Assembly: GCA_003285105.1 (NCBI GenBank)
Contig: CP030158.1
Coordinates: 3,578,664 to 3,642,663, forward strand
Source: Roseithermus sacchariphilus
Lineage (GTDB): Bacteria; Bacteroidota; Rhodothermia; Rhodothermales; MEBIC09517
Length of the DNA stretch: 64,000 nt
Direction: 5' to 3'
The notes under the pieces were generated by a model, which saw only the letters and a program-made list of their open reading frames with translations, was not told the DNA's origin and made no database searches. Positions 1 to 64,000 of this stretch are shown here, in pieces; positions within the stretch are counted from its first letter, which is position 1, and every line of letters starts with the position of its first letter. The position numbers and the translations under genes are program-made.

Positions 1-696
1 CTCTCGGCCGCCAGCGGGTTGCACCTGCTCACGAACACCGGCTTCTACGGCGCCCGCAACGATCAGCACCTGCCGCCCTTCGTCTTCACCGAAACGGCCG
101 ACGCCCTGGCGGCACGCTGGGTGCGCGAGTGGACGGACGGCATCGACGGGACCGGCATCCGCCCGGGGTTCATCAAGATCGGCGTGGATGGCGGGCCGCT
201 CTCCGACGTGGACCGCAAGCTGGTCCGGGCCGCCGCCCGCACGCATCGCCGCACCGGGTTGACGATCGCCGCCCACACCGGACCGGCCGTGCCGGCGTTC
301 GAGCAACTGGAGGTCCTGGCCGAGGAAGGCATCTCGGCCTCGGCCTGGATCTGGACGCACGCGCAGAACGAGCACGACCCCGCCCACCACGTCGCCGCCG
401 CCCGACGCGGGGCATGGGTGGCGTTCGACGGCGTCGCCCCGGCGTCGCTGGAACGGCACGTCGCCCTGGTGCGGACGATGAAAGACCACGACCTGCTGGA
501 CCGCGTGCTGCTCTCGCAGGATGCCGGATGGTACCACGTGGGCGAACCCGGTGGCGGGGACATCCGCCCCTTCACGTTTTTCTTCACCGACTTCCTCCCC
601 GCCCTGCGCGCGGCGGGGCTGACCGAGGCGGACCTCACGCAACTGACCGTCACCAACCCCGCCCGCGCTTTCACCGTGCAGGTCCGCACCCGCTGA
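1..696 (+). CDS. Phosphotriesterase-family metal-dependent hydrolase, C-terminal part
   Basis: The gene is cut by the left window edge; the frame is open from base 1 and ends with TGA at 694-696, so about 231 residues of the C-terminal part are visible. It looks like the TIM-barrel phosphotriesterase/amidohydrolase family. Visible pieces are FIKIG (the lysine that bridges the two metals in this family), IAAHTG and WTHAQNE (metal-binding histidines) and LLSQDAGWY (the barrel-end aspartate). Members hydrolyse phosphoesters, lactones or related esters; the substrate cannot be read here. It lies 123 bp before a Tat-exported sugar isomerase-like gene. A TTG at 19 is only an internal codon, because the match to the family continues upstream of it. 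Confidence 0.8.
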   Translation, partial: LSAASGLHLLTNTGFYGARNDQHLPPFVFTETADALAARWVREWTDGIDGTGIRPGFIKIGVDGGPLSDVDRKLVRAAARTHRRTGLTIAAHTGPAVPAFEQLEVLAEEGISASAWIWTHAQNEHDPAHHVAAARRGAWVAFDGVAPASLERHVALVRTMKDHDLLDRVLLSQDAGWYHVGEPGGGDIRPFTFFFTDFLPALRAAGLTEADLTQLTVTNPARAFTVQVRTR

Positions 697-819
697 TCGC
701 CCCTCCCTGCCATGCCAGAGGAAAAACAGTACTGAGGGAAGGAAAACAGCGGTCGAGGTTCACCGGCGTTGCGTCTCCTCCACGTACGATCCACCTCCAA
801 CCACCGTCGTCACCTGCCC

Positions 820-1767
820 ATGCCCCGATCCCTCCTGAGCCGTCGCGACTTCACCCGCACGCTGGCCGCTGCGGGGCTCGGTCTGCCGCTGGCCGCCCGT
901 GCGCCGCAATCCCCGGATCGCCCCCATCCGGCGCGCCCACCCCTCTGCATCTTCTCGAAGCACCTGCAATGGCTCCGCTACGACGAGATGGCCGATGTGG
1001 CCGCCGAGATCGGTTTCGACGGGGTGGACCTGACCGTGCGTCCCGGCGGGCACGTGCGCCCCGGGCGCGTGGAGGACGACCTGCCGCGGGCCGTGGAAGC
1101 CGTCCGCCGCGCCGGGCTGGAGGTTCCCCTGATGACCACCGCCATCACCGACCCGGACGCCCCGGACACCGTAGCCATCCTGCACACCGCGCAGCAACTC
1201 GGCATCACCCACTACCGCCTGGGCTATCTGCGCTATGACGACGACCTCGGCGTGGCCGGCACCCTCGACGCGCTGCGCCCCCGCCTTCGGGACCTTGCTG
1301 CCCTGAACGCCGAATACGGCCTCCACGGCGCCTACCAGAATCACAGCGGCACCCGCGTGGGCGGGCCGGTCTGGGACCTCTGGCTCCTGCTCGACGGCCT
1401 CGACCCCCGCTGGATCGGATGCCAGTACGACGTGCGCCACGCCACCGTCGAGGGCGGCACGGCCTGGCCGCTGAGCCTGAAGCTCCTCCACCGCTACATC
1501 CGTACGACGGCGATCAAGGACTTCACCTGGGAGGTCCGCGGCCGTCGTGCCCGCATCCGGGACGTCCCCCTCGGCGACGGCATCGTCGACTTCAATCACT
1601 ACTTTAACCTGGTCCGAGAACTGGGCCTGTCCGGGCCGATCTCGCTCCATCTGGAGTACGACCTGCCCGAACCGCCCGATACGGCCGAGCGTCGCCGGCA
1701 GACCATCGCCGTCATGCGGCGCGACCTCGCCACCCTGCGTGCCTACCTGGACGACGCCGGCCTTTGA
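820..1767 (+). CDS. Tat-exported sugar phosphate isomerase/epimerase-like TIM-barrel protein
   Basis: 315 residues. The ATG at 820 is chosen because it opens a short basic N-terminus with a twin-arginine motif (SRRDFTRTLAAAGLGL, residues about 6-21); the frame extends upstream to 769 but would bury the signal. The rest matches the xylose-isomerase-like/AP-endonuclease-2 TIM barrel: IFSKHLQW at the first strand, GFDGVDLTVRP, YQNHSG, CQYDVRHA and IKDFTW. In this family those strand ends hold a divalent metal and the sugar. Export by Tat suggests a folded, metal-loaded periplasmic enzyme acting on free sugars or sugar acids rather than phosphates. Substrate unknown. Confidence 0.82.
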   Translation: MPRSLLSRRDFTRTLAAAGLGLPLAARAPQSPDRPHPARPPLCIFSKHLQWLRYDEMADVAAEIGFDGVDLTVRPGGHVRPGRVEDDLPRAVEAVRRAGLEVPLMTTAITDPDAPDTVAILHTAQQLGITHYRLGYLRYDDDLGVAGTLDALRPRLRDLAALNAEYGLHGAYQNHSGTRVGGPVWDLWLLLDGLDPRWIGCQYDVRHATVEGGTAWPLSLKLLHRYIRTTAIKDFTWEVRGRRARIRDVPLGDGIVDFNHYFNLVRELGLSGPISLHLEYDLPEPPDTAERRRQTIAVMRRDLATLRAYLDDAGL

Positions 1768-1843
1768 GCGCCGGGAACGCTCCGGCCCGTCCGGGCTTAC
1801 CGGAGTGCGTGATTCCCGTGGCCCCTGTGTGTATTCCCTGCCT

Positions 1844-2845
1844 ATGCCTGTGTTGACGTGTTCGTCTCGCTGCCGTCCGCTCGCCGCGTGCCGGGCCGCC
1901 GGCTTCGTCGGCTTTCTGCTGCTGTTGCTCTCGGGCTGCGGGGGGTCGAGCGCCGACGGCGGCGGGGCGGCCTACCGCATCGCCGTCGTCCCCGGGGCGG
2001 GGGACGCGGCCTTCTGGGCAGAGGTCCGGGCCGGGGCCGAAGCAGCGGCCGCCGACCTCGGCGATGTGGCCGTCGAGTGGATGGCCCCGGCGAACGAGGA
2101 CGACGTGGGCGGGCAGATCGCCGCCGTCGAAGCGGCGACGGAGGCCGGGGTGGACGCGCTGGTGGTGGCGCCGCTCGATCCAGAGGCCCTCGTGCCGGCG
2201 CTGGAGACGGCCGGCGGGCGGGGCGTCTCGGTGGTCACGATCCAGACACGCCCGGAGCCGCCCGTCGGGGTGACGCACATCGCCCTGGATGAGCGTGAGG
2301 CGGGGCGGCAGGCGGCTGAGCTGCTGGCCGCGGCGCTGGGCGGCGAGGGGCGCGTGGCGCTGCTGTCGTTCACCAGCGCCACGAACACGGCGCTCGAACG
2401 GGAAGAGGGCTTCCGTGAGGGGCTGGCCCGCCATCCGGGGCTGACCCTGGTGGCCGAGCAATACGCCGCGCGCGACGTCGCCGTCGCGGCCGGGGTCACC
2501 GAAGACATCCTCACGGCCCGGCCGGACCTCGACGGGCTTTTCGCCGCCGACGGGCCGGCCACCCGCGGCGCGGCCCGCGCGCTGCACACCCGTGGGCTCC
2601 AGGATCAGGTGGCTCTCGTCGGCGTCGATGCCTCCCCGCAGGCGCAGGACGACCTGCACGCCGGGCTGCTCTATGGCCTGATTGTCCCGGACGGCTTCGA
2701 GGTGGGGTATCAGGGCATCCAGCAGGCGCGGCGGGCTCGCCGTGGCGAGGCCGTGCCGGAGGTGATTACCTGCGGCCTCACCATCCTCACCCGGGACCAG
2801 CCCGTCGCCGCTCGGCCCGAACGGCGGCTACAACCCACCTCCTGA
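1844..2845 (+). CDS. Sugar-binding periplasmic-type lipoprotein (RbsB-like)
   Basis: 333 residues from the ATG at 1844. The N-terminus is a lipoprotein signal ([14 protein letters not shown]) with the lipid-accepting cysteine at about residue 29. The remainder is a periplasmic binding protein of the ribose/galactose class (Peripla_BP_4): [20 protein letters not shown] at the start of lobe 1, [11 protein letters not shown], then [15 protein letters not shown] and VALVGVDAS in lobe 2. Such proteins deliver monosaccharides to an ABC importer or sense them. No ABC ATPase or permease gene lies nearby, so the partner is elsewhere or the protein has a sensing or capture role. It sits between a sugar-epimerase-like gene and an inositol-phosphatase-like gene. 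Confidence 0.85.
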
Positions 2846-2888
2846 CCGGCGCTGCCCCTCCCACGCCCTGCCACCTCTGCCCGATGCC

Positions 2889-3899
2889 ATGACCGACCCG
2901 GCCAGCCTGCTGCCGCTCCTACGCCGCCTGCACGACCAGATCCGCGACGCCGTCGTCGCACGATGCGAGACGACGGACCCCGTCGCGCTGGCGCAGGTCA
3001 GCGACGACACCCCGGAGGACACGATCTACGCCATCGACCGGGTGAGCGAGGACACTCTGATCCGCTTCTTCGAGCGCGAGATCGCGCCGCACGGTCCCAT
3101 CGTGCTGATCGCCGAGGGGCTGCCCGAGGCGTCCCTGGTGCTCCCCCGCGGCCGGGCCGAGGCCGAAGCCCGGTGGCGCATCATCGTCGACCCCATCGAC
3201 GGCACGCGCGGGTTGATGTATCAGAAGCGAAGCGCCTGGATCCTCACGGGCGTGGCCCCCAACCGCGGCCCGGCCACGACCCTGGCCGACATCGAACTGG
3301 CCCTCCAGACCGAGATCCCGCTCGTCAAGCAGCACCTGTGCGACGTGCTCTGGGCACGCCGCGGGGGTGGCGCCCGGGCGAGGCGCGTCAACCGGCTCAC
3401 CGGGGAGGAAACCCCGATCCCGCTGCGGCCCTCGGCAGCCACGGATCTGGCCCAGGGCTTCGCGTCCGTCACCCGCTTCTTCCCCGGCGGGCGCGACGTG
3501 CTGGCGGCGCTGGACGACGCGCTCGCGCAACAGCTGCTGGGCATCCCGCCGGCCGGCAAAGCGCTCTGTTTCGAGGATCAGTACCTCTGCACCGGGGGGC
3601 AGCTCCATGCGCTGGCGAGCGGGCAGGATCGTTTTCTGGCCGACCTCCGCCCGCTGCTGGTGCCCGTCCTCGCCCGGCGGGGCTGGCCGGCACCCATGTG
3701 CTGCCACCCCTACGACGTGTGCACCGAACTCATCGCCCGAGAGGCCGGCGTCCTCGTCACCGACCCGGCCGGACGCCCCCTGCAGGCCCCGCTCACGACC
3801 GACCACGACGTGGCCTGGATAGGCTATGCCAATGCCGCCCTCCGGCGCTCCATCGAACCGGTCCTCCAGCGGTTGCTGGCCGAGCACGGCCTGTGCTGA
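2889..3899 (+). CDS. Inositol monophosphatase family protein
   Basis: 336 residues. The hallmark of the lithium-sensitive phosphatase superfamily is present as DPIDGT at residues 101-106, which supplies metal-binding aspartates, and an upstream acidic residue is seen as IAEG (E76). The C-terminal region [19 protein letters not shown] corresponds to the glycine-rich/AG end of the fold. The C-terminal WD motif typical of inositol monophosphatase is not obvious (YDVCTE is in its place), so the substrate is uncertain; fructose-1,6-bisphosphatase or PAP phosphatase relatives are also possible. The protein is cytoplasmic, with no signal peptide. It lies 43 bp after the binding-lipoprotein gene and 50 bp before the GH92 gene, probably in one transcript. 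Confidence 0.75.
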
Positions 3900-3949
3900 C
3901 CCCGCCACCTCTGCCTGTTCCCCCTTCTTCCAGAGATCCCCTTCGGCCC

Positions 3950-6268
3950 ATGCCTCCCCGACTCATCTGGCTCCTTCTCGTCCTGTGCCTGCCGGCGTGC
4001 CGTCCGGGTCCCTCCCCGAAGCTCGTCGAGCGGCCGGTCGACCGGGTGGACCCGCGCATCGGCACCGGCACCGCCACGACCCCGGCCGCCCTGCGCCACA
4101 GCGAGGCGGACAACGAACCCCGCGGGCAGACCGTCCCGTCCGTGGGGGTCCCCCACGGGATGACGTCGTGGACTCCGCAGACGCGTGCCACGGAGCAGAA
4201 ATGCCTCGCTCCGTACTATGCCGGAGACGAGCGTATCCAGGGGTTCCGCGGGAGCCACTGGATGAGCGGCTCCTGCACGCAGGACTACGGCAGCGTGACG
4301 CTGATGCCGATGACCGGCACGCCGGTGGCCGACCCCGAGGCCCGGTCCTCGGCCTTCGAGCAGGAGACGGCCACGCCCGCGTATTACGCCGTCAGCCTGA
4401 CCGATACCGACATCCGTGCGGAGGTGACCGCGACGAACCGGGCCGGGGTGTTGCGCTTCACGTTCCGGGGTCCCGGCCCGGCCTTCATCGTGATCGAGCC
4501 CAACAGCGACGAGGGCGTCGGAACCGTGCAGATCGACCCCGAGCGGCAGATGGTGGTCGGCAGCAACCCGGTGCACCGGATCTACCAGGGATGGGGAGAG
4601 CCGGCCGGCTTCAGCGGGCACTTCGCCGCCGTCTTCGACCGCCCCTTCGCGGCCTTCGGCGTGTGGCGCGGTATGCAACGGCAGGACGGCGAGACCACGG
4701 CCACCGGCGATTCGTCGGCGGTTCGGGCCTACGTGCGGTTCGACCTGGCGCCCGGCGAGGTGGTCCACGTGCGCATCGGCACGTCGTTCACCGGCATCGA
4801 CGGCGCCCTCCGCAACCTGGACGCCGAGATGCCGGAGGTCGATTTCGAGCGAACCCGCCGCCGGGCCGAGGCCGCCTGGAACACCCTGCTGGGCCGTGCG
4901 CAGGTCTCCGGCGGCCCGGCCGGTGCGGACACGCTCTTCTACACCGCGCTCTATCACGCCCTGCTCCTGCCGCGCACCTTCAGCGACGTGGACGGAGCCT
5001 ACCCGCGCTTCGCCGGCGGCGCGGCCCTCGAACGAGCCAGCGGGTTCACGTACTACGCCGACTTCTCCGTGTGGGACACCTTCCGCGCGGTCCACCCGCT
5101 GCTGATCCTCCTCGCCCCCGACGCCGCGCTGGACATGGTCCGCTCGCTCGTCGCCAAAGGCCGCCAGGGCGGCTGGCTGCCCATCTTCCCCGCCTGGAAC
5201 AGCTACACCTCCGCGATGATCGGCGACCACGTCCTCTCCATCATCGCCGATGCCTACCTCAAGGGCCTGACCGACTTCGACGCCGAGGCCGCCTATGCGC
5301 TGATGCGGCAGAACGCCACCACCTCGCCGGACTCGGCGGCCTATCTCGACGGCAAGGGCCGCCGGGCGCTGGCCTCCTACCTCCGCCACGGCTACGTGCC
5401 CCTCGACGACCCGGTGCGGGAATCCTTCCACCAGCAGGAGCAGGTGTCCCGGACGCTCGAATACGCCTACGACGACTTCGCCCTGGGGCAGCTCGCCGCG
5501 GCGCTGGGCCGGCCGGCCGATGCGCGGCGGTTCTGGGACCGCGCCGGGAACTACCGCCACGTCTTCGACCCCACCGTCGGCTTCGTCCGTGGACGGTATG
5601 CCGACGGCTCCTGGGCCGAGCCCTTCGACCCGGCGGAGCGGGCCCCGTACATCACCGAAGGCTCGCCCTGGCACTACACCTGGTACGTGCCCCACGACGT
5701 CCAGGGCCTCATCCGGCTCATGGGCGGACGCGACGCCTTCATCGCCCGGCTGGACACGCTCTTCGAAGCGGGCCACTACTGGCACGGCAACGAACCGGGC
5801 CATCACATCCCCTACCTCTACGCCTATGCCGGCGCCCCGTGGAAGACGCAGCAGCGGGTCCGCGAGATCATGGCGGCCGAGTACGGCCCCGGCCCCGGCG
5901 GGCTCAGCGGCAACGACGATGCCGGGCAGATGTCGGCCTGGTTCGTCTTCTCGGCGCTCGGGCTGTATCCCGTCAGCCCCGGCTGGCCCTACTACGTGCT
6001 CGGCAGCCCGCTCTTCGAGACGGCCCGCCTGGAGGTCGGCGACGGGCGGACGTTCACGATCCGCGCCGAGGGCGTCTCGGACACGCATCGCTTCATCCAG
6101 GCCGCCACGCTGAACGGACGGCGGTACGACCGCCCGTGGATCGACCACGGCGTGCTCACGGCCGGCGGCGAACTGGTGCTGACGATGGGGCCGCAACCGA
6201 ACCCGGCCTGGGGCGCGGACCCCGCCCTGGCCCCGCCGACGATGACGCTGATCGACTCCGTGCCGTGA
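3950..6268 (+). CDS. GH92 family alpha-mannosidase, lipoprotein
   Basis: 772 residues. ATG at 3950 gives a lipoprotein signal (WLLLVLCLPACRPG). The protein matches the full length of the GH92 family of calcium-dependent exo-alpha-mannosidases: RIGTGT and VGVPHGMTSWTPQT in the N-terminal beta domain, QGFRGSHWMSG, the general-acid region TEGSPWHYTWYVPHD, and the diagnostic GNDDAGQMSAWFVFSALG starting near residue 654, whose acidic pair belongs to the catalytic base region. The family removes terminal mannose from glycoproteins and mannans with inversion. A lipid anchor places it on the outside of the inner membrane or at the outer membrane. No other mannan enzyme is adjacent. The linkage preference (1,2, 1,3 or other) cannot be told from sequence. 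Confidence 0.92.
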   Translation: MPPRLIWLLLVLCLPACRPGPSPKLVERPVDRVDPRIGTGTATTPAALRHSEADNEPRGQTVPSVGVPHGMTSWTPQTRATEQKCLAPYYAGDERIQGFRGSHWMSGSCTQDYGSVTLMPMTGTPVADPEARSSAFEQETATPAYYAVSLTDTDIRAEVTATNRAGVLRFTFRGPGPAFIVIEPNSDEGVGTVQIDPERQMVVGSNPVHRIYQGWGEPAGFSGHFAAVFDRPFAAFGVWRGMQRQDGETTATGDSSAVRAYVRFDLAPGEVVHVRIGTSFTGIDGALRNLDAEMPEVDFERTRRRAEAAWNTLLGRAQVSGGPAGADTLFYTALYHALLLPRTFSDVDGAYPRFAGGAALERASGFTYYADFSVWDTFRAVHPLLILLAPDAALDMVRSLVAKGRQGGWLPIFPAWNSYTSAMIGDHVLSIIADAYLKGLTDFDAEAAYALMRQNATTSPDSAAYLDGKGRRALASYLRHGYVPLDDPVRESFHQQEQVSRTLEYAYDDFALGQLAAALGRPADARRFWDRAGNYRHVFDPTVGFVRGRYADGSWAEPFDPAERAPYITEGSPWHYTWYVPHDVQGLIRLMGGRDAFIARLDTLFEAGHYWHGNEPGHHIPYLYAYAGAPWKTQQRVREIMAAEYGPGPGGLSGNDDAGQMSAWFVFSALGLYPVSPGWPYYVLGSPLFETARLEVGDGRTFTIRAEGVSDTHRFIQAATLNGRRYDRPWIDHGVLTAGGELVLTMGPQPNPAWGADPALAPPTMTLIDSVP

Positions 6269-6293
6269 CGCCGCCACAGTCCGGCTCTGCGAG

Positions 6294-6320
6294 CGTTCAT
6301 GACGCTACCGTGCCATTCGT
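6294..6320 (+). promoter_or_regulatory. Candidate operator, copy A, upstream of the first barrel gene
   Basis: CGTTCAT at 6294-6300 is followed 15 bp on by CGTGCC and TTCGT (6309-6320). The same parts, in the same order and at the same spacing, occur at 9438-9464 before the paralogous barrel gene. Inside this copy TTC[A/G]TGACGC appears twice with a 20-bp period (6297 and 6317), which fits a regulator binding the same face of the helix twice. It lies 152 bp upstream of the ATG at 6446. Binding is inferred only. Confidence 0.4.
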
Positions 6321-6445
6321 GACGCGGTCGTGAAGATTATGACAGCGGCCGCATCTGAACCGCACCCGGGCCGTTGATGCGGATAGAGACGTCCCTGCCA
6401 TCGAACGAGACGCTATCAGACCGGCCTCTGCGCGCCCGTGCTCCC

Positions 6446-9280
6446 ATGAAACGCCTGCTACTGCTACTGCTGCTCACGCTTCCGACCCTGGCGGTCTTCG
6501 CGCAACCGCGCCCGACCTACACGGTGACCGGCCGCGTCGTCGATGCCGAGGACCGAACGCCGCTGCCGGGCGTCAACGTCTGGCTCTGGCTCGCCGCGGA
6601 CTCGTCCCAGACCGACGCCGACGCCACCGACCCGCAGGGCACCTTCGTCCTGCAAACCCGCCAGACCGGGCTGTACCGGATCCGGCTCACCTACATCGGC
6701 TACGACCCCTACGTGGCAGACGTCCAGGTCGATAGCCTCACCAACTCGGTCGGCACGATTGCGCTGCACACGGGCACCTACGACATCGGCGAGGTGCTGG
6801 TCGAGAGCGTGCAGGAGCGCGTGCGGATGCGTGGCGATACGACCGTCTACAACGCCGACGCCTTCAAGGTCAACCCCAATGCCTCCGCCGAAGACCTCAT
6901 CGGCAAGATGCCGGGCGTCGTCGTCGGGCAGGACGGGACCGTCGAGGCACAGGGCGAGCAGGTCCAGCGCGTGATGGTCGACGGCCGCGAGTTCTTCGGG
7001 GGCGACCCGGCCGTAGCGCTACGCAACCTGCCGGCCGACGTCATCGAGAGCGTCGAGGTGTATGACCGCCAGAGCGATCAGGCACAGTTCACCGGGTTCA
7101 ACGACGGCAACACCGAGAAGACCATCAACATCGTCACACGGCCCGGCACGCGGAACGGGCAGTTCGGCAAGGTCTACGGCGGCTACGGCGACGACGCGCG
7201 CTACATCACCGGCGGCTCGGCCAACATCTTCGACGACGACCGCCGGATCTCGATCATCGGCCTGTCGAACAACATCAACCAGCAGAACTTCGCCTTCGAA
7301 GACCTGCTGGGCATGTCCGGCAACGGCGGCGGCCGGGGCGGACCGGGGATGCGCCGCGGCGGCGGAGGCGGGGGCGGCCGCTGGCGAGGCGGGGGCGATG
7401 GCTTCAACCCGCGCGACTTCCTCATCGGGCAGCAGAGCGGGATCAACCACACCACCTCCGTCGGGCTGAACTACAGCGACGAGATCGGCTCCCGGCTCAA
7501 GCTCAACGGCAGCTACTTCTTCAACCGGATGGCCAACGACAACGATGCCTTCCTGGACCGGGAGCTCTTCCTGCCCGACGCCGCGACGCAGCTCTACACG
7601 GAGACGACTCAGTCCACCAGCACGAACTACAACCATCGCCTCAACGCGCGGATCGAGTACACCATCGACGAAAACAACTCGCTCCTGATCCGTCCCCGCT
7701 TCAGCTTTCAGGACTACACCGCCACCAGCCGCCAGCAGGGCGTCAACGTCCTCGATGACGGCGACATGCTGAACCGATCGCTGAATGCCTATACCTCCTC
7801 CAATGCCGGCTACACCTCCTCCACGAGCGTGCTCTACCGGCACCGGTTCCCCCGCCGGGGTCGCACCCTCTCGGCCGAACTGGACCTCGGCCTGAACGAC
7901 CGCTGGGGCGACACCGACCAGCGCGCCGTCACCGAGTTCTACCACGACGACCTGGCCCCGGAGGACTCGACGTACGACCAGGAGATCGACAGCCAGACCG
8001 CCGGCCGGTCCATCGGCGTGGATCTGGACTACACCGAGCCCGTCGGCCAGCGGGGCCAGCTCCGGCTGAGCTACGAACCCTCCTACGGGCGGAACGTCTC
8101 CGACCGCCTGGCCTACGTGCAGGACCTCCAGACCGGCCGCTACACGCTCCTCGACCCGACCTTTTCGAGTCAGTTCGACAACGACGTCATCCGGCAACGG
8201 GGGGGCGCTACGTACCAGTTCCGCCAGGAAGACCGCTTCTCGCTCCAGGTGGGCCTGGAAGTCCAGCACGAACGGCTCCTGGGGGATCAGACGTATCCGG
8301 TGCCCTTCACGCTGGACCGCGCGTTCTTCAGCCTCCTGCCCGAGGTCGAGCTGGAATTCGAGTTCGGGGACGAGCTGGACCTCGACATCGACTACCGTAC
8401 GAGCACCAACACCCCGTCGGTGAGCCAGCTCCAGGACGTCATCGACAACACGAACCCGCTGTTCCTGACCACCGGCAACCCGGACCTGAAGCCCAGCTAC
8501 ACGCATGAGATCCGCCTGCGGGGCCGGCGGGGCAACTGGCGCGCCGGGCGGATGCTCTTCGCCTTCGCCAGCCTTTCCTACGAGCGCGACCCCATCGGCA
8601 CGGCCTCCCTGCTCGCCGTGCGGGACACCGTGCTGGCCCGCGGCGTGACGTTGCAGCAGGGCTCGCAGTTCTCCTACCCCGTCAACCTCAGCGACCCGAC
8701 GTTCCGAGCGCGCTCGTTCGTCGGGCTCGGACGGCCCTTCCCCCTGCTCAAGAGCAACCTGAACCTGCGGGGCGGGCTCTCTTACACCCGGTCGCCCGGC
8801 CTCATCAACGGCGCCGTCAACATGGCCTCGCAGTACGCCTTCAACGGCGGCCTCACCCTCGGCAGCAACATCAGCGAACGCCTCGACTTCACGGTCTCCT
8901 ACCGCGCCGATTACACCGTGGCCTCCAACTCGTTCTACACCCGCCTCGACGAGAACTACTTCCGGCACGACGCGGGGCTGCGTTTTGCCTGGCTGCCCGT
9001 GGGCGGGCTGGTGATCGAAACGAGCCTTTCCTACAACGACTACGTGGGGCTCGACGAGGAACTCTACCCGACGACCTTCATCGTCAATGCCGGCCTCGGC
9101 TACCAGTTCATGCAGCAGGACGCCGCCGAGGTGAAGCTGGTCGTGGGCGACCTCTTCAACCAGGACACGGGCGTCAGCCGGAGCATCACGGAGATGTACG
9201 TGCAGGACACCCGCACCCAGGTGCTCGGCCGGTACGTGTTGCTGAACCTCAGCTACAAGTTCCGCAACTTCGGCCTGTAG
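6446..9280 (+). CDS. TonB-dependent-receptor-like outer-membrane barrel protein
   Basis: 944 residues. ATG at 6446 opens a clear signal peptide (RLLLLLLLTLPTLAVFAQ). Next is a carboxypeptidase-regulatory-like beta-sandwich (YTVTGRVVDAEDRTPLPGVN, residues about 25-110), then a plug-like region (DLIGKMPGVVVGQDGTVEAQ; VDGREFFGGDP; ESVEVYDRQSDQAQFTGFND), and a long beta-barrel ending LLNLSYKFRNFGL, a typical aromatic outer-membrane terminus. This is the OMP_b-brl_3 group of Bacteroidota. A glycine/arginine-rich stretch of about 35 residues (near 292-325) interrupts the early barrel. There is no SusD partner next to it, so a glycan SusCD role is not supported. Paralogue of the gene at 9603. Confidence 0.88.
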   Translation: MKRLLLLLLLTLPTLAVFAQPRPTYTVTGRVVDAEDRTPLPGVNVWLWLAADSSQTDADATDPQGTFVLQTRQTGLYRIRLTYIGYDPYVADVQVDSLTNSVGTIALHTGTYDIGEVLVESVQERVRMRGDTTVYNADAFKVNPNASAEDLIGKMPGVVVGQDGTVEAQGEQVQRVMVDGREFFGGDPAVALRNLPADVIESVEVYDRQSDQAQFTGFNDGNTEKTINIVTRPGTRNGQFGKVYGGYGDDARYITGGSANIFDDDRRISIIGLSNNINQQNFAFEDLLGMSGNGGGRGGPGMRRGGGGGGGRWRGGGDGFNPRDFLIGQQSGINHTTSVGLNYSDEIGSRLKLNGSYFFNRMANDNDAFLDRELFLPDAATQLYTETTQSTSTNYNHRLNARIEYTIDENNSLLIRPRFSFQDYTATSRQQGVNVLDDGDMLNRSLNAYTSSNAGYTSSTSVLYRHRFPRRGRTLSAELDLGLNDRWGDTDQRAVTEFYHDDLAPEDSTYDQEIDSQTAGRSIGVDLDYTEPVGQRGQLRLSYEPSYGRNVSDRLAYVQDLQTGRYTLLDPTFSSQFDNDVIRQRGGATYQFRQEDRFSLQVGLEVQHERLLGDQTYPVPFTLDRAFFSLLPEVELEFEFGDELDLDIDYRTSTNTPSVSQLQDVIDNTNPLFLTTGNPDLKPSYTHEIRLRGRRGNWRAGRMLFAFASLSYERDPIGTASLLAVRDTVLARGVTLQQGSQFSYPVNLSDPTFRARSFVGLGRPFPLLKSNLNLRGGLSYTRSPGLINGAVNMASQYAFNGGLTLGSNISERLDFTVSYRADYTVASNSFYTRLDENYFRHDAGLRFAWLPVGGLVIETSLSYNDYVGLDEELYPTTFIVNAGLGYQFMQQDAAEVKLVVGDLFNQDTGVSRSITEMYVQDTRTQVLGRYVLLNLSYKFRNFGL

Positions 9281-9329
9281 CGCCGCCCTCCCCTCTCTTC
9301 CCGCGGGAAGATCCACCGCTCCCCGCCGC

Positions 9330-9368
9330 GAAGCCCTTTCCTCCGGAGCGTCTCCGGGAGAGGGCTTT
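9330..9368 (+). terminator. Hairpin terminator after the first barrel gene
   Basis: AAGCCCTTTCCTCCGGAG (from 9331) pairs with CTCCGGGAGAGGGCTTT (9351-9367) around a one- to three-base loop with small bulges. It starts about 50 bp after the stop at 9280. The tail has TTT and a later TTTC but no long U run, a weak but common form in high-GC genomes. The rest of the 322-bp gap 9281-9602 holds the regulatory element at 9438 and no other recognisable feature. Confidence 0.6.
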
Positions 9369-9437
9369 GCGGTTTCAGGAGGGTGCCTCGCCGGGCTCAC
9401 GCTGCCGGGATCCGGGCAGCCCTCCCCCATTCGGTGC

Positions 9438-9464
9438 CGTTCATTTCATCCACGTGCCGTTCGT
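9438..9464 (+). promoter_or_regulatory. Candidate operator, copy B, upstream of the second barrel gene
   Basis: CGTTCAT (9438-9444), eight bases, CGTGCC (9453-9458), one base, TTCGT: the same bipartite layout as at 6294-6320. Here GTGCCGTTC occurs twice with a 20-bp period (9434 and 9454). It lies 165 bp before the ATG at 9603, so position and spacing are both conserved between the two paralogous genes. Candidate site for a shared regulator. Confidence 0.4.
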
Positions 9465-9602
9465 CGATTCGGTTGAATCCGGGACACGGAGCCCACGATA
9501 AGAGCGGGCAGACGCTGCTTCCGCATCGTCCGCTGCATGGTGTCCTTCCATGCTGACCTTCGACGAATCTACGCGATCCTTCTCTTGCATCCTTCTCTTG
9601 CC

Positions 9603-12170
9603 ATGAAGCGCCTGCTCCTTTTGCTCACGCTCGTACTGCCGGGTATGCTCCTTCCGGCCCGGGCTCAGGCCCCCACGGGTCACATCAGCGGCACCGTGCT
9701 GGATGCCGACACCGGCGAGCCCATTGCCTCGGCCACGGTCGGCATCTGGAGTAGCCGGGACTCCTCCCTCGTCACCGGAGCCGTGACCCAGATGGATGGA
9801 CGCTTCCACATCGACGGTCTGCGCTTCGGGGCGTACTACGCCCGTATCAGCTTCGTGGGCTTCGCGGCCGAGACGATCCCGGACCTCGTCCTCGGCCCCG
9901 ATCGCCGGCAGATCGAGCTGGGGGCGATTTACCTCACGCCCGACACCCAGGTGCTCGACAACGTCGAGGTGACCGCCGAGCGCACGCCCGTCCAGTTCCA
10001 GATCGACCGGACCGTCTACAGCACCGCCGATGCGCCGGTCGCCGTGGGCGGGACGGCCACGAACGTCCTGGAGACGATCCCGTCGATCGACGTGGACGTG
10101 GACGGGAACATCAGCCTGCGCGGCAGCGGCAACGTGGCCGTGCTCATCAACGGCCGCCCGGCCCCCGTCAGCGGGGAGTACATTGCCACATACCTGCGCC
10201 AGCTCCCCGCCGGGTCGATCGACCGCGTCGAGGTCATGCCCAACCCGTCGGCCCGCTATGAGCCCGACGGGATGGCCGGCATCATCAACATCGTGCTCAA
10301 GGAAGACGCCGACCTCGGCCTGGGCGGCACGCTCATCGCGGGTGGCGACTCGCAGGGGGGCTACAACGCCAGCGGCACGCTCACCTACGGCCGCGGGCCG
10401 TTGAACCTGGCCTTCACCTACGGCTTCCGCCAGGAGGAAGGCCTGGGCGGCGGCAGCAGCTTCCGCATCAACCGGTATGCGGAGCCGCTGACCTACTTCG
10501 ATCAACACGAGGACGAGGACGAATCCGAAACCTCGCACCTGCTCAACCTCTCCGGCGACCTCCAGCTCTCCCGCAAGACGACGCTCAACGCCTCGGCGCA
10601 GGCGGGCTTCCGGAGCGAGACGGAGAAGGAGTTCACCAACTTCCTCGAACTCGACGCCTCGCAGGATCCGCTGGCGCAGTACCGCCGGCAGATGATCGAA
10701 GCCGATGACGGCTGGAACACGGACCTCCGGCTGGGGCTGACCCACGTCTTCTCCGGCGTGAACACGCGCCGGGCCGGGGGCGCACCCGCCGGCGGGTTCG
10801 GCGGCGGACGCGGCGGACGCTGGCGCGGACCGGGCGGCGGCCCCTCCGGCCCGTCCTCCGGCGGTGGCGGCGGCGCAGACCACAGCCTCTCCATCGAGGC
10901 ACGCTTCGACGCCTCGGGGAACGACGGCGAGGAGCTCTTCACCGAACGCTTCGCCACCACCGAGGACCTGCGCGAACAGCAGAATGCCTACACCGACCGC
11001 ACCGACCAGGAGTTCTCACTCCAGATCGACTACACCCGGCCCCTGGGCGCCTTCCGCCTGGAAGCCGGCTACAAGGGCGACCTCGAATCGCTCTACTCCG
11101 ACCTCTACTCCGAAAGCGCCGAGGGGGGCGCCCCGCTCACTCCGGACATCGGCCTGATCAACACGTTCGACTTCGACCAGTCCATCCACGCCGTCTACGC
11201 CCAGCTGGCCCGGCAATGGGGCAAGGTCGGGCTGCAGCTCGGGCTCCGGGCCGAGACGGCCACGACCACCTTCACCCTCCGCAACACGAACGAGGCCTAC
11301 GACAACGACTACGCCAGCCTCTTCCCCAGCAGCTTCCTCACCTACAAGTTCTCGGAAACCTCCACGTTCAGGGCCAGCTACAGCCGGCGGATCAACCGCC
11401 CCCGCACGTTCTTCCTGAACCCCTTCCCGAGCTACGACGACCCGCTCAACATCCGCGTGGGCAACCCGCGGCTCCAGCCCGAATACATCGACTCCTTCGA
11501 ACTGGCCTACGTCCAGTTCACCCCCTGGGGCTCCTTCACGCTGACCCCTTACTACCGCCGCACCACGGACGTCATCCGCTTCTACCAGGAGGTGCGTAAC
11601 GACGGCGTCTCGGTGCGGACGTTCGGCAACTTCGACACGTCCACCTCCTCGGGCGTCGAGATGATCACGTCGATCGACGCCCAGGCGCTGCTCGACGGGC
11701 TGCGGGGCTACGTCAGCCTCGAAGGCTTCCGCGTCGTCACCGACGGCTCGAACGTCGATGCGTCGTTCCAGAACAACGCCTTCGGCTGGGGCGGCCGCGT
11801 CAATGCCAGCTACAACCTGGGCAACGTCTTCGGCATCGGCGACCTGGACGTGCAGGCGACCGTCCGCTACCGCGCGCCCATGGACACCGAGCAGGGCCGC
11901 ATGGGCTCGTTCTCGTGGACGGATGTGGCGCTGCGCCAGGAGCTCTTCCGCGACCGGGCCAGCCTCACCCTCCGCGCCCGCGACGTGCTCGGCACGGCCG
12001 GTTTCCAGGGCATCATCGACCAACCGACCCTCTACAACGAGTTCACGCGTGACTTCGGCGCGCAGGCCATCGGGCTGACGTTCACCTACTCGTTCGGAGA
12101 ACAGCAGCAACAGCGCCGCACAGAACGCCCCGACGACGGCGGTGGCTTCGACCAGATGCCGATCGATTGA
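9603..12170 (+). CDS. TonB-dependent-receptor-like outer-membrane barrel protein (paralogue)
   Basis: 855 residues. ATG at 9603 is chosen over an upstream in-frame ATG at 9537 because it opens the signal peptide (KRLLLLLTLVLPGMLLPARAQ). Domains in order: carboxypeptidase-regulatory-like sandwich (GHISGTVLDADTGEPIASAT, about 24-110), plug (TNVLETIPSIDVDVDGNISL; VAVLINGRPAPVSGEYIA; VMPNPSARYEPDGMAGIINI) and OMP_b-brl_3 barrel, with SYSRRINRPRTFFLNPFPSY and GNPRLQPEYIDSFELAY typical of the family. The NPSARYEPDGMAGIINI motif is strongly diagnostic. A Gly/Arg/Pro-rich insert lies near residues 389-427, as in the paralogue. The ligand is unknown and no SusD gene is adjacent. Confidence 0.88.
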   Translation: MKRLLLLLTLVLPGMLLPARAQAPTGHISGTVLDADTGEPIASATVGIWSSRDSSLVTGAVTQMDGRFHIDGLRFGAYYARISFVGFAAETIPDLVLGPDRRQIELGAIYLTPDTQVLDNVEVTAERTPVQFQIDRTVYSTADAPVAVGGTATNVLETIPSIDVDVDGNISLRGSGNVAVLINGRPAPVSGEYIATYLRQLPAGSIDRVEVMPNPSARYEPDGMAGIINIVLKEDADLGLGGTLIAGGDSQGGYNASGTLTYGRGPLNLAFTYGFRQEEGLGGGSSFRINRYAEPLTYFDQHEDEDESETSHLLNLSGDLQLSRKTTLNASAQAGFRSETEKEFTNFLELDASQDPLAQYRRQMIEADDGWNTDLRLGLTHVFSGVNTRRAGGAPAGGFGGGRGGRWRGPGGGPSGPSSGGGGGADHSLSIEARFDASGNDGEELFTERFATTEDLREQQNAYTDRTDQEFSLQIDYTRPLGAFRLEAGYKGDLESLYSDLYSESAEGGAPLTPDIGLINTFDFDQSIHAVYAQLARQWGKVGLQLGLRAETATTTFTLRNTNEAYDNDYASLFPSSFLTYKFSETSTFRASYSRRINRPRTFFLNPFPSYDDPLNIRVGNPRLQPEYIDSFELAYVQFTPWGSFTLTPYYRRTTDVIRFYQEVRNDGVSVRTFGNFDTSTSSGVEMITSIDAQALLDGLRGYVSLEGFRVVTDGSNVDASFQNNAFGWGGRVNASYNLGNVFGIGDLDVQATVRYRAPMDTEQGRMGSFSWTDVALRQELFRDRASLTLRARDVLGTAGFQGIIDQPTLYNEFTRDFGAQAIGLTFTYSFGEQQQQRRTERPDDGGGFDQMPID

Positions 12171-12174
12171 GGGC

Positions 12175-12332
12175 TTTCAGCGTTCAGCGATCAGCGGGCA
12201 GCGTTCTGGCCTGGCACGATGGTGCTTGCCGTGCCGCTGTCCGCTGAGGGCTGCCGGCTCCGGGCTGCTGGCTTCGTGTGACGCCAGAGGCCAGAAGCCA
12301 AAAGCCAGAAGCCGAAAGCTGGAAGCTGGAAG
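12175..12332 (+). repeat. Three heptanucleotide repeat arrays in one intergenic region
   Basis: Array 1 (12175-12209) has five 7-mers of the type TTTCAGC, GTTCAGC, GATCAGC, GGGCAGC. Array 2 (12244-12278) has five of the type CTGCCGG, CTCCGGG, CTGCTGG. Array 3 (12284-12332) has seven: CCAGAGG, CCAGAAG, CCAAAAG, CCAGAAG, CCGAAAG, CTGGAAG, CTGGAAG. Read on the opposite strand, array 1 becomes GCTGAAA/GCTGAAC units, close to the GCCGAAA/GCTGGAA phase of array 3, so arrays 1 and 3 are roughly inverted and could fold back on each other. They resemble the short tandemly repeated heptamers known from some cyanobacteria. They fill most of the 248-bp gap between two + strand genes. Confidence 0.7.
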
Positions 12333-12418
12333 AACCAACCGGATCGAATGGCATCGCTGAACGGTATAAGCGCCCCGATGTACGCTCTCCCCACTACCTG
12401 AACTGTTGACCACCGACG

Positions 12419-12958
12419 ATGAAACCCCTCTTTCGCGCTCCCCTGTCCCTGCTCCTCCCGTTGCTCCTGCTGAGCCTGAGCGCCTGCGGCGGTAACGACG
12501 GCTCCACCCCCGAAGCGGCCACCGAGGCGACGGAGGCCACGGAGGCCACGAACGCCGCCGACGCGATGACCGCATCGGCCGACCTCCCCCGTCTCAACAT
12601 CAACACGGCCACCGAGGAAGAGATGCTGCGCATCCCCGGGGTGGGCAACCGCATGGTCCACGAGTTCGAGGAATACCGGCCGTACGTCAGCATCCAGCAG
12701 TTCCGCCGCGAGATCGGCAAATACGTCGACGAAGAGCAGGTGGCCGCGTACGAGCAGTACATCTTCGTCCCGATCAATCCGAACGAAAGCGACCTGGAAA
12801 CGCTGCTGCAGATACCCGGCCTGGACACGACCGAGGCGCAGGCCCTGATCGACGGTCGCCCGTACGCCTCTCGTGAAGCGTTCCTGGAACGCCTCGCCGG
12901 GTACGTTTCTCCGGACGAACTTGCCGAGGCCGAGACGTACCTCACGGATGAAGGCTGA
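12419..12958 (+). CDS. Secreted lipoprotein with tandem helix-hairpin-helix (ComEA-like) repeats
   Basis: 179 residues. A lipoprotein signal (LLLPLLLLSLSACGGND) is followed by a low-complexity acidic linker of EAT repeats (about 32-50), then two ComEA-like helix-hairpin-helix units: LNINTATEEEMLRIPGVGNR and NPNESDLETLLQIPGLDTTE. The first carries the classic NINTA...IPGVG DNA-backbone-binding hairpin. ComEA proteins bind incoming DNA during transformation; a membrane-anchored double-HhH protein could do the same or bind another partner. The stop overlaps the start of the following membrane protein by 11 bp, implying coupled translation. No other competence gene is in the window. Confidence 0.8.
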   Translation: MKPLFRAPLSLLLPLLLLSLSACGGNDGSTPEAATEATEATEATNAADAMTASADLPRLNINTATEEEMLRIPGVGNRMVHEFEEYRPYVSIQQFRREIGKYVDEEQVAAYEQYIFVPINPNESDLETLLQIPGLDTTEAQALIDGRPYASREAFLERLAGYVSPDELAEAETYLTDEG

Positions 12959-13400
12959 CCCCTCGATCGAGCAGCAGTATCGACGGTTCCTGCTGATCAC
13001 GGCCGGGTTCGTCTTTGCGGCAACGCCGGTGGAGCTGGTGCTGACCGAGCACGTGGAAAGCACCCTGCAATGGGTGCCGTTCTTCCTCTGCGGCGCCGGG
13101 CTGGTGGCGGTCGTTGCCGCGCTGCGGGCCCCCGGACGCGGCGTGCTGCTCGGCCTGCGTGCCGTCATGGGGATCATCGCGCTCGGTGGTCTCTTCGGGA
13201 CGTATGAGCACCTCGCCCACAACGTAGCCTTCGAGCGAGACATCCGCCCCGCCGCCGGCTTCGGCGAGGTGCTGTGGGAAGGTCTTTTCGGAGCCAGTCC
13301 GCTGCTGGCTCCCGGCATCCTCATCCTGGGTGCCCTGCTCGCTGCCGCCGCCACCTACCGCCATCCGGCCCTCCGGCGCGACACCCGGCCGGTCGGATAA
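12948..13400 (+). CDS. Small integral membrane protein, unknown function
   Basis: 150 residues. The ATG at 12948 lies inside the end of the HhH lipoprotein gene (11-bp overlap), so the two are probably co-translated. Four hydrophobic segments are visible: LLITAGFVFAATPVELVL, WVPFFLCGAGLVAVVAAL, LLGLRAVMGIIALGGLFGTY and LLAPGILILGALLAAAATY, with short charged ends and a histidine-containing turn (YEHLAHNVAFERD). I recognise no family. The pairing with an exported HhH lipoprotein suggests a shared envelope role, but nothing more specific can be supported. Confidence 0.75.
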   Translation: MKADPSIEQQYRRFLLITAGFVFAATPVELVLTEHVESTLQWVPFFLCGAGLVAVVAALRAPGRGVLLGLRAVMGIIALGGLFGTYEHLAHNVAFERDIRPAAGFGEVLWEGLFGASPLLAPGILILGALLAAAATYRHPALRRDTRPVG

Positions 13401-13461
13401 CCCGAGCCGGCCCGACGGCTGACGCAGGTCGTCCCTCCCCCTTTCCGTTCGCCGGTGCCGC

Positions 13462-13492
13462 TTTCCACTGGCCTGCCGGGATCGTACCTTTG
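13462..13492 (+). promoter_or_regulatory. Bacteroidota-type promoter for the rhamnose/fucose operon
   Basis: TTTC at 13462-13465, 19 bp, then TACCTTTG at 13485-13492: an almost exact fit to the TTTG-N19-21-TAnnTTTG consensus of the Bacteroidota primary sigma factor. Transcription would start about 13499, some 40 bp before the ATG at 13539. Inferred from sequence only. Confidence 0.6.
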
Positions 13493-13538
13493 CGGGACCT
13501 CCGTGTCGATCGTACACACGACCCGCATCGCCCCCCGC

Positions 13539-15143
13539 ATGCCTGAGCACCCCATCACCCTCGTGGCCAGCGGCGACCTCCGCCTCTCGGCCAACCGGAA
13601 CTGCTGGCCGGCCCAGCAAGAGGTGGAACGCCACGTCATCGACGCCATCCGGGCCGAAGGCTACTCCGTCGAACGCGGCCATCCCTACGACGCCGACAAG
13701 CAGCACGGCTTCATCGACAGCCAGCGCTACGGGCTGGAGGTCTTCCGGAAGCTCGACCCCGATCGGCCCCTGGTGATCGTCTGCGCCGCCTGGCAGTACT
13801 CCCACCACGTGCTCGCCGGACTGACCACCCACCGCGGCCCGATCCTGACCGTCGCCAACTGGAGCGGCACGTGGCCCGGCCTGGTCGGCATGCTGAACCT
13901 CAACGGCTGCCTGACGAAAGCCGGCATCCCCTACAGCACGCTCTGGAGCGAAGACTTCACGGACGAGGCCTTCCGTCGGGGCCTGCGAAGCTGGCTCCGC
14001 TCCGGCCACGTCCGCCACGACGACGCCCACGTGCAACCGGCCCGTGACCTGACGCTCCCGGACGAGGCCCGGCGCCTGGGCGAGCACCTGGCCTCGACGC
14101 TCCGGCGCGACAAGGCCATCATGGGCGTCTTCGACGAAGGCTGCATGGGCATGTTCAACGCCATCGTGCCCGATCACCTGCTGCACCCGACGGGCGTCTT
14201 CAAGGAACGGCTTTCGCAGAGTGCCCTGTACTATGAGACGACGCAGGTGCCCGACGAAGAGGCCCGCCGGGCCTACACGTGGCTCCGGGAACGCGGTATG
14301 CAGTTCCGCTACGGCCCGGACCCGGCGCAGGACCTGACCGAGGAGCAGGTGCTGCTACAGCTCAAGACGTACATCGCGGCGGTGCGGATCGCCGACGACT
14401 TCGGGTGTGACCTGATCGGCATCCAGTACCAGCAGGGCCTCAAGGACCTCCTGCCCGCCTCCGACCTGGCCGAGGGGCTGCTGAACAACACCGAGCGCCC
14501 CCCCGTCCTCAGCCGGGACGGCCGCCGGGAACTCTACGCCGGCGCGCCGCTGCCTCACTTCAACGAGGTGGACGAGTGTGCCGGGCTGGATGCGCTCGTC
14601 ACGCACCGCGTCTGGAACGCCCTCGGCTTCGCCCCCGAGACGACCCTGCACGACGTCCGCTGGGGCGATCCCTACGAGGACGAGTACGTGTGGGTCTTCG
14701 AGATCTCCGGCGCAGCGCCGCCGGCCCACTTCATCGACGGCTATGCCGGCACCGTCAGCGGGCGCCAGCCGCCCATGTACTTCCGCCTCGGCGGCGGCAC
14801 CGTCAAAGGCATCTCGAAGCCGGGCGAGATCGTCTGGAGCCGCATCTACGTCGAGGACGACCGGCTGCGGGCGGACGTCGGGCGGGCACGGGTGGCCGCC
14901 CTGCCGCGGGAGGAAACCGAGCGCCGGTGGCAGCTGACGACGCCGCAATGGCCGATCATGCACGCCGTGCTCTATGGCATCACGCGCGACCAGATGATGG
15001 CCCGCCACAAGGCGAACCACATCCAGGTGGCCTACGCACCGGATGCCGCGGGAGCCCGGAGGGCCCTCGCCGCCAAGGTCGCCATGTTCCAGGCCATGGG
15101 CATCGAAACGTTCGTCTGCGGCACCGACCACGGGCTGACGTGA
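13539..15143 (+). CDS. L-fucose isomerase-like protein of the deoxy-sugar operon
   Basis: 534 residues from the ATG at 13539; an upstream extension to 13455 overlaps the promoter and is rejected. The fold is that of the L-fucose/L-arabinose isomerase group: [20 protein letters not shown] at the N-terminus, [35 protein letters not shown], a central [20 protein letters not shown], the acidic pair in [15 protein letters not shown] and a terminal TDHGLT histidine. In FucI and AraA a Glu, an Asp and a His bind Mn2+ for aldose-ketose conversion. No RhaA-type L-rhamnose isomerase gene is in the cluster, so this protein probably isomerises L-rhamnose, L-fucose or both to feed the kinase two genes downstream. 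Substrate inferred from context. Confidence 0.8.
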
Positions 15144-15213
15144 GGGACCCGGCAGGGCATCGACCATCCACCCGCTCCCCGAACCCACGCACCTACCCAT
15201 CCATCCCCGAACC

Positions 15214-16020
15214 GTGCACGCATCCACGTCCTCCGAACCCGCCCCGGCCGTCCCTGAAGCGTCCGCCGGGGACGCCGTCCGGCAGGACCTCCTCCGCCTG
15301 GCCCATCACCTGAGCCGCGAGGGCATGGCCCTGTGGGGAGAAGGCAACGTCTCGGCCCGCCTCGGCGACGGGCGCTTTCTGGTCAAGGCCAGCGGGACCC
15401 GGATGCATGCCCTCCAGGCCGGGCACCTCGTCGAGGTCCGGAGCGCCCCGCTGCTCGACGCCATCGCCGGCGGGGGTGTGCTCGACGACGCGGCGATGGA
15501 CCGGCTCCTGCTCGACGTCCGGGCCGACGCGGACGCGCTGAAGCCGAGCGTCGAGAGCCTGTTCCACGCCTGGCTGCTCGAACTTCCCGGCATCCGCTTC
15601 GTGGGCCATTGCCACCCGATCGCCGTCAACCAGATCCTCTGCTCGCCCCGGGCCGAGGCGTTTGCCCGGCAGCGGCTCTTCCCCGACCACGTCGTCTACA
15701 CCGGCCCGGCCTCGGCGCTGGTGCCGTACGTCGACCCCGGCCTCGTGCTGGCGCGAACCATCGCGCGGGAGGTGCTGGCGTTCACCGAAACCCACCGGCA
15801 ACTGCCCCGCACCATCCTGCTCCAGAACCACGGCCTGATCGCCCTCGGGGCCTCGGCCGAGGAGACGATGGCGGCGGTGGACCTGATGGAGAAAGCCGCC
15901 CGGGTGTTCATCGGCGCCGCCGCGCTCGGCGGCCCCACCTTCCTCCCCCCCGAGCACGTCCGCCGCATCGCCGGCCGCCCGGATGAACACTACCGCAAAC
16001 GGATGCTGACGGGGACCTGA
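15214..16020 (+). CDS. Class II aldolase/adducin family protein
   Basis: 268 residues. The start is GTG at 15214; the next internal Met (MALWGEGNVS) would delete the first helix of the fold. Class II aldolase signatures are all present: GEGNVSAR (phosphate loop), KASGTRM, the metal-binding GHCHP near residue 131 and QNHGLI near 207. Relatives cleave L-fuculose-1-phosphate or L-rhamnulose-1-phosphate to DHAP and L-lactaldehyde using zinc. A second aldolase domain is present in the fused gene at 17542, so this one may serve fuculose-phosphate or act as an alternative. It is 70 bp after the isomerase and 50 bp before rhamnulokinase. Confidence 0.85.
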   Translation: MHASTSSEPAPAVPEASAGDAVRQDLLRLAHHLSREGMALWGEGNVSARLGDGRFLVKASGTRMHALQAGHLVEVRSAPLLDAIAGGGVLDDAAMDRLLLDVRADADALKPSVESLFHAWLLELPGIRFVGHCHPIAVNQILCSPRAEAFARQRLFPDHVVYTGPASALVPYVDPGLVLARTIAREVLAFTETHRQLPRTILLQNHGLIALGASAEETMAAVDLMEKAARVFIGAAALGGPTFLPPEHVRRIAGRPDEHYRKRMLTGT

Positions 16021-16032
16021 GCCGTCCACAAC

Positions 16033-16067
16033 CGACCTTCGACGACCGACCATCGACGACCGACCTT
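16033..16067 (+). repeat. Heptanucleotide repeat between aldolase and rhamnulokinase
   Basis: Five exactly phased 7-mers: CGACCTT, CGACGAC, CGACCAT, CGACGAC, CGACCTT. The pattern also reads as a 14-bp unit repeated two and a half times. It fills most of the 50-bp gap and ends just before the ATG of the kinase gene, so it is part of the intercistronic RNA of the operon. Confidence 0.7.
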
Positions 16068-16070
16068 CCC

Positions 16071-17483
16071 ATGCCTGCGTACCTCGCCTTCGACCTGGGT
16101 GCCTCCAGCGGCCGGGCCATCCTCGGCCGGCTCGAAGCCCATCGGATGCACATGGACGAGCTGCACCGCTTCACGACGCCGATCATCGAAGAGGAAGGGC
16201 ATCTGTACTGGGACGTCGACGCCATCTGGCGGCATCTGCAAACAGGGCTGTGCAAGGCGCTGGACGCCGCCCCGGACCTGCGAAGCGTATCGGTCAATTC
16301 CTGGGGTGTCGACTACGTCCCGCTCGACGCCGAAGGTCGCCCCCTGCGCCGCCCGTTCGTCTACCGTGACCCCCGCGTGAAGGGTCGGATGGAAGCGGCC
16401 TGGGAGGTCCTGCCGGCGCCGGCCATCTATGCCGCCACGGGCATCCAGTTCATGCCGATCAACACCCTCTACCAGATCCTGGCCGATCAGGAGGAGGAGC
16501 CGGAGCGGTTCGCCGCCACGCGGAACCGGTTGATGATGGCCGACTACTTCAACCACCGGCTCGGTGGCCGGGCCGTGGCGGAAGTCTCGCTGGCGAGCAC
16601 GTCGCAGCTGATGGACGCCCGCACGCAGACGTGGTCCACCGAGGTCCTGAAGGCCTTTGGCATCCCGGTCGACACGTGGCCGCCCATCGTGCCCTCGGGC
16701 ACGCGGATCGGCACCCTGCGCGAACACCCGGCGGTGACGATCATCGCCAGCTGCTCGCACGACACGGCCGACGCGGTGGCCGCCACCCCCGCCGCCGGCA
16801 CCCGCCCGTGGGCCTACCTGAGCTGCGGCACGTGGTCGTTGCTCGGGGTCGAGCGAGCGGAGCCGCTGCTCAGCGAAGCCGCCCGCCGGGCCGGGTTCAC
16901 CAACGAAGCCGGCCTCGACGGCACCATTCGCTTTCTGAAGAACATCACCGGCCTCTGGATGCTGCAGGAGTGCGAGCGCGCCTGGCGGGAACGCGGCGAT
17001 GCGTATACCTACGACGAGCTCATGGCCGAGGCCGAGGCGGCCCCGCCTACCGGCGGCCCCCTCGACCTCACCGACCCCCGCTTCGCGGCGCGGGGGGACA
17101 TGCAGGCCCGCATCGTGGCCTACGGCCGCGAACACGGGATCCCGATCCCGGAGGAACGCGGCCCGCTCGTGCGCACCATCCTGGAGAGCCTGGCCCGCGC
17201 GCACCGAGATACCCTGCGTGACCTGGAGGCCGTGCTGGGAACGTCCATCGACGTGCTGCACATCGTCGGCGGCGGAGCCCGTAACCGCCTGCTGTGCCAG
17301 TGGACGGCCGACGCCTGCGGCTGTGAGGTCGTGGCCGGGCCGGCCGAGGCTACGGCCCTCGGCAACCTGCTCATCCAGGCCCGCACCATGGGCGATCTCG
17401 ACGACGGGGTCTCCATCCGTGACGTCGTCCGCCACAGCACCGACCTCGTCACCTATCGGCCCTCCCCCCGCGCCGCCCCCTGA
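16071..17483 (+). CDS. rhaB: Rhamnulokinase
   Basis: 470 residues, full length for the FGGY kinase family. Visible motifs: FDLGASSGRAILGRL (phosphate-1 loop, residues 5-19), VNSWGVDYVPLD (substrate-contacting region typical of rhamnulokinase), ASCSHDTADAVAATP, AYLSCGTWSLLGVE and the adenosine loop HIVGGGARNRLLCQWTADA. The enzyme phosphorylates L-rhamnulose (and often L-fuculose) at O-1 using ATP in the cytoplasm. It lies between a class II aldolase and the fused RhaEW-type aldolase/dehydrogenase, an arrangement that strongly supports a rhamnose pathway role. Confidence 0.93.
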   Translation: MPAYLAFDLGASSGRAILGRLEAHRMHMDELHRFTTPIIEEEGHLYWDVDAIWRHLQTGLCKALDAAPDLRSVSVNSWGVDYVPLDAEGRPLRRPFVYRDPRVKGRMEAAWEVLPAPAIYAATGIQFMPINTLYQILADQEEEPERFAATRNRLMMADYFNHRLGGRAVAEVSLASTSQLMDARTQTWSTEVLKAFGIPVDTWPPIVPSGTRIGTLREHPAVTIIASCSHDTADAVAATPAAGTRPWAYLSCGTWSLLGVERAEPLLSEAARRAGFTNEAGLDGTIRFLKNITGLWMLQECERAWRERGDAYTYDELMAEAEAAPPTGGPLDLTDPRFAARGDMQARIVAYGREHGIPIPEERGPLVRTILESLARAHRDTLRDLEAVLGTSIDVLHIVGGGARNRLLCQWTADACGCEVVAGPAEATALGNLLIQARTMGDLDDGVSIRDVVRHSTDLVTYRPSPRAAP

Positions 17484-17541
17484 TACGGCCACGCGACCTG
17501 CCCCCGTCAACGCCTTCACCCGACCAACTCGACACGCTCCC

Positions 17542-19737
17542 ATGCAGACTCCGGCACCGCCTTTCCGCCACGTTCAAGACCTCTGGGATGACGCCGAGGC
17601 CGACCGCCTCGACCCCCTCGGCCGCCTCGTCTACCGCTCCAACCTGCTCGGGCAGGACTGGCGCATCACCAATACCGGCGGCGGGAACACCTCGTCCAAA
17701 CTCACCGAGACCGACCCGCTGACGGGCCACCCCGTGGAGGTCCTGTGGGTCAAGGGCTCCGGCGGCGACCTGCGGACGGCCACGAAACCCAACTTTGCCT
17801 CTCTCTACCAGGACAAGCTCCTCGCGCTGCAGGACGTCTATGCCCGGTTCGAGGCACGCGGCCCCAAAACGCCGGCCGAGGATGCGATGGTCGGCATGTA
17901 CCCGCACTGCACCTTCAACCTGAACCCGCGCGCGCCCTCCATCGACACGCCGCTGCACAGCTTCGTCCCCTACAAGCACGTCGACCACACGCATCCCGTG
18001 GCGTGCATCGCCCTTGCCACGGCGGCCGACGGCGAGGCGCTCACGCGGGAGATCTATGGCGACGAGGTGATCTGGACGCCCTGGCAGCGCCCCGGCTTCG
18101 AGCTCGGGCTGACGCTCCAGCGCATCTGCCGCGAACACCCCGAGGCGAAGGGGGTCATCCTCGGCGGTCACGGCCTCATCAACTGGGCCGACGACGACAA
18201 GGCCTGCTACTACCTCACGCTCCGCCTGATCGAACAGGCCGCCGCCTACATCGCCGCCCACGACCGGGGGGAGGCCACCTTCGGCGGAGCCAGATACCGG
18301 AGCCTGCCGGACGACGAGCGCGACGCCCTCCTCTTTGGCCTCCTCCCCTGGCTCCGCGGCCGCGTCAGCCAGGAACGCCGCTTCATCGGAACCGTGCACG
18401 CCGACGAGGCCGTGCTGCGCTTCGTCAACAGCCAGGACGCCGAACGCCTCGCCGAACTCGGCACCTCCTGCCCGGACCACTTCCTGCGGACGAAGATCAA
18501 ACCGCTCTACGTGGACTGGGACCCGCAGCAGGGCGACCTCGACACGCTGAAGGCGGCCCTGGACGAGGGGCTGTCCCGCTACCGGGCCGACTATGAGGCG
18601 TACTACCAGACCTGCCGCTCGGCCGACTCCCCGCCGATGCGCGATCCCAACCCGACCGTGGTGCTCATCCCGGGTCTGGGCCTGATCGCATGGGGAAAGA
18701 CGAAAAGCGAGAGCCGCGTGACGGCCGAGTTCTACAAGGCCGCCATCGCCGTCATGGAAGGCGCCGAGGCCGTCAGCACCTACACCGCCCTGCCTCGCCA
18801 GGAAGCCTACGACATCGAATACTGGGCGCTGGAGGAAGCCAAGCTCCGCCGGATGCCACCCGAGCAGGAGCTGTCCCGTCGCATCGTCGCCATCGCCGGG
18901 GCCGGCAGCGGCATCGGCCGCGAGCTGGCCGAACGGCTGATCCGCGAGAAAGCCACCGTCGTCTGCCTCGACCTAGACGCAGCCGCCGCACAGGAAACCG
19001 CACAGGCCATCCTCGACCGCATCGGCCTCGGCATCGGCGTGGCCGGCACCGGCATCTCCAGCTGCGGCGACGTCATCGGCCTCGGCTGTGACCTGACCGA
19101 CCGCCACTCGATCCGCGCGGCGCTGCAGCAGGCCGTCCTGGCCTACGGCGGCCTCGACGACCTGGCGGTGACGGCCGGCATCTACGTCGCCCCGGACACC
19201 GAGGGCCGCACCTCGGATGCCGGCTGGACGAAGAGCTTCGCCGTGAACACGCTGGCGCACTACTTCTTCGTCGACGAGGCCATGCCCATCCTGCGCGACC
19301 AGGACCTCGACGGCGCCGTGGTGCTCACCACGAGCGTCAACGCCGTCGTGGCCAAGCGCGGCAGCCTGGCCTATGACACCAGCAAGGCGGCGACGAACCA
19401 CCTCGTCCGTGAGCTCGCCATCGAGCTGGCGCCGAACGTCCGCGTCAACGGCCTCGCCCCGGCCACGGTCGTGCAGGGCAGCAGCATGTTTCCCCGCGAG
19501 CGCGTCATCGCTTCGCTGGCGAAGTACGATCTGCCCTATCGCGAGGACGAGGACACCGACACGCTGCGTGAGCGCCTGGCGCATTTCTACGCCCGCCGCA
19601 CCCTCACCCGCCGGCCCATCACCCCGGCCGACCAGGCCGAGGCCCTCTTCCTCTTGCTCAGCCCCCGGCGCCTCCCGAAGACCACCGGCCAGATCCTCAC
19701 GGTCGACGGCGGACTCGTGGAAGCGTTCCTGCGCTGA
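17542..19737 (+). CDS. rhaEW: Bifunctional rhamnulose-1-phosphate aldolase/L-lactaldehyde dehydrogenase (RhaEW type)
   Basis: 731 residues. The N-terminal half is a class II aldolase domain: TNTGGGNTSSKL (phosphate loop), WVKGSGGDL, the zinc site KHVDHTHP and GGHGLINW. The C-terminal part (from about residue 445) is a short-chain dehydrogenase: IAGAGSGIGRELAERL binds NAD, and LAYDTSKAATNHLV carries the YxxxK catalytic pair. This fusion, known as RhaEW in many bacteria, splits L-rhamnulose-1-phosphate to DHAP and L-lactaldehyde and oxidises the aldehyde to L-lactate. The ATG at 17542 is 58 bp after rhaB; the longer frame from 16999 overlaps rhaB and is rejected. Confidence 0.93.
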   Translation: MQTPAPPFRHVQDLWDDAEADRLDPLGRLVYRSNLLGQDWRITNTGGGNTSSKLTETDPLTGHPVEVLWVKGSGGDLRTATKPNFASLYQDKLLALQDVYARFEARGPKTPAEDAMVGMYPHCTFNLNPRAPSIDTPLHSFVPYKHVDHTHPVACIALATAADGEALTREIYGDEVIWTPWQRPGFELGLTLQRICREHPEAKGVILGGHGLINWADDDKACYYLTLRLIEQAAAYIAAHDRGEATFGGARYRSLPDDERDALLFGLLPWLRGRVSQERRFIGTVHADEAVLRFVNSQDAERLAELGTSCPDHFLRTKIKPLYVDWDPQQGDLDTLKAALDEGLSRYRADYEAYYQTCRSADSPPMRDPNPTVVLIPGLGLIAWGKTKSESRVTAEFYKAAIAVMEGAEAVSTYTALPRQEAYDIEYWALEEAKLRRMPPEQELSRRIVAIAGAGSGIGRELAERLIREKATVVCLDLDAAAAQETAQAILDRIGLGIGVAGTGISSCGDVIGLGCDLTDRHSIRAALQQAVLAYGGLDDLAVTAGIYVAPDTEGRTSDAGWTKSFAVNTLAHYFFVDEAMPILRDQDLDGAVVLTTSVNAVVAKRGSLAYDTSKAATNHLVRELAIELAPNVRVNGLAPATVVQGSSMFPRERVIASLAKYDLPYREDEDTDTLRERLAHFYARRTLTRRPITPADQAEALFLLLSPRRLPKTTGQILTVDGGLVEAFLR

Positions 19738-19755
19738 CCCGCGCCCCGAATCCCC

Positions 19756-20277
19756 ATGACAGATCCCGCAACCCTCTTCCTGACGAACTCCCGCTCGCTT
19801 CTCGACACGTACCGAACGAAGATCCGCAGCGCCCTCCAGCAGCTGACCGACGAGGACGTCTGGTGGCGGCCCAATGCGGCGTCGAACAGCATCGGCAACC
19901 TGCTCCTGCACCTGAGCGGGAACGCCCGGCAATGGATCATTCACGGCGTCGGCGGAGCGGCGGACGTACGCACTCGGCAGACGGAGTTCGCCACGGAAAA
20001 CGGCCCCGGCAAAGCCGACCTGCTCCGGCTTTTCGAGGCGACGCTGCAGGAGGTGGATGCCGTCCTGGCCGGGCTTCCGTCTGTCCACCTGCCCGAACCC
20101 CGCACGATCCAGGGGCTGGAGACCACGGTGCTGGGAGCCGTTTACCACGTCGTAGAGCACATGGCGACCCACACCGGCCAGATCCTCTACATCGCCAAAC
20201 TGCGAACCGGCCGCGATCTGGGATTCTATCGGGAGGAAGAAGACGGACGCATTCGCGAGCTATGGCGCGAAGGCTGA
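19756..20277 (+). CDS. DinB-fold (DUF1572-like) protein
   Basis: 173 residues, an all-helical DinB/YfiT-type four-helix bundle: the first helix LFLTNSRSLLDTYRTKI, a metal-ligand histidine in NLLLHLSGNARQWI and two more in VVEHMATHTGQILYI. That His triad usually binds a divalent metal; relatives are thiol-dependent S-transferases or hydrolases, many uncharacterised. It starts 18 bp after the RhaEW stop and is probably in the same transcript, although no rhamnose role is known for the family. It is followed convergently by the mlaE-like gene. Confidence 0.85.
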   Translation: MTDPATLFLTNSRSLLDTYRTKIRSALQQLTDEDVWWRPNAASNSIGNLLLHLSGNARQWIIHGVGGAADVRTRQTEFATENGPGKADLLRLFEATLQEVDAVLAGLPSVHLPEPRTIQGLETTVLGAVYHVVEHMATHTGQILYIAKLRTGRDLGFYREEEDGRIRELWREG

Positions 20278-20318
20278 AGCCGGGCGGCCTTGGGAGAGCG
20301 ACCTTCGAAGGGCGGCCT

Positions 20319-21071
20319 TCAGAGCAACAGCTCCGCCAGCAGGTAGTCGGCAAACAGGATGGCCACGCAGCTCTGGACGACAGCCTGCGTGGTGCTGCGC
20401 CCTACCCCTTCGGCGCCGCCGCGGGTGGTAAACCCCTTGAAGCACGCGATGGACGTGATGATGAACCCGAAGACGGCCGTCTTCGAGGCGCCGTAGAAAG
20501 GATCGAACGGCTTGAAGTACATCTGCGCGCTGTCGATGAAGGCCTGCGTGGAGACGTAGCCCAGCACCTCCCCGGCATAGGCCCCGCCGGCGATCCCGGC
20601 CACGCAGGACGCCACGTACAGCGCCGGGAACATGAGCAGTCCGGCCAGCACCCGCGGGATGATGAGATAGGCCGTGGCGTTCATCCCCATCACCTCCAGC
20701 GCGTCGATCTGCTCGGTGACGCGCATCGTCCCGATCTCGGCGGCCATGCTGGCCCCGATGCGCGAGGCCATGACCAGCCCGGTCACCAGCGCGCTCAGCT
20801 CCAGCATCAGCGACGGCACCACCACGGCCCCGATCGTGCTCTCCCCCAGCACCGTCTCTTCCAGCATGTACGCCGTCTGAATGGTCAACACCACCCCGGC
20901 GAACACGCCCGACATCATCACCACGGGCAGCGAGTGAAGGCCGACGTTGACCATCTGCTCGACCAGCCGCTCGCGATAGGTGCCCACCTCCCGCACCGAG
21001 CGCGCCGCGCGGCCCATGAACAGGGCATAGCGACCGAGCGCCTGCAATCCGTTGACGAGCGCGTCCATCAT
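20319..21071 (-). CDS. MlaE-family ABC transporter permease (lone)
   Basis: 250 residues from the ATG at 21071; the frame extends to 21215 but that stretch is not membrane-like. The sequence is a typical MlaE/TTG2B permease: VNVGLHSLPVVMMSGVFAGV, GLVMASRIGASMAAEIGTMR, VTEQIDALEVMGMNATAYLI, then C-terminal helices with YFKPFDPFYGASKTAVFGFI and GAEGVGRSTTQAVVQSC. The family moves phospholipids across the periplasm together with an MlaF ATPase and an MlaD substrate-binding protein. Neither partner is adjacent: the gene ends convergently against the DinB-fold gene and its upstream neighbour is divergent. It must use partners encoded elsewhere. Confidence 0.9.
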   Translation of the reverse strand: MMDALVNGLQALGRYALFMGRAARSVREVGTYRERLVEQMVNVGLHSLPVVMMSGVFAGVVLTIQTAYMLEETVLGESTIGAVVVPSLMLELSALVTGLVMASRIGASMAAEIGTMRVTEQIDALEVMGMNATAYLIIPRVLAGLLMFPALYVASCVAGIAGGAYAGEVLGYVSTQAFIDSAQMYFKPFDPFYGASKTAVFGFIITSIACFKGFTTRGGAEGVGRSTTQAVVQSCVAILFADYLLAELLL

Positions 21072-21244
21072 GATCGGCGGCGTGGGACCTCTGCGGGCTC
21101 TGGTGTATCGGCTCGCCTTCGGCGGGGTTCCGCCCGACCGGAGCCCTTTTTCCGGCGACTGCATACTTTTCCGCGGTGGCGCGTATCCAGCGAACACGGC
21201 CCCCGCGCCCGTCATCCACGTCCTCCCCCGCGTCCTGCGTGCCC

Positions 21245-22444
21245 ATGCCGACTTCCTCCCAGGCTCGTGACCCCGCCGGCTCCTCCGCCTCCTCCAGCCG
21301 CCTCGGCCAGACGGTGCTCGAAGACCTCCACCGCACCGATCTGACGCACACCTTCCAGCAGGACCTGAAGGACGTCTACCAGTTTTACCTGGATCCTCAG
21401 ACCCGGCAGGAACTGGCGTCGATGAGCCAGACCAAACGCTGGTTTTACCTGACCTTCTGGCTCCTGAAGAGCAGTATCCTGCGGCTCTCCCCGTCGCGGC
21501 GGCTGTTGCTGCTGGGCAGCCTCATCTTCTTCGCCTACGGCCTCGGCGGCTCCACCCCCTTCCTCGTCGCCGGGTTCGCCGTGCTCCTCCTGGTGTTGAT
21601 CCTGGAGTTGAAAGACAAGCTGATGGCCCAGGACGAGTTGGACACGGGCCGGGCCGTCCAGGCGGCCCTGCTGCCCCGGGATCATCCGTACGTGCCCGGC
21701 TGGGACGTGTGGCTCTATACGCGCCCCGCCAACGACGTCGGCGGCGATCTCGTGGACTACCTCCCGCTGGAGGACGGACGGCTCGGGCTGGCGCTGGGGG
21801 ACGTCGCCGGGAAAGGGCTGGGCGCCGCGCTGCTGATGGCCAAGCTCCAGTCTACCCTCCGCGCCATCGCGCCCGGGTACGCGAACCTCGCCGACCTGGG
21901 CGTGGCGACGAACCGCATCTTCCGGCGGGACGGCCTCCCCAACCGCTTCATCTCGCTGGTCTACCTCGTGCTGGAACCGGACTCCGGCCACGTACGACTC
22001 CTCAACGCGGGTCACCTCCCGCCGGTGCTCCTGCGCAACCGGTCGATCCAGGAACTCCCCAAAGGCGGCCCGGCCCTCGGGCTGATGGACGGTGCTGTCT
22101 TTACGGAACAGGAAATCACCCTCGCCCCCGACGACTACCTCATCGTCTTCTCCGACGGGCTGACCGAGGCCCGCAACGAGGCGGGAACCTTCTTCGGGTA
22201 CGACCGGCTGCGCGGGCTGCTGCCTCGCCTCCAGGGGCTCTCTGCGCCGGAGGCCGGGCACCGCATACTGGACCACATCGCGCGGTTCATGGACGGCGCC
22301 CGCGCCAGCGACGACCTCTCGCTGATCGTCCTGCGCCGCCGGTCCGCCGCCACCCCGTCGGGCGAGGCCGATGCCCCGGCGGCACGCACCCGGACGGCCC
22401 CGGCAGGGCGGGCAACGACGACGCCGGCGGATGAAACCGCCTGA
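21245..22444 (+). CDS. Membrane-anchored SpoIIE/RsbU-type PP2C serine phosphatase
   Basis: 399 residues. The N-terminal region (about 1-100) has a soluble helix followed by two membrane helices (RLLLLGSLIFFAYGLGG and PFLVAGFAVLLLVLILEL). The rest is a SpoIIE-type PP2C phosphatase: VQAALLP near 140, RPANDVGGDLVDYL, LALGDVAGKGLGAALLMA, LLNAGHLPPVLL, IVFSDGLTEARNEAG and SDDLSLIVLRR. The aspartates in those motifs bind the Mn2+/Mg2+ pair. Such enzymes dephosphorylate STAS anti-anti-sigma factors in partner-switching pathways. No STAS or RsbW-like gene is in the window. The last 35 residues are Ala/Thr/Arg-rich and look disordered. Confidence 0.9.
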   Translation: MPTSSQARDPAGSSASSSRLGQTVLEDLHRTDLTHTFQQDLKDVYQFYLDPQTRQELASMSQTKRWFYLTFWLLKSSILRLSPSRRLLLLGSLIFFAYGLGGSTPFLVAGFAVLLLVLILELKDKLMAQDELDTGRAVQAALLPRDHPYVPGWDVWLYTRPANDVGGDLVDYLPLEDGRLGLALGDVAGKGLGAALLMAKLQSTLRAIAPGYANLADLGVATNRIFRRDGLPNRFISLVYLVLEPDSGHVRLLNAGHLPPVLLRNRSIQELPKGGPALGLMDGAVFTEQEITLAPDDYLIVFSDGLTEARNEAGTFFGYDRLRGLLPRLQGLSAPEAGHRILDHIARFMDGARASDDLSLIVLRRRSAATPSGEADAPAARTRTAPAGRATTTPADETA

Positions 22445-22556
22445 ACGGCCGCAGCAGAAACGGCCTGAAGGAATTTTCAGCCCCCGTTCAGGCTGGATTC
22501 AGACGGTCGGGGCGATCTTGACGCCGTACGACATCGCAACCGTCTCGCCGCCGCCC

Positions 22557-22781
22557 ATGAAGACCCCGCAAGCCGTCCACTCCGCTGAGCAATCCATGGG
22601 CGAATTCGCGCTCTCCCTCGCGCTGCTCCGCTACGTCACCCACCGCCTCCAGGACGTGGCCCGCTGCCTGGAGAACGGGGACGAGATGCCCCGACCCGCG
22701 GCGACCGCCCCCCTTGCCGGGGCCTGCTGGCAGGCACCGGCCACAGCCTACGACGTGCCGAACCGGCTTCACCTGAACTGA
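22557..22781 (+). CDS. Small hypothetical ORF
   Basis: 74 residues from an ATG at 22557. I recognise no family. A helical stretch (EFALSLALLRYVTHRLQDVA) is followed by a Pro/Ala-rich tail. Support is limited: it lies between the phosphatase gene and a strong + strand terminator, so the region is transcribed on this strand, but codon use alone does not prove translation. An inverted repeat GCCTGAA/TTCAGGC (22463-22493) lies between it and the phosphatase stop. It may be only the 3' untranslated part of the phosphatase message. Confidence 0.3.
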   Translation: MKTPQAVHSAEQSMGEFALSLALLRYVTHRLQDVARCLENGDEMPRPAATAPLAGACWQAPATAYDVPNRLHLN

Positions 22782-22867
22782 CTCGCTCGACGGAGGGCAG
22801 CCCGGCACGGCCGACGCCGAACCCCGGAACAACGAAGCCTCCTCGTCGATATAGCAACGCATACCGA

Positions 22868-22901
22868 GCTTCCAATCTAGCGCCTCCAACTGGATTGAAG
22901 C
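22868..22901 (+). repeat. Single 34-nt imperfect palindrome resembling a lone CRISPR repeat
   Basis: The left arm GCTTCCAATCTAG and right arm CTGGATTGAAGC can pair with one bulged C and one G-T pair around CGCCTCCAA. Length, arm placement and the ATTGAAGC end resemble CRISPR repeats of the ATTGAAAC-ending group. Only one copy is seen, with no spacer, second repeat or cas gene, so it is not called an array. Confidence 0.3.
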
Positions 22902-22906
22902 CCTGT

Positions 22907-22941
22907 GGCGGGCGGTGTTGCAGCACCGTCCGCCTTTTTTT
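22907..22941 (+). terminator. Strong rho-independent terminator
   Basis: GGCGGGCGGTG (22907-22917) pairs with CACCGTCCGCC (22924-22934), 11 bp with one G-U pair and a 6-nt loop, followed directly by seven Ts (22935-22941). On the opposite strand no U run follows, so it acts on + strand transcripts, that is the phosphatase gene and any small ORF after it. Confidence 0.9.
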
Positions 22942-22947
22942 AATCCT

Positions 22948-24474
22948 TTAATCCAGCCCTTCGAGCGCCGCCCGCGCCTGCTGCTCCAGGGTCTGGTGAT
23001 AATCGTACGTGCTGCCGAAGGCCAGCGCGGCCTCATAGGCCCGGCGCGCCCGTTCCCGCTCCCCTCGTTGCTCATAGATGGCGGCGATGTAGAGCTGGCT
23101 CCAGGGCGCGTACCGATCCCGGTCGTTCGGCTGCAGCGACATGACCTTCCGGTATCCCTCCAGCGCCTCATCGAGGCGGCCGAGGGCGTGATGCAGGCGC
23201 GCCTGCCAGAACGCCGCCCGTGCCTGAACCTCGGGCCGGGCGCCGTCCACCGGCAGCGTCGCCAGCAGCGCATCGGCCTCGGCGTAGCGCCCCGAGCGGA
23301 AGCCGTTCTCGACCCGCAGGAGCGCCTCATCGAGCGGGGTCATCGGGCGGGCGAGGCGGAGGAGGGCCTGGCGTTCGGCCGCCACGTCGGAGTCGAGCGC
23401 GCGGGTGGCCCGGACCTTCCGGTAGTACGGGAGGGCCTCCTCCCGGCGGCCGAGCATCTCGTGCGCCAGCCCCAGGTGCAAGTAGGTCAGCGCTTTGAGC
23501 GCCGGACCGGGATGCCGGGCCGCGTACCGCAGAAAGACGGGGATGGCTTCCTCGAAGCGGTCGTGCAAGAACAGCGCCTCGGCGTAGTAATAATCGGCGT
23601 AATCGACGTACAGGTAGGCCGGGTCGTCGCCCCGGTGGGCGACGGCCTCCAGCACCTCCAGCGCCCGTCGCCCCTGGCGCTCGCGGAGCAGCGCGAACCC
23701 GTAGAGGTAGCCGAAGAGCGGGCTATCGGGATGCCACGCATACAGCGTGGAGAAGCGTTCGAGGCCCCGCGCCGGCTCCATATTCATCAGCACCTCCGTC
23801 AACCCCAGCACGGCCAGCGCTTCCTCCCGGTTGTACCGGCTACAGACGGCGGCCACCTCCAGATCCGCCAGCCCGGCCTCGACCGTTCCGTGAAAGCCGA
23901 GCCACCGCAGCAGACGTCGGTATCCCCGGGGCAGCGACCCGATGGCCAGCTTCAGCAGCCCTCGCCCTTTGTAGGCTTCCGCGAAGTCCGGCGCGTCGTC
24001 CAGCAAGGCAGCAAACTGCCGGTAGGCCGACCGCGCCAGCAGCGCCGCCCGGACGTGCTTTTCGCGTTTCGCCGCCACGAGCGCCTGTTGCAGGCGCGAC
24101 TCCGCCGCCAGATAGCGACGCCAGCGCGTCTCGGGCCGACGCCCCAGCGCGGCCGCCAGCGAGTCGGTGTACGCATCGAAGGCGGCGACCGCCTCGCCGG
24201 CATCGGTCAGGAAAACACGGAGCAGGGCGGCCGTGGCGAGGTGGTGATACGCCGCCACGGCGCCGTCCGGGCGCGCGGCCAGGTCCAGCAACGCCCGTTC
24301 GGCCGCGGGCACACGCAGGGCCAGCAGATCCTCCCGGCTCTGCTCCAGCGCGGTCCGGGTCGCTTCCGTCTGCACGAAGAAGCCCGCCTCCCTCACCGCC
24401 TCCAGCGGGGACGGCGGGCACTCGGGTCCGCCCGGCCATCCCATCGCCAGGAGCCACACCCCGATCCACATCAT
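22948..24474 (-). CDS. Tetratricopeptide-repeat protein, exported
   Basis: 508 residues from tandem ATGs at 24474/24471, 25 bp after the symporter stop. The upstream frame to 24621 overlaps that gene. A short hydrophobic signal-like segment (MMWIGVWLLAMGWPGG) opens the protein. Helical repeats follow; the clearest TPR-like units are LTYLHLGLAHEMLGRREEAL, AAFWQARLHHALGRLDEALE and LYIAAIYEQRGERERARRAY in the last third. Aromatic-rich repeats near the middle (YADYYYAEALFLHDRFEEAI) belong to the same solenoid. TPR solenoids scaffold protein complexes; the partner is unknown. It is the last gene of the long minus-strand envelope cluster. Confidence 0.8.
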   Translation of the reverse strand: MMWIGVWLLAMGWPGGPECPPSPLEAVREAGFFVQTEATRTALEQSREDLLALRVPAAERALLDLAARPDGAVAAYHHLATAALLRVFLTDAGEAVAAFDAYTDSLAAALGRRPETRWRRYLAAESRLQQALVAAKREKHVRAALLARSAYRQFAALLDDAPDFAEAYKGRGLLKLAIGSLPRGYRRLLRWLGFHGTVEAGLADLEVAAVCSRYNREEALAVLGLTEVLMNMEPARGLERFSTLYAWHPDSPLFGYLYGFALLRERQGRRALEVLEAVAHRGDDPAYLYVDYADYYYAEALFLHDRFEEAIPVFLRYAARHPGPALKALTYLHLGLAHEMLGRREEALPYYRKVRATRALDSDVAAERQALLRLARPMTPLDEALLRVENGFRSGRYAEADALLATLPVDGARPEVQARAAFWQARLHHALGRLDEALEGYRKVMSLQPNDRDRYAPWSQLYIAAIYEQRGERERARRAYEAALAFGSTYDYHQTLEQQARAALEGLD

Positions 24475-24499
24475 CCCCGCCACCCGAACGCCCCGGAAG

Positions 24500-25855
24500 T
24501 CAGGACCCGGACGCGTCGGCCAGCGCGTCCCGGACCACCGCAGGGGCCGCCGGAACACCTCCCTCGGCCGGACGGCCCAGCTGGTTCTCCGTCGCCGCCA
24601 CGATGGTCGCCACGGTGGCATCCCCCGTGACGTTCGTCACCGTCCGCACCATGTCCAGGATGCGGTCGACGCCCAGGATGAGCGCGATGCCGGCACTCGG
24701 CACACCGACCGATTCCAGGATGATGACCAGCATCACGATTCCCGCGCCCGGCACCCCGGCCGTCCCGATGGAGGCCAGCAGCGCCGTGAAGACGATGGTC
24801 AGCTGCGCCGCCAGGTCGAGCCCCAGCCCGAGCGCCTGGGCGATGAACACCGCGGCGACCGCCTGATACAGCGCCGTGCCGTCCATGTTGATCGTGGCGC
24901 CGAGCGGAAGCACGAAGGACGACACCTCCTCGGACACGCCCAGGTTCTTCTCGGCGCACTCCATCGTCACCGGCAGCGTCGCCCCGCTGGAGGACGTCGA
25001 GAAGGCGACGAGCTGGGCCGGGGCGATCCCGGTGAAGAACGTCCGCAGCGGCATCCGCACGAACAGCTTCAGCAGCGACGGATAGACGACGAGCATGTGG
25101 ATGAACAGCCCCAGCAGCACGGCGATGCAGTAGTACCCCAGCGCCGCCAGCAGCTCCAGGATCTCGCCCAGACCGCCCCGGGCGATGGAGGTGATCGTGT
25201 CGGCCATCAGCGCGAACACGCCCACCGGGGCGACGAGCATGATGAGCTCGACCACCCGGATAATGAGCACGTTGAAGCCGTCGAAAAATGCCTGCACGGG
25301 CCGGGCCTTTTCCGGCGGGATCATGAGCAGCCCGATGCCGAACAGGATGGCGACGAAGACGACCTGCAGCATGTTGCCGTTGTCGGCGGCGGCGCTGAAG
25401 AAGTTGTCCGGCACCATGTCCACGATGGGCTGCAACGGACCGCGTTCCCGCGCCGCCTGCGCCGCCTGCGTGCGTGCCGCCACATCCCCCTCGTAGGCCT
25501 GCTGAAGCCGATCCCGCATGTCCGGCGGCACCGTCTTGCCCGGCTGCATGACGTTGACCACCGTCAGCCCGATCGTGAGCGCGAGCAAGGTCGTCCCCAG
25601 GTAGATGGCGATGGTCTTGCCGCCGATCCGGGAGAGCTTGCTCAGGTCGGAGAGCGACGCCACGCCCGTGATCAGCGAGGCGAGGATCAGGGGGACGGCG
25701 ATGAGCTTGAGCAGGTTGATGAAGATGGTACCCCACGGCGCAATCCAGTCCGACGTGAAGCCGCTCCATCCGTTGACGGCCGCCACGATGCCGAAGAGGA
25801 GGCCCAGCACGAGGCCGATGATGATCTGCCAGTGGAGTTTTTTATACCAGGGCAT
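24500..25855 (-). CDS. Dicarboxylate/glutamate:cation symporter (DAACS family)
   Basis: 451 residues, typical for GltP/DctA. The N-terminus KLHWQIIIGLVLGLLFGIVA is the first membrane helix. The two re-entrant hairpins are recognisable: the serine-rich STSSSGATLPVTMECAEKN and the second with GIGTAG-like glycines (IGTAGVPGAGIVMLV). The cation/substrate helix carries GATINMDGTALYQAVAA, the NMDGT motif of the family. Transport of aspartate, glutamate or C4-dicarboxylates with Na+ or H+ is expected; sequence does not settle which. A hydrophilic insertion (about 105-150, KTVPPDMRDRLQQAYEGD) lies in an extracytoplasmic loop, as in several bacterial members. Confidence 0.93.
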   Translation of the reverse strand: MPWYKKLHWQIIIGLVLGLLFGIVAAVNGWSGFTSDWIAPWGTIFINLLKLIAVPLILASLITGVASLSDLSKLSRIGGKTIAIYLGTTLLALTIGLTVVNVMQPGKTVPPDMRDRLQQAYEGDVAARTQAAQAARERGPLQPIVDMVPDNFFSAAADNGNMLQVVFVAILFGIGLLMIPPEKARPVQAFFDGFNVLIIRVVELIMLVAPVGVFALMADTITSIARGGLGEILELLAALGYYCIAVLLGLFIHMLVVYPSLLKLFVRMPLRTFFTGIAPAQLVAFSTSSSGATLPVTMECAEKNLGVSEEVSSFVLPLGATINMDGTALYQAVAAVFIAQALGLGLDLAAQLTIVFTALLASIGTAGVPGAGIVMLVIILESVGVPSAGIALILGVDRILDMVRTVTNVTGDATVATIVAATENQLGRPAEGGVPAAPAVVRDALADASGS

Positions 25856-25925
25856 GGACCGATCCAGCGAAGTCGGTGGAAACGAACGGGTGGTTGCGGC
25901 CGGGCCGGCCCCGCCCGCAGACGTG

Positions 25926-27443
25926 TCAAGAACCGAAAAGCACGGGAGCCGCGCAAGCCAGCGCCAGCACCGCTCCGGCGGCGGTCGCCAGGAGGTTGAC
26001 CCGGTCGTTGGTCATCCAGCGCCGGCCACGCAGGAGGTCGTTCGGACGCCCCTCCGAGACGGCGCGTTCCGTCTCCCGGCCCGTGGCCGCCTCGCGGTAG
26101 CGGGCCTGCACCGTCGCCCCCAGCAGGCTATCGACCAGCGCCCCGCCAAACCCACCGGCCACGACGGCCAGGGCGATCCACACCGGCTCGACCCCGGGCA
26201 CGAGGGGCGCCGGAGCGACGGGCCACGCCGCCGCTGCGATCACCCCCGCCCCCAGCACCGCCCCGGCCGTCCCGGCCGCCGACACCGCGCCGGACGTCCC
26301 GACCGGCACGGGCCGCCCCGTGCGCAGCGAGCGGGGCGTCCCTCCCACCAGCGTCCCGATCTCCGTGGCCCACGTGTCGGCGGTGGCGGCGGCGAAAGCA
26401 CCCAGGAACGCCACATAGCATAACGGCTCCACCGCCCAGGAGGCGGGCAGCACCGCGGCCAGGAGCAGACAGGCCCACCCCACGCCGCCGTTGGCGTAGA
26501 CCTGCCCGGCATCGCGCACGTGCCCCTTCTCGTCCTGCCGGGCCGCCGCGGCCTTCCGCCTCCGGCCGATCCGGGACAGCAGGCTCGACAGCACGAAGAA
26601 CGCGAACGCCGGCACGGCCCACGCCCATCCCCCGAGCCCCACCAGCGAGGCAGCCAGCAGCCCCCCGGCGATGGCGCCCGACGGATCCAGGAACCGCACC
26701 CGCCAGGCCACGACGCCAAAGATGACGCCCCCTCCCAGAGCACCCAGCAACCGGGGCAGCGCCTCGGGCCGCTCCAGCCCCACCACCAGCACCACCACCG
26801 CCGCCAGCACGATGAAGAAGTTGTCCCAGCCGCGCCCGCCGAGCACCTCGACCGGCGTCGTCACGCCGGCCACCAGCAGCGCCAGGCCCAGGCGTTGGGC
26901 CAGCGTCCAGCGGCCGTCCCCGAGCGCCGTCAGCGCCAGGACGGTGACGAGCAGCGCCACGGCGAAGAAGGCCGCGGTGCCCGCCGCCGAGCGGGTCGCC
27001 CCGGCGATCTCGAAGCGAGCGCGCCCGCCCCGGCGCTCCCCGACCGCCGCCGCGGCCGGGTCGGCCAGCGCCAGCACGAGAAAGGCCACCGTCAGCGCCA
27101 CCGTCCGCTCCGGGTCGATGGACCACGTCAGCGCCAGCGCCGGCGGCACCGCCAGCGGGAACGTCACCGTGCCGGGACTCGCACGCCGAGCGCGGTGGAG
27201 GCTCGCCAGCCGTCCCCTGCGCCAGGCCCACGCGTTGAAGCCCACGAACAGCACGGCCAGCAGGTAGACGCCATCGGGCTGTGTGAACAGCATCGGCGAG
27301 GCGGCCACGAACATCCCCACGCCCGCATGTACCAGCCGCCGCGTCGCCGCCGCCGATACCCCCCGGCGATGCAGCCATTCCCCCACCCCAACGAGGCCGC
27401 CGAGCGCCAGCAGCGACAGTCCGAAGGCGACGGCATCGGTCAT
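25926..27443 (-). CDS. Fused CTP-dependent isoprenoid-alcohol kinase-like and DUF92 (VTE6-like) membrane protein
   Basis: 505 residues from ATG at 27443 (a GTG at 27467 is possible). The N-terminal half resembles the dolichol kinase/phytol kinase (VTE5) group: RRLVHAGVGMFVA early, then ADPAAAAVGERRGG and GATRSAAGTAAFF, the CTP-kinase signature region. The C-terminal half (from about 225) is DUF92, the family of plant VTE6 phytyl-phosphate kinase: VRFLDPSGAIAGGLLAASLV, FAAATADTWATEIGTLVGG and FGGALVDSLLGATVQARY. In plants and cyanobacteria these two activities act in sequence, phytol to phytyl-P to phytyl-PP. One chain carrying both would channel salvage of isoprenoid alcohols. Around twelve membrane helices. 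Confidence 0.8.
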   Translation of the reverse strand: MTDAVAFGLSLLALGGLVGVGEWLHRRGVSAAATRRLVHAGVGMFVAASPMLFTQPDGVYLLAVLFVGFNAWAWRRGRLASLHRARRASPGTVTFPLAVPPALALTWSIDPERTVALTVAFLVLALADPAAAAVGERRGGRARFEIAGATRSAAGTAAFFAVALLVTVLALTALGDGRWTLAQRLGLALLVAGVTTPVEVLGGRGWDNFFIVLAAVVVLVVGLERPEALPRLLGALGGGVIFGVVAWRVRFLDPSGAIAGGLLAASLVGLGGWAWAVPAFAFFVLSSLLSRIGRRRKAAAARQDEKGHVRDAGQVYANGGVGWACLLLAAVLPASWAVEPLCYVAFLGAFAAATADTWATEIGTLVGGTPRSLRTGRPVPVGTSGAVSAAGTAGAVLGAGVIAAAAWPVAPAPLVPGVEPVWIALAVVAGGFGGALVDSLLGATVQARYREAATGRETERAVSEGRPNDLLRGRRWMTNDRVNLLATAAGAVLALACAAPVLFGS

Positions 27444-27482
27444 GGCATAAGGGAGGGCCGGGAGCACACGCCCGCGCCCCGG

Positions 27483-28535
27483 TCAGAAGGAAAGACGGAG
27501 CGACGCCGTGGTCTGCGGCGCCCCGAACGCGTCGTGCCCGACCGTCAGCGAAGACGACAGGGACGAGGCCAGGCGATTGTTGTGCAGACGCGCCGAGATC
27601 GCCGCGTCGAAGGCTGCCAGCACGTGATTGACGACGAAGACCGCCGAGAGGCGCGAGGCGCGGCGCAGGAGGTCATTGGCGCGGGCATGGTCGTCCGCAT
27701 ACCGGTAGAAGCGATCCGAAACGTGGATCTTGGCGCCCGACGCATCGACGGCCTCCGGGTCGATGGCGGCGGTGAACGTGCCGTCTTCGGTACGCCAGAC
27801 GGGATAATCGTCCCACCCGGGGGCATACTGGAAATACTTCCCGATCAGCTCGTAGTACTGCTGCTCGCCGAAGAACGGGAGCTGATGCGAGAACGTGGCG
27901 CCGGTGGCCGTGAAGATCACGCCGTTGTCGGCCTCCAGGGCACGGATCTGCTCGAAGAGCTGCCGCACGGCCGCCCGCTCGGCGCTCGTCCAGCCGTCGG
28001 GGTTCGAGAAGTCGATGCCGCCGGGGATCGAGACGGGCGGGGTGTCGATGATGCGGTTGTGCTCCTGCCGGAGGTAGTCGCTGTAGTCGTTGAGCCACCG
28101 GGCATAGCGGGCCGGGCTCCAGTGGGCATGGGCGAAAGCCCAGTAGTCGTCCCGCTGCGCCAGCCCCTGCTCCCGCCAGACCACGTAGCCCGTCCACAGC
28201 GCCGCCTCGACCGCCAGGCCGACGGCGGCCTTGACCCATTGCCGGTTGTAGGCCTGCCCCAGCCCCGGCACGGCGGCCGACAGCCCGAAGGCCAGCGCCA
28301 CGTGGCGAGGCCGGCCGGGCGCCACCGCCGGCACCCCGCCGGAACGCCCCGCCACCGTGCGGAGGCCGCCGTGAAGCAGCGTCGCCCGGAGGCTGGCCGC
28401 GGTGTGCGGAGGCGCCGTGCTGTCGGCCGCGGCCGCCCACCCCACACGCGGCCCTATCGCCCCCAGCAGAAACATACCGGCCAGGGCGAGGACCGTCCAC
28501 AGGGTCTTCCAGCGGGGGCGCACGGCGTCATTCAT
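27483..28535 (-). CDS. DUF5683-type membrane-associated protein
   Basis: 350 residues from ATG at 28535; another ATG at 28553 would add six residues. An N-terminal hydrophobic segment (LWTVLALAGMFLLGAIG) looks like a signal or anchor. The core LAFGLSAAVPGLGQAYNRQW followed by KAAVGLAVEAALWTGYVVW is the PGLGQ-YN-WWK-like motif of DUF5683, common in Bacteroidota envelope proteins. A middle region rich in Tyr/Trp and charged residues (YWAFAHAHWSPARYARWLND) follows, and the C-terminus is beta-rich, ending TTASLRLSF like an outer-membrane strand. Function unknown. It is 32 bp after the TlpA gene. Confidence 0.75.
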   Translation of the reverse strand: MNDAVRPRWKTLWTVLALAGMFLLGAIGPRVGWAAAADSTAPPHTAASLRATLLHGGLRTVAGRSGGVPAVAPGRPRHVALAFGLSAAVPGLGQAYNRQWVKAAVGLAVEAALWTGYVVWREQGLAQRDDYWAFAHAHWSPARYARWLNDYSDYLRQEHNRIIDTPPVSIPGGIDFSNPDGWTSAERAAVRQLFEQIRALEADNGVIFTATGATFSHQLPFFGEQQYYELIGKYFQYAPGWDDYPVWRTEDGTFTAAIDPEAVDASGAKIHVSDRFYRYADDHARANDLLRRASRLSAVFVVNHVLAAFDAAISARLHNNRLASSLSSSLTVGHDAFGAPQTTASLRLSF

Positions 28536-28567
28536 GGCAGAAGAGGAGTCCATCGGAAGAGAGCAGG

Positions 28568-29251
28568 TCACGGACGCGCCGGTTCCGCCGCCAGCAGCGG
28601 GCGCACCATCGCCTCGAAGGCAGCGTAATCCCGCTGCCCCAGCACGATGCGCCGGATGATCCCGTCCCGGTCGATCACGTACGACATGGGCCGGCCGGTC
28701 TGCATCCGGTCGAAGGGTGCGGGCAGGCGCTCCGGGGCGTCGATGTAGCCGTTGATCGTACGCAGCGGGATCTCCTCCTCCGCGAAGTCCCGGATCGTGG
28801 CGGGATCCTCGTCGGAGATCGTGATGACGGCCAGCCCGTCTGCGGCATAGTCCTCGTAGAGGCGGTTCAGGTCGGGCAACTCCCCCAGGCAGGGCGGGCA
28901 CCACGTCGCCCAGAAATTCAGCAGCACCACGCGCCCCCGGTACGCCGCCAGCTCCTCCTCGGCGTCGCTGGCCAGGTTGACGAAGTGGAAGTTGGGCGCC
29001 GGCTCCTGGCTCACTTCGTCGCCGGAAGCCACGACGGTGGGCAGGCGCCCGCTCTGCCGGGCATCCACCTGGAAGGTCAGCACAGCCAGCGCCCCTCCCA
29101 GCCCGATCAACAACACGGACAGGGCGACGCCCGCCCATTGCACCACCCCACGGGGCAATCGGCGTGGATTGGGACGTACGATCAGGTAGATGAAGACGAC
29201 CCCGACGACCACCATCAGGGCGGCGAAGGCATAGGTCAGCGAAGGGTTCAT
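28568..29251 (-). CDS. TlpA/ResA-type membrane-anchored thioredoxin
   Basis: 227 residues. Two N-terminal membrane helices (YAFAALMVVVGVVFIYLIV and GVALSVLLIGLGGALAVLTF) precede a periplasmic AhpC/TSA-thioredoxin domain. The redox centre is WATWCPPC at about residues 114-121, after YRGRVVLLNF. A TlpA-like PMSYVIDRDG strand follows, where the proline is the cis-proline position. Such proteins reduce disulfides in periplasmic proteins, for example apocytochromes or copper-site proteins. It starts 39 bp after the stop of the peptidase/propeller/barrel gene, suggesting a role in folding cysteine-containing envelope proteins. Confidence 0.9.
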   Translation of the reverse strand: MNPSLTYAFAALMVVVGVVFIYLIVRPNPRRLPRGVVQWAGVALSVLLIGLGGALAVLTFQVDARQSGRLPTVVASGDEVSQEPAPNFHFVNLASDAEEELAAYRGRVVLLNFWATWCPPCLGELPDLNRLYEDYAADGLAVITISDEDPATIRDFAEEEIPLRTINGYIDAPERLPAPFDRMQTGRPMSYVIDRDGIIRRIVLGQRDYAAFEAMVRPLLAAEPARP

Positions 29252-29290
29252 GCCGGTCTGGCAGATCTGAGCGAAAGGACGAACGATCGG

Positions 29291-32200
29291 CTACACGTCA
29301 AACCCGAACAACACGCCGAAGTGCCACTGCCATTCCCGGCCGTAGCGCACCGTCGAACGGCCGTCGGGCGTCAGGAAGCCCTCGTCGAGCCGGAAGTCGA
29401 AGCGGTCGAGGCCGTAGGTGGCGCTCAGGAAGAGGGCGGTGGGGAGCAGGTAGAACGACCCGACGCCGAGGCGCAGCTCGGCCCCGACGTCCCGGCGGGC
29501 GGCATCGAGGCCGGGCCAGGGGCCGCTCCAGGCCATCGCGGCATCGGCGTAGAGGCGGGCGTAGAGCTTGTCGAGGTAGACAAAGAGCACCTGGCGGTGG
29601 ATGCGCGGCAGCAGCGGCGCGTGGTAGGCCGCCTGGAGCCAGAGCGTCTCGTTGCCGCCGAGGGCATAGAAGGGATAGCCCCGTGCCCCGATCAGCCCGC
29701 CCACGTAATCGTTGTAGAAATCGTCCACCGGCGGGCCGAGCAGCGTGCTTCCCCGGAGCCGGAGGCCCAGTCCGTGCACGCCGCCGCCCGGGCGTCCCGG
29801 AAGCCGGAGCCCGAAGCGCGTGTCGAGCGTCAGGCGATGGTTCGTGTCCTGCCGATACTGAGGCACGAGCACCCCGTTCTCCACGTCGAAGCGCTCCAGG
29901 AGCCGCCCCGTCTCGGCTTCATAGCGCGCCTCCAGGCATAGCCCCTCGGGCAGCACGTCGGCATCGCGGTAGGGCCGCAGCAGTTCGACGTACGCATTCG
30001 CCATGAACGCCCGCCCGATGTAATAGCGGGACGACGAGCTGGGGATGAATTGATCCTCCTCCCGGGAGAAGAACCGCTCGGTCTTGACACGGTACGGGCT
30101 GTAGCGGTACCCCACCTCCAGCAACGTGTAGCGGTTGACCTTGCTGCGCGCAAAGACGTCGGCTTCCCAGAGGCTGTAGGCCAGGTCCGCATACGTGGTG
30201 TCCGGGTAACACGCCGTGCAGGGGAACTCCTCGATGGTCAATCCACGGTCTACGTTGCGGCGGATGTTGTACAACTCCACGGCCAGTTGCGGCGACCAGC
30301 GCCGGGGGAGGAACCCGAAGCCTTTCCGATACTCGACCTGCAGGAAGGCATCGCGCTCCAGGTCGAGCAACCGCGAGGGCGAGAAGAAATCCCCCAGCGA
30401 CGTCGCCTCTTTCGAAGCCGGCCCCACGAGCACCCCGCCGAGCAGGCTCATGCCCTCCAGCACCTCGCGGGACGACACGTAGACGCCGGTTTTCAGGTTG
30501 CGCAGCAACGCCTCGCCGCGCGTGCGCGTCGTGAGACGGGCGTCGAGGTCGCGCGTGCGGCGGGTGACGTACTGATCCAGCCGGAGGACCGGGAAGAAGC
30601 TGAAGGAGGTGAACGTCTGGCTATAAGGGCGCACGGACGAGCCGGCGGGTTCCGGGGCGGTTTCTGCGACCGGCTCCGCGGAGGTGGTCGCCGGGGCGTC
30701 GGTGCCGGAAGGCGGCCGGTAGGTGCCCTCGGTCCGCACGGCGGTGAGCACCGGCGCCGGCCAGGGTCGCAGATCGGCGTCGTCGTAGCGGTTCAGCGCC
30801 GCCCACTCGGCCGCCACCGGCGCCGGGACGTCCGGCTTCTGCGTGATCGGCGGCGGCGTGTACGAGGCCGTCCGGGCCGCCTCGGGCAGCGGCGCGATCT
30901 CACGCCACGCGATCTTGTAGCCGTCCCACTGGTACTGCGCGAAGGCCAGACGGCCCGTGGCGTCGACGTCCGGCATGAAGGCCCCGCCCAGCACGTTCGT
31001 CAGCCGCTCCGCCCGCGACGGGTCCGGCAGCGCCTCGCCCGCCGGCAGCGGCAGGCGATAGAGGTTGAAGATGCCCGAGGCGTCCGAGCTGTAATAGAGC
31101 GCCTGCCCGTCGGGATCGAAGGCCGGCGAGCGCTCGTCGGCCGGCGTCGCCAGGACGGGCTGCAGGTCGGAGCCGTCCGGCCGGAGGCGGTAGAGGTCAC
31201 GGCCGTGTCCGTCGGGCTGGGTCCGCGCCAGGTAGATCCAGTCGCCCGAGGGGTGCCATACCGGATCGCTGACCTGCGTGCCGTCCTGGAAGTCCGTGAG
31301 CGGCGTCATCGCCCCGGTGGCCCGGTCCAGCCGGACCAGGTTCGTCGTCCCGTCCTCCTGCCGGATGAAGACGATCTGCGCGCCGTCCGGGGCATAGGCC
31401 GGATCGGTGGCCCGGGCCTTCGTCGTCAGCCGCTCGACCGACTTCGAGGCCAGGTCGATCTCGTAGAGGTCGGCATACAGATAGCCTTCCGGGGTGTCCC
31501 GGCGACGCGCGTAGACGATGGCCTGGCCGTCCGGCCGCCAGTCGAAGGCCCCGGCGACGCCCGACCGGAGGCGGTGTCCGAGGGCGCAGGTGTGCACATA
31601 GACGTGCGGGTCGAGGCCGTCCAGGTGATGGGCGGTCACGGTGCCCTCCGTCAGGTCGCGGACGTAGAGGCTGGTGCGGCTGAAGTCCTCGCCCCGGTTG
31701 GAGAGGTAGGCCAGGCGCGTCCCGTCGGGCGAGAAGCGCGGATAGAAGTTGTAGAAGCCGTCCGGCTCGACCAGGTCCCCTTCGGCCAGCGATGCCCGGA
31801 CGGCCTCGGTCCGTTCCCGGTAGGCCTGGCGCAGGTGCCCCATCCAGTCGGCATAGACCCGATCGCCCGGCACGCCCAGGGCGTCGCGCATGGCCCGCTC
31901 CACGTTCCAGTTCGACCACGTCCCCAGGGCCGCGCTGAGGCGTCGCAGGGCCTCCTCGCCGTAGGTGTTGGCGAGGTAGTGCGTGAAGGCAAAGCCGTGG
32001 TTGTAGACCCCTTCCCGCAGGAGGCTGGAGTGCGAGTAGAAGCCCCCCATGTCGGCCAGCGACAGCTCCTTGCCGGCGAGGACCCGCGTACGCAGCAGCA
32101 TGTCCCGGTGCGTGTCCCAGCGGTCGTAGTGCAGCCCCGCGCGCTGGTACTGCGCCGTCCCCTCGGCCAGCCAGGCGGGGTTGTTGAGGGTGGGGATGGG

Positions 32201-32788
32201 ATAGGTGACGATGACGTTCGGGTAGCCGTAGAGCACGTCGGGCCGCCGTACGTCCTCGTAGTCGAGCACCTGCAGGTACAGGAAGGGCAGCTTGCGGCCG
32301 GCCTTCATTGTCTTCTGCACCTGCACGATGTGGGTGAATTCGTGCGTGATGACGTTGCGCAGCCAGCGGTGATCGCCGCGCAGGGGCGAGTCCAGCGCCG
32401 GCGCCCAGATCTCGATCTTGTTGTCGAAGAAGTAGGCCGCTCCGTTCGAATAGTCCTCGTAGTCCTTGAGCACGAAGGAGACCTTCGTGTCGGGTTCGTG
32501 GTCGTAGAGGCCGGTGATGGCCGGGTAGATCTCCTCGGCGATGCGGGCCACGACCTGCGCCGTGCGGCTGCTGCCCCGCCCCTCCTCATCGGCATGAAAA
32601 TGCACGAGGAAGTGCTCCGTCTCGATGGTGTACCACGTCAGCTCGGGGCGGGCGTAGTCGTACGTCGAGGGAGACACCTGCGCGGCCGCCGTCCCCGCGC
32701 CGAGGGCGATCGACACGAGACATCCGGCGGCGAGGGCCATCCCCCGCAACCACCTCCCTGACGCGCCTGTCGTCGTGCGTGGCTTCAT
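29291..32788 (-). CDS. Secreted gluzincin-TolB propeller-barrel protein
   Basis: 1165 residues with a signal peptide (ALAAGCLVSIALGAGTAAAQ). Residues about 40-330 form a peptidase-MA-like gluzincin domain: ITHEFTHIVQVQ gives the HExxH zinc motif (H149, E150, H153) and WLAEGTAQYQ the downstream glutamate. Then come at least five TolB/PD40 propeller motifs, such as FYPRFSPDGTRLAYLSNRG, DPAYAPDGAQIVFIR and SPAFDPDGQALYYSSD (about 345-620). After a Pro/Thr-rich linker the C-terminal third is barrel-like (GLRLRGSTLLGPPVDDFYND; GARGYPFYALGGNE; end HFGVLFGFDV), as in surface-antigen/BamA-type barrels. This suggests a surface metalloprotease anchored by its own barrel. It starts 6 bp after the preceding gene's stop. 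Confidence 0.85.
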   Translation of the reverse strand: MKPRTTTGASGRWLRGMALAAGCLVSIALGAGTAAAQVSPSTYDYARPELTWYTIETEHFLVHFHADEEGRGSSRTAQVVARIAEEIYPAITGLYDHEPDTKVSFVLKDYEDYSNGAAYFFDNKIEIWAPALDSPLRGDHRWLRNVITHEFTHIVQVQKTMKAGRKLPFLYLQVLDYEDVRRPDVLYGYPNVIVTYPIPTLNNPAWLAEGTAQYQRAGLHYDRWDTHRDMLLRTRVLAGKELSLADMGGFYSHSSLLREGVYNHGFAFTHYLANTYGEEALRRLSAALGTWSNWNVERAMRDALGVPGDRVYADWMGHLRQAYRERTEAVRASLAEGDLVEPDGFYNFYPRFSPDGTRLAYLSNRGEDFSRTSLYVRDLTEGTVTAHHLDGLDPHVYVHTCALGHRLRSGVAGAFDWRPDGQAIVYARRRDTPEGYLYADLYEIDLASKSVERLTTKARATDPAYAPDGAQIVFIRQEDGTTNLVRLDRATGAMTPLTDFQDGTQVSDPVWHPSGDWIYLARTQPDGHGRDLYRLRPDGSDLQPVLATPADERSPAFDPDGQALYYSSDASGIFNLYRLPLPAGEALPDPSRAERLTNVLGGAFMPDVDATGRLAFAQYQWDGYKIAWREIAPLPEAARTASYTPPPITQKPDVPAPVAAEWAALNRYDDADLRPWPAPVLTAVRTEGTYRPPSGTDAPATTSAEPVAETAPEPAGSSVRPYSQTFTSFSFFPVLRLDQYVTRRTRDLDARLTTRTRGEALLRNLKTGVYVSSREVLEGMSLLGGVLVGPASKEATSLGDFFSPSRLLDLERDAFLQVEYRKGFGFLPRRWSPQLAVELYNIRRNVDRGLTIEEFPCTACYPDTTYADLAYSLWEADVFARSKVNRYTLLEVGYRYSPYRVKTERFFSREEDQFIPSSSSRYYIGRAFMANAYVELLRPYRDADVLPEGLCLEARYEAETGRLLERFDVENGVLVPQYRQDTNHRLTLDTRFGLRLPGRPGGGVHGLGLRLRGSTLLGPPVDDFYNDYVGGLIGARGYPFYALGGNETLWLQAAYHAPLLPRIHRQVLFVYLDKLYARLYADAAMAWSGPWPGLDAARRDVGAELRLGVGSFYLLPTALFLSATYGLDRFDFRLDEGFLTPDGRSTVRYGREWQWHFGVLFGFDV

Positions 32789-32794
32789 GGCGTG

Positions 32795-35700
32795 CTAGCG
32801 GATCACCGCCATCGTAATCAGTCGCGTAACGGATGCCCCGTCGTCGGCCGTGAAGCGAACGCGGGCGACGTAGATGCCGCTGGCGGCATCCGTCTGCCAG
32901 AGCACCTCGGTGGGCACGCCGGCGGGCACGTCTTCTATGGTGATGGCCTCCACCAGGCTCCCGGCCAGGTCGACGATGGTGATCTCCGCCCGACCGCGGG
33001 CCGCCGGGCGGAGCCGGATGAACGTCCGCCCGTCGCGGATCGGGTTGGGCCAGTTGAACACGTCGGCCTCGGGCAGGAGCCCCCCCTCGGCGGCGGAGGG
33101 CGGGGCCGTGTCCGGGCTGCGGTAGCTGTCGTGCCGGGGCGAGCCGTAGAGCTGAGCCCAGACCGCCGTGGGTGCGTCCTCGAACCGCCAGGCACGCAGC
33201 ATCCCGCCCTCAGCCACCGCCAGCAGCCGGTCCTCCACGAGCAGCGGCGTGGCCGTGAGGCGCGCGCCCACGGCCAGCGGGAAGCCCGGCACCGCCCGCT
33301 CGCGGCCGCCGATGTCGGCGGCGTACACCGAGCCGTCGAGGAGGCCGACGAGGACCGACCCGCGTGCTCGGCCGGGGAAGCGCGCCACGAGGGGCTGCGT
33401 CACGGCAGCCGCCGGCAGGGCCATCGGGAAGCCGTCGACCACCGCGCCGCCCTGCGTGAAGGCCACCAGCCAGGCCCCGTACGTCGCCAGGACGTCCAGA
33501 CGGCCGTCGTCGTCCAGGTCGGCCAGCAGCGGGTAGCGAGTGAGGGCACCCGGAGCATCCAGCACCGTCCGCACATCGACCATTCGCACGGTTTCGTCCG
33601 GCAGCAGCCAGACCAGCACCGCTTCGTTGACCACGGGCAGGACGCCCAGCGGGCGGCCGTCCTCCTCGCCCACGACGAGCTGGCCGACGTTCCAGTCGTG
33701 CGGCAGGGCATCGCCGGTCCAGGGAAGGTCGTACGTCCAGGCGGACTCACCCACGCGCGCGCCGCGGCCCCCCGCCACCGCCGGCCCGCCCGGCGTCATC
33801 GCGAGCGTACGCACATCCTCCACCGGAGCCGCGTCCAAGACCTCCGCCGTGGCGGCTCCCCCGGCATCCACCTCCAGCGCCAGCAGCCGCCCGCCCTGCT
33901 CCGTCCGCGCCACCACGTAGAGCCGGCGCCCCCCGGCCACCAGCGGAGGCTCCAGCCGGGCGTCCTGCACCGCCTCCGGCAGCGGCACCTCGACCGTGGA
34001 CACCGGACCGCCCACCGCCGCGGCCCACCGCACCACCGCGTGCGTGCCGGTGGCCCGCTCGACCCACACGAGCCGCTCATCGGCGTCGACGGCAAAGACC
34101 ACGTCCTCGCCGGCATCGAGACGCCGTTGGCCGTCGGCACGCAGGGCGATCAAGGCCGCGCCGGTGTCGGGCGGGGTCGCGCCCCGGTACACGAGGACGG
34201 CCGGGCCGTCGGCGGCGGGCCACCAGCCCACGGCGCCCCCCGTTGCCGTGGCCCCCACGTCCTGCCCGTCCAGCACCGCATCCACCGCGATCCCGGCGGC
34301 CTCCTCGCGGCGGAAGGCAAAGGTCATCGTCGGCCCCGGCGCGGAGAAGCCTTCCAGCACGAGGAAGCTGGGGCCACCGTCGTTCGTGGAGGTGCTCGGG
34401 TAGGTGTCCGGGCCGAAGCGGTTCTGGTAGAGCCGGATCTCGCGGCCGCCGGCCGTGATGACCCGCACCGGGTTCCCCTCATACCAGAAATCGAACGGCG
34501 AGCCCCGGTCGAACTCCGGTCCGAGCGGGTTCAGGTTGGGCCGGCCGAGGTCCTGCGCTCCGTCGGCCTCCTCCAGGTCCAGACCGCGGCGGGCCGGGTC
34601 GGCATTGACGCGGTTGGCGGCCAACCCCGCCGCCAGCACGCGCTCATCGACGTGCCAGATCAGGATGCCCCCGTTCAGCTCGTTGCCGTCCTCGTCCAGC
34701 CCGCCCGGCAGCGCCCAGTCGTACGTATTCGCCCCGACCACCACCCCGCCGATGAAGCCGCTGACGTCCAGGCTGTTGAACGTCTCGTCGCCGTTGGTCA
34801 CGCGCTGCTCGGTGACGACGCCGTCCTGCCAGACCTGCATCACCAGGCCCTCGCCCGTGGGGTCGCGGTAGCGGTTCTCGATGAGGAAGTACTCGGCGTC
34901 CGAGATGGCGGCGCGGGCGATGCCTCCACCCGGGCCGGCCACGGCGTCGAGCACGTGGGTGCCGGGCGCGTCGAAGTCCAGCGTCACCGGATCGGCCCAG
35001 CCGAGGTAATAGCGGGTCCAGGCGCTGGGCTCCGGGGGAAAGAGGCCGTTGAACGCGAAGAAGCCGTAGGGGTCCATCAGCCCGAAGGGGCCGATGGCGC
35101 TCTGCTGCCCGGCGGTATCGAAGAGATCGGGCACGCCGAGGGCGTTGAACAGGCTGGCCGCCAGCAAGCCGTTGATCGAGATCTCCGCGAGGAAGGGCTG
35201 ATCCTGGATGAAGTCGTACGCCCGCCGCGTTTCGGTTCGCGGGATCAGCATCGTGTGATCGACGGGGCGGCCCTTGAAGCCTGGCAGCCGCCCGCCCAGC
35301 AAGCGCTGGAGCGCGCCCTCGTCGAAAAAGAGCGACGGCAGATCCTCCGGCGTCCGGTCGAAGGTCGTCCCGGTCAGTTCGATGTCCCGCCCGACCCCGG
35401 CATGGAAGAGCAGGAACACCGTCCGCTCCGGGTCGAGGCCCGACGGGTCGAAGCCGCTCTGCCGGTCGGCCAGCGTCCAGGCCTCCTCGACCAGCGCCGC
35501 CAGCCTGGCCAGTTCGGCATCGCTGTCCGCCTCCGGCCCGGTCGGGCTATAGGCTCCCATCGGGCGAGAGACGCGGACCACCTCGGGGATGAGGTGCGTG
35601 GTGAGCTGCGTCTGCCCGTCGGAGACGGTGGCGACGTAGTGTTCGAGGAAGTCGAGGTGTGCCTGGAAGTAGGCGGCGTCGTGCGGGAGCGGGTCGATGC

Positions 35701-36046
35701 GCGGCTCCAGCGTGTCGAAGAGCGCTCCGTCGAAGGTGCCGTCTCCCGTGGTATAGCGCGACGTGTCCGGCTGGAACTCGACGCGCAGCGCGACCACGTG
35801 CAGCGTGGGCGGCGCCGGCTGCCGCAGCGGCGTTGCCGCCCCGGCGGGCGGTAGCATCTCCCGGAGCGCCCGCTGCAACTGCACCACCTCCGCCGACAGG
35901 CGAGGCGCCGGGCGGGGAGGTGCGTCCTGCGCCCGGGCCGCGAGGGCGCCGTACCCACAGAGCAGCAGACCGCACAGGGCGCCACGCCAACCGGACCACC
36001 GGCCCCGTCGCCTCCCGTGCGGCCGGTGGCCGGTCAGACTACCCAA
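32795..36046 (-). CDS. T9SS-secreted M6-like protein with inactive zinc motif
   Basis: 1083 residues; the only upstream start in frame is TTG at 36046, followed by a plausible signal peptide (GALCGLLLCGYGALAARAQ). The first half resembles M6 (immune-inhibitor-A-like) proteases: the ALGVPDLFD segment and GGILIWHVDE plus RRGLDLEEADG are family features. However, the HExxH motif expected just before LGVPDLFD reads ASLFN (residues 297-301), so zinc binding should be lost. The second half is propeller-like (blades with LADLDDDGRLDVLATYGAW). The final 80 residues are a type A T9SS sorting domain: FNWPNPIRDGRTFIRL through SGIYVARVRF to AVIR. It is probably exported by T9SS and displayed as a non-proteolytic binding protein. 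Confidence 0.85.
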   Translation of the reverse strand: MGSLTGHRPHGRRRGRWSGWRGALCGLLLCGYGALAARAQDAPPRPAPRLSAEVVQLQRALREMLPPAGAATPLRQPAPPTLHVVALRVEFQPDTSRYTTGDGTFDGALFDTLEPRIDPLPHDAAYFQAHLDFLEHYVATVSDGQTQLTTHLIPEVVRVSRPMGAYSPTGPEADSDAELARLAALVEEAWTLADRQSGFDPSGLDPERTVFLLFHAGVGRDIELTGTTFDRTPEDLPSLFFDEGALQRLLGGRLPGFKGRPVDHTMLIPRTETRRAYDFIQDQPFLAEISINGLLAASLFNALGVPDLFDTAGQQSAIGPFGLMDPYGFFAFNGLFPPEPSAWTRYYLGWADPVTLDFDAPGTHVLDAVAGPGGGIARAAISDAEYFLIENRYRDPTGEGLVMQVWQDGVVTEQRVTNGDETFNSLDVSGFIGGVVVGANTYDWALPGGLDEDGNELNGGILIWHVDERVLAAGLAANRVNADPARRGLDLEEADGAQDLGRPNLNPLGPEFDRGSPFDFWYEGNPVRVITAGGREIRLYQNRFGPDTYPSTSTNDGGPSFLVLEGFSAPGPTMTFAFRREEAAGIAVDAVLDGQDVGATATGGAVGWWPAADGPAVLVYRGATPPDTGAALIALRADGQRRLDAGEDVVFAVDADERLVWVERATGTHAVVRWAAAVGGPVSTVEVPLPEAVQDARLEPPLVAGGRRLYVVARTEQGGRLLALEVDAGGAATAEVLDAAPVEDVRTLAMTPGGPAVAGGRGARVGESAWTYDLPWTGDALPHDWNVGQLVVGEEDGRPLGVLPVVNEAVLVWLLPDETVRMVDVRTVLDAPGALTRYPLLADLDDDGRLDVLATYGAWLVAFTQGGAVVDGFPMALPAAAVTQPLVARFPGRARGSVLVGLLDGSVYAADIGGRERAVPGFPLAVGARLTATPLLVEDRLLAVAEGGMLRAWRFEDAPTAVWAQLYGSPRHDSYRSPDTAPPSAAEGGLLPEADVFNWPNPIRDGRTFIRLRPAARGRAEITIVDLAGSLVEAITIEDVPAGVPTEVLWQTDAASGIYVARVRFTADDGASVTRLITMAVIR

Positions 36047-36099
36047 GGCAACCCCTCTGTGCGTAACGTCGGTGTCGTGCGTGAAGCCATGGCGCGAAC

Positions 36100-36165
36100 G
36101 GCAGGCGGCGAAAGGCAGACGGCGAAGGACAGCCGGGACGACCCCTCGCCACGCTGCCCTTCGCC
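36100..36165 (-). repeat. Heptad repeat with intercistronic hairpin between porV and the M6-like gene
   Basis: Five 7-mers on the + strand (GGCAGGC, GGCGAAA, GGCAGAC, GGCGAAG, GACAGCC; 36100-36134) form a third heptad locus. The last part, GGCGAAGGACAGC (36121-36133), pairs with GCTGCCCTTCGCC (36153-36165), 12 of 13 bases, across 19 nt. The hairpin lies in the 147-bp gap between the two genes and has no U run, so it may stabilise RNA or reduce read-through rather than terminate fully. Confidence 0.55.
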
Positions 36166-36193
36166 GGTCCTTCCTCGATCGGATACGGCTGCC

Positions 36194-37372
36194 TTACCGC
36201 GTGAAGTTCAGCAGCAAGGAGAACCGCATCGTGTTCGAGAGCGGGTGGTCCTCCTCCAGCGCATAGATGTAGGAGAAGTCCACGCCCACGATGTTCCACC
36301 GGATGCCCGCGCCGAAGGTGAGGAACTGGCGGTTGCCGTTGTACGGGTTCTCGTAGAAGTACCCGGTGCGGATGGCGAAGAGGTTGTTGTACCAGTACTC
36401 CAGCCCCGTGCCGATGGTCATCTGATCCAGCACCGAGAGCGTCTGGTACTCCGCTTCCTCCTCGCTGAAGGCGTTGGTGCGCACGTCGATGGAGCGCCAG
36501 GAGGAGAAGATCGCCTGATACCAGGGGTCCGCCCGCGAGACGCCGGACGTGTCGACGTCCACGTTGATGAGCATCTTGTTGAAGTCGTTGGCGAACGTCA
36601 GGCGGTTGTACTCGTCGAAGTCGAACGTGAAGGCATACCCGAAACGCAGGTTGGTCGGGATCGGGTCGCTCTGTTCGCTGTCGGAGTACTGGATCTTCGG
36701 CCCCATGTTGGCCAGGTTGAAGCCGGCCGAGAAGGTCGTCTGGATGTTGCCCAGCGCGAACGGCCGCGTGCGGTAGAGGCCGGCCAGGTCGAACCCGACC
36801 GAGACGCCCGCCTTCGTCTCCTGCGCGTCGACGCTCTGGCCCGGGGCGAGGTTCGAGTAGATCAGCCGGAGGCCGCTGCCCAGGGCGAACTGCTCGTTCA
36901 CGTTGAAGCCGAAGGAGCCGCCCAGGGCGAGGTCGTAGGATTTGAACTCCCCGCAGGGGTTGTTCTGGGCGTCCCGGCATTCGTGCCGGCCCAGGTTGAG
37001 GTAGGTCACCTGCCCGCCGAACGTCCCGAGGCCGGGCACGTGGTAGCGGCCGACGAGGTACTCGTAGTACAGGTCGGCGTTGAACTCGGGCAGCCAGTTG
37101 GAGTGCGTCAGCGAGGCCTCCACGCCGCGCTGGAAGGCCAGGCCGGCGGGGTTCCAGAAGACGCCGTAAGCGTTGTCGGCGAGGGCCACGCCGGCGTTGC
37201 CCATGCCGGCGGAGCGGCTGTCGGGCTCGATCTGCAGGAACACCACGGCGGCCCCCCCGATCTGGGCTCGGGCCGGCGTCGCGAGCGCAGCCGCGCAGAG
37301 CACCGCCGCAAGGATCGTCAGGAGCGTCGACAGGCGGCGGCCCGCAGGCTGCCGGGACAGAGAGGTTCGCAT
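36194..37372 (-). CDS. porV: Type IX secretion outer-membrane protein PorV
   Basis: 392 residues from ATG at 37372, which opens the signal peptide (LLTILAAVLCAAALATPARA); the frame upstream to 37504 runs into porU. Family features of PorV/LptO (PF03687-like, FadL-related barrel) are clear: VVFLQIEPDSRSAGMGNAGV, LADNAYGVFWNPAGLAF, THSNWLPEFNADLYYEYLVG and the C-terminal ALEEDHPLSNTMRFSLLLNF ending in an aromatic residue. PorV receives cargo from the T9SS translocon and shuttles it to the PorU sortase. Its position directly downstream of porU (135-bp gap) is the usual Bacteroidota order. Confidence 0.93.
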   Translation of the reverse strand: MRTSLSRQPAGRRLSTLLTILAAVLCAAALATPARAQIGGAAVVFLQIEPDSRSAGMGNAGVALADNAYGVFWNPAGLAFQRGVEASLTHSNWLPEFNADLYYEYLVGRYHVPGLGTFGGQVTYLNLGRHECRDAQNNPCGEFKSYDLALGGSFGFNVNEQFALGSGLRLIYSNLAPGQSVDAQETKAGVSVGFDLAGLYRTRPFALGNIQTTFSAGFNLANMGPKIQYSDSEQSDPIPTNLRFGYAFTFDFDEYNRLTFANDFNKMLINVDVDTSGVSRADPWYQAIFSSWRSIDVRTNAFSEEEAEYQTLSVLDQMTIGTGLEYWYNNLFAIRTGYFYENPYNGNRQFLTFGAGIRWNIVGVDFSYIYALEEDHPLSNTMRFSLLLNFTR

Positions 37373-37507
37373 GGGATCACCGGAGGTATGAAGGGTTGGC
37401 GCCGCAGGGCGCCGTGCCAGGCGTTGCAGGAAGGTCATGTCGGTTCGAAGGATCGTCGGATGCATGTCAAGCGAAAGAGGTAGCAAATGCCGGACCAAGG
37501 CCACGCC

Positions 37508-40500
37508 TCAGCGAATGACGGCCAGCTTTTCGATGTGTTCGGAAACCTGCCGCTCGCCGTCGAGCCCCTCGACCTCGACGCGAACCTTGTAGAGGTAGAT
37601 GCCGGTTCCGAGGCGGTCGAAGTCCTCATCGAGCCCGTCCCATACGATCTGGACCGGCCCGGCCGAGAGGATCCGTTCCTCGTCGAGGGTACACACGGCA
37701 CGGCCGCTGAGGGTGTAGACGCGCACCTGCACCCGGGCGGGCGTGCCCGGCGGCTGGTTGTGTTCGAAGACGAAGCGGGTGGGGCCGGTCGTGGGATTCG
37801 GGTAGTTGTACACGTTGGCGACCCGCAACACCTCATCCTCGGCCACGACGTACTCCAGCTCGGCCGTCGATGAGTTGTTGAGCACGTCCCAGACGCGCAC
37901 GGAGAGGGTGTTCAGGCCCAGGGGCTGCTCCCGCAGGCGCCATCGCACCGTCCCGCGCTGGTACGAGTCCGGCTCGCTGCGGAAGGCGCTGCTCAGATCG
38001 ACGGCGTCGTTTTCCGCGCCGTTGACGACGAGCAGCATCTCGTGCCCCACCCCGGCGCCGACGGTGTTGATGCCGCTCTCGTCGAAGAGCTTCACGATCA
38101 GCTCGGGCTCGCGCGTGGTGAGGCCGCCGGAGACGAACGTCGTGTCGTTGAGGAACAGGGCAATCTGTGGCCCTTCGGCATCGTCCGGGGGCCGGTCGGA
38201 CGTCCCGCCGACGACCACGCGCTCGGAATGGCCGATGGCCTGCGCCCCCGGCGCCGCGGCGTAGAGCGCGACCCGCCCCGGCTGGTTGCTGTAGGAAATA
38301 TCCTTCGGGACGACGAAGGTGGCCTCGAAGCGGCCATCCCGTGCGGTCACCTCCCCACGCCAGATCAGGTCCTCCTGCACCACGTAGTAGTCGGTCGGCA
38401 TGAACCGGCGATAGGGCAGCGGCACGCGACGCTCGGCATCGAAGACGGTGAGGCTGACGGTGCCGTTGAACCCGGGATCCGGCGTGCCGTCCGGGGTGCG
38501 CACCTCCCCGCGGAGCGTGACGCGGTCCAGCGCCCGCAGGGGGGCCGGCGCCTCGTCCACCGCCGTGCCGTTGACGTCCGTGAGGGCGGCCCGGTAGGCA
38601 GGCAGGCCCAGCCGCAGCGTCGGGTCGCCGAGCAGGTTGAACTTCCGGTTGTTGCCCTGCAACCCGACGGTGGTGTTCTTGGTCAGCCGCAACGCATCGC
38701 CCAGGCGCCGGGGAAGGCCGTTCTCCTCACGCCGGAACAGTTCGCGGTTGAGTTGCAGGTTCAGTCCGGTGTTCAGGGTCGTGGTGCTGCTGGAGGTATA
38801 GACCAGGCGGACGGTGGTCATCAGCGACACGGCTCCCCCGTTGGGGTTCAGGATCAGCGCCTCCGCCCCGCTCTGCTCGTTGTTCATGTCCCACCGGCCG
38901 AAGGAGCAGGTGGCCGTCACGAAGATCGTCAGGTGGTCGTAGTTATCCAGGCTCCAGGCATCCTCGCGCGTGAAGAGCTCCTCGTCGGCCAGGCCGGCGG
39001 GGCCGCCGTGCCCGCTGTAGTTGAACAGCAGCGCCCCCTCCTCCAGCGTCGCCCGGATCTGGGCCTTCGCCTCGGGGAAACGCCATCCGTTGAGGTAGAC
39101 CCGGTTGTACGAAGGCGTGTAGATCTTGCGGAGGTTCAGGTCCCCGTGCTCGGCCCGCACGTAGGAGGCCACCGCATCGATGTTCTGGACATGAAGATCG
39201 TAATCCTTGTTCTCATCGGACCGCGCCTTGCCGTCGTCGGCCACGAAGACGTAGTTGCTCCGCCAGCTCCCGTACGTCGCCTCGCTCTCGTAGTGTTTGA
39301 TCTTCTCCACGACGAGGCGGGCTTCCTCGACGGTCTGCACCGGGAACCGTCCGATGCCGATGTCCACCCGCTCGCAGACGTACCCGGAGGGGGCGCAGAA
39401 GTCGCGCGTGTAGGGCCAGAGGCCTTCGGCGTCGTCGAGCAGGCCGAAGTAGTCGTCGCTGGTGTAGGAGTGATCCGGGTCGAACGTCTCCTCGGTCTGG
39501 TAGGGAAAGATCCAGTTGGTCAGTTCCGCCTGCTCGCCGGTCAGCCCCCGGTAGTCGAAGTGGCCGTCGCCAAAGAGCAGGGCATAGCGCAGCAGCCGCT
39601 CCTCGTCCGGGGCGCGGTCGTAGAGGAACTTGAAGTAGTCCCGCACGGCCCGCATGTCCGGCACGCCGCCGGAGAATTCGTTGTAGATCTGATCGATGCG
39701 GGTGACCAGCACCTCCAGGCCCTCCTGGCGGCGGTGCTCGGCCAGATCCCGTGCGGCGTCCAGGAACGGCTCCGGGGCGACGATCACGAAATCGGGGTAG
39801 CCGTCGAGGCCGTGCAGGTTCTGATTCGCCACGGCTGCGGCAGCGCCGGCGTCCACGCTGCGAATGAGCGGGCTGCTCTCGACGAAGGCGACGAGCTCGC
39901 GCGGAGTGGCGGGGTCCGTCACGGTCACCTGCACGCGGTACCCGCCGCTGCCGGACTGCACGCCGAGGCGGCGAACGGTGCCGGGATCGGTCACGTCCCA
40001 CACCTGCGGCGGCTGCGTGAAGCCCGCCAGCACGAACTCCAGCGTCCCGGTCGCCCCGCCGGGCGTGGCGAAGCGGAGGTAGCCGTCGGCCGCCGTGAGC
40101 GCCTGCGGATACACCACCCGGAGCCAGTCCAGCGCCGCCTTCGGCTGGTTGATCTGCTCCTGCAGGCGCATCGTCAGATGCAGCGCCGCCCCGGCACCGA
40201 CGGTCTGCGTAAAGCGCTGCTCGGCCGGCGCGGCCGACGGATCTTCCGTCCCGCGTCCGATGATGGGGGCATCGACCGAGGCCAGTTCGGTTCCGTTCGA
40301 CTCGAAGAAGACGCGGGCACGGGGGTTGGCCGCAATCGCGACCCGGGCATGGTAGCGGACCGTGCCGGCAGTCAGGCCGGGGGGACGGACGCCCTCCAGG
40401 ATGCGACGGACACCGCCGGCTTCGATGGTCGTGCTGACCCAGGTCAGGCCGGTGCCCTCCCCTTCCCCTTCCGGCGCCCACATGTACTCGTCCAGATCGA

Positions 40501-41551
40501 CGACGTACCGCCCGTCGACCGTCGTGTAGATCGCCGTCGGGGAGGCACCCGGAAAGGGCGTGTCGGCGACCCGCCGCCCGTCGGTCGCGTCGATCTTCAG
40601 GAAGTAGACGTTTTCGTTGGAAAAGGGATGGACGTAGTGCACCCAGGCCCCCTCGCCGGAGTTCTCGTCCACCTCATAGGTCCACCCCCGTGGGCCGGCG
40701 GCGTAGAAGAGCAGCACGTCACCGGCGTCGAACGAACCGTCTCCGCCGCCGCGCACCAGCACGGGGTTCTCGACGAGGTCGGCCGGGCGAGGGGCCCCGT
40801 TGAGCGCCGGGAGCGGCCGTCCGCCGTTGCCGTAAATCTTCAGGTGATTCGGCTCGATGCTGCCGGGCGAGAGGCCCAGCTGGCTGAGGACGTCCCGGTC
40901 GATCCGGTAGAGTCCGGCTTCCGTGACGGGCAGCTTGAAGATCTGCCCGTCGGCCAGGACGCTCCGGGTAACGGCGAGGTGGGGATTGGTGCGGGAGGCC
41001 TCCAGACGGGTTGCCGCCCTCGTGTCGTCGGTCTGCGCCGCACCGGTTTCGACCACCACCACCAGGCGGCGATACCGGCGGACGGCGCGGCGGGCGGCAT
41101 CGTAGGCCAGCAGCCGGGCCTGCAGCGTCGCCACCGGCCGCCGGCGATGCAGCCCGACGTCCGCCAGCGTCACCAGCGGGCGCGAGAGCGCCGCCAGCAG
41201 CGTGTCGGTGCCGGCGGCGGGAGGCAGCACCAGCTCGTCGTACTCCGCCGCCTCGATGCGCACCGGGGGCAGGACGGCGCGCGGCAACGTCACCAGCTCC
41301 GCCACGTCGAACACACCGCCCGTAGCAGCCCGGGCGAAGGCCTCGTCGAAGGCCGTGGCCCCGGTCGAGTCCTGCACGGCACGGAGCGAAAGCGACCAGG
41401 CCACCGTGATCTCGTAGCGCTGTGCGCCCTCCGGCGACGGCAGCGGCTGCACCCGGGCCACCTGGGCAGCGGCCGGGAAGGCCGTCACCACCAGCGCCAG
41501 CGCAGGCACGAGGAAACGGGGAAGCAGCATCGGGCGGCGAGGGTTACGCAT
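37508..41551 (-). CDS. porU: Type IX secretion system sortase PorU
   Basis: 1347 residues from ATG at 41551 (ATG 41530 is an alternative), with a signal peptide (PRFLVPALALVVTAFPAAAQ). The protein has the long N-terminal beta region typical of PorU (KLPVTEAGLYRIDRDVL; LKIYGNGGRPLPALNG) and a peptidase C25 gingipain-type domain with the catalytic His in FNYSGHGG (H848) and Cys in VTATCSFGRWD (C882). An Ig-like and sorting-type C-terminal domain ends it (YNYPNPTTGPTRF; GTGIYLYKV; AVIR). PorU removes the C-terminal signal of T9SS cargo and attaches A-LPS. The neighbouring M6-like gene encodes a likely substrate. Confidence 0.94.
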   Translation of the reverse strand: MRNPRRPMLLPRFLVPALALVVTAFPAAAQVARVQPLPSPEGAQRYEITVAWSLSLRAVQDSTGATAFDEAFARAATGGVFDVAELVTLPRAVLPPVRIEAAEYDELVLPPAAGTDTLLAALSRPLVTLADVGLHRRRPVATLQARLLAYDAARRAVRRYRRLVVVVETGAAQTDDTRAATRLEASRTNPHLAVTRSVLADGQIFKLPVTEAGLYRIDRDVLSQLGLSPGSIEPNHLKIYGNGGRPLPALNGAPRPADLVENPVLVRGGGDGSFDAGDVLLFYAAGPRGWTYEVDENSGEGAWVHYVHPFSNENVYFLKIDATDGRRVADTPFPGASPTAIYTTVDGRYVVDLDEYMWAPEGEGEGTGLTWVSTTIEAGGVRRILEGVRPPGLTAGTVRYHARVAIAANPRARVFFESNGTELASVDAPIIGRGTEDPSAAPAEQRFTQTVGAGAALHLTMRLQEQINQPKAALDWLRVVYPQALTAADGYLRFATPGGATGTLEFVLAGFTQPPQVWDVTDPGTVRRLGVQSGSGGYRVQVTVTDPATPRELVAFVESSPLIRSVDAGAAAAVANQNLHGLDGYPDFVIVAPEPFLDAARDLAEHRRQEGLEVLVTRIDQIYNEFSGGVPDMRAVRDYFKFLYDRAPDEERLLRYALLFGDGHFDYRGLTGEQAELTNWIFPYQTEETFDPDHSYTSDDYFGLLDDAEGLWPYTRDFCAPSGYVCERVDIGIGRFPVQTVEEARLVVEKIKHYESEATYGSWRSNYVFVADDGKARSDENKDYDLHVQNIDAVASYVRAEHGDLNLRKIYTPSYNRVYLNGWRFPEAKAQIRATLEEGALLFNYSGHGGPAGLADEELFTREDAWSLDNYDHLTIFVTATCSFGRWDMNNEQSGAEALILNPNGGAVSLMTTVRLVYTSSSTTTLNTGLNLQLNRELFRREENGLPRRLGDALRLTKNTTVGLQGNNRKFNLLGDPTLRLGLPAYRAALTDVNGTAVDEAPAPLRALDRVTLRGEVRTPDGTPDPGFNGTVSLTVFDAERRVPLPYRRFMPTDYYVVQEDLIWRGEVTARDGRFEATFVVPKDISYSNQPGRVALYAAAPGAQAIGHSERVVVGGTSDRPPDDAEGPQIALFLNDTTFVSGGLTTREPELIVKLFDESGINTVGAGVGHEMLLVVNGAENDAVDLSSAFRSEPDSYQRGTVRWRLREQPLGLNTLSVRVWDVLNNSSTAELEYVVAEDEVLRVANVYNYPNPTTGPTRFVFEHNQPPGTPARVQVRVYTLSGRAVCTLDEERILSAGPVQIVWDGLDEDFDRLGTGIYLYKVRVEVEGLDGERQVSEHIEKLAVIR

Positions 41552-41888
41552 CAACCTGATGGGCACGGAACGACCTGGCAGGGACGCGAAAGGCGAGCCA
41601 GAAACCGCGCTTAGCAGGTAGGAACAGAACGTTACGGATACGCTGTCTTCGTCATCACGGGGACGTCGCCGGAGGGGGGAGGCCGGACGGTCAGCGTGGC
41701 GTCGTAACCTTGCTCGATACGCAGATGCCGTTGCTAAGCGTGAAGGAAAAGAGGTGAGGCGTTAAGATAGGAGACGCCAGAGGATTCCACAAGAGCGTAT
41801 CGGCGGCGCCGGGTGGGGCTTAACACGCCCATCGTACCGGACCTCTCCCCGGCGGTTCCACCGGAAACCGACGATCCGGCTCGTCACC
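41552..41888 (-). promoter_or_regulatory. 337-bp gap upstream of porU with a candidate promoter
   Basis: On the minus strand, CTTG (41793-41790), a 20-bp spacer and TATCTTAA (41769-41762) make a fair match to the Bacteroidota TTTG/TAnnTTTG promoter. It would start transcription near 41755 and leave a leader of about 200 nt before porU. A 9-bp inverted pair CGCTTAGCA (41608) / TGCTAAGCG (41732) lies within that leader. No ORF, tRNA or repeat family was recognised here. Confidence 0.35.
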
Positions 41889-42593
41889 TCATTCCGGCAG
41901 GTCGCGCGGATTCTCCAGGGGTTCGATGCCGTGCTCGCGCAGGGTGTCCCGGATCGCGCTCAATGGTTGCAAGAGATCCGCGAGGCGCCGGCTGGCCTGC
42001 TCGATGTCCTCGATCGGCTGAAGGAGCGTCGGGTCGATCTCCATGACCCGGGCCAGTTCGAGCAGCAACTGGGCATTGCCGGAGATGATGGCCAGCGGGT
42101 TGTTGACCTCGTGATACACCGCCGAAACCCGCGTCCGCACCTGCCGGAGCAGCGTTTCCAGCTCCTCGATGCGTGCCCGGTCCTCTTGCTCTTGCTGATG
42201 CGCGCGCATGATCTCCAGTAGTTTGAAGGGCAGTTCTCGTTCCGGGTGGCGGAGGGTATCGAGGCGGATACGGTTGCCGGGGACGTCAGGACCGGCCGGG
42301 GCATCGTGGAGCCGGATCACCGGGATGGCCCGGGCCACCGGCATGGTACCCACCAGATCGTCGGCGGTGCCATCGGACAGGTCCGGGCGCGTCAGCACCA
42401 CGTCCACGGCCTCCGCATCCAGCCGCTGCCGCGCTGCGGCCACCGTGGGCGCGTGCACCACCCGCAGGCCCGGCACGCCGTCCAGGGCCTGCTCGATCCG
42501 GTCGGCCCGCTCCGGGTCGGACTCGACGAGCAGCACCGTGAGCCCCGCACGAGGCGAGGCGCCGGCGTTCCCATGAGGCGCGGCAGCGTTCAT
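41889..42593 (-). CDS. Degenerate receiver plus HisKA-like dimerisation domain, no ATPase
   Basis: 234 residues. Residues about 18-115 have the pattern of a response-regulator receiver (TVLLVESDPERADRIEQAL; VDVVLTRPDLSDG; IPVIRLHD), but the phospho-acceptor aspartate position reads Arg in VLTRPDL. After a coiled-coil-like helix (IMRAHQQEQEDRARIEELET), residues about 155-215 match a histidine-kinase dimerisation helix with an H-box VYHEVNNPLAIISGNAQLLL. The HATPase domain that normally follows is absent and the reading frame ends cleanly. It may act as a phosphotransfer or dimerisation partner of another kinase. It sits 11 bp after the MBL-fold gene and is probably co-transcribed with it. Confidence 0.72.
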   Translation of the reverse strand: MNAAAPHGNAGASPRAGLTVLLVESDPERADRIEQALDGVPGLRVVHAPTVAAARQRLDAEAVDVVLTRPDLSDGTADDLVGTMPVARAIPVIRLHDAPAGPDVPGNRIRLDTLRHPERELPFKLLEIMRAHQQEQEDRARIEELETLLRQVRTRVSAVYHEVNNPLAIISGNAQLLLELARVMEIDPTLLQPIEDIEQASRRLADLLQPLSAIRDTLREHGIEPLENPRDLPE

Positions 42594-42604
42594 CGACGTC
42601 GGCG

Positions 42605-43459
42605 TCAGCGTTCGGCCAGGGGGCGCCCGGCAACGGCCCGGATGCCCCGCTCGGTACGCTCCAGGTCCGCCACGGCCACATCGGGGTCGTGCTCGAAGAA
42701 GAGCTGCCAGCCGCCCTGTAGCGCCTGCTCCAGCAGCAACGCCTTCTCCTCCAGCGCCACCAGCGGCCGCACGTCATAGGCCATCCCCCAGGCCGGGGCC
42801 AGGTGGTGGGTGGTCGGCAACAGATCCGCCACGAAGACGAGCACGTCCTCCCCCGCCCCGATCTTCACGATCTGCTGGGCCTCGGTGTGGCCGTCCACGG
42901 TCATCACCTCGACGCCGGGCAGCAGCGGCCCCGGCCCCTCGACCAGGTGCAACTGGCCCGAGGCGGCCAGCGGCTCCAGCTTCTCGGCCAGGAACGAGCC
43001 CTTCTCCCGCGGATTCGGGTGCATCGCCCAGGACCAGTGGGCGGCCTGCACGTGGTACCGCGCCGACGGGAACGCCGGCACCAGCCGGTCCCCGACCCGG
43101 CGCGTGCCCCCGCCGGCATGGTCGAAGTGCAGGTGCGTCAGGATCACGTCGGTCACATCGGCGGCGGAGAATCCCGCCCCGGCCAGCGAGCGGTGCAGGT
43201 CACTGTGCGCGTGGTCGATGGCGAACAGGTCTGCGAAGCGATCGTCGTACGTGTCGCCGATGCCGGTGTCGATGAGCACGAGGCGGTCGCTGCTCTCCAG
43301 CAGCAGACAGCGCATGGCCAGCGTGATCCGGTTGCGCTCGTCCGGCGGCAGGCGGCGCGCCCACAGGGGCTTCGGCACAATGCCGAACATGGCCCCGCCG
43401 TCGAGCCGGAAGCGACCGGTTTCGAGGGTATGCAGGGTGTACGGACCGATACGGGTCAT
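42605..43459 (-). CDS. Metallo-beta-lactamase-fold hydrolase
   Basis: 284 residues. The zinc-binding signature THLHFDHAGG is intact (near residue 109), with further ligands in ARYHVQAAHWSW, VDGHTEAQ and FVADLLPTTHH, and an early VLIDTGIGD strand. These features match the glyoxalase II/quorum-quenching lactonase type of MBL hydrolase. The enzyme is cytoplasmic, with no signal. The substrate (lactone, thioester or other ester) cannot be inferred. It follows the LON-domain gene by 48 bp and precedes the pseudo-receiver gene by 11 bp. Confidence 0.88.
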   Translation of the reverse strand: MTRIGPYTLHTLETGRFRLDGGAMFGIVPKPLWARRLPPDERNRITLAMRCLLLESSDRLVLIDTGIGDTYDDRFADLFAIDHAHSDLHRSLAGAGFSAADVTDVILTHLHFDHAGGGTRRVGDRLVPAFPSARYHVQAAHWSWAMHPNPREKGSFLAEKLEPLAASGQLHLVEGPGPLLPGVEVMTVDGHTEAQQIVKIGAGEDVLVFVADLLPTTHHLAPAWGMAYDVRPLVALEEKALLLEQALQGGWQLFFEHDPDVAVADLERTERGIRAVAGRPLAER

Positions 43460-43507
43460 GGAAGACGGATTGGATTCAGAAGGGCGAGACGCCGGAAGCG
43501 ATGGGCC

Positions 43508-44149
43508 TCACTCCGGCGGGAAGTCTTTGAAATGGCCGTTGGACTGGATGCGGCGGCGGAGTTCCTCCATCTGCTCCACCCGCGGGATGAGCGCTTCGAA
43601 GTGGGCGATGAGGAAAGCGATCCGCTCGTTTTCGCCCGGCATCTCCAGGAGGGCCTGCTTCTGCTCCAGCGGCAGGCCGGCGTTCTGGGCGAGCACATAA
43701 GAGACGTGCGGCACGTCCTGGTACAGACTCGGTCGCATGGTTCGCCCTGCCAGTTCGAGCAGCTTCATGTGCTGCGTGATGGCCCGTTCGCGCAGCGCCA
43801 CGTCCGCATCCACGTCCGGCTCGTCGAGCAGTTCCACCTCGGCCCGCAGGTAGGGCGCCTCCTGGTCGAGGCGGAGCACACGAAAGCGCTGCTCCCCGGC
43901 GACGACGATCTCCATCCGACCGTCGTCGTAGCGCTTGACGACGCGCTCGATCCGTGCGGTGCAACCTACGCGCTCCATGCGGTCTTCGTTGAACAGGACG
44001 ACGCCGAAGGGCACGTCGCGCTCCAGGCAATACTGGACCATGGCTTTGTAGCGCGGCTCGAAGATGTAGAGCGGCAGTCGCTCGCCGGGATAGAGCACCA
44101 CACCAAGCGGAAACAGGGGCAGACCGGAAATCCGGGTCATCGGGATCAT
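43508..44149 (-). CDS. LON N-terminal substrate-binding domain protein
   Basis: 213 residues from ATG at 44149 (44140 is an alternative). The whole protein is the LON/PUA-like substrate-binding domain without ATPase or protease: LPLFPLGVVLYPGERLPLYI, FEPRYKAMVQYCLERDVPFG, VGCTARIERVVKRYDDGRME and GEQRFRVLRLDQEAPYLRAE. A C-terminal helical part follows (LLEMPGENERIAFLIAHFEA). Stand-alone LON-domain proteins are common, and their role (adaptor or small-molecule/peptide binding) is largely unproven. Cytoplasmic. It is the first gene of a three-gene minus-strand group with the MBL and pseudo-receiver genes. Confidence 0.88.
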   Translation of the reverse strand: MIPMTRISGLPLFPLGVVLYPGERLPLYIFEPRYKAMVQYCLERDVPFGVVLFNEDRMERVGCTARIERVVKRYDDGRMEIVVAGEQRFRVLRLDQEAPYLRAEVELLDEPDVDADVALRERAITQHMKLLELAGRTMRPSLYQDVPHVSYVLAQNAGLPLEQKQALLEMPGENERIAFLIAHFEALIPRVEQMEELRRRIQSNGHFKDFPPE

Positions 44150-44288
44150 CGGGTTCACAACAGGATCGCCGGAAGCCCGCGCGGGCAGGCACCCGTCGGA
44201 CGGGATACGGGGTCTTGGACGCAGGAAGCGGTCCGAACGGTTCCACCGGGTCGCCGCCCTCCCGCCGCCGCAGGACGGCGGGGCGCCC

Positions 44289-46085
44289 TCAGGTCCGAAC
44301 CGGGGCGCCGCCCGTCTGGCGGAGGTGCCACAGCCAGGCTCCGCCGAGCGCCGCCACGGCCGTCATCACCAGCGCCGAGTTCCAGCGCAGCAGCAGCCAG
44401 CCGCCCGTGCCGAACATCAGCCCGAAGAGCAGCAGCACCGCCGCCGCCGTGCGCTGGAGGTCGTGGCGTAGCGACTGGGCCGGAGCCACCCCGGTTGCGG
44501 CCCGCTGCCGCCGCCAGCCCGGGCCGCCGGGACGCACCTGCCGGTAGAACGCCTCCAGCGTGGCCTCCGACTCCGGCGGCGTCAGGAAGAGCACGGCCAG
44601 CCACACCGCCGTCGTCAGCCCCGTGATGACGATCAGCCGCACGCCGAAGTCGTCGATCGTCAGCACCGGCACGAGCGTCGTGAACAGCCCGACGAGGAAG
44701 CCCGCCACCATCGCGGCCAGCTCCGCCCAGGCGTTGATGCGCCACCAGAACCAGCGCAGGATGAGCACCACGCCCGGCCCCGTGCCGATGGCGATCACCA
44801 GACGGAACACGGTGGCGACGTCCTCGGCGAAAAAGGCGGCCACGGCCCCCAGCGCGGTGATGAGCGCCGACGCCACCCGCCCCACCATCACCAGCTCGGC
44901 CTGCGAGGCCGCCGGATGCAGGAAGCGCCGGTACAGGTCGTTCGTGAGGTAGGACGCGCCCCAGTTGATCTGCGTCGAGATCGTGCTCATGAACGCCGCC
45001 ACGAGCGAGGCCACGACCAGCCCCAGCATCCCGGCAGGCAGGAAGTCCAGCATCAACATCGGATACCCCAGCTCCCGGTCCTCCAGGTCCGGGTAGAGCA
45101 CCAGCGCCGCCAGCGCCACCAGCACCCAGGGCCAGGTCCGCACCACGTAATGCATCAGGTTGAAGAACCAGGCCGCCTTCTCCGCCTCGTGCTCGTCCCG
45201 GGCCGCGACGAGCCGCTGGATGAACTCCCCGCCGCCGTCCGACCGGCGAAAGGTCCACCATTGCACGAAGACGTAGGCGAAGAACGTCGTGGCCGAGATG
45301 CCGGCGAAGGCGCTCCAGCCGATGCCGAACCAGGCCTCGGGGTCCCACGTGAGCGGGATGAAGGCGAGCACGTCGAAGGCCGTCTCGGCCTGCACGCGGC
45401 GGACGAGCCCTCCCAGGCCGCCGACCTCCGGGCTGGCGAGGGCATAGACGGCGACGAGGATCGCCCCGAAGAGGGCCAGGAAGAACTGGAAGAAGTCCGT
45501 GGCGACGACGCCCCAGAGGCCGGAGAAACCGGCGTAGGCCAGTACCAGGAGCGACAGGCCGATGACCGAGAGCAGCTTGGGGTCGAACCCGGCCACCGTG
45601 CCCTCGCCGAAGCCGAGCGCCTCCCACACGCCCAGCGCCCCGACGACCTTCACGGCCGCCAGCATGATGTAGCCGATGCCGATGCAGTTGATCGGTACGG
45701 CGAAGAGGAACGCCTTGGTGGCCCGCAGCACCGCCGCCGGACGGCCGCCGTAGCGGCGCTCGATCAGCTCGGCGTCGGTGACGACCTCGCTGCGCCGCCA
45801 GAGGCGGGCGAAAAGGTAGATCAGCGCCACGTGCCCCACGCCGAAGGCCCACCATTCCCAGTTGCCCGCGATCCCGCGGTTACCGACCACCCCGGCGATG
45901 TAGAGCGGTGTGTCGATCGAGAAGGTCGTCGCCGCCATCGACGTCCCGGCCAGCCACCAGGGCAACGAGCGGCCGGAGACGAAGAAGTCCTCCAGCGACC
46001 GCGACGCCCGCCGCGAGAGGTAGACGCCCAGCCCGAGTGTGGCCAGGATGTACAGACCGACGATGACCCAGTCGAGAACCTGCAT
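44289..46085 (-). CDS. Sodium:solute symporter (SSS/SLC5 family)
   Basis: 598 residues from ATG at 46085; an upstream frame to 46148 is not membrane-like. Family features: VIVGLYILATLGLGVYLSRR, the FFVSGRSLPWWLAGTSMAAT helix-1/2 signature, AGFSGLWGVVATDFFQFFLA, and ASLVAAFMSTISTQINWGAS with the sodium-coordinating serines and threonine. The C-terminus carries two extra hydrophobic segments after a basic linker (VRPGGPGWRRQRAATG). The substrate could be a sugar, amino acid or carboxylate; sequence alone does not decide. It is divergent from the unknown barrel gene at 46286. Confidence 0.9.
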   Translation of the reverse strand: MQVLDWVIVGLYILATLGLGVYLSRRASRSLEDFFVSGRSLPWWLAGTSMAATTFSIDTPLYIAGVVGNRGIAGNWEWWAFGVGHVALIYLFARLWRRSEVVTDAELIERRYGGRPAAVLRATKAFLFAVPINCIGIGYIMLAAVKVVGALGVWEALGFGEGTVAGFDPKLLSVIGLSLLVLAYAGFSGLWGVVATDFFQFFLALFGAILVAVYALASPEVGGLGGLVRRVQAETAFDVLAFIPLTWDPEAWFGIGWSAFAGISATTFFAYVFVQWWTFRRSDGGGEFIQRLVAARDEHEAEKAAWFFNLMHYVVRTWPWVLVALAALVLYPDLEDRELGYPMLMLDFLPAGMLGLVVASLVAAFMSTISTQINWGASYLTNDLYRRFLHPAASQAELVMVGRVASALITALGAVAAFFAEDVATVFRLVIAIGTGPGVVLILRWFWWRINAWAELAAMVAGFLVGLFTTLVPVLTIDDFGVRLIVITGLTTAVWLAVLFLTPPESEATLEAFYRQVRPGGPGWRRQRAATGVAPAQSLRHDLQRTAAAVLLLFGLMFGTGGWLLLRWNSALVMTAVAALGGAWLWHLRQTGGAPVRT

Positions 46086-46285
46086 GGTGTTGCGGAGGGA
46101 CGGCGTGGCGAAACGAACCGGAAGGTAGACACCGGGCGGGAAAGACACCGTTGATTTTTCGGCGGCGTCGGACGCGGTCCGGCCGGAGGGCGGATGCCGG
46201 GCGCCGGGCGGCGGCGGTTCCGGGCGGAACCGGAAGCCCCGCCGGCTGGTCCGTATCGCGCTCTGCCAGCCTGCCCCCTGCCCGC

Positions 46286-47650
46286 GTGCCCCGCCTCACC
46301 CCCTCCGTCGCCTGCCTCCTCGGCTCGATCGCGTTGCTGTTCGGCACGCCCGGCGCCGTGCCAGCCCAGCCGGTCGCCTTCGGCGCGTGGGACGATCCGA
46401 GCGAGCAGTTGCAGGAGGTCTGGTGGCGGCGCGAGAGCAGCCTGGACGTCATGAGCGGCCTGTCCCTGATCGCCGCGCAATGGCGGGGCGCCGCAAGCCT
46501 CTCGGCCAACCTCGTCACCCGCCCGGTCACCGCCCGCCTCCGCGGCACCGTCCGTGCCGGCACGCTGGGCCGCTATCGCCCGGATCTGGACGAGCCCTAC
46601 GACGCCCTCCGGCTGCTGGAGTTCATGCGATTCACGCCACCGCGCCGCTCCGCCACCCACGTTCGCATCGGCCTCATCAACCGCACCCGCCTGGGCACGG
46701 GCCACCTGATGGACTTCTACCGCTCGGACATGGCGTGGGACGAGCGCACCGTGGGCGCGGAGATGTACCACGCCTGGGGCTTCGGCGCCATAGAGGCCCT
46801 CACCGACAACCTGCTCCTCGACCGCGTCGTCGGCGGGCGGCTGATGCTGCAACCGCTGGGGTGGACGGGGAGCCCCCGCTTCGGCTCGCTCCGGCTCGGC
46901 GTCTCCTACGTCACCGACCTGCAAACGCACCGCGCCGACGCCCGCCCACTGATCGGCTACAACGTGGACGCGTCGTTCGATGCCTTCAACTCCGGTTCCA
47001 TCGTCCTGCAGCCCTTTGCCAGCGTGGCGTGGTACCGCCACCAGGGGCGCGGGCTGGCCTTCGGCGCCACGGTCGACAGCCCCAACTTCATCGACCTGGC
47101 TCGCTTCCACCTGCGCATGGTGCTCTACTACAGCGGCGAGGCCTTCATCCCGGGGTACTTCGGCGCCTTCTACACCGTCCACAACCCCCACGCTCGCATC
47201 CTCAACGGGGAACGCTTCCTGGCGGATTCGACGGCGCAGCGGGTCGTGGGGGTGCCGCTGGAGGCGGCCCGGGGGGGCAATGCCTTCGCCACCGAGCTGC
47301 GCGTCCACATCTTCCAGCAGTTCGAGCTGTGGTACTTCTTCCGCCGGCACTACGGCACGCAGGCGCTCAGCGACTACCATCTGCGCCTCTACCTCCACGC
47401 CCGCAATCGCCTGCGCCTGGGCGTCGGAGCCGACCGGGGCGGCCTCCGCGGCTTCGGCTCGCTCTTCAGCGACCTGGGCGACCAGGCGGCCCTCGTCTTC
47501 AACCTGGACTACCGCCTCGCCGGGGCGATGTGGCTGTTCGTGCACGCCCGCTACACCTACGAGCGCCGGTCCGATGCCCCGGACGGCTCCGCGCGCTACC
47601 TGGTCCAGCGCCGCTTCGAACCCCTCACCGGTTTCCGCGTCCGCCTGTAG
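46286..47650 (+). CDS. Putative outer-membrane barrel protein of unknown function
   Basis: 454 residues from a GTG at 46286, chosen because it gives a clean signal peptide (CLLGSIALLFGTPGAVPAQ); the frame upstream lacks a better start. The mature part has alternating hydrophobic/polar strands with many aromatic ends (LFVHARYTYERRS; HLRLYLHARNRLRLGVG) and ends FEPLTGFRVRL. I recognise no conserved domain. It is divergent from the SSS symporter and followed by methylmalonyl-CoA mutase, neither of which explains it. Confidence 0.65.
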   Translation: MPRLTPSVACLLGSIALLFGTPGAVPAQPVAFGAWDDPSEQLQEVWWRRESSLDVMSGLSLIAAQWRGAASLSANLVTRPVTARLRGTVRAGTLGRYRPDLDEPYDALRLLEFMRFTPPRRSATHVRIGLINRTRLGTGHLMDFYRSDMAWDERTVGAEMYHAWGFGAIEALTDNLLLDRVVGGRLMLQPLGWTGSPRFGSLRLGVSYVTDLQTHRADARPLIGYNVDASFDAFNSGSIVLQPFASVAWYRHQGRGLAFGATVDSPNFIDLARFHLRMVLYYSGEAFIPGYFGAFYTVHNPHARILNGERFLADSTAQRVVGVPLEAARGGNAFATELRVHIFQQFELWYFFRRHYGTQALSDYHLRLYLHARNRLRLGVGADRGGLRGFGSLFSDLGDQAALVFNLDYRLAGAMWLFVHARYTYERRSDAPDGSARYLVQRRFEPLTGFRVRL

Positions 47651-47743
47651 GGGTTTCCCGGCACGCGGCCCGGGCCGTTGAACGTTTCCCGGCCGGCGCG
47701 TTTACTACCTCAGCAGCCCTCGTTCCCCGACCCGCAGACCATC

Positions 47744-49897
47744 ATGCGCCCGGACTTCACCAGGATCGCCTATCAGCCCGCCCGCCCGGCCTCGCCGGCC
47801 GCCGCCGATCCCTGGCTGACGCCGGAAGGCATCGAGGTGGCCGGCCACCTCGGCCCCGAGGCGCTCGCCGGCGTCGAGCACCTGCACTACGCCGCCGGCC
47901 TGCCCCCCTTCCTGCGCGGGCCCTACAGCACCATGTACACCCTCCGGCCCTGGACCATCCGCCAGTACGCGGGCTTCTCCACGGCCGAGGCTTCCAACGC
48001 CTTCTACCGCCGCGCCCTGGCCGCCGGGCAGAAAGGCCTCTCCGTCGCCTTCGACCTGGCCACCCACCGCGGCTACGACTCCGACCATCCCCGCGTCGTC
48101 GGGGACGTCGGCAAGGCCGGAGTCGCCATCGACACGGTCGAGGACATGAAGATCCTCTTCGACGGCATCCCGCTCGACCGGATGTCCGTCTCGATGACGA
48201 TGAACGGGGCCGTGCTGCCCGTGATGGCCTTCTACATCGTCGCGGCCGAGGAGCAGGGGGTACGGACCGACCAGCTCAGCGGAACCATCCAGAACGACAT
48301 CCTGAAGGAGTTCATGGTCCGCAACACCTACATCTACCCCCCGGCTCCGTCGATGCGCATCGTGGGCGACATCTTCGCCTACACCGCCCGGCACATGCCG
48401 CGCTTCAACTCGATCTCGATCAGCGGCTACCACATGCAGGAGGCCGGCGCCACGGCGGACCTGGAACTGGCCTACACGCTGGCCGACGGGCTGGAGTACA
48501 TCCGCACCGGACTGCAGGCGGGCCTGGCGATCGACGACTTCGCGCCGCGTCTGTCCTTCTTCTTCGCGATGGGCATGAACCACTTCATGGAGATCGCGAA
48601 GCTGCGGGCGGCCCGGTTGCTCTGGGCGAAGATCGTCAAGACGTTCGACCCGCAGAACCCGAAGTCGATGGCGCTGCGGACGCATTGCCAGACCTCCGGC
48701 TGGAGCCTGACGGCGCAGGACCCGTTCAACAACGTCGTCCGCACCTGCATCGAGGCGCTCTCGGCCGCGCTGGGCCACACGCAGTCGCTGCACACCAACT
48801 CGCTCGACGAGGCCATCGCGCTGCCGACGGACTTCTCGGCCCGCATCGCGCGTAACACGCAGCTCTTCCTGCAGGAGGAAACCGACCTGACGCGCGCCAT
48901 CGACCCGTGGGCGGGAAGCTACTACGTGGAGTACCTGACGGACCGCCTCGCTCGGCGGGCCTGGTCGCTGATCGAGGAGGTCGAGGCCCACGGCGGGATG
49001 ACGCGGGCCATCGAGGAGGGCCTCCCGAAGCGACGCATCGAGGAGGCCGCCGCCCGCAAGCAGGCCCGGATCGACACGGGCAAGGACGTGATCGTGGGCG
49101 TCAACCGCTACCGGCGCGACCGCGAAGACCCCATCGACATCCTGGAGGTCGACAACACGGCGGTGCGCCGGGCGCAGATCGAGCGGCTGGCGGCGGTCCG
49201 GGCGACGCGGGACGAGGCGGCCGTGCAGGCGGCCCTGAATGCCCTCACCGAAGCTGCCCGGACGGGCCGGGGCAACCTGCTCACGCTGTCCGTCGAGGCC
49301 GCCCGTCACCGTGCCACCCTCGGGGAAATCTCGTATGCCATGGAACGCGTATTCGGCCGCCATCAGGCACAGCCCCAGGCCATCACCGGCGTCTATGCCC
49401 GCGAGGTGGCCGGAGACGCCGCCTTCGCCGCCGCGCGGGCGCTGGCCGACCGCTTCGCCGAGCGCGAAGGCCGGCGCCCCCGCATCCTGGTCGCCAAGCT
49501 CGGCCAGGACGGCCACGACCGCGGGGCGAAGGTGATCGCCACCGCCTTTGCCGACCTGGGGTTCGACGTGGACATCGGCCCGCTCTTCCAGACCCCGGAG
49601 GAAGCCGCCCGGCAGGCCGTCGAAAACGACGTGCACATCCTGGGCGTCTCCAGCCTCGCCGGCGCCCACAAGACGCTCGTCCCGCAGGTGCTCGACGAGC
49701 TGGCGCGGCGGGGACGGGACGACATCCTGGTGGTGGCCGGCGGGGTGATCCCGCCGCAGGACTACGAGGCGCTCTATGCCGCCGGCGTGACCGGCATCTT
49801 CGGCCCCGGCACGGTGATCGCCGAGGCGGCCCGGCAGATCCTGGAGGTGCTGCTGGACGAACCCGCCCCCCACGCCGAGACGCCCGCCCGCGGATGA
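47744..49897 (+). CDS. mcmA: Methylmalonyl-CoA mutase
   Basis: 717 residues, the single-chain form. ATG at 47744 follows an upstream frame to 47678 that lacks similarity. The N-terminal TIM barrel shows [20 protein letters not shown] (CoA/substrate contact), [20 protein letters not shown] and [20 protein letters not shown]. The C-terminal cobalamin domain carries LGQDGHDRG with the cobalt ligand H591, [13 protein letters not shown] and [15 protein letters not shown]. The enzyme interconverts (R)-methylmalonyl-CoA and succinyl-CoA in propionate and branched-chain metabolism. MeaB follows with a 4-bp overlap. Methylmalonyl-CoA epimerase is not in the window. Confidence 0.96.
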
Positions 49898-50985
49898 TGA
49901 CGGACCGCCCGAACCGCCCGACCGGCGATCCGGCCCTCCAGGTCTCGCCCGGCACGGCACACGCCCCGTCGATCAACCCCGCCGCCCGCCGCCGCCCCCG
50001 CCCGGCCCTGCCCGTGCAGGACTACGTCGACGGCATCCGCCGGGGCGACCGCGGCCTCCTCAGCCGGGCGATCACGCTCGTCGAGAGCACCCGGCCGGAG
50101 CACCGCCGGCTCGCACAGGACATCCTGGATCGCTGTATGCCCGAGACGGGCCGCTCCATCCGGGTCGGGATCACCGGCGTGCCGGGGGTCGGCAAAAGCA
50201 CGTTCATCGAAGCCCTCGGCACGCACCTGACCCGCTCCGGCCACCGCCTCGCCGTGCTCGCCATCGACCCCAGCAGCGCCCGCTCCGGCGGCAGCATCCT
50301 GGGCGACAAGACGCGCATGCCCGGGCTGTCCCGGGATCCGAACGCCTTCATCCGCCCCTCGCCCACCGGCGGGTCGCTCGGCGGCGTGGCCCGGTCCACC
50401 CGCGAGACGATGCTGCTCTGCGAGGCCGCCGGCTTCGACGTGATCTTCGTGGAAACCGTCGGCGTCGGGCAATCGGAGACGACCGTCGCGTCGATGGTCG
50501 ACTTCTTCCTGCTGCTGGTGCTGGCCGGCGCGGGGGACGAGTTGCAGGGCATCAAACGCGGCATCATGGAGATGGCGGACGCCATCGCCGTCAACAAGGC
50601 GGACGGCTCCAACCGGGCGGCCGCGCTCGAAGCCCGCCGGGCCTATCAGTCCGCACTACGGCTTTTCCCCCCCGCGGAGTCCGGCTGGTCCCCGCAGGTC
50701 CTCACCTGCTCGGCCCTGACGGGAGAAGGCATCCCGGAGGTCTGGGCCACCATCAAGGCGTACCGCGCACAGACGCAGGCCAGCGGGTACTTCACCCGTA
50801 AACGCCGGGAGCAGGTCCGCCTCTGGATGCATCAGGTCATCGAGGAACGGCTGCGTGCGCACTTCTTCTCCCACCCGGCCGTCCGCGACGCGCTGCCGAC
50901 CATCGAGGCCGACGTGATGGCCGGACGGCTCGCGCCGACGGCGGCCGCCGAGCGCCTGCTGGCAGCCTACGAGGACCGCTCCTGA
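49894..50985 (+). CDS. meaB: Methylmalonyl-CoA mutase-associated GTPase (MeaB/ArgK type)
   Basis: 363 residues. The ATG at 49894 overlaps the mutase stop in an ATGA junction, so translation is coupled. G3E-family motifs: Walker [39 protein letters not shown] (switch and Walker B) and the guanine-specificity loop VNKADG. The C-terminal helices ([20 protein letters not shown]) form the dimer arm. MeaB guards the mutase against inactivation and gates cobalamin delivery. A basic Pro-rich N-terminus of about 40 residues precedes the conserved core. Confidence 0.95.
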
Positions 50986-51018
50986 CGCTGCGCGCACGAA
51001 CCGCACCGCCACCGCCCC

Positions 51019-51062
51019 TCGACATTCAACCCGTGATGTTCGACATTACAGGGCCGATGTCG
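51019..51062 (+). repeat. Repeated TCGACATT motif upstream of the Sde182-like gene
   Basis: TCGACATT occurs at 51019-51026 and again at 51040-51047, a 21-bp period. The second copy also forms CGACAT...ATGTCG (51041-51062) as an inverted pair with 10 nt between. A paired, helically phased motif about 100 bp before a gene is operator-like, but no regulator gene is adjacent. Confidence 0.35.
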
Positions 51063-51154
51063 TCGGCACCGGACGCAGGGCCCGGGTCGGGATCTCATAC
51101 CGGCTTCCCCCTCGCCTGCTGACGCGGCAAACACGCCCTCCATCGTTGTTCCAC

Positions 51155-52702
51155 GTGCGCATATTGCCTTCTCGCTGTTCGTCCGTGCTCGTGCGCCTGA
51201 CGCACGTCATGCTCCTCCTGCCGGTTCTCCTCGGCGGCACCACGGCCTTTGCCCAGCCCGACGAAGCCACCCGGGTCGACAGCCTGCCGGGCAAGCCGCG
51301 CGTCTTCGTCCTCAGCGACATCGGCAACGAACCGGACGATCAGATGTCGCTCATCCGGTTTCTGGTCTATGCCAACGAGTACGACATAGAAGGCCTGGTC
51401 GCCACGACCTCGACCTGGCAGCGCGAAGCGGTGCGCCCGGACATCATGCACCGGGTGATCGACGCCTACGAGCAGGTGCAGCCCATGCTGAGCACCCATG
51501 CTGAGGGCTACCCCGCGGCGTCGAGCCTGCGCGCGCTCGTGACCTCGGGACAGCCCGCCTACGGGCTGGCGGCCGTCGGGGAGGGCCGGGGGTCGGCCGG
51601 GGCCGACCTCCTGATCCAGGCGGCCGACCGCGACGATCCCCGCCCGCTGTGGGTGACCATCTGGGGCGGGGCCAACACGCTGGCGCAGGCCCTCTGGGAG
51701 GTGCGCGCCACCCGCTCGCCCGAGGACCTGGCCCGCTTCGTCTCTCGCCTGCGGGTCTATTCCATCTCCGACCAGGACGACGCCGGACCCTGGATCCGCC
51801 AGTCTTTCCCGGAGCTGTTTTACATCGTCAGCCCGTCCACCCCGGACGGCAGCCAGTATTACATGGCTACCTGGACCGGCATTGCCGGCGACCCCTACTA
51901 CCACAACGCACCCGGCGCCGACATCACCACCGTCACCAACGAGTGGTTGGACGAGCACATCCGCCGAAAGGGGCCGATGGGCGCGGCCTACCCGCGCTAT
52001 CTGTTCATCATGGAGGGCGACACGCCATCCTTCCTGAACCTGATCGGCAACGGCCTGGCCGCGCACTACCATCCGGGATGGGGCGGATGGGGCGGCCGGT
52101 ACGTCTACCGCACGGCCTACGGGGAGACGCGCCCGATCTGGACGCAGGGAGGGGATGCCTTCCCCGGCGCTCCGAACTCCCGCGACACCGTCACCGGCGC
52201 CGACGGCCGGCGCTACACCTCGGACCAGGCCACCATCTGGCGCTGGCGCGAGGCCTTCCAGCAGGACTTCGCAGCCCGCATGGACTGGACGATCAAGCCG
52301 GTGGACGAGGCCAACCACAACCCGGTGGTGATCGTCAACGGGCAGGGCGGGAAGGCGCCCGTGCGCGTCCGCGCCACGGTGGGGCAGCCCGTACTCCTCG
52401 ACGCCGCCGGCACGCACGACCCCGACGGGGACGCGCTCTCCTACACGTGGTTCGTGTACCCCGAAGCCCAGACGGGCAACGCCTTCCGCCCCGGCGCGCA
52501 GATCAGCGGAGAGGAAGGCAACCAGCGCATCGTCCCCCCGCCACCGCGGGCGACGATCACCGACGCCCGATCCACCCTGGCCACGGTGCAGCCCAACCTC
52601 CCCGGAGAAACCCACGTCATCCTGGCCGTGGAAGACGACGGCACCCCCCATCTCACGGCCTACCGGCGTATCATCCTCCACGTACAGCCGGCTTCGGAAT
52701 GA
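51155..52702 (+). CDS. Sde182/DUF1593-type secreted nucleoside-hydrolase-like protein
   Basis: 515 residues from a GTG at 51155; GTG 51191 or ATG 51209 are alternatives. All give a signal peptide (VMLLLPVLLGGTTAFAQ). The N-terminal domain is the nucleoside-hydrolase-like DUF1593 fold: VFVLSDIGNEPDDQMSLIRF holds the acidic metal-binding motif, then IEGLVATTSTWQ, VTIWGGANTLAQALW and GWGGWGGRYVYRTAYGET. The C-terminal domain is an Ig-like DUF1593_C sandwich (VLLDAAGTHDPDGDALSYTW). Some relatives are annotated as cellulose-binding; the real substrate is unknown, though glycan degradation is likely since the next gene, 61 bp on, is an alpha-L-rhamnosidase. Confidence 0.85.
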   Translation: MRILPSRCSSVLVRLTHVMLLLPVLLGGTTAFAQPDEATRVDSLPGKPRVFVLSDIGNEPDDQMSLIRFLVYANEYDIEGLVATTSTWQREAVRPDIMHRVIDAYEQVQPMLSTHAEGYPAASSLRALVTSGQPAYGLAAVGEGRGSAGADLLIQAADRDDPRPLWVTIWGGANTLAQALWEVRATRSPEDLARFVSRLRVYSISDQDDAGPWIRQSFPELFYIVSPSTPDGSQYYMATWTGIAGDPYYHNAPGADITTVTNEWLDEHIRRKGPMGAAYPRYLFIMEGDTPSFLNLIGNGLAAHYHPGWGGWGGRYVYRTAYGETRPIWTQGGDAFPGAPNSRDTVTGADGRRYTSDQATIWRWREAFQQDFAARMDWTIKPVDEANHNPVVIVNGQGGKAPVRVRATVGQPVLLDAAGTHDPDGDALSYTWFVYPEAQTGNAFRPGAQISGEEGNQRIVPPPPRATITDARSTLATVQPNLPGETHVILAVEDDGTPHLTAYRRIILHVQPASE

Positions 52703-52763
52703 CCTGATCCAGGCCTCCGCCCGCTTCGCGTCGTCCCCGTTTCCTCGAACCTCCCCTGGCACG

Positions 52764-55700
52764 ATGATCCCTCCCGTACCCCTCCGGCCCGTGCTCGACG
52801 GTGGCCTCCGCCACGGCCTCCGCCGCGGTCTCCGCGGCGGCCTTCGCCGCACCCTCCTTCGCCTCCTGCTCGTGCTCCTGCCGGCCCTGGCCGCCTCCCC
52901 GGCCCTCGGCCAGACGGGCACGCTGACGCCCACCGGCCTGCGCGTCGAGTACGCCGAGAACCCCATCGGCATCGACGCGCCCACCCCGCGCCTGAGCTGG
53001 CGCAGCACGTCGGCGGAGCGACATGCCCGGCAGACGGCCTACCAGATCCAGGCCGCCGCCTCCGAAGCCGACCTCGCGGCCGGCCGCCTGCTCTGGGACT
53101 CCGGGCGCGTCGCCTCCGACCGGTCCCTCTTCGTCCCCTACGGCGGTCCGCCGCCGACCTCGGGCCAGCGCCTCGTCTGGCGCGTGCGCGTCTGGGACGG
53201 GGCCGGCCGGCCCTCGGCCTGGAGCACGCCCGCCTTCTGGGAGATGGGGCTGCTCGACCCGGCCGACTGGCAGGCCCGCTGGATCAAACCCGCCGGTCCG
53301 CCGGACACCGCCATGGCCCGCCCCGTGGCCATGCTGCGCGGCCGCTTCCGCCTCGACGGCGAGGTCGCCCGCGCCCGGGTCTATGCCACCGCCCGCGGCC
53401 TCTACGCGCTCGAACTCAACGGCCGGCCCGTGGGCGACCAGGTGCTCGCGCCGGGCTGGACGAGCTACCACCACCGCATCCCGTACCAGACCTACGACGT
53501 CACCGACCTGCTGCAACGCGGCGAGAACGTCCTCGGCGCCTGGCTGGCCGACGGCTGGTACCGCGGCTGGCTCACCTGGAACGGCACGCGTAACCTCTAC
53601 GGCGATGAAACGGCGCTGCGGGCTCAGCTCCACGTCACCTACGCCGACGGCCGCGAGGCGGTCTTCGGCACGGATGAATCCTGGCTCGCGACGAAAGACG
53701 GCCCCTACCGCATGGCCGACCTCTACGACGGCGAGATCTACGACGCCCGGCGTGAGATGCCCGGCTGGAGCACCCCCGGCTTCGACGACGCCGCCTGGAC
53801 GCCGGTGGCCCTGTTCGAGGGCGAGCCCGTCGCGCTCGTCGCGCCGCAGGGGCCGCCGGTGCGCCGGATCGAGGAGATCCACCCGGTCTCGATCACCCGG
53901 GCGCCCAACGGCGAGACGGTGGTCGACCTGGGGCAGAACATGGTGGGCTGGGTGCGCCTGCGCGTGCGCGGCCCGGCCGGCACCGAGGTGGTGCTCCGCC
54001 ACGCCGAGGTGCTCGACCCCGAGGGTAATCTCTACACGGACAACCTCCGCTCCGCCGACCAGACCGACCGCTACATCCTGCGCGGCGAGGGCGAGGAGGT
54101 CTACGAGCCGCGCTTCACCTTCCACGGCTTCCGCTACGTCGGCGTCCGCGGCTACCCCGGCACGCTCACGGCGGACGACCTCACGGGCGTCGTCGTCCAC
54201 TCGGACATGGCACGGACGGGCACCTGGAGCAGCTCGGACTCGCTGCTCAACCAGCTCTACCATAACATCGTCTGGGGGCAGAAGGGCAACTTCGTCGACG
54301 TGCCCACGGACTGCCCGCAGCGCGACGAGCGCCTCGGCTGGACCGGCGACGCGCAGGTCTTCGCACCCACGGCCGCCTGCATCATGGACGTCTCCGGGTT
54401 CTTCGCCAAATGGCTGCGCGACCTCGCCCTGGACCAGCGGGAGGACGGGGCCGTCCCGCACGTCATCCCCAACGTCCTGGGGGCGGACGCGGCCGGTACC
54501 GCCGGCTGGGCCGACGCCGCCACGGTCATACCCTGGGTGCTCTACCGCGCCTACGGCGACGCGGGCGTCCTGGAAGCCCAGTTCCCCAGCATGAAGGCCT
54601 GGGTCGATTACATGGCCGCGCAGGCCGGCGAGGACGCCGTCTGGCGCCCCGGCTTCCAGTTTGGCGACTGGCTCGCGCCGCTCTTCGACAACGTCTTCAC
54701 GCCCTACCGCGCCACCACCGGCGTCGACCTGATCGCCACGGCCTACCTGGCGCACTCGGCCGACCTGGTCGCGCGGGCGGCCGAGGTGCTGGGCCGGGAC
54801 GAGGAGGCCCGCCGCTACCGCTCGCTCTTCGAGCGCGTCCGTACGGCGTTCCAGCGGGAGTTCCTGACGCCCGGCGGGCGGCTCTCCTACGAGACGCAGA
54901 CGGCCTACGTGCTGGCGCTGGACTTCGATCTGCTGCCCGAGGCCGTTCGCCCGGCGGCCGCCCGCCGCCTGGCCGCCGACGTCCGTGCCCGCGGCAACCA
55001 CCTGACGACCGGCTTCCTGGGCACGCCTCGCCTGACGCGGGTGCTGAGCGACCACGGGGAGCTCGAGACGGCCTACGCGCTGCTGACACAGACAACCTAC
55101 CCGTCCTGGCTCTACCCGGTCACCTTCGGGGCCACGACGATCTGGGAGCGCTGGGACGCCATCCGCCCGGACGGGACGTTCCAGAGCCCGGAGATGACGT
55201 CGTTCAACCACTACGCCTACGGGGCCATCGGGGAGTGGATGATCAACGTGGTGGCGGGGCTGGAGGCGGCGCCCGAGGCGCCGGGCTACAAGCGCCTGCT
55301 CATCCGCCCGAGGCCGGGAGGCGGGCTCTCCCACGCCGGCACGACGCTCGAGACGCCCTACGGCCCGGCGGCGTCCTCGTGGGCCTTCCATGGCGCCCGC
55401 TTCACGCTGGAGGCCACCGTCCCGCCCAACACGACGGCGCAGGTGGTGCTCCCCGGAGCGGCCGGGCAGGAGGTCCGGGAAGGCGAGCACGCGCTGACGG
55501 AGGCCGCGGGGATCGCGTCGGTGACCGAGGCGGGGGCGGACCTGGTGCTGGAGGTGGGCAGCGGGACGTACCGGTTCGTCTACGAGGCGCCGGAGCTGGC
55601 GCTCTTTGCCGCGGGCTACCGCGATCTGGGGCCGGAGACGCCGCTGTCGGCCGTGGTGGAGGCCGCCCGGGACGTGATCGAAGCCCTCGCGCCCGAGGTG

Positions 55701-55850
55701 CTCGACTCGATGGCCGTGCAGTTCGGCGGGGCCACGCCGCTGCGCGCCTTCGAGGGGACCCTCTTCCCGCCGGACGTCTACCAGGCCCTGCTCGACGCGC
55801 TCGCCCAGCGCAACGCCGAACGCCGCGCCGCCATCCTGACTCCGCAGTAA
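52764..55850 (+). CDS. GH78 alpha-L-rhamnosidase
   Basis: 1028 residues. After an arginine-rich start and signal (LLVLLPALAASPALGQ) the domain order is typical for GH78: N-terminal beta domain (LRVEYAENPIGIDAPTPRLS), carbohydrate-binding-like sandwiches (YATARGLYALELNGRPVGDQ; VDLGQNMVGWVRLRV), the (alpha/alpha)6 barrel with catalytic segment DCPQRDERLGWTGD at residues 516-529 and FGATTIWERWDAI, and a C-terminal beta domain. It inverts and releases L-rhamnose from glycans. An extra tail of about 70 residues after the beta domain (AAGYRDLGPETPLSAVVEAA onward) is not typical. It supplies substrate for the operon at 13539-19737. Confidence 0.94.
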   Translation: MIPPVPLRPVLDGGLRHGLRRGLRGGLRRTLLRLLLVLLPALAASPALGQTGTLTPTGLRVEYAENPIGIDAPTPRLSWRSTSAERHARQTAYQIQAAASEADLAAGRLLWDSGRVASDRSLFVPYGGPPPTSGQRLVWRVRVWDGAGRPSAWSTPAFWEMGLLDPADWQARWIKPAGPPDTAMARPVAMLRGRFRLDGEVARARVYATARGLYALELNGRPVGDQVLAPGWTSYHHRIPYQTYDVTDLLQRGENVLGAWLADGWYRGWLTWNGTRNLYGDETALRAQLHVTYADGREAVFGTDESWLATKDGPYRMADLYDGEIYDARREMPGWSTPGFDDAAWTPVALFEGEPVALVAPQGPPVRRIEEIHPVSITRAPNGETVVDLGQNMVGWVRLRVRGPAGTEVVLRHAEVLDPEGNLYTDNLRSADQTDRYILRGEGEEVYEPRFTFHGFRYVGVRGYPGTLTADDLTGVVVHSDMARTGTWSSSDSLLNQLYHNIVWGQKGNFVDVPTDCPQRDERLGWTGDAQVFAPTAACIMDVSGFFAKWLRDLALDQREDGAVPHVIPNVLGADAAGTAGWADAATVIPWVLYRAYGDAGVLEAQFPSMKAWVDYMAAQAGEDAVWRPGFQFGDWLAPLFDNVFTPYRATTGVDLIATAYLAHSADLVARAAEVLGRDEEARRYRSLFERVRTAFQREFLTPGGRLSYETQTAYVLALDFDLLPEAVRPAAARRLAADVRARGNHLTTGFLGTPRLTRVLSDHGELETAYALLTQTTYPSWLYPVTFGATTIWERWDAIRPDGTFQSPEMTSFNHYAYGAIGEWMINVVAGLEAAPEAPGYKRLLIRPRPGGGLSHAGTTLETPYGPAASSWAFHGARFTLEATVPPNTTAQVVLPGAAGQEVREGEHALTEAAGIASVTEAGADLVLEVGSGTYRFVYEAPELALFAAGYRDLGPETPLSAVVEAARDVIEALAPEVLDSMAVQFGGATPLRAFEGTLFPPDVYQALLDALAQRNAERRAAILTPQ
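52803..52850 (+). repeat. 12-bp tandem repeat inside the rhamnosidase signal region
   Basis: Four exactly phased units GGCCTCCGCCAC, GGCCTCCGCCGC, GGTCTCCGCGGC, GGCCTTCGCCGC encode GLRH-GLRR-GLRG-GLRR. The repeat lengthens the positively charged start of the signal peptide. It shares the GCCTCCG core with the repeat at 62134-62193. Confidence 0.75.
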
Positions 55851-55869
55851 TCGAGTCGTCCCGCACGAA

Positions 55870-55909
55870 CCCCGCGGGGGAGCCGTAGCGACCTACCTCC
55901 CCCGCGGGG
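55870..55909. terminator. Bidirectional hairpin between convergent genes
   Basis: CCCCGCGGGGGAG (55870-55882) and CTCCCCCGCGGGG (55897-55909) form a perfect 13-bp stem with a 14-nt loop. It lies between the stop of the rhamnosidase gene (+) and the stop of gltX (-). No U run follows on either strand, so termination would depend on the very stable stem. Confidence 0.65.
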
Positions 55910-55918
55910 AAACCGAGG

Positions 55919-57427
55919 CTATGCCGTCGCTGCGGAGCCCAGGACCTCGACGGCCCGGCGGATCCGGCGCACACAGGCGTCCCGCCCGAGGACGTGCATC
56001 AACTCGAACAGGCCCGGCCCGTAGGTGACCCCGCTGAGGGCCAGCCGCACGGGGTGGATGAGCCGGCCGGCTCCCACGCCGCGCTCCTCGGCCAGCGCAC
56101 GAAGCGTCGCCTCGGCCGTCGCCTCATCGAACGTCTCCAGCGCCTCCAGCCGATCCGCGTAGGCCGCCAGCAGATCCGCGGAGTCCGCCTTCCAGCGCTT
56201 CTTGACGCCGGCCTCGTCGTAGCCGGCGGGGTCTTCGAAGAAGTACGGCGCTTCGGTGACGATCTCCTGCGGAAACGTCACGCGCTCGCGCATCAACCCC
56301 ACCACCGCCCGCACGTAGTCCCGATCGACCTCGTACCCCTGCGCGCGGACGTGCGGCCACACCGCCTCGACCAGGTCCTCCACCGGCCTCTGCCGGAGGT
56401 ACTGCTGGTTGTACCATGCGAGCTTGTCCATGTTGAACTGCACCCCGGCGTTGCCCACACGATCCAGCGAGAACACCCGGGCGAGCTCGTCCAGCGTGAA
56501 CAGCTCCCGTTCGTCGCCCGGGTTCCAGCCCAGGAACGCCAGGAAGTTGACGAGCGCTTCCGGGTCGTACCCCTGCGCCCGGTAGTCTTTGACGAAGACG
56601 GGAATGCCCGCGGCCTCGGCCTTGCGCTTGGACAGCTTCCCCCCCGTCGGGCTCAGGATCAGCGGGAGGTGCGCCATCTGTGGGACCTCCCACCCCAGGA
56701 ACCGATACAGCAGGACGTGCTTGGGCGTCGACGGCAGCCATTCTTCCCCGCGGATCACGTGCGTGATCCCCATCAGGTGATCGTCCACCACGTTGGCGAA
56801 GTGATAGGTCGGCATGCCGTCGGACTTGATGAGCACCTGGTCATCGACCTCCCCGGCATCGATCGAGACGGTGCCGCGCACGTGGTCGTGGAAGGAGATG
56901 ACCTCGCCGGCCGGCACGCGGAGGCGCACGACATACGGCTCGCCGGCATCGAGGCGGCGCTGGACCTCGGCTTCGGGGAGGGTCAGCGCGTTCTTCATGC
57001 GCAGGCGCGTGGTGGCGTCATACTTCCCGGCCTCGCCGCGCTGCCGGGCCTCCTCGCGCATGGCGTCGAGTTCTTCCGGGGTGTCGAAGGCATAGTAGGC
57101 ATGCCCGGCTTCGAGCAGCGGCTGGATGTACTGCCGGTAGAGGTCGCGCCGCTCGCTCTGGCGGTAGGGGCCCACCGGCCCGCCTACGTCGGGACCTTCG
57201 TCGTAGGTGATCCCGGCCCAGCGCAGCGACGCCAGGATGTCGTCCTCGGCGCCCTCGACGTACCGTTCCCGGTCGGTATCCTCGATGCGCACGATGAACC
57301 GACCGCCGTGACGACGGGCAAACAGGTAGTTGTACAGGGCCGTCCGCAACCCGCCGATGTGCAGGAAACCGGTGGGGCTGGGGGCGAAACGAACACGAAC
57401 GGACGCGTCGACGAGCGTATCCGACAT
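55919..57427 (-). CDS. gltX: Glutamyl-tRNA synthetase
   Basis: 502 residues, normal for bacterial GluRS. The class I signatures are intact: [20 protein letters not shown] with the HIGH-type H23-I-G-G, and KLSKRK at residues 264-269 as the KMSKS loop. The catalytic domain also shows [13 protein letters not shown] and [20 protein letters not shown]; the C-terminal anticodon-binding helices follow. It charges tRNA-Glu with glutamate in the cytoplasm. The zinc-finger insertion of some GluRSs (CxC...) is not visible. The gene is preceded by the terminator of the sigma/anti-sigma unit, so it has its own promoter, not obvious in the 70-bp gap. Confidence 0.96.
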
Positions 57428-57496
57428 GGATCGTGGGGGGTTCGTGAGCAGGGACAGACGGTGAGAAGCACGCCGGCAGCCACGCGCTGGACGCCC

Positions 57497-57531
57497 AAAA
57501 AAAGAGGTGCGACTTCAGCGAAGACGCACCT
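57497..57531 (-). terminator. Rho-independent terminator after the anti-sigma gene
   Basis: On the minus strand AGGTGCG (57531-57525) pairs with CGCACCT (57511-57505); inside, GAAG-type bases add four more pairs past one mismatch, with a 3-nt loop. Seven Us follow (57503-57497). It closes the sigma/anti-sigma transcript before gltX. Confidence 0.85.
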
Positions 57532-57579
57532 GCGGGGATTCCGGGCCGGGGCCTGCCGGAAGCGTGCGGGTCGTGGTCG

Positions 57580-58137
57580 TTAAAGCGACTCTCCCGGCGC
57601 GGGTTCCTCGGTTTTGCTGGCCTCGATGGTGAGCCCCGGGTAGAACACGTAGAGGGGTTCGACGCGCCCGGGTTCGGAGGCCGCCACGGCCGGTAGCTCG
57701 ACGAGCTCTTCCTCACCGATGACGGCGAAGCGCGCCGGCACCGGTTGCAGGTTCGACGGCACGAACAGGCCGAGGAGGAAGACCACGATGGCGATGGTGA
57801 GCCCGGCGCGGAGGGTGACGGGGGCCTGGGCCTGCCAGAGCGGACGCCGATCGGCGGCACGGTCGATGCGGGTATGGCGGGCCTTGTGCTCGGCCAGGCG
57901 CTTGAAGAACGCGTCGTCGAGGGCCGGGGGCACGCCGAGCGGCTCCTGCCGGCTCCACCGGCGGAACGAGAGCACGCTGTCGAGGGTGCGGCGGCAGGCC
58001 GGGCAGGCCGCCAGGTGCCCGAACAACGCGGCCTGCTGATCCAGCGGAAGCTCGCCGTCGACGTACAGGTTGAGGGCCTCCTCCATCACCGGATCGCGGC
58101 AATCCGACGGCGACGTAAACGGGGATGAGGTACTCAT
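57580..58137 (-). CDS. Anti-sigma factor with zinc-finger domain
   Basis: 185 residues from ATG at 58137; the upstream frame would overlap the sigma gene. The N-terminal zf-HC2/anti-sigma zinc domain is clear: ALNLYVDGELPLDQQAALF then HLAACPACRR with the HxxxCxxC zinc motif. A single membrane helix (LTIAIVVFLLGLFV, about 120-133) follows a basic region, and a short acidic periplasmic tail ends it. Such proteins hold a cognate ECF sigma factor at the membrane until a signal releases it. The gene lies 73 bp after the sigma gene and is closed by a terminator. Confidence 0.88.
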   Translation of the reverse strand: MSTSSPFTSPSDCRDPVMEEALNLYVDGELPLDQQAALFGHLAACPACRRTLDSVLSFRRWSRQEPLGVPPALDDAFFKRLAEHKARHTRIDRAADRRPLWQAQAPVTLRAGLTIAIVVFLLGLFVPSNLQPVPARFAVIGEEELVELPAVAASEPGRVEPLYVFYPGLTIEASKTEEPAPGESL

Positions 58138-58210
58138 CGATCTATCAACACAGCTTGATCCTCGGGGGTCGGACAACGCCGCAGCCGGCCACGAACCGGC
58201 CACGGCGGGT

Positions 58211-58855
58211 TCATGCGGGCGGGGGTGTGGATCCGGACACCGGAGCAGCATCCGGGGCGGCATCCGGGGCGGTCGGCGCCGGGGAGCGAGCCCCCTGCCG
58301 CTCCCGGTTCATGATCGGCTCCATGTAGCCGGCCAGCTTGCGACGGGCCTTGAACAGGCGCGACTTGACGGCGCTCACCGTGCTCCGGGTCACCGCCGCG
58401 ATCTCCTCATAGCTCAGGTTCTGGTATTCACGCAGGATCAGCACCTCCCGGTAGTCCGGCTTGAGCTGGGCCAGGAAGTGATTCACCAGGTCGATCTTTT
58501 CGCTCTTCTCCAGCTGATGCGCGGGGATCTCCGGCAACGGAGCCACCGGCTCGGCGTGCTCCTGCCCCTCCAGCGATACCTGCCGGTTCGTGCGCCGTAG
58601 CTGGTTCAGACACTGGTTGCGGGCAATCGTGAAGAGCCAGGACTTGAAGGCGTCGGTGTTGAGCAGCCGGTCCCGGTTCTCATAGACCCGCAGGAACGTC
58701 TCCTGCACGACGTCCTCGGCCAGCGAGCGGCTGAGCAGCATCTTGACGCAGAACGCGTAGACCGGCCCTTTGTAGCGGTTGTAGAGCGAGACGAAGGCGA
58801 ACTCGTCTCCGGCCTGAAAGGACTCGATCAACTCCTGGTCGTCGGTCGGTATCAT
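58211..58855 (-). CDS. ECF-type RNA polymerase sigma factor
   Basis: 214 residues from ATG at 58855. Region 2 is seen as LYNRYKGPVYAFCVKML, DVVQETFLRVYENRD and FKSWLFTIARNQCLNQLRR; region 4 as LKPDYREVLILREYQNLSYE and EIAAVTRSTVSAVKSRLFKA. A tail of about 30 residues rich in Pro/Ala/Asp after region 4 is extra. It is transcribed with the anti-sigma gene downstream. An ECF-like promoter (58901-58929) upstream suggests autoregulation. The stimulus is unknown; divergent SurA/PpiC-like genes raise the possibility of an envelope-stress role. Confidence 0.94.
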   Translation of the reverse strand: MIPTDDQELIESFQAGDEFAFVSLYNRYKGPVYAFCVKMLLSRSLAEDVVQETFLRVYENRDRLLNTDAFKSWLFTIARNQCLNQLRRTNRQVSLEGQEHAEPVAPLPEIPAHQLEKSEKIDLVNHFLAQLKPDYREVLILREYQNLSYEEIAAVTRSTVSAVKSRLFKARRKLAGYMEPIMNRERQGARSPAPTAPDAAPDAAPVSGSTPPPA

Positions 58856-58900
58856 GAGGCAGCGCACGAGGGGCAAGCAGGGAAAGGGCGACCACGTGAG

Positions 58901-58929
58901 AAAGACCCTCGATGGCGCGGAAAGTTGCC
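58901..58929 (-). promoter_or_regulatory. Candidate autoregulated ECF promoter
   Basis: On the minus strand GGCAACTTT (58929-58921) resembles the ECF -35 element with its AAC core, and GTCTTT (58906-58901) a -10, with 17 bp between AAC and GTC. The -10 lies 46 bp before the sigma ATG at 58855. ECF factors often transcribe their own genes from such sites. Confidence 0.42.
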
Positions 58930-58979
58930 GCCCTGCGTCCGCCGCCGCCGTCCACTTTTCCCGGAACCCGACGCATGCC

Positions 58980-59011
58980 TTGCCTTAAGAGAGGCGCGCA
59001 TCGTACTTTCG
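58980..59011 (+). promoter_or_regulatory. Candidate promoter of the folding-factor operon
   Basis: TTG at 58980-58982, 21 bp, and TACTTTCG at 59004-59011 approximate the Bacteroidota TTTG/TAnnTTTG promoter. It lies 55 bp before the ATG at 59066, in the gap divergent from the ECF sigma gene. Confidence 0.42.
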
Positions 59012-59065
59012 GGGGCTTTTCCCCTTCCCTCACCGTTGTTCAGGATTCACGTACGTCACGATCTG

Positions 59066-61144
59066 ATGATGACACGCAAGGTGTTCTACCGCCTCCTTCC
59101 TACGTTCGTACTGGCGGTGCTCCTGTGGGCCGGTTGCAGTGGCGCCCGAGAAACCACCCGGGAAGCGGCCCTGCCGCCTCAGGCCCGGGATTCCTCGGTG
59201 GTTGCCATCCTCGACGGAGAACCCATCACCGTCTCCGAGATCGAACGCCGGTACCGCCGCTCCCTCGGCGGCAACAGCTCCGCCGTGCCGGACTCGGCGG
59301 AGCTTCGTGACTTCCTCGATCGCTACCTCAACTTCCGGCTGAAGGTGAAGGCCGCCGAGGACGCCGGCATCGGCGACCTGCCCGAGATCCAGGAGGAGAT
59401 CGACACCTACCGGCTGCAGCTGGCCCGGCCCTACATGCTCGAACAGGAAGTGCTCGAGCCCATCATCCGCGAGGTCTACACGCGCAGCCAGGACATGGTC
59501 GACGCCAGCCACATCCTCATCCGCGTCGCCCCCGATGCCCCGCCGGCCGACACGCTGGAGGCCTACAACATGATCCGCGCGCTGATCGACTCGGTGAAGG
59601 CCGGGGTGGACTTCGGCGAGCTGGCCCTGCGGTACTCCGAAGACCCCTCGGCCAGCCGCGAAGGGCCGGGCTACAAAGGCCGGCTCGGCTTCTTCACCGC
59701 CGGGCAGATGGTGGCTCCCTTCGAAGACGCCGCCTACAACACCCCGGTCGGGCAGGTGTCGGACATCGTCCGCACGCGCTTCGGCTACCACATCCTCTAC
59801 GTGCACGACCGCCGGCCGGCCATCCCGGACATCGAGGTGGCGCACATCATGATCATCCCCCGCGGTCCCACGGGGGCGGACACCGCCGCGGCGCTGGAGC
59901 AGATCGAGGAGCTGCGCCGGCGCTTCGAGAACGGCGAGGACTTCCGCGCCCTCGCCCGCGAGTATTCCATGGACCACAACACGCGCGAACAGGGCGGCCG
60001 GCTGGGCATCATGACCTTCAACAACCCGGTCATCCCCCCCGAATTCCGCGATGCCGCCTTCGCCATCGAAAACCCCGGGGAGATCTCGGACGTGGTCCAG
60101 TCGCGCTTCGGCTTCCACCTGATCTACCTGATCGACCGGAAGGAGCGTAAGCCCTTCGAGGAAGCCTACGAGGACCTCAAGACGCAGGTGATGCGGCTGC
60201 CGCGCACCGAGCAGGCGCAGCGCGCCTTCGCCCGGCAGGCCCGCGCCCGCTACGGGGTGACGGTGGACACGGCGCAGGTCCGGGCCGTCCTGGACGCCTT
60301 CCCGGCCGACACCATCATCGCCCACCTGGCCGTCAACGACTTCGACGCGCTCTTCGAGGACACCACGTTCGCCACCATCGGCGACGCCGGCTACACCCTG
60401 TCGGACTTCTTCGCCTTCGCCAAGACGCAGCGGCTCGAACGCAACCGCCCCCTCGAACCGCAGCTGATGGCGGCGCTCGACGCCTTCCTCGACGACCGGG
60501 CCCTGGACTACGAGGCCATGCGCCTCCAGGAACGCGACGAGGAGTTCCGCACGCTGATGGAGGAGTTCCGCGATGGATTGCTGCTGTTCCGGGTGATGGA
60601 AGATTCCGTCTGGAATGCCGCCTCGCGCGACTCGGTCGGCCTCCGGGCCTACTTCGACGCCCACGCCGAGGCCTATCGCTTCCCCGACCGCACGCGCCTC
60701 ATCGGCTTCTACAGCCGCGACGACTCGCTGCTGGCCGACGTCGCGGCGCGCCTGGACGCCGGGGCGACGGTCGCGGACATTCAAGCCCTGGTGGCCTCCG
60801 ACTCCACGTTGACGCTCCGCATCGACACCACGCTGGTGGCCGGACCCACCAATTCGGTCTACGACGAGGCGCTGTCGCTCCAGGCCGGGGACCACACCGA
60901 CGTGCTGGCGTACCGCAACGGGCACGTGCTGCTGGTGCACGACGGCATCGAACCGGCGCGTCCCAAAACCTTCGAAGAGGCCCGGAGCGAGGTCGTCACC
61001 GCCTATCAGGAGGTCCTGGAACAGCGCCTCCTGGAGCGTCTGCGGCAGCGCTACGCGCTGTACGTCTTCCCCGAGCGGCTGGAGCAGGCCTTTGCCGGGC
61101 ACGCCACCGCGACGGCCCCGGCCGGCGACAGCCCCACCGGGTAA
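59066..61144 (+). CDS. Periplasmic parvulin-type peptidyl-prolyl isomerase, lipoprotein
   Basis: 692 residues from tandem ATGs at 59066/59069. A lipoprotein signal (FVLAVLLWAGCSGA) is followed by a SurA-N-like helical region. Two parvulin (PpiC) domains follow: DASHILIRVAP with FGELALRYSEDPSA and FGYHILYVHD (about 148-255), then EVAHIMIIPRGPT with FRALAREYSMDHNT and FGFHLIYLID (about 262-375). The last 300 residues are helical and unlike known catalytic domains. It is the first of three consecutive folding-factor genes. It probably assists outer-membrane protein folding. Confidence 0.9.
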   Translation: MMTRKVFYRLLPTFVLAVLLWAGCSGARETTREAALPPQARDSSVVAILDGEPITVSEIERRYRRSLGGNSSAVPDSAELRDFLDRYLNFRLKVKAAEDAGIGDLPEIQEEIDTYRLQLARPYMLEQEVLEPIIREVYTRSQDMVDASHILIRVAPDAPPADTLEAYNMIRALIDSVKAGVDFGELALRYSEDPSASREGPGYKGRLGFFTAGQMVAPFEDAAYNTPVGQVSDIVRTRFGYHILYVHDRRPAIPDIEVAHIMIIPRGPTGADTAAALEQIEELRRRFENGEDFRALAREYSMDHNTREQGGRLGIMTFNNPVIPPEFRDAAFAIENPGEISDVVQSRFGFHLIYLIDRKERKPFEEAYEDLKTQVMRLPRTEQAQRAFARQARARYGVTVDTAQVRAVLDAFPADTIIAHLAVNDFDALFEDTTFATIGDAGYTLSDFFAFAKTQRLERNRPLEPQLMAALDAFLDDRALDYEAMRLQERDEEFRTLMEEFRDGLLLFRVMEDSVWNAASRDSVGLRAYFDAHAEAYRFPDRTRLIGFYSRDDSLLADVAARLDAGATVADIQALVASDSTLTLRIDTTLVAGPTNSVYDEALSLQAGDHTDVLAYRNGHVLLVHDGIEPARPKTFEEARSEVVTAYQEVLEQRLLERLRQRYALYVFPERLEQAFAGHATATAPAGDSPTG

Positions 61145-61200
61145 ATCGGCCCTGACCCGCCCGGCCGCCTCCGTACGGTCCGGCCTTCCCCCTTACGGCC

Positions 61201-62067
61201 ATGCATCGGTTGCTCCGTCTCTGCCTGCCGGGTCTGCTGCTGGCGAGCCTGCTCCCGGCCGTCGGATGCGGCCGCTCCGAGCCGCCCCGGGACTACCTGG
61301 CCCGCGTCGGCGACGCCTACCTGACCGAGGCCGACCTGGCCGCCGCGCTGGAAGGGCTCAACCCGGGCGAGGACTCCTCCTACGTGCGCCAGCAGATCAT
61401 CGAGCAATGGATCACCAACGAGTTGCTCTACCAGGAAGCCCGGCGGCGCGGCCTGGCCGACGACGAGGAGGTCCGCCGCCTGCTTCAGGAAAACGAGCGC
61501 TCGGTGCTCATCAGCGCCCTGCTGACCCGGCTCTATGACGAGGCCGCGGCCGAACCGTCCCCCGAGGAGATCCAGGCCTACTTCGAGCGCCATAAAGAGC
61601 AACTCCGGCTGAGAGAGCCCTTCGTGCAGGTCTATTACCTGTTCACGCCCGACGAGGACTCCGCCCGGACGGCACGAACGCGGATGCAACAGGCTCTCTC
61701 GGCCGGCACGCTGGAGGCCGAATGGCCGGCGCTGTCCGCCCGCTTCAGCGGCGACGCGGCGCTGTCGCTCGACCTGGCGGCCACGTTGTACCCTGAGGCC
61801 CGGCTGCTGGCCGTTGCCCCGGCCGTGGCACAACGGCTGCAACGCATGCGCGAGGGCGAGCTGTCGCCCGTGCTGGCCGACGGTGAGGTCTATCACGTGG
61901 TGTACCTGGCCCGGCGCGTCCCGGCCGGCACGATCCCCGAACGGGCCTGGGTGGAGGACGAAGTGCGGCAGCGCCTGGTCATCCAGACGAGGAAACAGAT
62001 GTATGCCCGTCAGGTTCAACGGCTGCGCAATGAGGCGATGGCCCGGGAGGCCCTGGATCTTCGCTGA
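61201..62067 (+). CDS. SurA/PpiC-like lipoprotein with a vestigial parvulin domain
   Basis: 288 residues. A lipoprotein signal (LLLASLLPAVGCGRSE) is followed by a SurA-N-type chaperone region (LARVGDAYLTEADLAAALEG; IIEQWITNELLYQEARRRGL). The segment in the parvulin position (VQVYYLFTPDEDSARTARTR to VYHVVYLARRVPAG) keeps the outline but lacks the GG-LG and hydrophobic active-site motifs of true parvulins, so it is probably a chaperone rather than an isomerase. It sits between two better conserved family members, 56 bp after the first. Confidence 0.78.
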   Translation: MHRLLRLCLPGLLLASLLPAVGCGRSEPPRDYLARVGDAYLTEADLAAALEGLNPGEDSSYVRQQIIEQWITNELLYQEARRRGLADDEEVRRLLQENERSVLISALLTRLYDEAAAEPSPEEIQAYFERHKEQLRLREPFVQVYYLFTPDEDSARTARTRMQQALSAGTLEAEWPALSARFSGDAALSLDLAATLYPEARLLAVAPAVAQRLQRMREGELSPVLADGEVYHVVYLARRVPAGTIPERAWVEDEVRQRLVIQTRKQMYARQVQRLRNEAMAREALDLR

Positions 62068-62133
62068 GACGCCTCCGGCAGGCTCATGGCGGGCTCCATC
62101 GCGCGGCCGGCCCGCTCGCCTCCCGGCCCTCCA

Positions 62134-62193
62134 GCCTCCGTGGCGGCCTCCGTGGCAGCTTCTTTGGCGGCCCCCGTCGCGGCCTCCGTCCTC
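62134..62193 (+). repeat. 12-bp tandem repeat in the gap before surA
   Basis: Five phased units: GCCTCCGTGGCG, GCCTCCGTGGCA, GCTTCTTTGGCG, GCCCCCGTCGCG, GCCTCCGTCCTC. In one frame they would read ASVA-ASVA-ASLA-APVA-ASVL, but no convincing gene is present. The same GCCTCCG core appears in the coding repeat at 52803-52850. Confidence 0.7.
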
Positions 62194-62293
62194 ATCCTCC
62201 ACAATATCCTCCGGGCTGTCTCGTTTCGACGGAGGCCTCCCGGCCTCACCCGCCCGGCCGACGTTCCTCTTTCGCGCATCGACCCCTACCTTC

Positions 62294-63664
62294 ATGCCTG
62301 TTCGTGCCCGCCTCCCCCGCTTCCTCTCTGTGCTGACGTTGCTGCTCCTGGCAGGCTGGATGGCGGCGCTCCCTGCCGAGGCCCAGGACGGCGAGGTGGT
62401 CGATGAGATCGTCGCCATCGTCGGGAACGACATCATCCTCCGCTCGGACGTCGACGGCCTGGTCTACGGCTACATCCAGCAGGGCCGGACGACGTACTCG
62501 CCGGAACTCTGGCGCGAGGCGCTCGAACAGCTCATCGACCAGCACGTGCTGACGATCCTGGCCGAGCGCGACACCACCATCGAAGTCTCGGACGACGAGG
62601 TCGACCAGGCCCTGGATCAGCGCATACAGCAGCTGACGGCCCAGGTGGGCTCGCAGGCGCAGCTCGAGGAGCTCTATGGCAAGAGCGTCGTCCAGATCCG
62701 GGCCGAGCTGCGGGAGGAGTTCCGCGACCGCCTGCTGGCCGAGCAGTACCAGAACCGCAAGCTCCAGCAGATCAAGATAACGCCCAGCGAGGTCCGCGCG
62801 TGGTTCCGGCAGATCCCGCCGGACTCCCTGCCCACCGTGCCGGCGACGATCCGCGCCTCGCACGTCGTCCGCTACCCCGAGCCCAGCCCGGAAGCCCGCG
62901 CCGAGGCCCTGGAGATCATCACCACGATCCGCGACTCCATCGTCACCGGCGGGGCCAGCCTCGAAGAGATGGCCGAGCTGTTCTCGGACGATGCGGGCTC
63001 CGCCCAGAACGGCGGCCGGCTCCAGGACTTCAAGCTGGACGACCTCGTCCCGGAGTTTGCCGCCGTGGCCTCCCGCCTGCCCATCGGCGAGATCTCCCAG
63101 GTCTTCGAAACGCCCTTCGGCTACCACATCCTGCGGGTCAACAGCCGCCGGGGGGACGTCGTGGACTTCAACCACATCCTGATCCAGATCGACCGCACCA
63201 AGTTCGACGCCACCGGCACCATCCAATTCCTCTCCGTGCTGCGGGACTCGGTGCTGCACCACAACGTCCCCTTCGAGACCATCGCGCGGCGGCATTCACA
63301 GGAACAGCTCTCGGCCCAGCGCGGCGGGCGGGTGGTGGACCCGCGTACGCTGGAGCGTGACCTCGTGCTCGACGCCCTCGGCCCCTCCTGGCGCAGCACC
63401 ATCGACACGCTGGAGATCGGGGAGATCAGCCACCCGGCCGAGGTCGAACTGCTCGACGGCGACCGCGCCTTCCACATCGTGAAGCTGACGCGCCGCGTGC
63501 CGGAACACACGCTCAGCCTGGAGACGGACTACGCGCGGATCGAGCAGTATGCCCTGCAGGAGAAACGCGCCGTCGAGATGCGCAAATGGCTGGACCAGCT
63601 CCGCAAGGAGGTCTACATCGAGGTGCGGGGCAAGGCCGCCGCCCTGAACGTCGCCCGCAACTAA
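62294..63664 (+). CDS. surA: SurA-like periplasmic chaperone/peptidyl-prolyl isomerase
   Basis: 456 residues from ATG at 62294, with a signal peptide ([20 protein letters not shown]). The SurA N-domain is clear: [20 protein letters not shown] and [20 protein letters not shown]. Two parvulin domains follow: [12 protein letters not shown] with [20 protein letters not shown] and [13 protein letters not shown] (about 190-300), and a weaker one, [13 protein letters not shown] to [11 protein letters not shown] (about 300-400). Domain order and length match SurA. It escorts unfolded barrel proteins to the BAM complex, fitting the many barrel genes in this window. Confidence 0.92.
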
Positions 63665-63701
63665 CCCCCTCTCCCCGCCCGGAACCCGCTTGCCAGACAG
63701 C

Positions 63702-64000
63702 ATGCCCGCCACGGATCCAACACCCACCGAACAGGACACCCTGGACGCCCTCCACGAAGGGTACCAGCGGCTTCGCGACGAAATCGGCAAGGTCATCATT
63801 GGCCAGGAGGACATCATCCAGCAGGTGTTCATCAGCCTGCTCTCGCGCGGGCACGTGCTCCTCGTGGGCGTGCCCGGCCTGGCCAAGACGCTGCTCATCC
63901 GCACGCTGGCCGCGGCCATCGACCTGAAGTTCAGCCGCATCCAGTTCACCCCGGACCTGATGCCGAGCGACATCACCGGGACGGAGATCATCGAGGAGGA
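63702..64000 (+). CDS. MoxR-type AAA+ ATPase, N-terminal part
   Basis: The gene runs off the right window edge; 99 residues are visible from ATG at 63702, 37 bp after surA. The MoxR/RavA family is shown by [20 protein letters not shown], the Walker A GVPGLAKT (about 57-64) and [20 protein letters not shown]. MoxR ATPases act as chaperones that mature protein complexes, often with von Willebrand-A partner proteins encoded next to them. Its place after three folding factors fits a role in envelope protein biogenesis. Confidence 0.9.

Follow-up and report, generated by a model that had tools for sequence, protein, structure and literature searches.

A 64,000-nucleotide stretch of the Roseithermus sacchariphilus genome (GenBank contig CP030158.1, positions 3,578,664 to 3,642,663; hereafter the window) carries a gene that joins a VTE5/dolichol-kinase-like half to a DUF92 half in one 505-aa polypeptide. 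With about even confidence, we read its product as an integral membrane enzyme of two consecutive CTP-dependent phosphorylations, which would turn a prenol first into prenyl phosphate and then into prenyl diphosphate and so salvage farnesol, geranylgeraniol or a longer prenol. The gene, recognized by its ORF, a Pfam match and an AlphaFold2 model, occupies 25926..27443 on the minus strand, with an ATG start at 27443 and the stop codon at 25926-25928; an alternative GTG start 24 bases upstream of the ATG would give a 513-aa protein. Alignment, profiles and the model delimit an N half (residues 1-234; 26742..27443, minus strand) with eight predicted helices and a CTP_transf_1/VTE5-like character, and the DUF92/VTE6-like C half (residues 235-505; 25929..26741, minus strand) is defined by the model and by a Pfam match over residues 240-491 (25971-26726). 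A first-pass annotation had called the ORF and proposed a VTE5-like N half followed by a DUF92 C half; the ORF was confirmed, and the domain assignments are supported by PF01940 and by N-half profiles of relatives. In both halves, motifs are nearly invariant across 71 aligned fusions.

This alignment was obtained from 76 loci read as proteins after exclusion of near duplicates, of partial loci and of L025, which has one stop; L003, L005 and L076 contained a stop and were not aligned, giving 74 rows including the window protein, and removal of the mis-framed L016, L017 and L020 left the 71 rows on which all motif counts are based. Three smaller sets were also used, A1 (45 of the 47 loci passing the length filter), A2 (44 loci) and A3 (45 loci), to each of which the window protein was added. 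The C half matched PF01940 (DUF92) at residues 240-491 with 222.1 bits (cut-off 27.5; E 9.7e-66). The NCBIfam model TIGR00297, which all 46 A1 members matched at E up to 0.01, scored 106.2 bits against the window protein, under its cut-off of 205.85. In the aligned rows, DUF92 motif 1 corresponds to A355-D356-T-W-A-T-E361-I-G363 (26355..26381), motif 2 to G382-T-S384-G385 (26289..26300), motif 3 to D438-S-L-L-G442-A-T-V-Q446 (26106..26132) and the C-terminal motif to N479-D-R-V-N483 (25995..26009), all on the minus strand. The family motifs ADT..(S/T)E.G, G(T/S).G and DS.LGA are all intact in the window protein; D356, T357, E361, G382, S384, G385, D438 and G442 were found in 71 of 71 rows, and S439 in 68.

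The window protein's own N half had no Pfam match, even when E values up to 1 were allowed. Once relatives were included, PF01148 (CTP_transf_1) matched 12 of 45 N halves (best E 2.9e-5), and an N-half profile scored 30.3 against CdsA, whereas 37 unrelated families reached no more than 20.4 and reversed CdsA scored 15.9. The register of this profile alignment was the expected one, with D128 on D-T-A-A-Y of CdsA and K-S-x-x-G on K-K-T-W-E-G. The 45-row N-half alignment displayed the pattern R-K-x-x-H, D-x-x-A-x-x-x-G, K-S-x-x-G-S, E and G-x-D-N. Judged by spacing, R35-R36-L-V-H39 (27327..27341, minus strand, as for the following motifs) would be the counterpart of the R-K-x-x-H charged clamp, which is described together with a hinge glutamate for PfPolK, a Plasmodium relative of VTE5 and FOLK (PMC10849223). 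R35 and H39 occurred in 69 of 71 fusion rows, that is, in all rows with letters, the other two being gaps. D128-P-A-A131-A-A-V-G135 (27039..27062) holds the putative metal- or nucleotide-binding aspartate of the N half, as suggested by conservation and by the CdsA profile alignment, and the aligned rows identify R151-S-A-A-G155-T156 (26976..26993) as the K-S-x-x-G-S counterpart. E199 (26847-26849) precedes G205-W-D207-N208 (26820..26831) and, from its spacing, may be the counterpart of the PfPolK hinge glutamate. D128, A131, G155, E199, G205, D207 and N208 were each present in 71 of 71 rows. At position 36, K was found in 45 and R in 22 of the 71 rows, and at position 151, K in 59 and R in 5; the window protein has R at both of these positions, where K is commonest, which counts against the kinase reading. 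As a whole, the N half appears to carry the residues of the VTE5/dolichol-kinase group, a membership that emerges only when profiles built from relatives are used.

The AlphaFold2 model of the whole chain (mean pLDDT 94.0, pTM 0.92) contains eight long helices per half, those of the N half lying within residues 3-224, and the N half modeled alone reached a pLDDT of 95.1. When this N-half model was compared with 999 chains, CdsA entries ranked first and second (Z 8.6, 165 aligned residues, rmsd 4.8 Å; Z 8.3, 162 aligned, 4.6 Å), ahead of unrelated chains with Z ≤7.2, at values that are under the tool's safe level for helical bundles and may reflect a common helix arrangement. The archaeal membrane-lipid enzyme 5guf was at rank 27 (Z 5.3). 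Foldseek gave no match at E up to 0.001 with the full or the N-half model, and sequence searches of solved structures with either half returned nothing credible. The structure list for the full model was headed by membrane pyrophosphatases (Z up to 8.3), which we discounted because they did not appear in the list for the N half alone. CdsA was rejected as the identity of the window protein, which is devoid of the GHGG..DR.D signature; the genome has one DUF92 match and one CTP_transf_1 match, the latter an ordinary CdsA encoded elsewhere.

A shared CdsA fold is less evident for the C half: the CdsA-fold entry 4q2e_A aligned with the full model at Z 5.6 (142 aligned, rmsd 3.5), but the C-half profile scored 22.5 against CdsA, not above the reversed control of 24.9, and PF01148 was found in none of 46 C halves among the 25 families listed. 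Makarova et al. (PMC5898192), comparing PF01148 with a DUF92 protein from archaea, report an HHpred value of 97.57%. When the N and C halves were aligned to each other, D128 fell on D356, with a score of 29.7 (37 unrelated families, ≤20.4; reversed control, 26.6). Since this score is above those of the unrelated families but near the reversed control, a shared origin of the two halves is likely, although not proven; both the CTP_transf_1-like and the DUF92 domain are probably members of a single superfamily.

In the window, the fusion gene lies in a minus-strand run encoding a PD40 propeller/peptidase MA protein, a thioredoxin-like protein, a DUF5683 protein (the upstream neighbor, 27483..28400, start approximate, identified by a family scan of the neighbors), the fusion, an SDF sodium:dicarboxylate symporter (24500..25855) and a TPR protein. 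The symporter gene adjoins the fusion in other Rhodothermales loci too, where the window gene order is partly conserved. None of the nine window neighbors scanned was an isoprenoid gene, which counts against the prenol-kinase reading. Elsewhere in the window, an MlaE permease gene (PF02405; 20319-21215, minus strand) is situated near a SpoIIE phosphatase gene (21176-22444, plus strand), and a 912-residue ORF (16999-19737, plus strand) appears by eye to join an aldolase-like part to a C-terminal short-chain dehydrogenase-like part. The first-pass annotation had placed the fusion in an apparently non-photosynthetic envelope cluster and had asked which alcohol is salvaged (environmental phytol, farnesol or geranylgeraniol). 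The envelope setting was borne out by the envelope-type genes surrounding the fusion in the window, and the view of the host is supported by the result that the chlorophyll-synthesis marker BchL exceeded its family cut-off in 0 of 99 genomes, the host's own included (control genomes, 1 of 14). A restriction of the fusion to such a cluster was not supported, as fusions occur in several phyla, phototrophic or not, and one has been published from Methanosarcina.

In an order-level search, 26 of 99 genomes, including that of the host, had a match spanning the two halves, with 42-53% identity in the 25 genomes other than its own, and 47 of 99 had any match. The 26 two-half matches, together with the mean pLDDT of 94, indicate that the fusion is not due to chance. 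A search of named genome contigs found relatives encoded in 563 stretches, of which the best 80 were retained; by title or lineage, these 80 come from Rhodothermota, Chlorobiota, Calditrichota, Ignavibacteriota, Fidelibacterota, KSB1, Myxococcota and heliobacteria. The fusion occurs in Rhodothermales, Chlorobiales, Calditrichota, Ignavibacteriota, Neomarinimicrobiota, KSB1 and heliobacteria. DUF92 was found in 177 of 296 genomes of a phylum-level draw, where the reading frame had about 500 residues when fused and 230-290 when unfused. A corresponding A2 tally of 210 of 296 genomes was rejected as a count of N-type kinases, because some of its best hits were weak (~1e-4 to 1e-12) and may be CdsA. 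Fused and unfused forms interleave in a quick tree of C halves, with eight state changes, at least three of which are forced by well supported branches, and the unfused protein of an order-mate (L203) is placed beside the window protein; the simplest reading of these sequences would be an early fusion followed by losses of the N half. No N-type gene was detected within ~3 kb of unfused DUF92 genes at 20 loci. Fusion-bearing genomes can encode in addition a separate, stand-alone VTE5-like protein of ~230 residues (L156:4651-5343 and L157:4555-5238), which matched the N-half profile with an hhalign E of 7.7e-27.

Some relatives retain an intact N half next to a degenerate DUF92 half with its motifs lost. 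Such genes were observed in a conserved run (L147:1374-9847, L149:1658-9998, L144:4606-9949, and also L145, L146, L151 and L158) of genes for a UbiA prenyltransferase (Pfam-scanned in L147 only), a PPDK_N/PEP-utilizer protein nearest to PEP synthase and also matching RedH/PigC ligase models, a DUF3419 protein, the kinase-like relative itself, a GNAT or unmatched protein and an AMP-binding ligase. This run looks like an uncharacterized isoprenoid or lipid biosynthesis cluster.

We infer from these data a kinase activity for each half, the donor, the order of the steps, channeling and the substrate. The N half would phosphorylate an isoprenoid alcohol at its hydroxyl group, and CTP is the likely donor because characterized relatives prefer it, as stated in a 2022 review (PMC9782597). 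The C half would add the second phosphate to form the prenyl diphosphate, and the fusion would allow the monophosphate to pass between the halves without release. Probable substrates are farnesol, geranylgeraniol and longer prenols, derived from the cell's own isoprenoid turnover or from the surroundings, and the product would re-enter prenyl-diphosphate metabolism, for which carotenoid/squalene-type enzymes appear to be present (SQS_PSY matches at two places in the host genome). Unsaturated prenols seem likelier substrates than phytol, since the host gives no sign of chlorophyll synthesis.

Several observations do not fit simple salvage: many genomes retain a single half, the 20 unfused DUF92 loci have no N-type gene nearby, some relatives keep an intact N half beside a degenerate DUF92 half, and tolQ directly follows the fusion gene in Chlorobiaceae. 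The neighborhood table covered 79 of 80 loci (L046 gave no fusion ORF), 3 of which had no downstream ORF, and in it the window's own fusion ORF was masked by a longer antisense ORF. At 25 of these 79 loci, all from Chlorobiaceae (L053, L055, L058-L060 and 20 others), tolQ starts within 40 bases of the end of the fusion gene, overlapping it in two, and is followed in representatives by genes for ExbD, TonB_2, PD40, OmpA and TPR proteins (tolR-, tolA-, tolB- and pal-like); judged from this gene order, the chlorobial fusion gene heads a Tol-Pal operon. At four Ignavibacteria-type loci, tolQ lies ~6 kb downstream of the fusion. One could thus suppose that the protein is an envelope lipid-alcohol kinase that phosphorylates a long, undecaprenol-type polyprenol or diacylglycerol, recycling envelope lipids in place of a missing DgkA/UdpK-type kinase. 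The host fits this supposition in that a family search found no DgkA (DAGK_prokar) in its genome, as in 236 of the 296 phylum-draw genomes, its own included, and only 2 of the 60 DgkA bearers (G157 and G235) had a fused-length DUF92 frame among the matches listed. However, order-mates in which no fusion was detected likewise lack DgkA (e.g., G002, G016 and G027), so that the pattern follows lineage, and the data did not establish a connection of DgkA loss with the fusion that is independent of lineage. Direct adjacency to tolQ is moreover restricted to one family, and a second phosphorylation would be hard to rationalize for diacylglycerol. We consider this kind of envelope kinase unlikely. 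A search of the literature on Tol-Pal, Chlorobi and dolichol kinase yielded nothing judged relevant. A broader proposal, in which the fusion is an old core envelope enzyme in the diderms of this group, would have it remake polyprenyl diphosphates from the polyprenols of envelope synthesis rather than scavenge phytol, work with Tol-Pal in Chlorobiaceae, and supply the missing two-step prenol phosphorylation genes in non-photosynthesizers; we advance it as distinctly speculative and improbable.

Doubt may also attach to the substrate and to the chemistry of the C half. Salvage of phytol itself, taken up from the decaying chlorophyll of neighbors and converted to phytyl diphosphate, would agree with the function of the family in plants and cyanobacteria, as outlined in the 2022 review (PMC9782597), and with the finding that some chlorophototrophs, among them Chlorobium and heliobacteria, have the fused form, but, going by record titles, the family is common in lineages where chlorophototrophy is not known, and the best geranylgeranyl-reductase match of the host genome was below cut-off. 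With no BchL over cut-off in the host, phytol from its own chlorophyll is unlikely, and we regard phytol salvage in general as rather improbable. It seems more improbable still that the C half is not a kinase but makes a different product (e.g., a CDP-activated prenol) as a nucleotidyl or phosphate transferase, or serves the N half as a partner in binding or regulation. Both halves are kin to the cytidylyltransferase family by the published HHpred comparison (PMC5898192), the N half in our analysis too, and this idea would accommodate the relatives that keep the N half beside a degenerate C half and the unfused DUF92 genes without an adjacent N-type gene. Against it, the 2022 review (PMC9782597) reports phytyl-phosphate kinase as the function of VTE6, the Arabidopsis member of the DUF92 family, and the window protein has all DUF92 motifs intact.

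The two-step prenol kinase remains our preferred reading, and it bears on a process for which few genes are at hand. The available text of the 2022 review calls the prenol salvage pathway "missing" and names kinases only from photosynthetic organisms (PMC9782597), and that of a 2024 paper (PMC10849223) presents the Plasmodium enzyme as the first FOH/GGOH kinase outside photosynthetic organisms. The 2022 review also states that E. coli is devoid of such kinase activities. A 2011 study (PMC3223725) placed COG1836 in phytol-phosphate metabolism. The literature searched, which did not include most subscription papers, contained no description of the bacterial fusion. Being widespread in this bacterial branch and already described in archaea, the fusion is useful but unsurprising. 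A single bacterial chain that is expected to perform both steps would be easy to test, and relatives that are unfused or half-degenerate offer natural controls for the role of each half.

Among known systems, VTE5, FOLK and PfPolK are single-domain proteins and VTE6 is unfused. Compared by motif description with VTE5/FOLK of plants and Synechocystis and with PfPolK, the window protein has a putative clamp counterpart, in which R replaces K, eight helices and a conserved glutamate. All motifs are present in its C half, a complete DUF92 domain likened to VTE6 itself through the family (VTE6/COG1836/TIGR00297/PF01940), although the protein is under the TIGR00297 cut-off. The N half appears, by profile and fold rank, to fall in the same superfamily as the CDP-diacylglycerol synthase CdsA, whose GHGG...DR.D signature the window protein does not share. 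A further close likeness in published descriptions is to Mbar_A3310 of Methanosarcina barkeri, a SEC59-like/DUF92 fusion (Makarova et al. 2015, PMC5898192) with the same order, a dolichol-kinase-like N domain followed by DUF92 (arCOG02245/COG1836), and, as described there, with paired aspartates conserved in both domains; it differs in being archaeal and in the uppS context reported there for the archaeal family.

Follow-up and report, generated by a model that had tools for sequence, protein, structure and literature searches.

A predicted T9SS-dependent M6 pseudoprotease co-inherited with a putative outer-membrane metalloprotease in Bacteroidota

The porU-porV locus and the layout of M6i

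The window, a stretch of 64,000 nt of Roseithermus sacchariphilus DNA, carries on its minus strand porU (37508..41566), which encodes the sortase of the type IX secretion system (T9SS), a C25 peptidase (NF033707, 997.6 bits); porV (36194..37504), which encodes the T9SS outer-membrane shuttle (NF033710, 299.6 bits); a gene for a pseudoprotease that we refer to as M6i (32795..36046); and a further gene, here called the partner (29291..32788). Among 40 loci sampled across many families, 39 have porV as the gene immediately upstream of M6i, and ~33 have the partner no more than 3 kb downstream of M6i. The tie of M6i to PorU is weaker than its ties to PorV and to the partner. PorV-like proteins number 15 in this genome, with just one exceeding the PorV cut-off, and 1 to 13 in relatives.

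The M6i gene starts with TTG, just behind a ribosome-binding-like stretch (GAGGGG), and encodes a protein of 1083 aa that matches NF052323.1 over its full length (726.7 bits; cut-off 600). The same family is matched by all 44 orthologues that we aligned, which are 25-50% identical to the protein of this genome over their full length. NCBI lists the family as T9SSA_dep_M6i ('T9SS-dependent M6-like inactivated metalloprotease'), and M6i is a full member, with a dead M6 domain, a propeller and a sorting domain. The protein itself is an additional member of a family already named; the name is silent on an obligate partner gene, a literature search found no paper on the NF052323 family or its function, and the partner result is what is new.

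Sequence profiles and structure prediction together support an architecture of Sec signal peptide, M6 domain, propeller and T9SS sorting domain. The M6 (InhA-like) domain is predicted at residues 79-582 (34301..35812, minus strand). An AlphaFold model of residues 70-585 reached a pLDDT of 91.6 and a pTM of 0.93 and aligned with the M6 peptidase InhA2 (4yu5 and 4yu6) at Z scores of 22.0 and 21.2 over 382-386 residues, the next row of that structure search, another family, reaching only Z 9.3. TIGR03296, the model of the M6 domain, was matched by 44/44 orthologues, while M6i of this genome fell below its cut-off. The domain was missed by single-sequence PDB and Pfam searches, and Foldseek alone, given the isolated domain, returned no M6 match; it was a second structural aligner that gave InhA2. 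Residues 585-957 (33176..34294, minus strand) are predicted to form an eight-bladed beta-propeller, which in structure comparison matched the eight-bladed propellers of Tako8, Fbw7 and BamB (Z 21-24). In the whole-chain model (pLDDT 85.7), this propeller is followed by a C-terminal beta-sandwich, and the sequence from residue 991 to the C-terminus (32798..33076, minus strand) constitutes a divergent T9SS type A sorting domain with a component-like tail.

An ancient loss of the zinc site

An earlier note on this DNA had described a T9SS-exported M6 protein without its zinc site. The M6 hallmarks that it had listed (LGVPDLFD, GGILIWHVDE and RGLDLEEADG) are indeed found, and alignment and structure prediction agree on the M6-fold pseudoprotease that it had proposed. 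Where an M6 enzyme carries HExxH, M6i reads ASLFN (residues 297-301; 35144..35158, minus strand), the HExxHxxGxxD frame corresponding to residues 297-307 (A297-S298-L-F-N301-A-L-G304-V-P-D307). All three catalytic residues are gone in 44/44 aligned orthologues: position 297 is A, S or G; 298 is S, T, Q, N, M or I; and 301 is S, N or G. What surrounds them has been kept, namely G304 (42/44), D307 (44/44; 35126..35128, minus strand) and M324 (41/44), the last presumed to be the Met of the Met-turn. The third zinc ligand of M6 enzymes (thuringilysins) is an Asp (PMC12237041), which corresponds to D307. M6i thus shares with InhA2 the fold and the third-ligand Asp, but, unlike it, has neither of the two zinc histidines nor the catalytic Glu, and carries a sorting domain and a propeller in addition.

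Across 82 orthologues and fragments we found no displaced HExxH, apart from one fortuitous HEMAH elsewhere in a single member (L018). Recent pseudogenisation and sequencing error were considered and rejected, since the substitution is family-wide and the sequences are strongly conserved. As judged from these alignments, the loss of the zinc site is ancient and fixed; the question put by the earlier note, whether orthologues share it, is answered in the affirmative.

Conservation is unevenly distributed along the protein and peaks in the M6 domain. GGILIWHVDE scores 0.90, the former active site 0.75 and the FHAGVGRDIEL-DLPS segment 0.72, and the propeller, at 0.27, is the least conserved part. 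A dead cleft that is conserved more strongly than the propeller fits a cleft that still binds something better than it fits an adhesion propeller. The predicted eight blades bear out the propeller-like half seen in the earlier note, whereas its suggestion that the protein had been converted into an adhesin gains no specific support from this pattern.

Co-inheritance with the partner gene

Like the earlier note, we found the locus to adjoin PorU/PorV and a gene with an intact HExxH. The product of the partner gene is predicted to combine a peptidase-MA domain with a TolB-type propeller and to end in an outer-membrane barrel. Its HEFTH (residues 149-153; 32330..32344, minus strand) is intact and is accompanied downstream by an invariant Glu, E209; HExxH is kept in 41/41 partner orthologues examined, with the first match printed for one of them (L060) lying elsewhere in the sequence. 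The 'live' metalloprotease of the earlier note stands at the level of the motif, as a putative enzyme, and it belongs to the peptidase-MA group, not to M6. As for the barrel, weak matches to Pfam Omp85 (1 of 35 members), BamA and TamL (one each) suggest that the C-terminal region resembles an outer-membrane barrel, from which its topology would follow. The partner exceeds the NCBIfam cut-off for no family of its own, though it occurs in 151 of 394 genomes.

Screening these 394 genomes of the phylum returned M6i in 151 and the full-length partner in 151, and the two lists are identical, with zero discordance; both genes occur in 86 of 170 genera. Presence signals were clean: the weakest listed matches had E-values of ~1e-107 (M6i) and ~1e-226 (partner), and partner paralogues elsewhere scored only ~180 bits. 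At least 16 of the genomes carry M6i and the partner unlinked; in one of these (G005), ~0.86 Mb of a single contig separates them. Mapped onto a SprA tree of 31 genomes, presence and absence change at least five times, each time for both genes.

Losses of the pair can be seen between close relatives. Compared with its sister G081, whose flanking proteins are ~80-96% identical, genome G151 lacks M6i and the partner between porV and the next gene, and a 66-residue M6i-like remnant directly after porV (positions 4726-4923 of locus L199) marks the place where both genes were recently deleted. In G235 and G356, the pair present in G085 of the same genus has been deleted, so that a thioredoxin-like gene directly follows porV. 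PorV is retained in all of these genomes. Since a single deletion can remove adjacent genes, such events at linked loci weigh less, and most of the weight is carried by the unlinked cases and by the absence of any single-gene genome among the 394.

We conclude that M6i and the partner probably work as one unit. The active/inactive protease pair that the earlier note had conjectured is, at the genetic level, well supported by these sequence comparisons; its biochemical function we infer. M6i represents a bacterial pseudoprotease that has stayed inactive over much of the phylum and is genetically bound to one membrane protease. Regulation of active proteases by pseudoproteases is a familiar theme in eukaryotes.

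The sorting domain, the sortase and a proposed outer-membrane module

The type A sorting domain of the earlier note proved real but divergent. TIGR04183 scored 23.5 bits against M6i in the genome scan (cut-off 23), the second weakest of 104 matches in the genome, and 18.5 bits against it as a whole protein; 37/44 orthologues matched the model. The corresponding part of the M6i profile matched the C-terminal domain of PorZ (5m11; E=0.003), and nine M6i members matched the PorU model. A PorU-like subclass was considered for this domain and rejected, as profile scores set it apart as a separate class, which is at least as near to cargo as to PorU; it is the C-terminal tail, not the rest of the domain, that is PorU/PorZ-like. 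Ala occupies position -4 in 43/49 M6i tails, 29/40 PorU tails and 6/8 PorZ tails, versus 2/49 cargo tails (0/29 of the strongest and 2/20 of the weaker ones), counts that set related sequences against the cargo of one genome and are suggestive only.

Porphyromonas gingivalis PorA, PorU and PorZ retain their C-terminal domains (PMC11285876), that of PorZ staying uncleaved (PMC8545088). By analogy, and judging from one residue of the tail, M6i may retain its own. With a tail like that of T9SS components and not of cargo, removal of the C-terminal domain, as the earlier note had expected, is an unsafe prediction. M6i resembles PorZ in combining propeller structure with a T9SS C-terminal domain and a similar tail; PorZ, however, has two propellers of seven blades each and lacks an M6 domain. 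PorU, too, has a protease fold and a C-terminal domain that is not processed (PMC11285876), and its gene lies upstream of porV, but it is a catalytic C25 cysteine peptidase of another fold. Elsewhere in the genome (C1:3484559-3484801), an open frame of 1460 aa ends in LRKVAVIR, a PorZ/PorU-like end unlike other cargo tails, and is possibly another retained T9SS component.

With respect to the sortase, 16 genomes of one family possess M6i, the partner and SprA and lack PorU and PorZ (one of them, G368, is counted by its absence from both the PorU and the PorZ match lists); PorV was present in those that we sampled. Conversely, PorU occurs in 267 genomes, ~130 of which are without M6i, and it remains where the pair was deleted in G235 and G356. 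A pair kept without PorU and PorZ, and a PorU often found without the pair, argue that M6i is not tied to sortase function. PorU-less genomes encode 5-32 recognisable sorting-domain proteins and most PorU-positive relatives checked 32-123, exceptions being G159 (14) and G191 (16). Several genera of the PorU-less family (e.g., loci L013-L019, L076 and L077) have lost PorU and the LPS-delivery protein PorZ and kept SprA and their 5-32 sorting-domain proteins. M6i as a substitute for PorZ was likewise rejected, for this genome and most M6i-positive genomes own a PorZ.

These observations bear on what M6i might otherwise be. An ordinary T9SS cargo adhesin or surface binder, stripped of its C-terminal domain by PorU and placed at this locus incidentally, would likewise combine a propeller with a type A sorting domain, and ~100 other sorting-domain proteins are encoded in this genome. 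We regard this reading as unlikely: such a protein would hardly sit directly behind porV in nearly every locus sampled, share its distribution exactly with the partner, carry a tail unlike that of cargo, persist in the 16 PorU-less genomes with few cargo proteins, or be conserved in its dead cleft instead of its propeller. Adjacency to porU/porV, the PorU/PorZ-like tail, the PorZ profile match and the members that match the PorU model would all suit M6i as a fifth component of the attachment complex PorU-PorV-PorQ-PorZ, where it would help to anchor cargo. That role is equally improbable, as the pair persists where PorU and PorZ are both missing, about half of the PorU-positive genomes lack M6i, and PorU outlasts the pair in both genomes with the in-genus deletion.

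The most economical reading is that the pseudoprotease M6i serves the neighbouring membrane metalloprotease. We propose, with about an even chance of being right, that M6i is a T9SS-exported pseudoprotease and joins the partner in an outer-membrane module of two proteins, in which it is the one that does not cut. SprA is present in this genome, and M6i would cross the outer membrane through it, be held at the surface by PorV and, like PorU and PorZ, retain the C-terminal domain. Its former substrate cleft would bind a polypeptide or the partner without cutting, and M6i would thereby recruit substrate to the partner metalloprotease or regulate it. A sharper version, in which the two proteins constitute an undescribed two-component outer-membrane protease complex, independent of PorU, with M6i presenting the substrate or gating access, we put forward more tentatively, as possible but somewhat short of an even chance. 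Counting against a module of this kind, an Omp85-like topology would turn the protease of the partner towards the periplasm, with M6i outside. The natural double deletions and the lineages that retained the pair after losing the sortase make the role of M6i directly testable and point to a so far undescribed T9SS-dependent module.

Strict one-to-one co-inheritance with a large barrel protein would also be expected if M6i existed mainly for the partner barrel, as its dedicated substrate, as a chaperone or as a cofactor of its assembly, for instance of its folding, with the dead cleft of M6i idle. We doubt this, for conservation peaks at the former active site and the motifs next to it, which suggests a cleft in use, and a role as substrate only needs no conserved eight-bladed propeller. 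Least probable is an enzyme of another kind, with another metal site or hydrolase chemistry: H215, D235, D307, D325, H465 and E493, invariant or nearly invariant in the family, could make up another site, but several of them sit in motifs that the earlier note took for M6 hallmarks, and no alternative metal-binding motif was seen in M6i.

Separately, the genome encodes an M6-like protein with HEFGH (C1:1896263-1896709), which is unrelated to the M6i locus.
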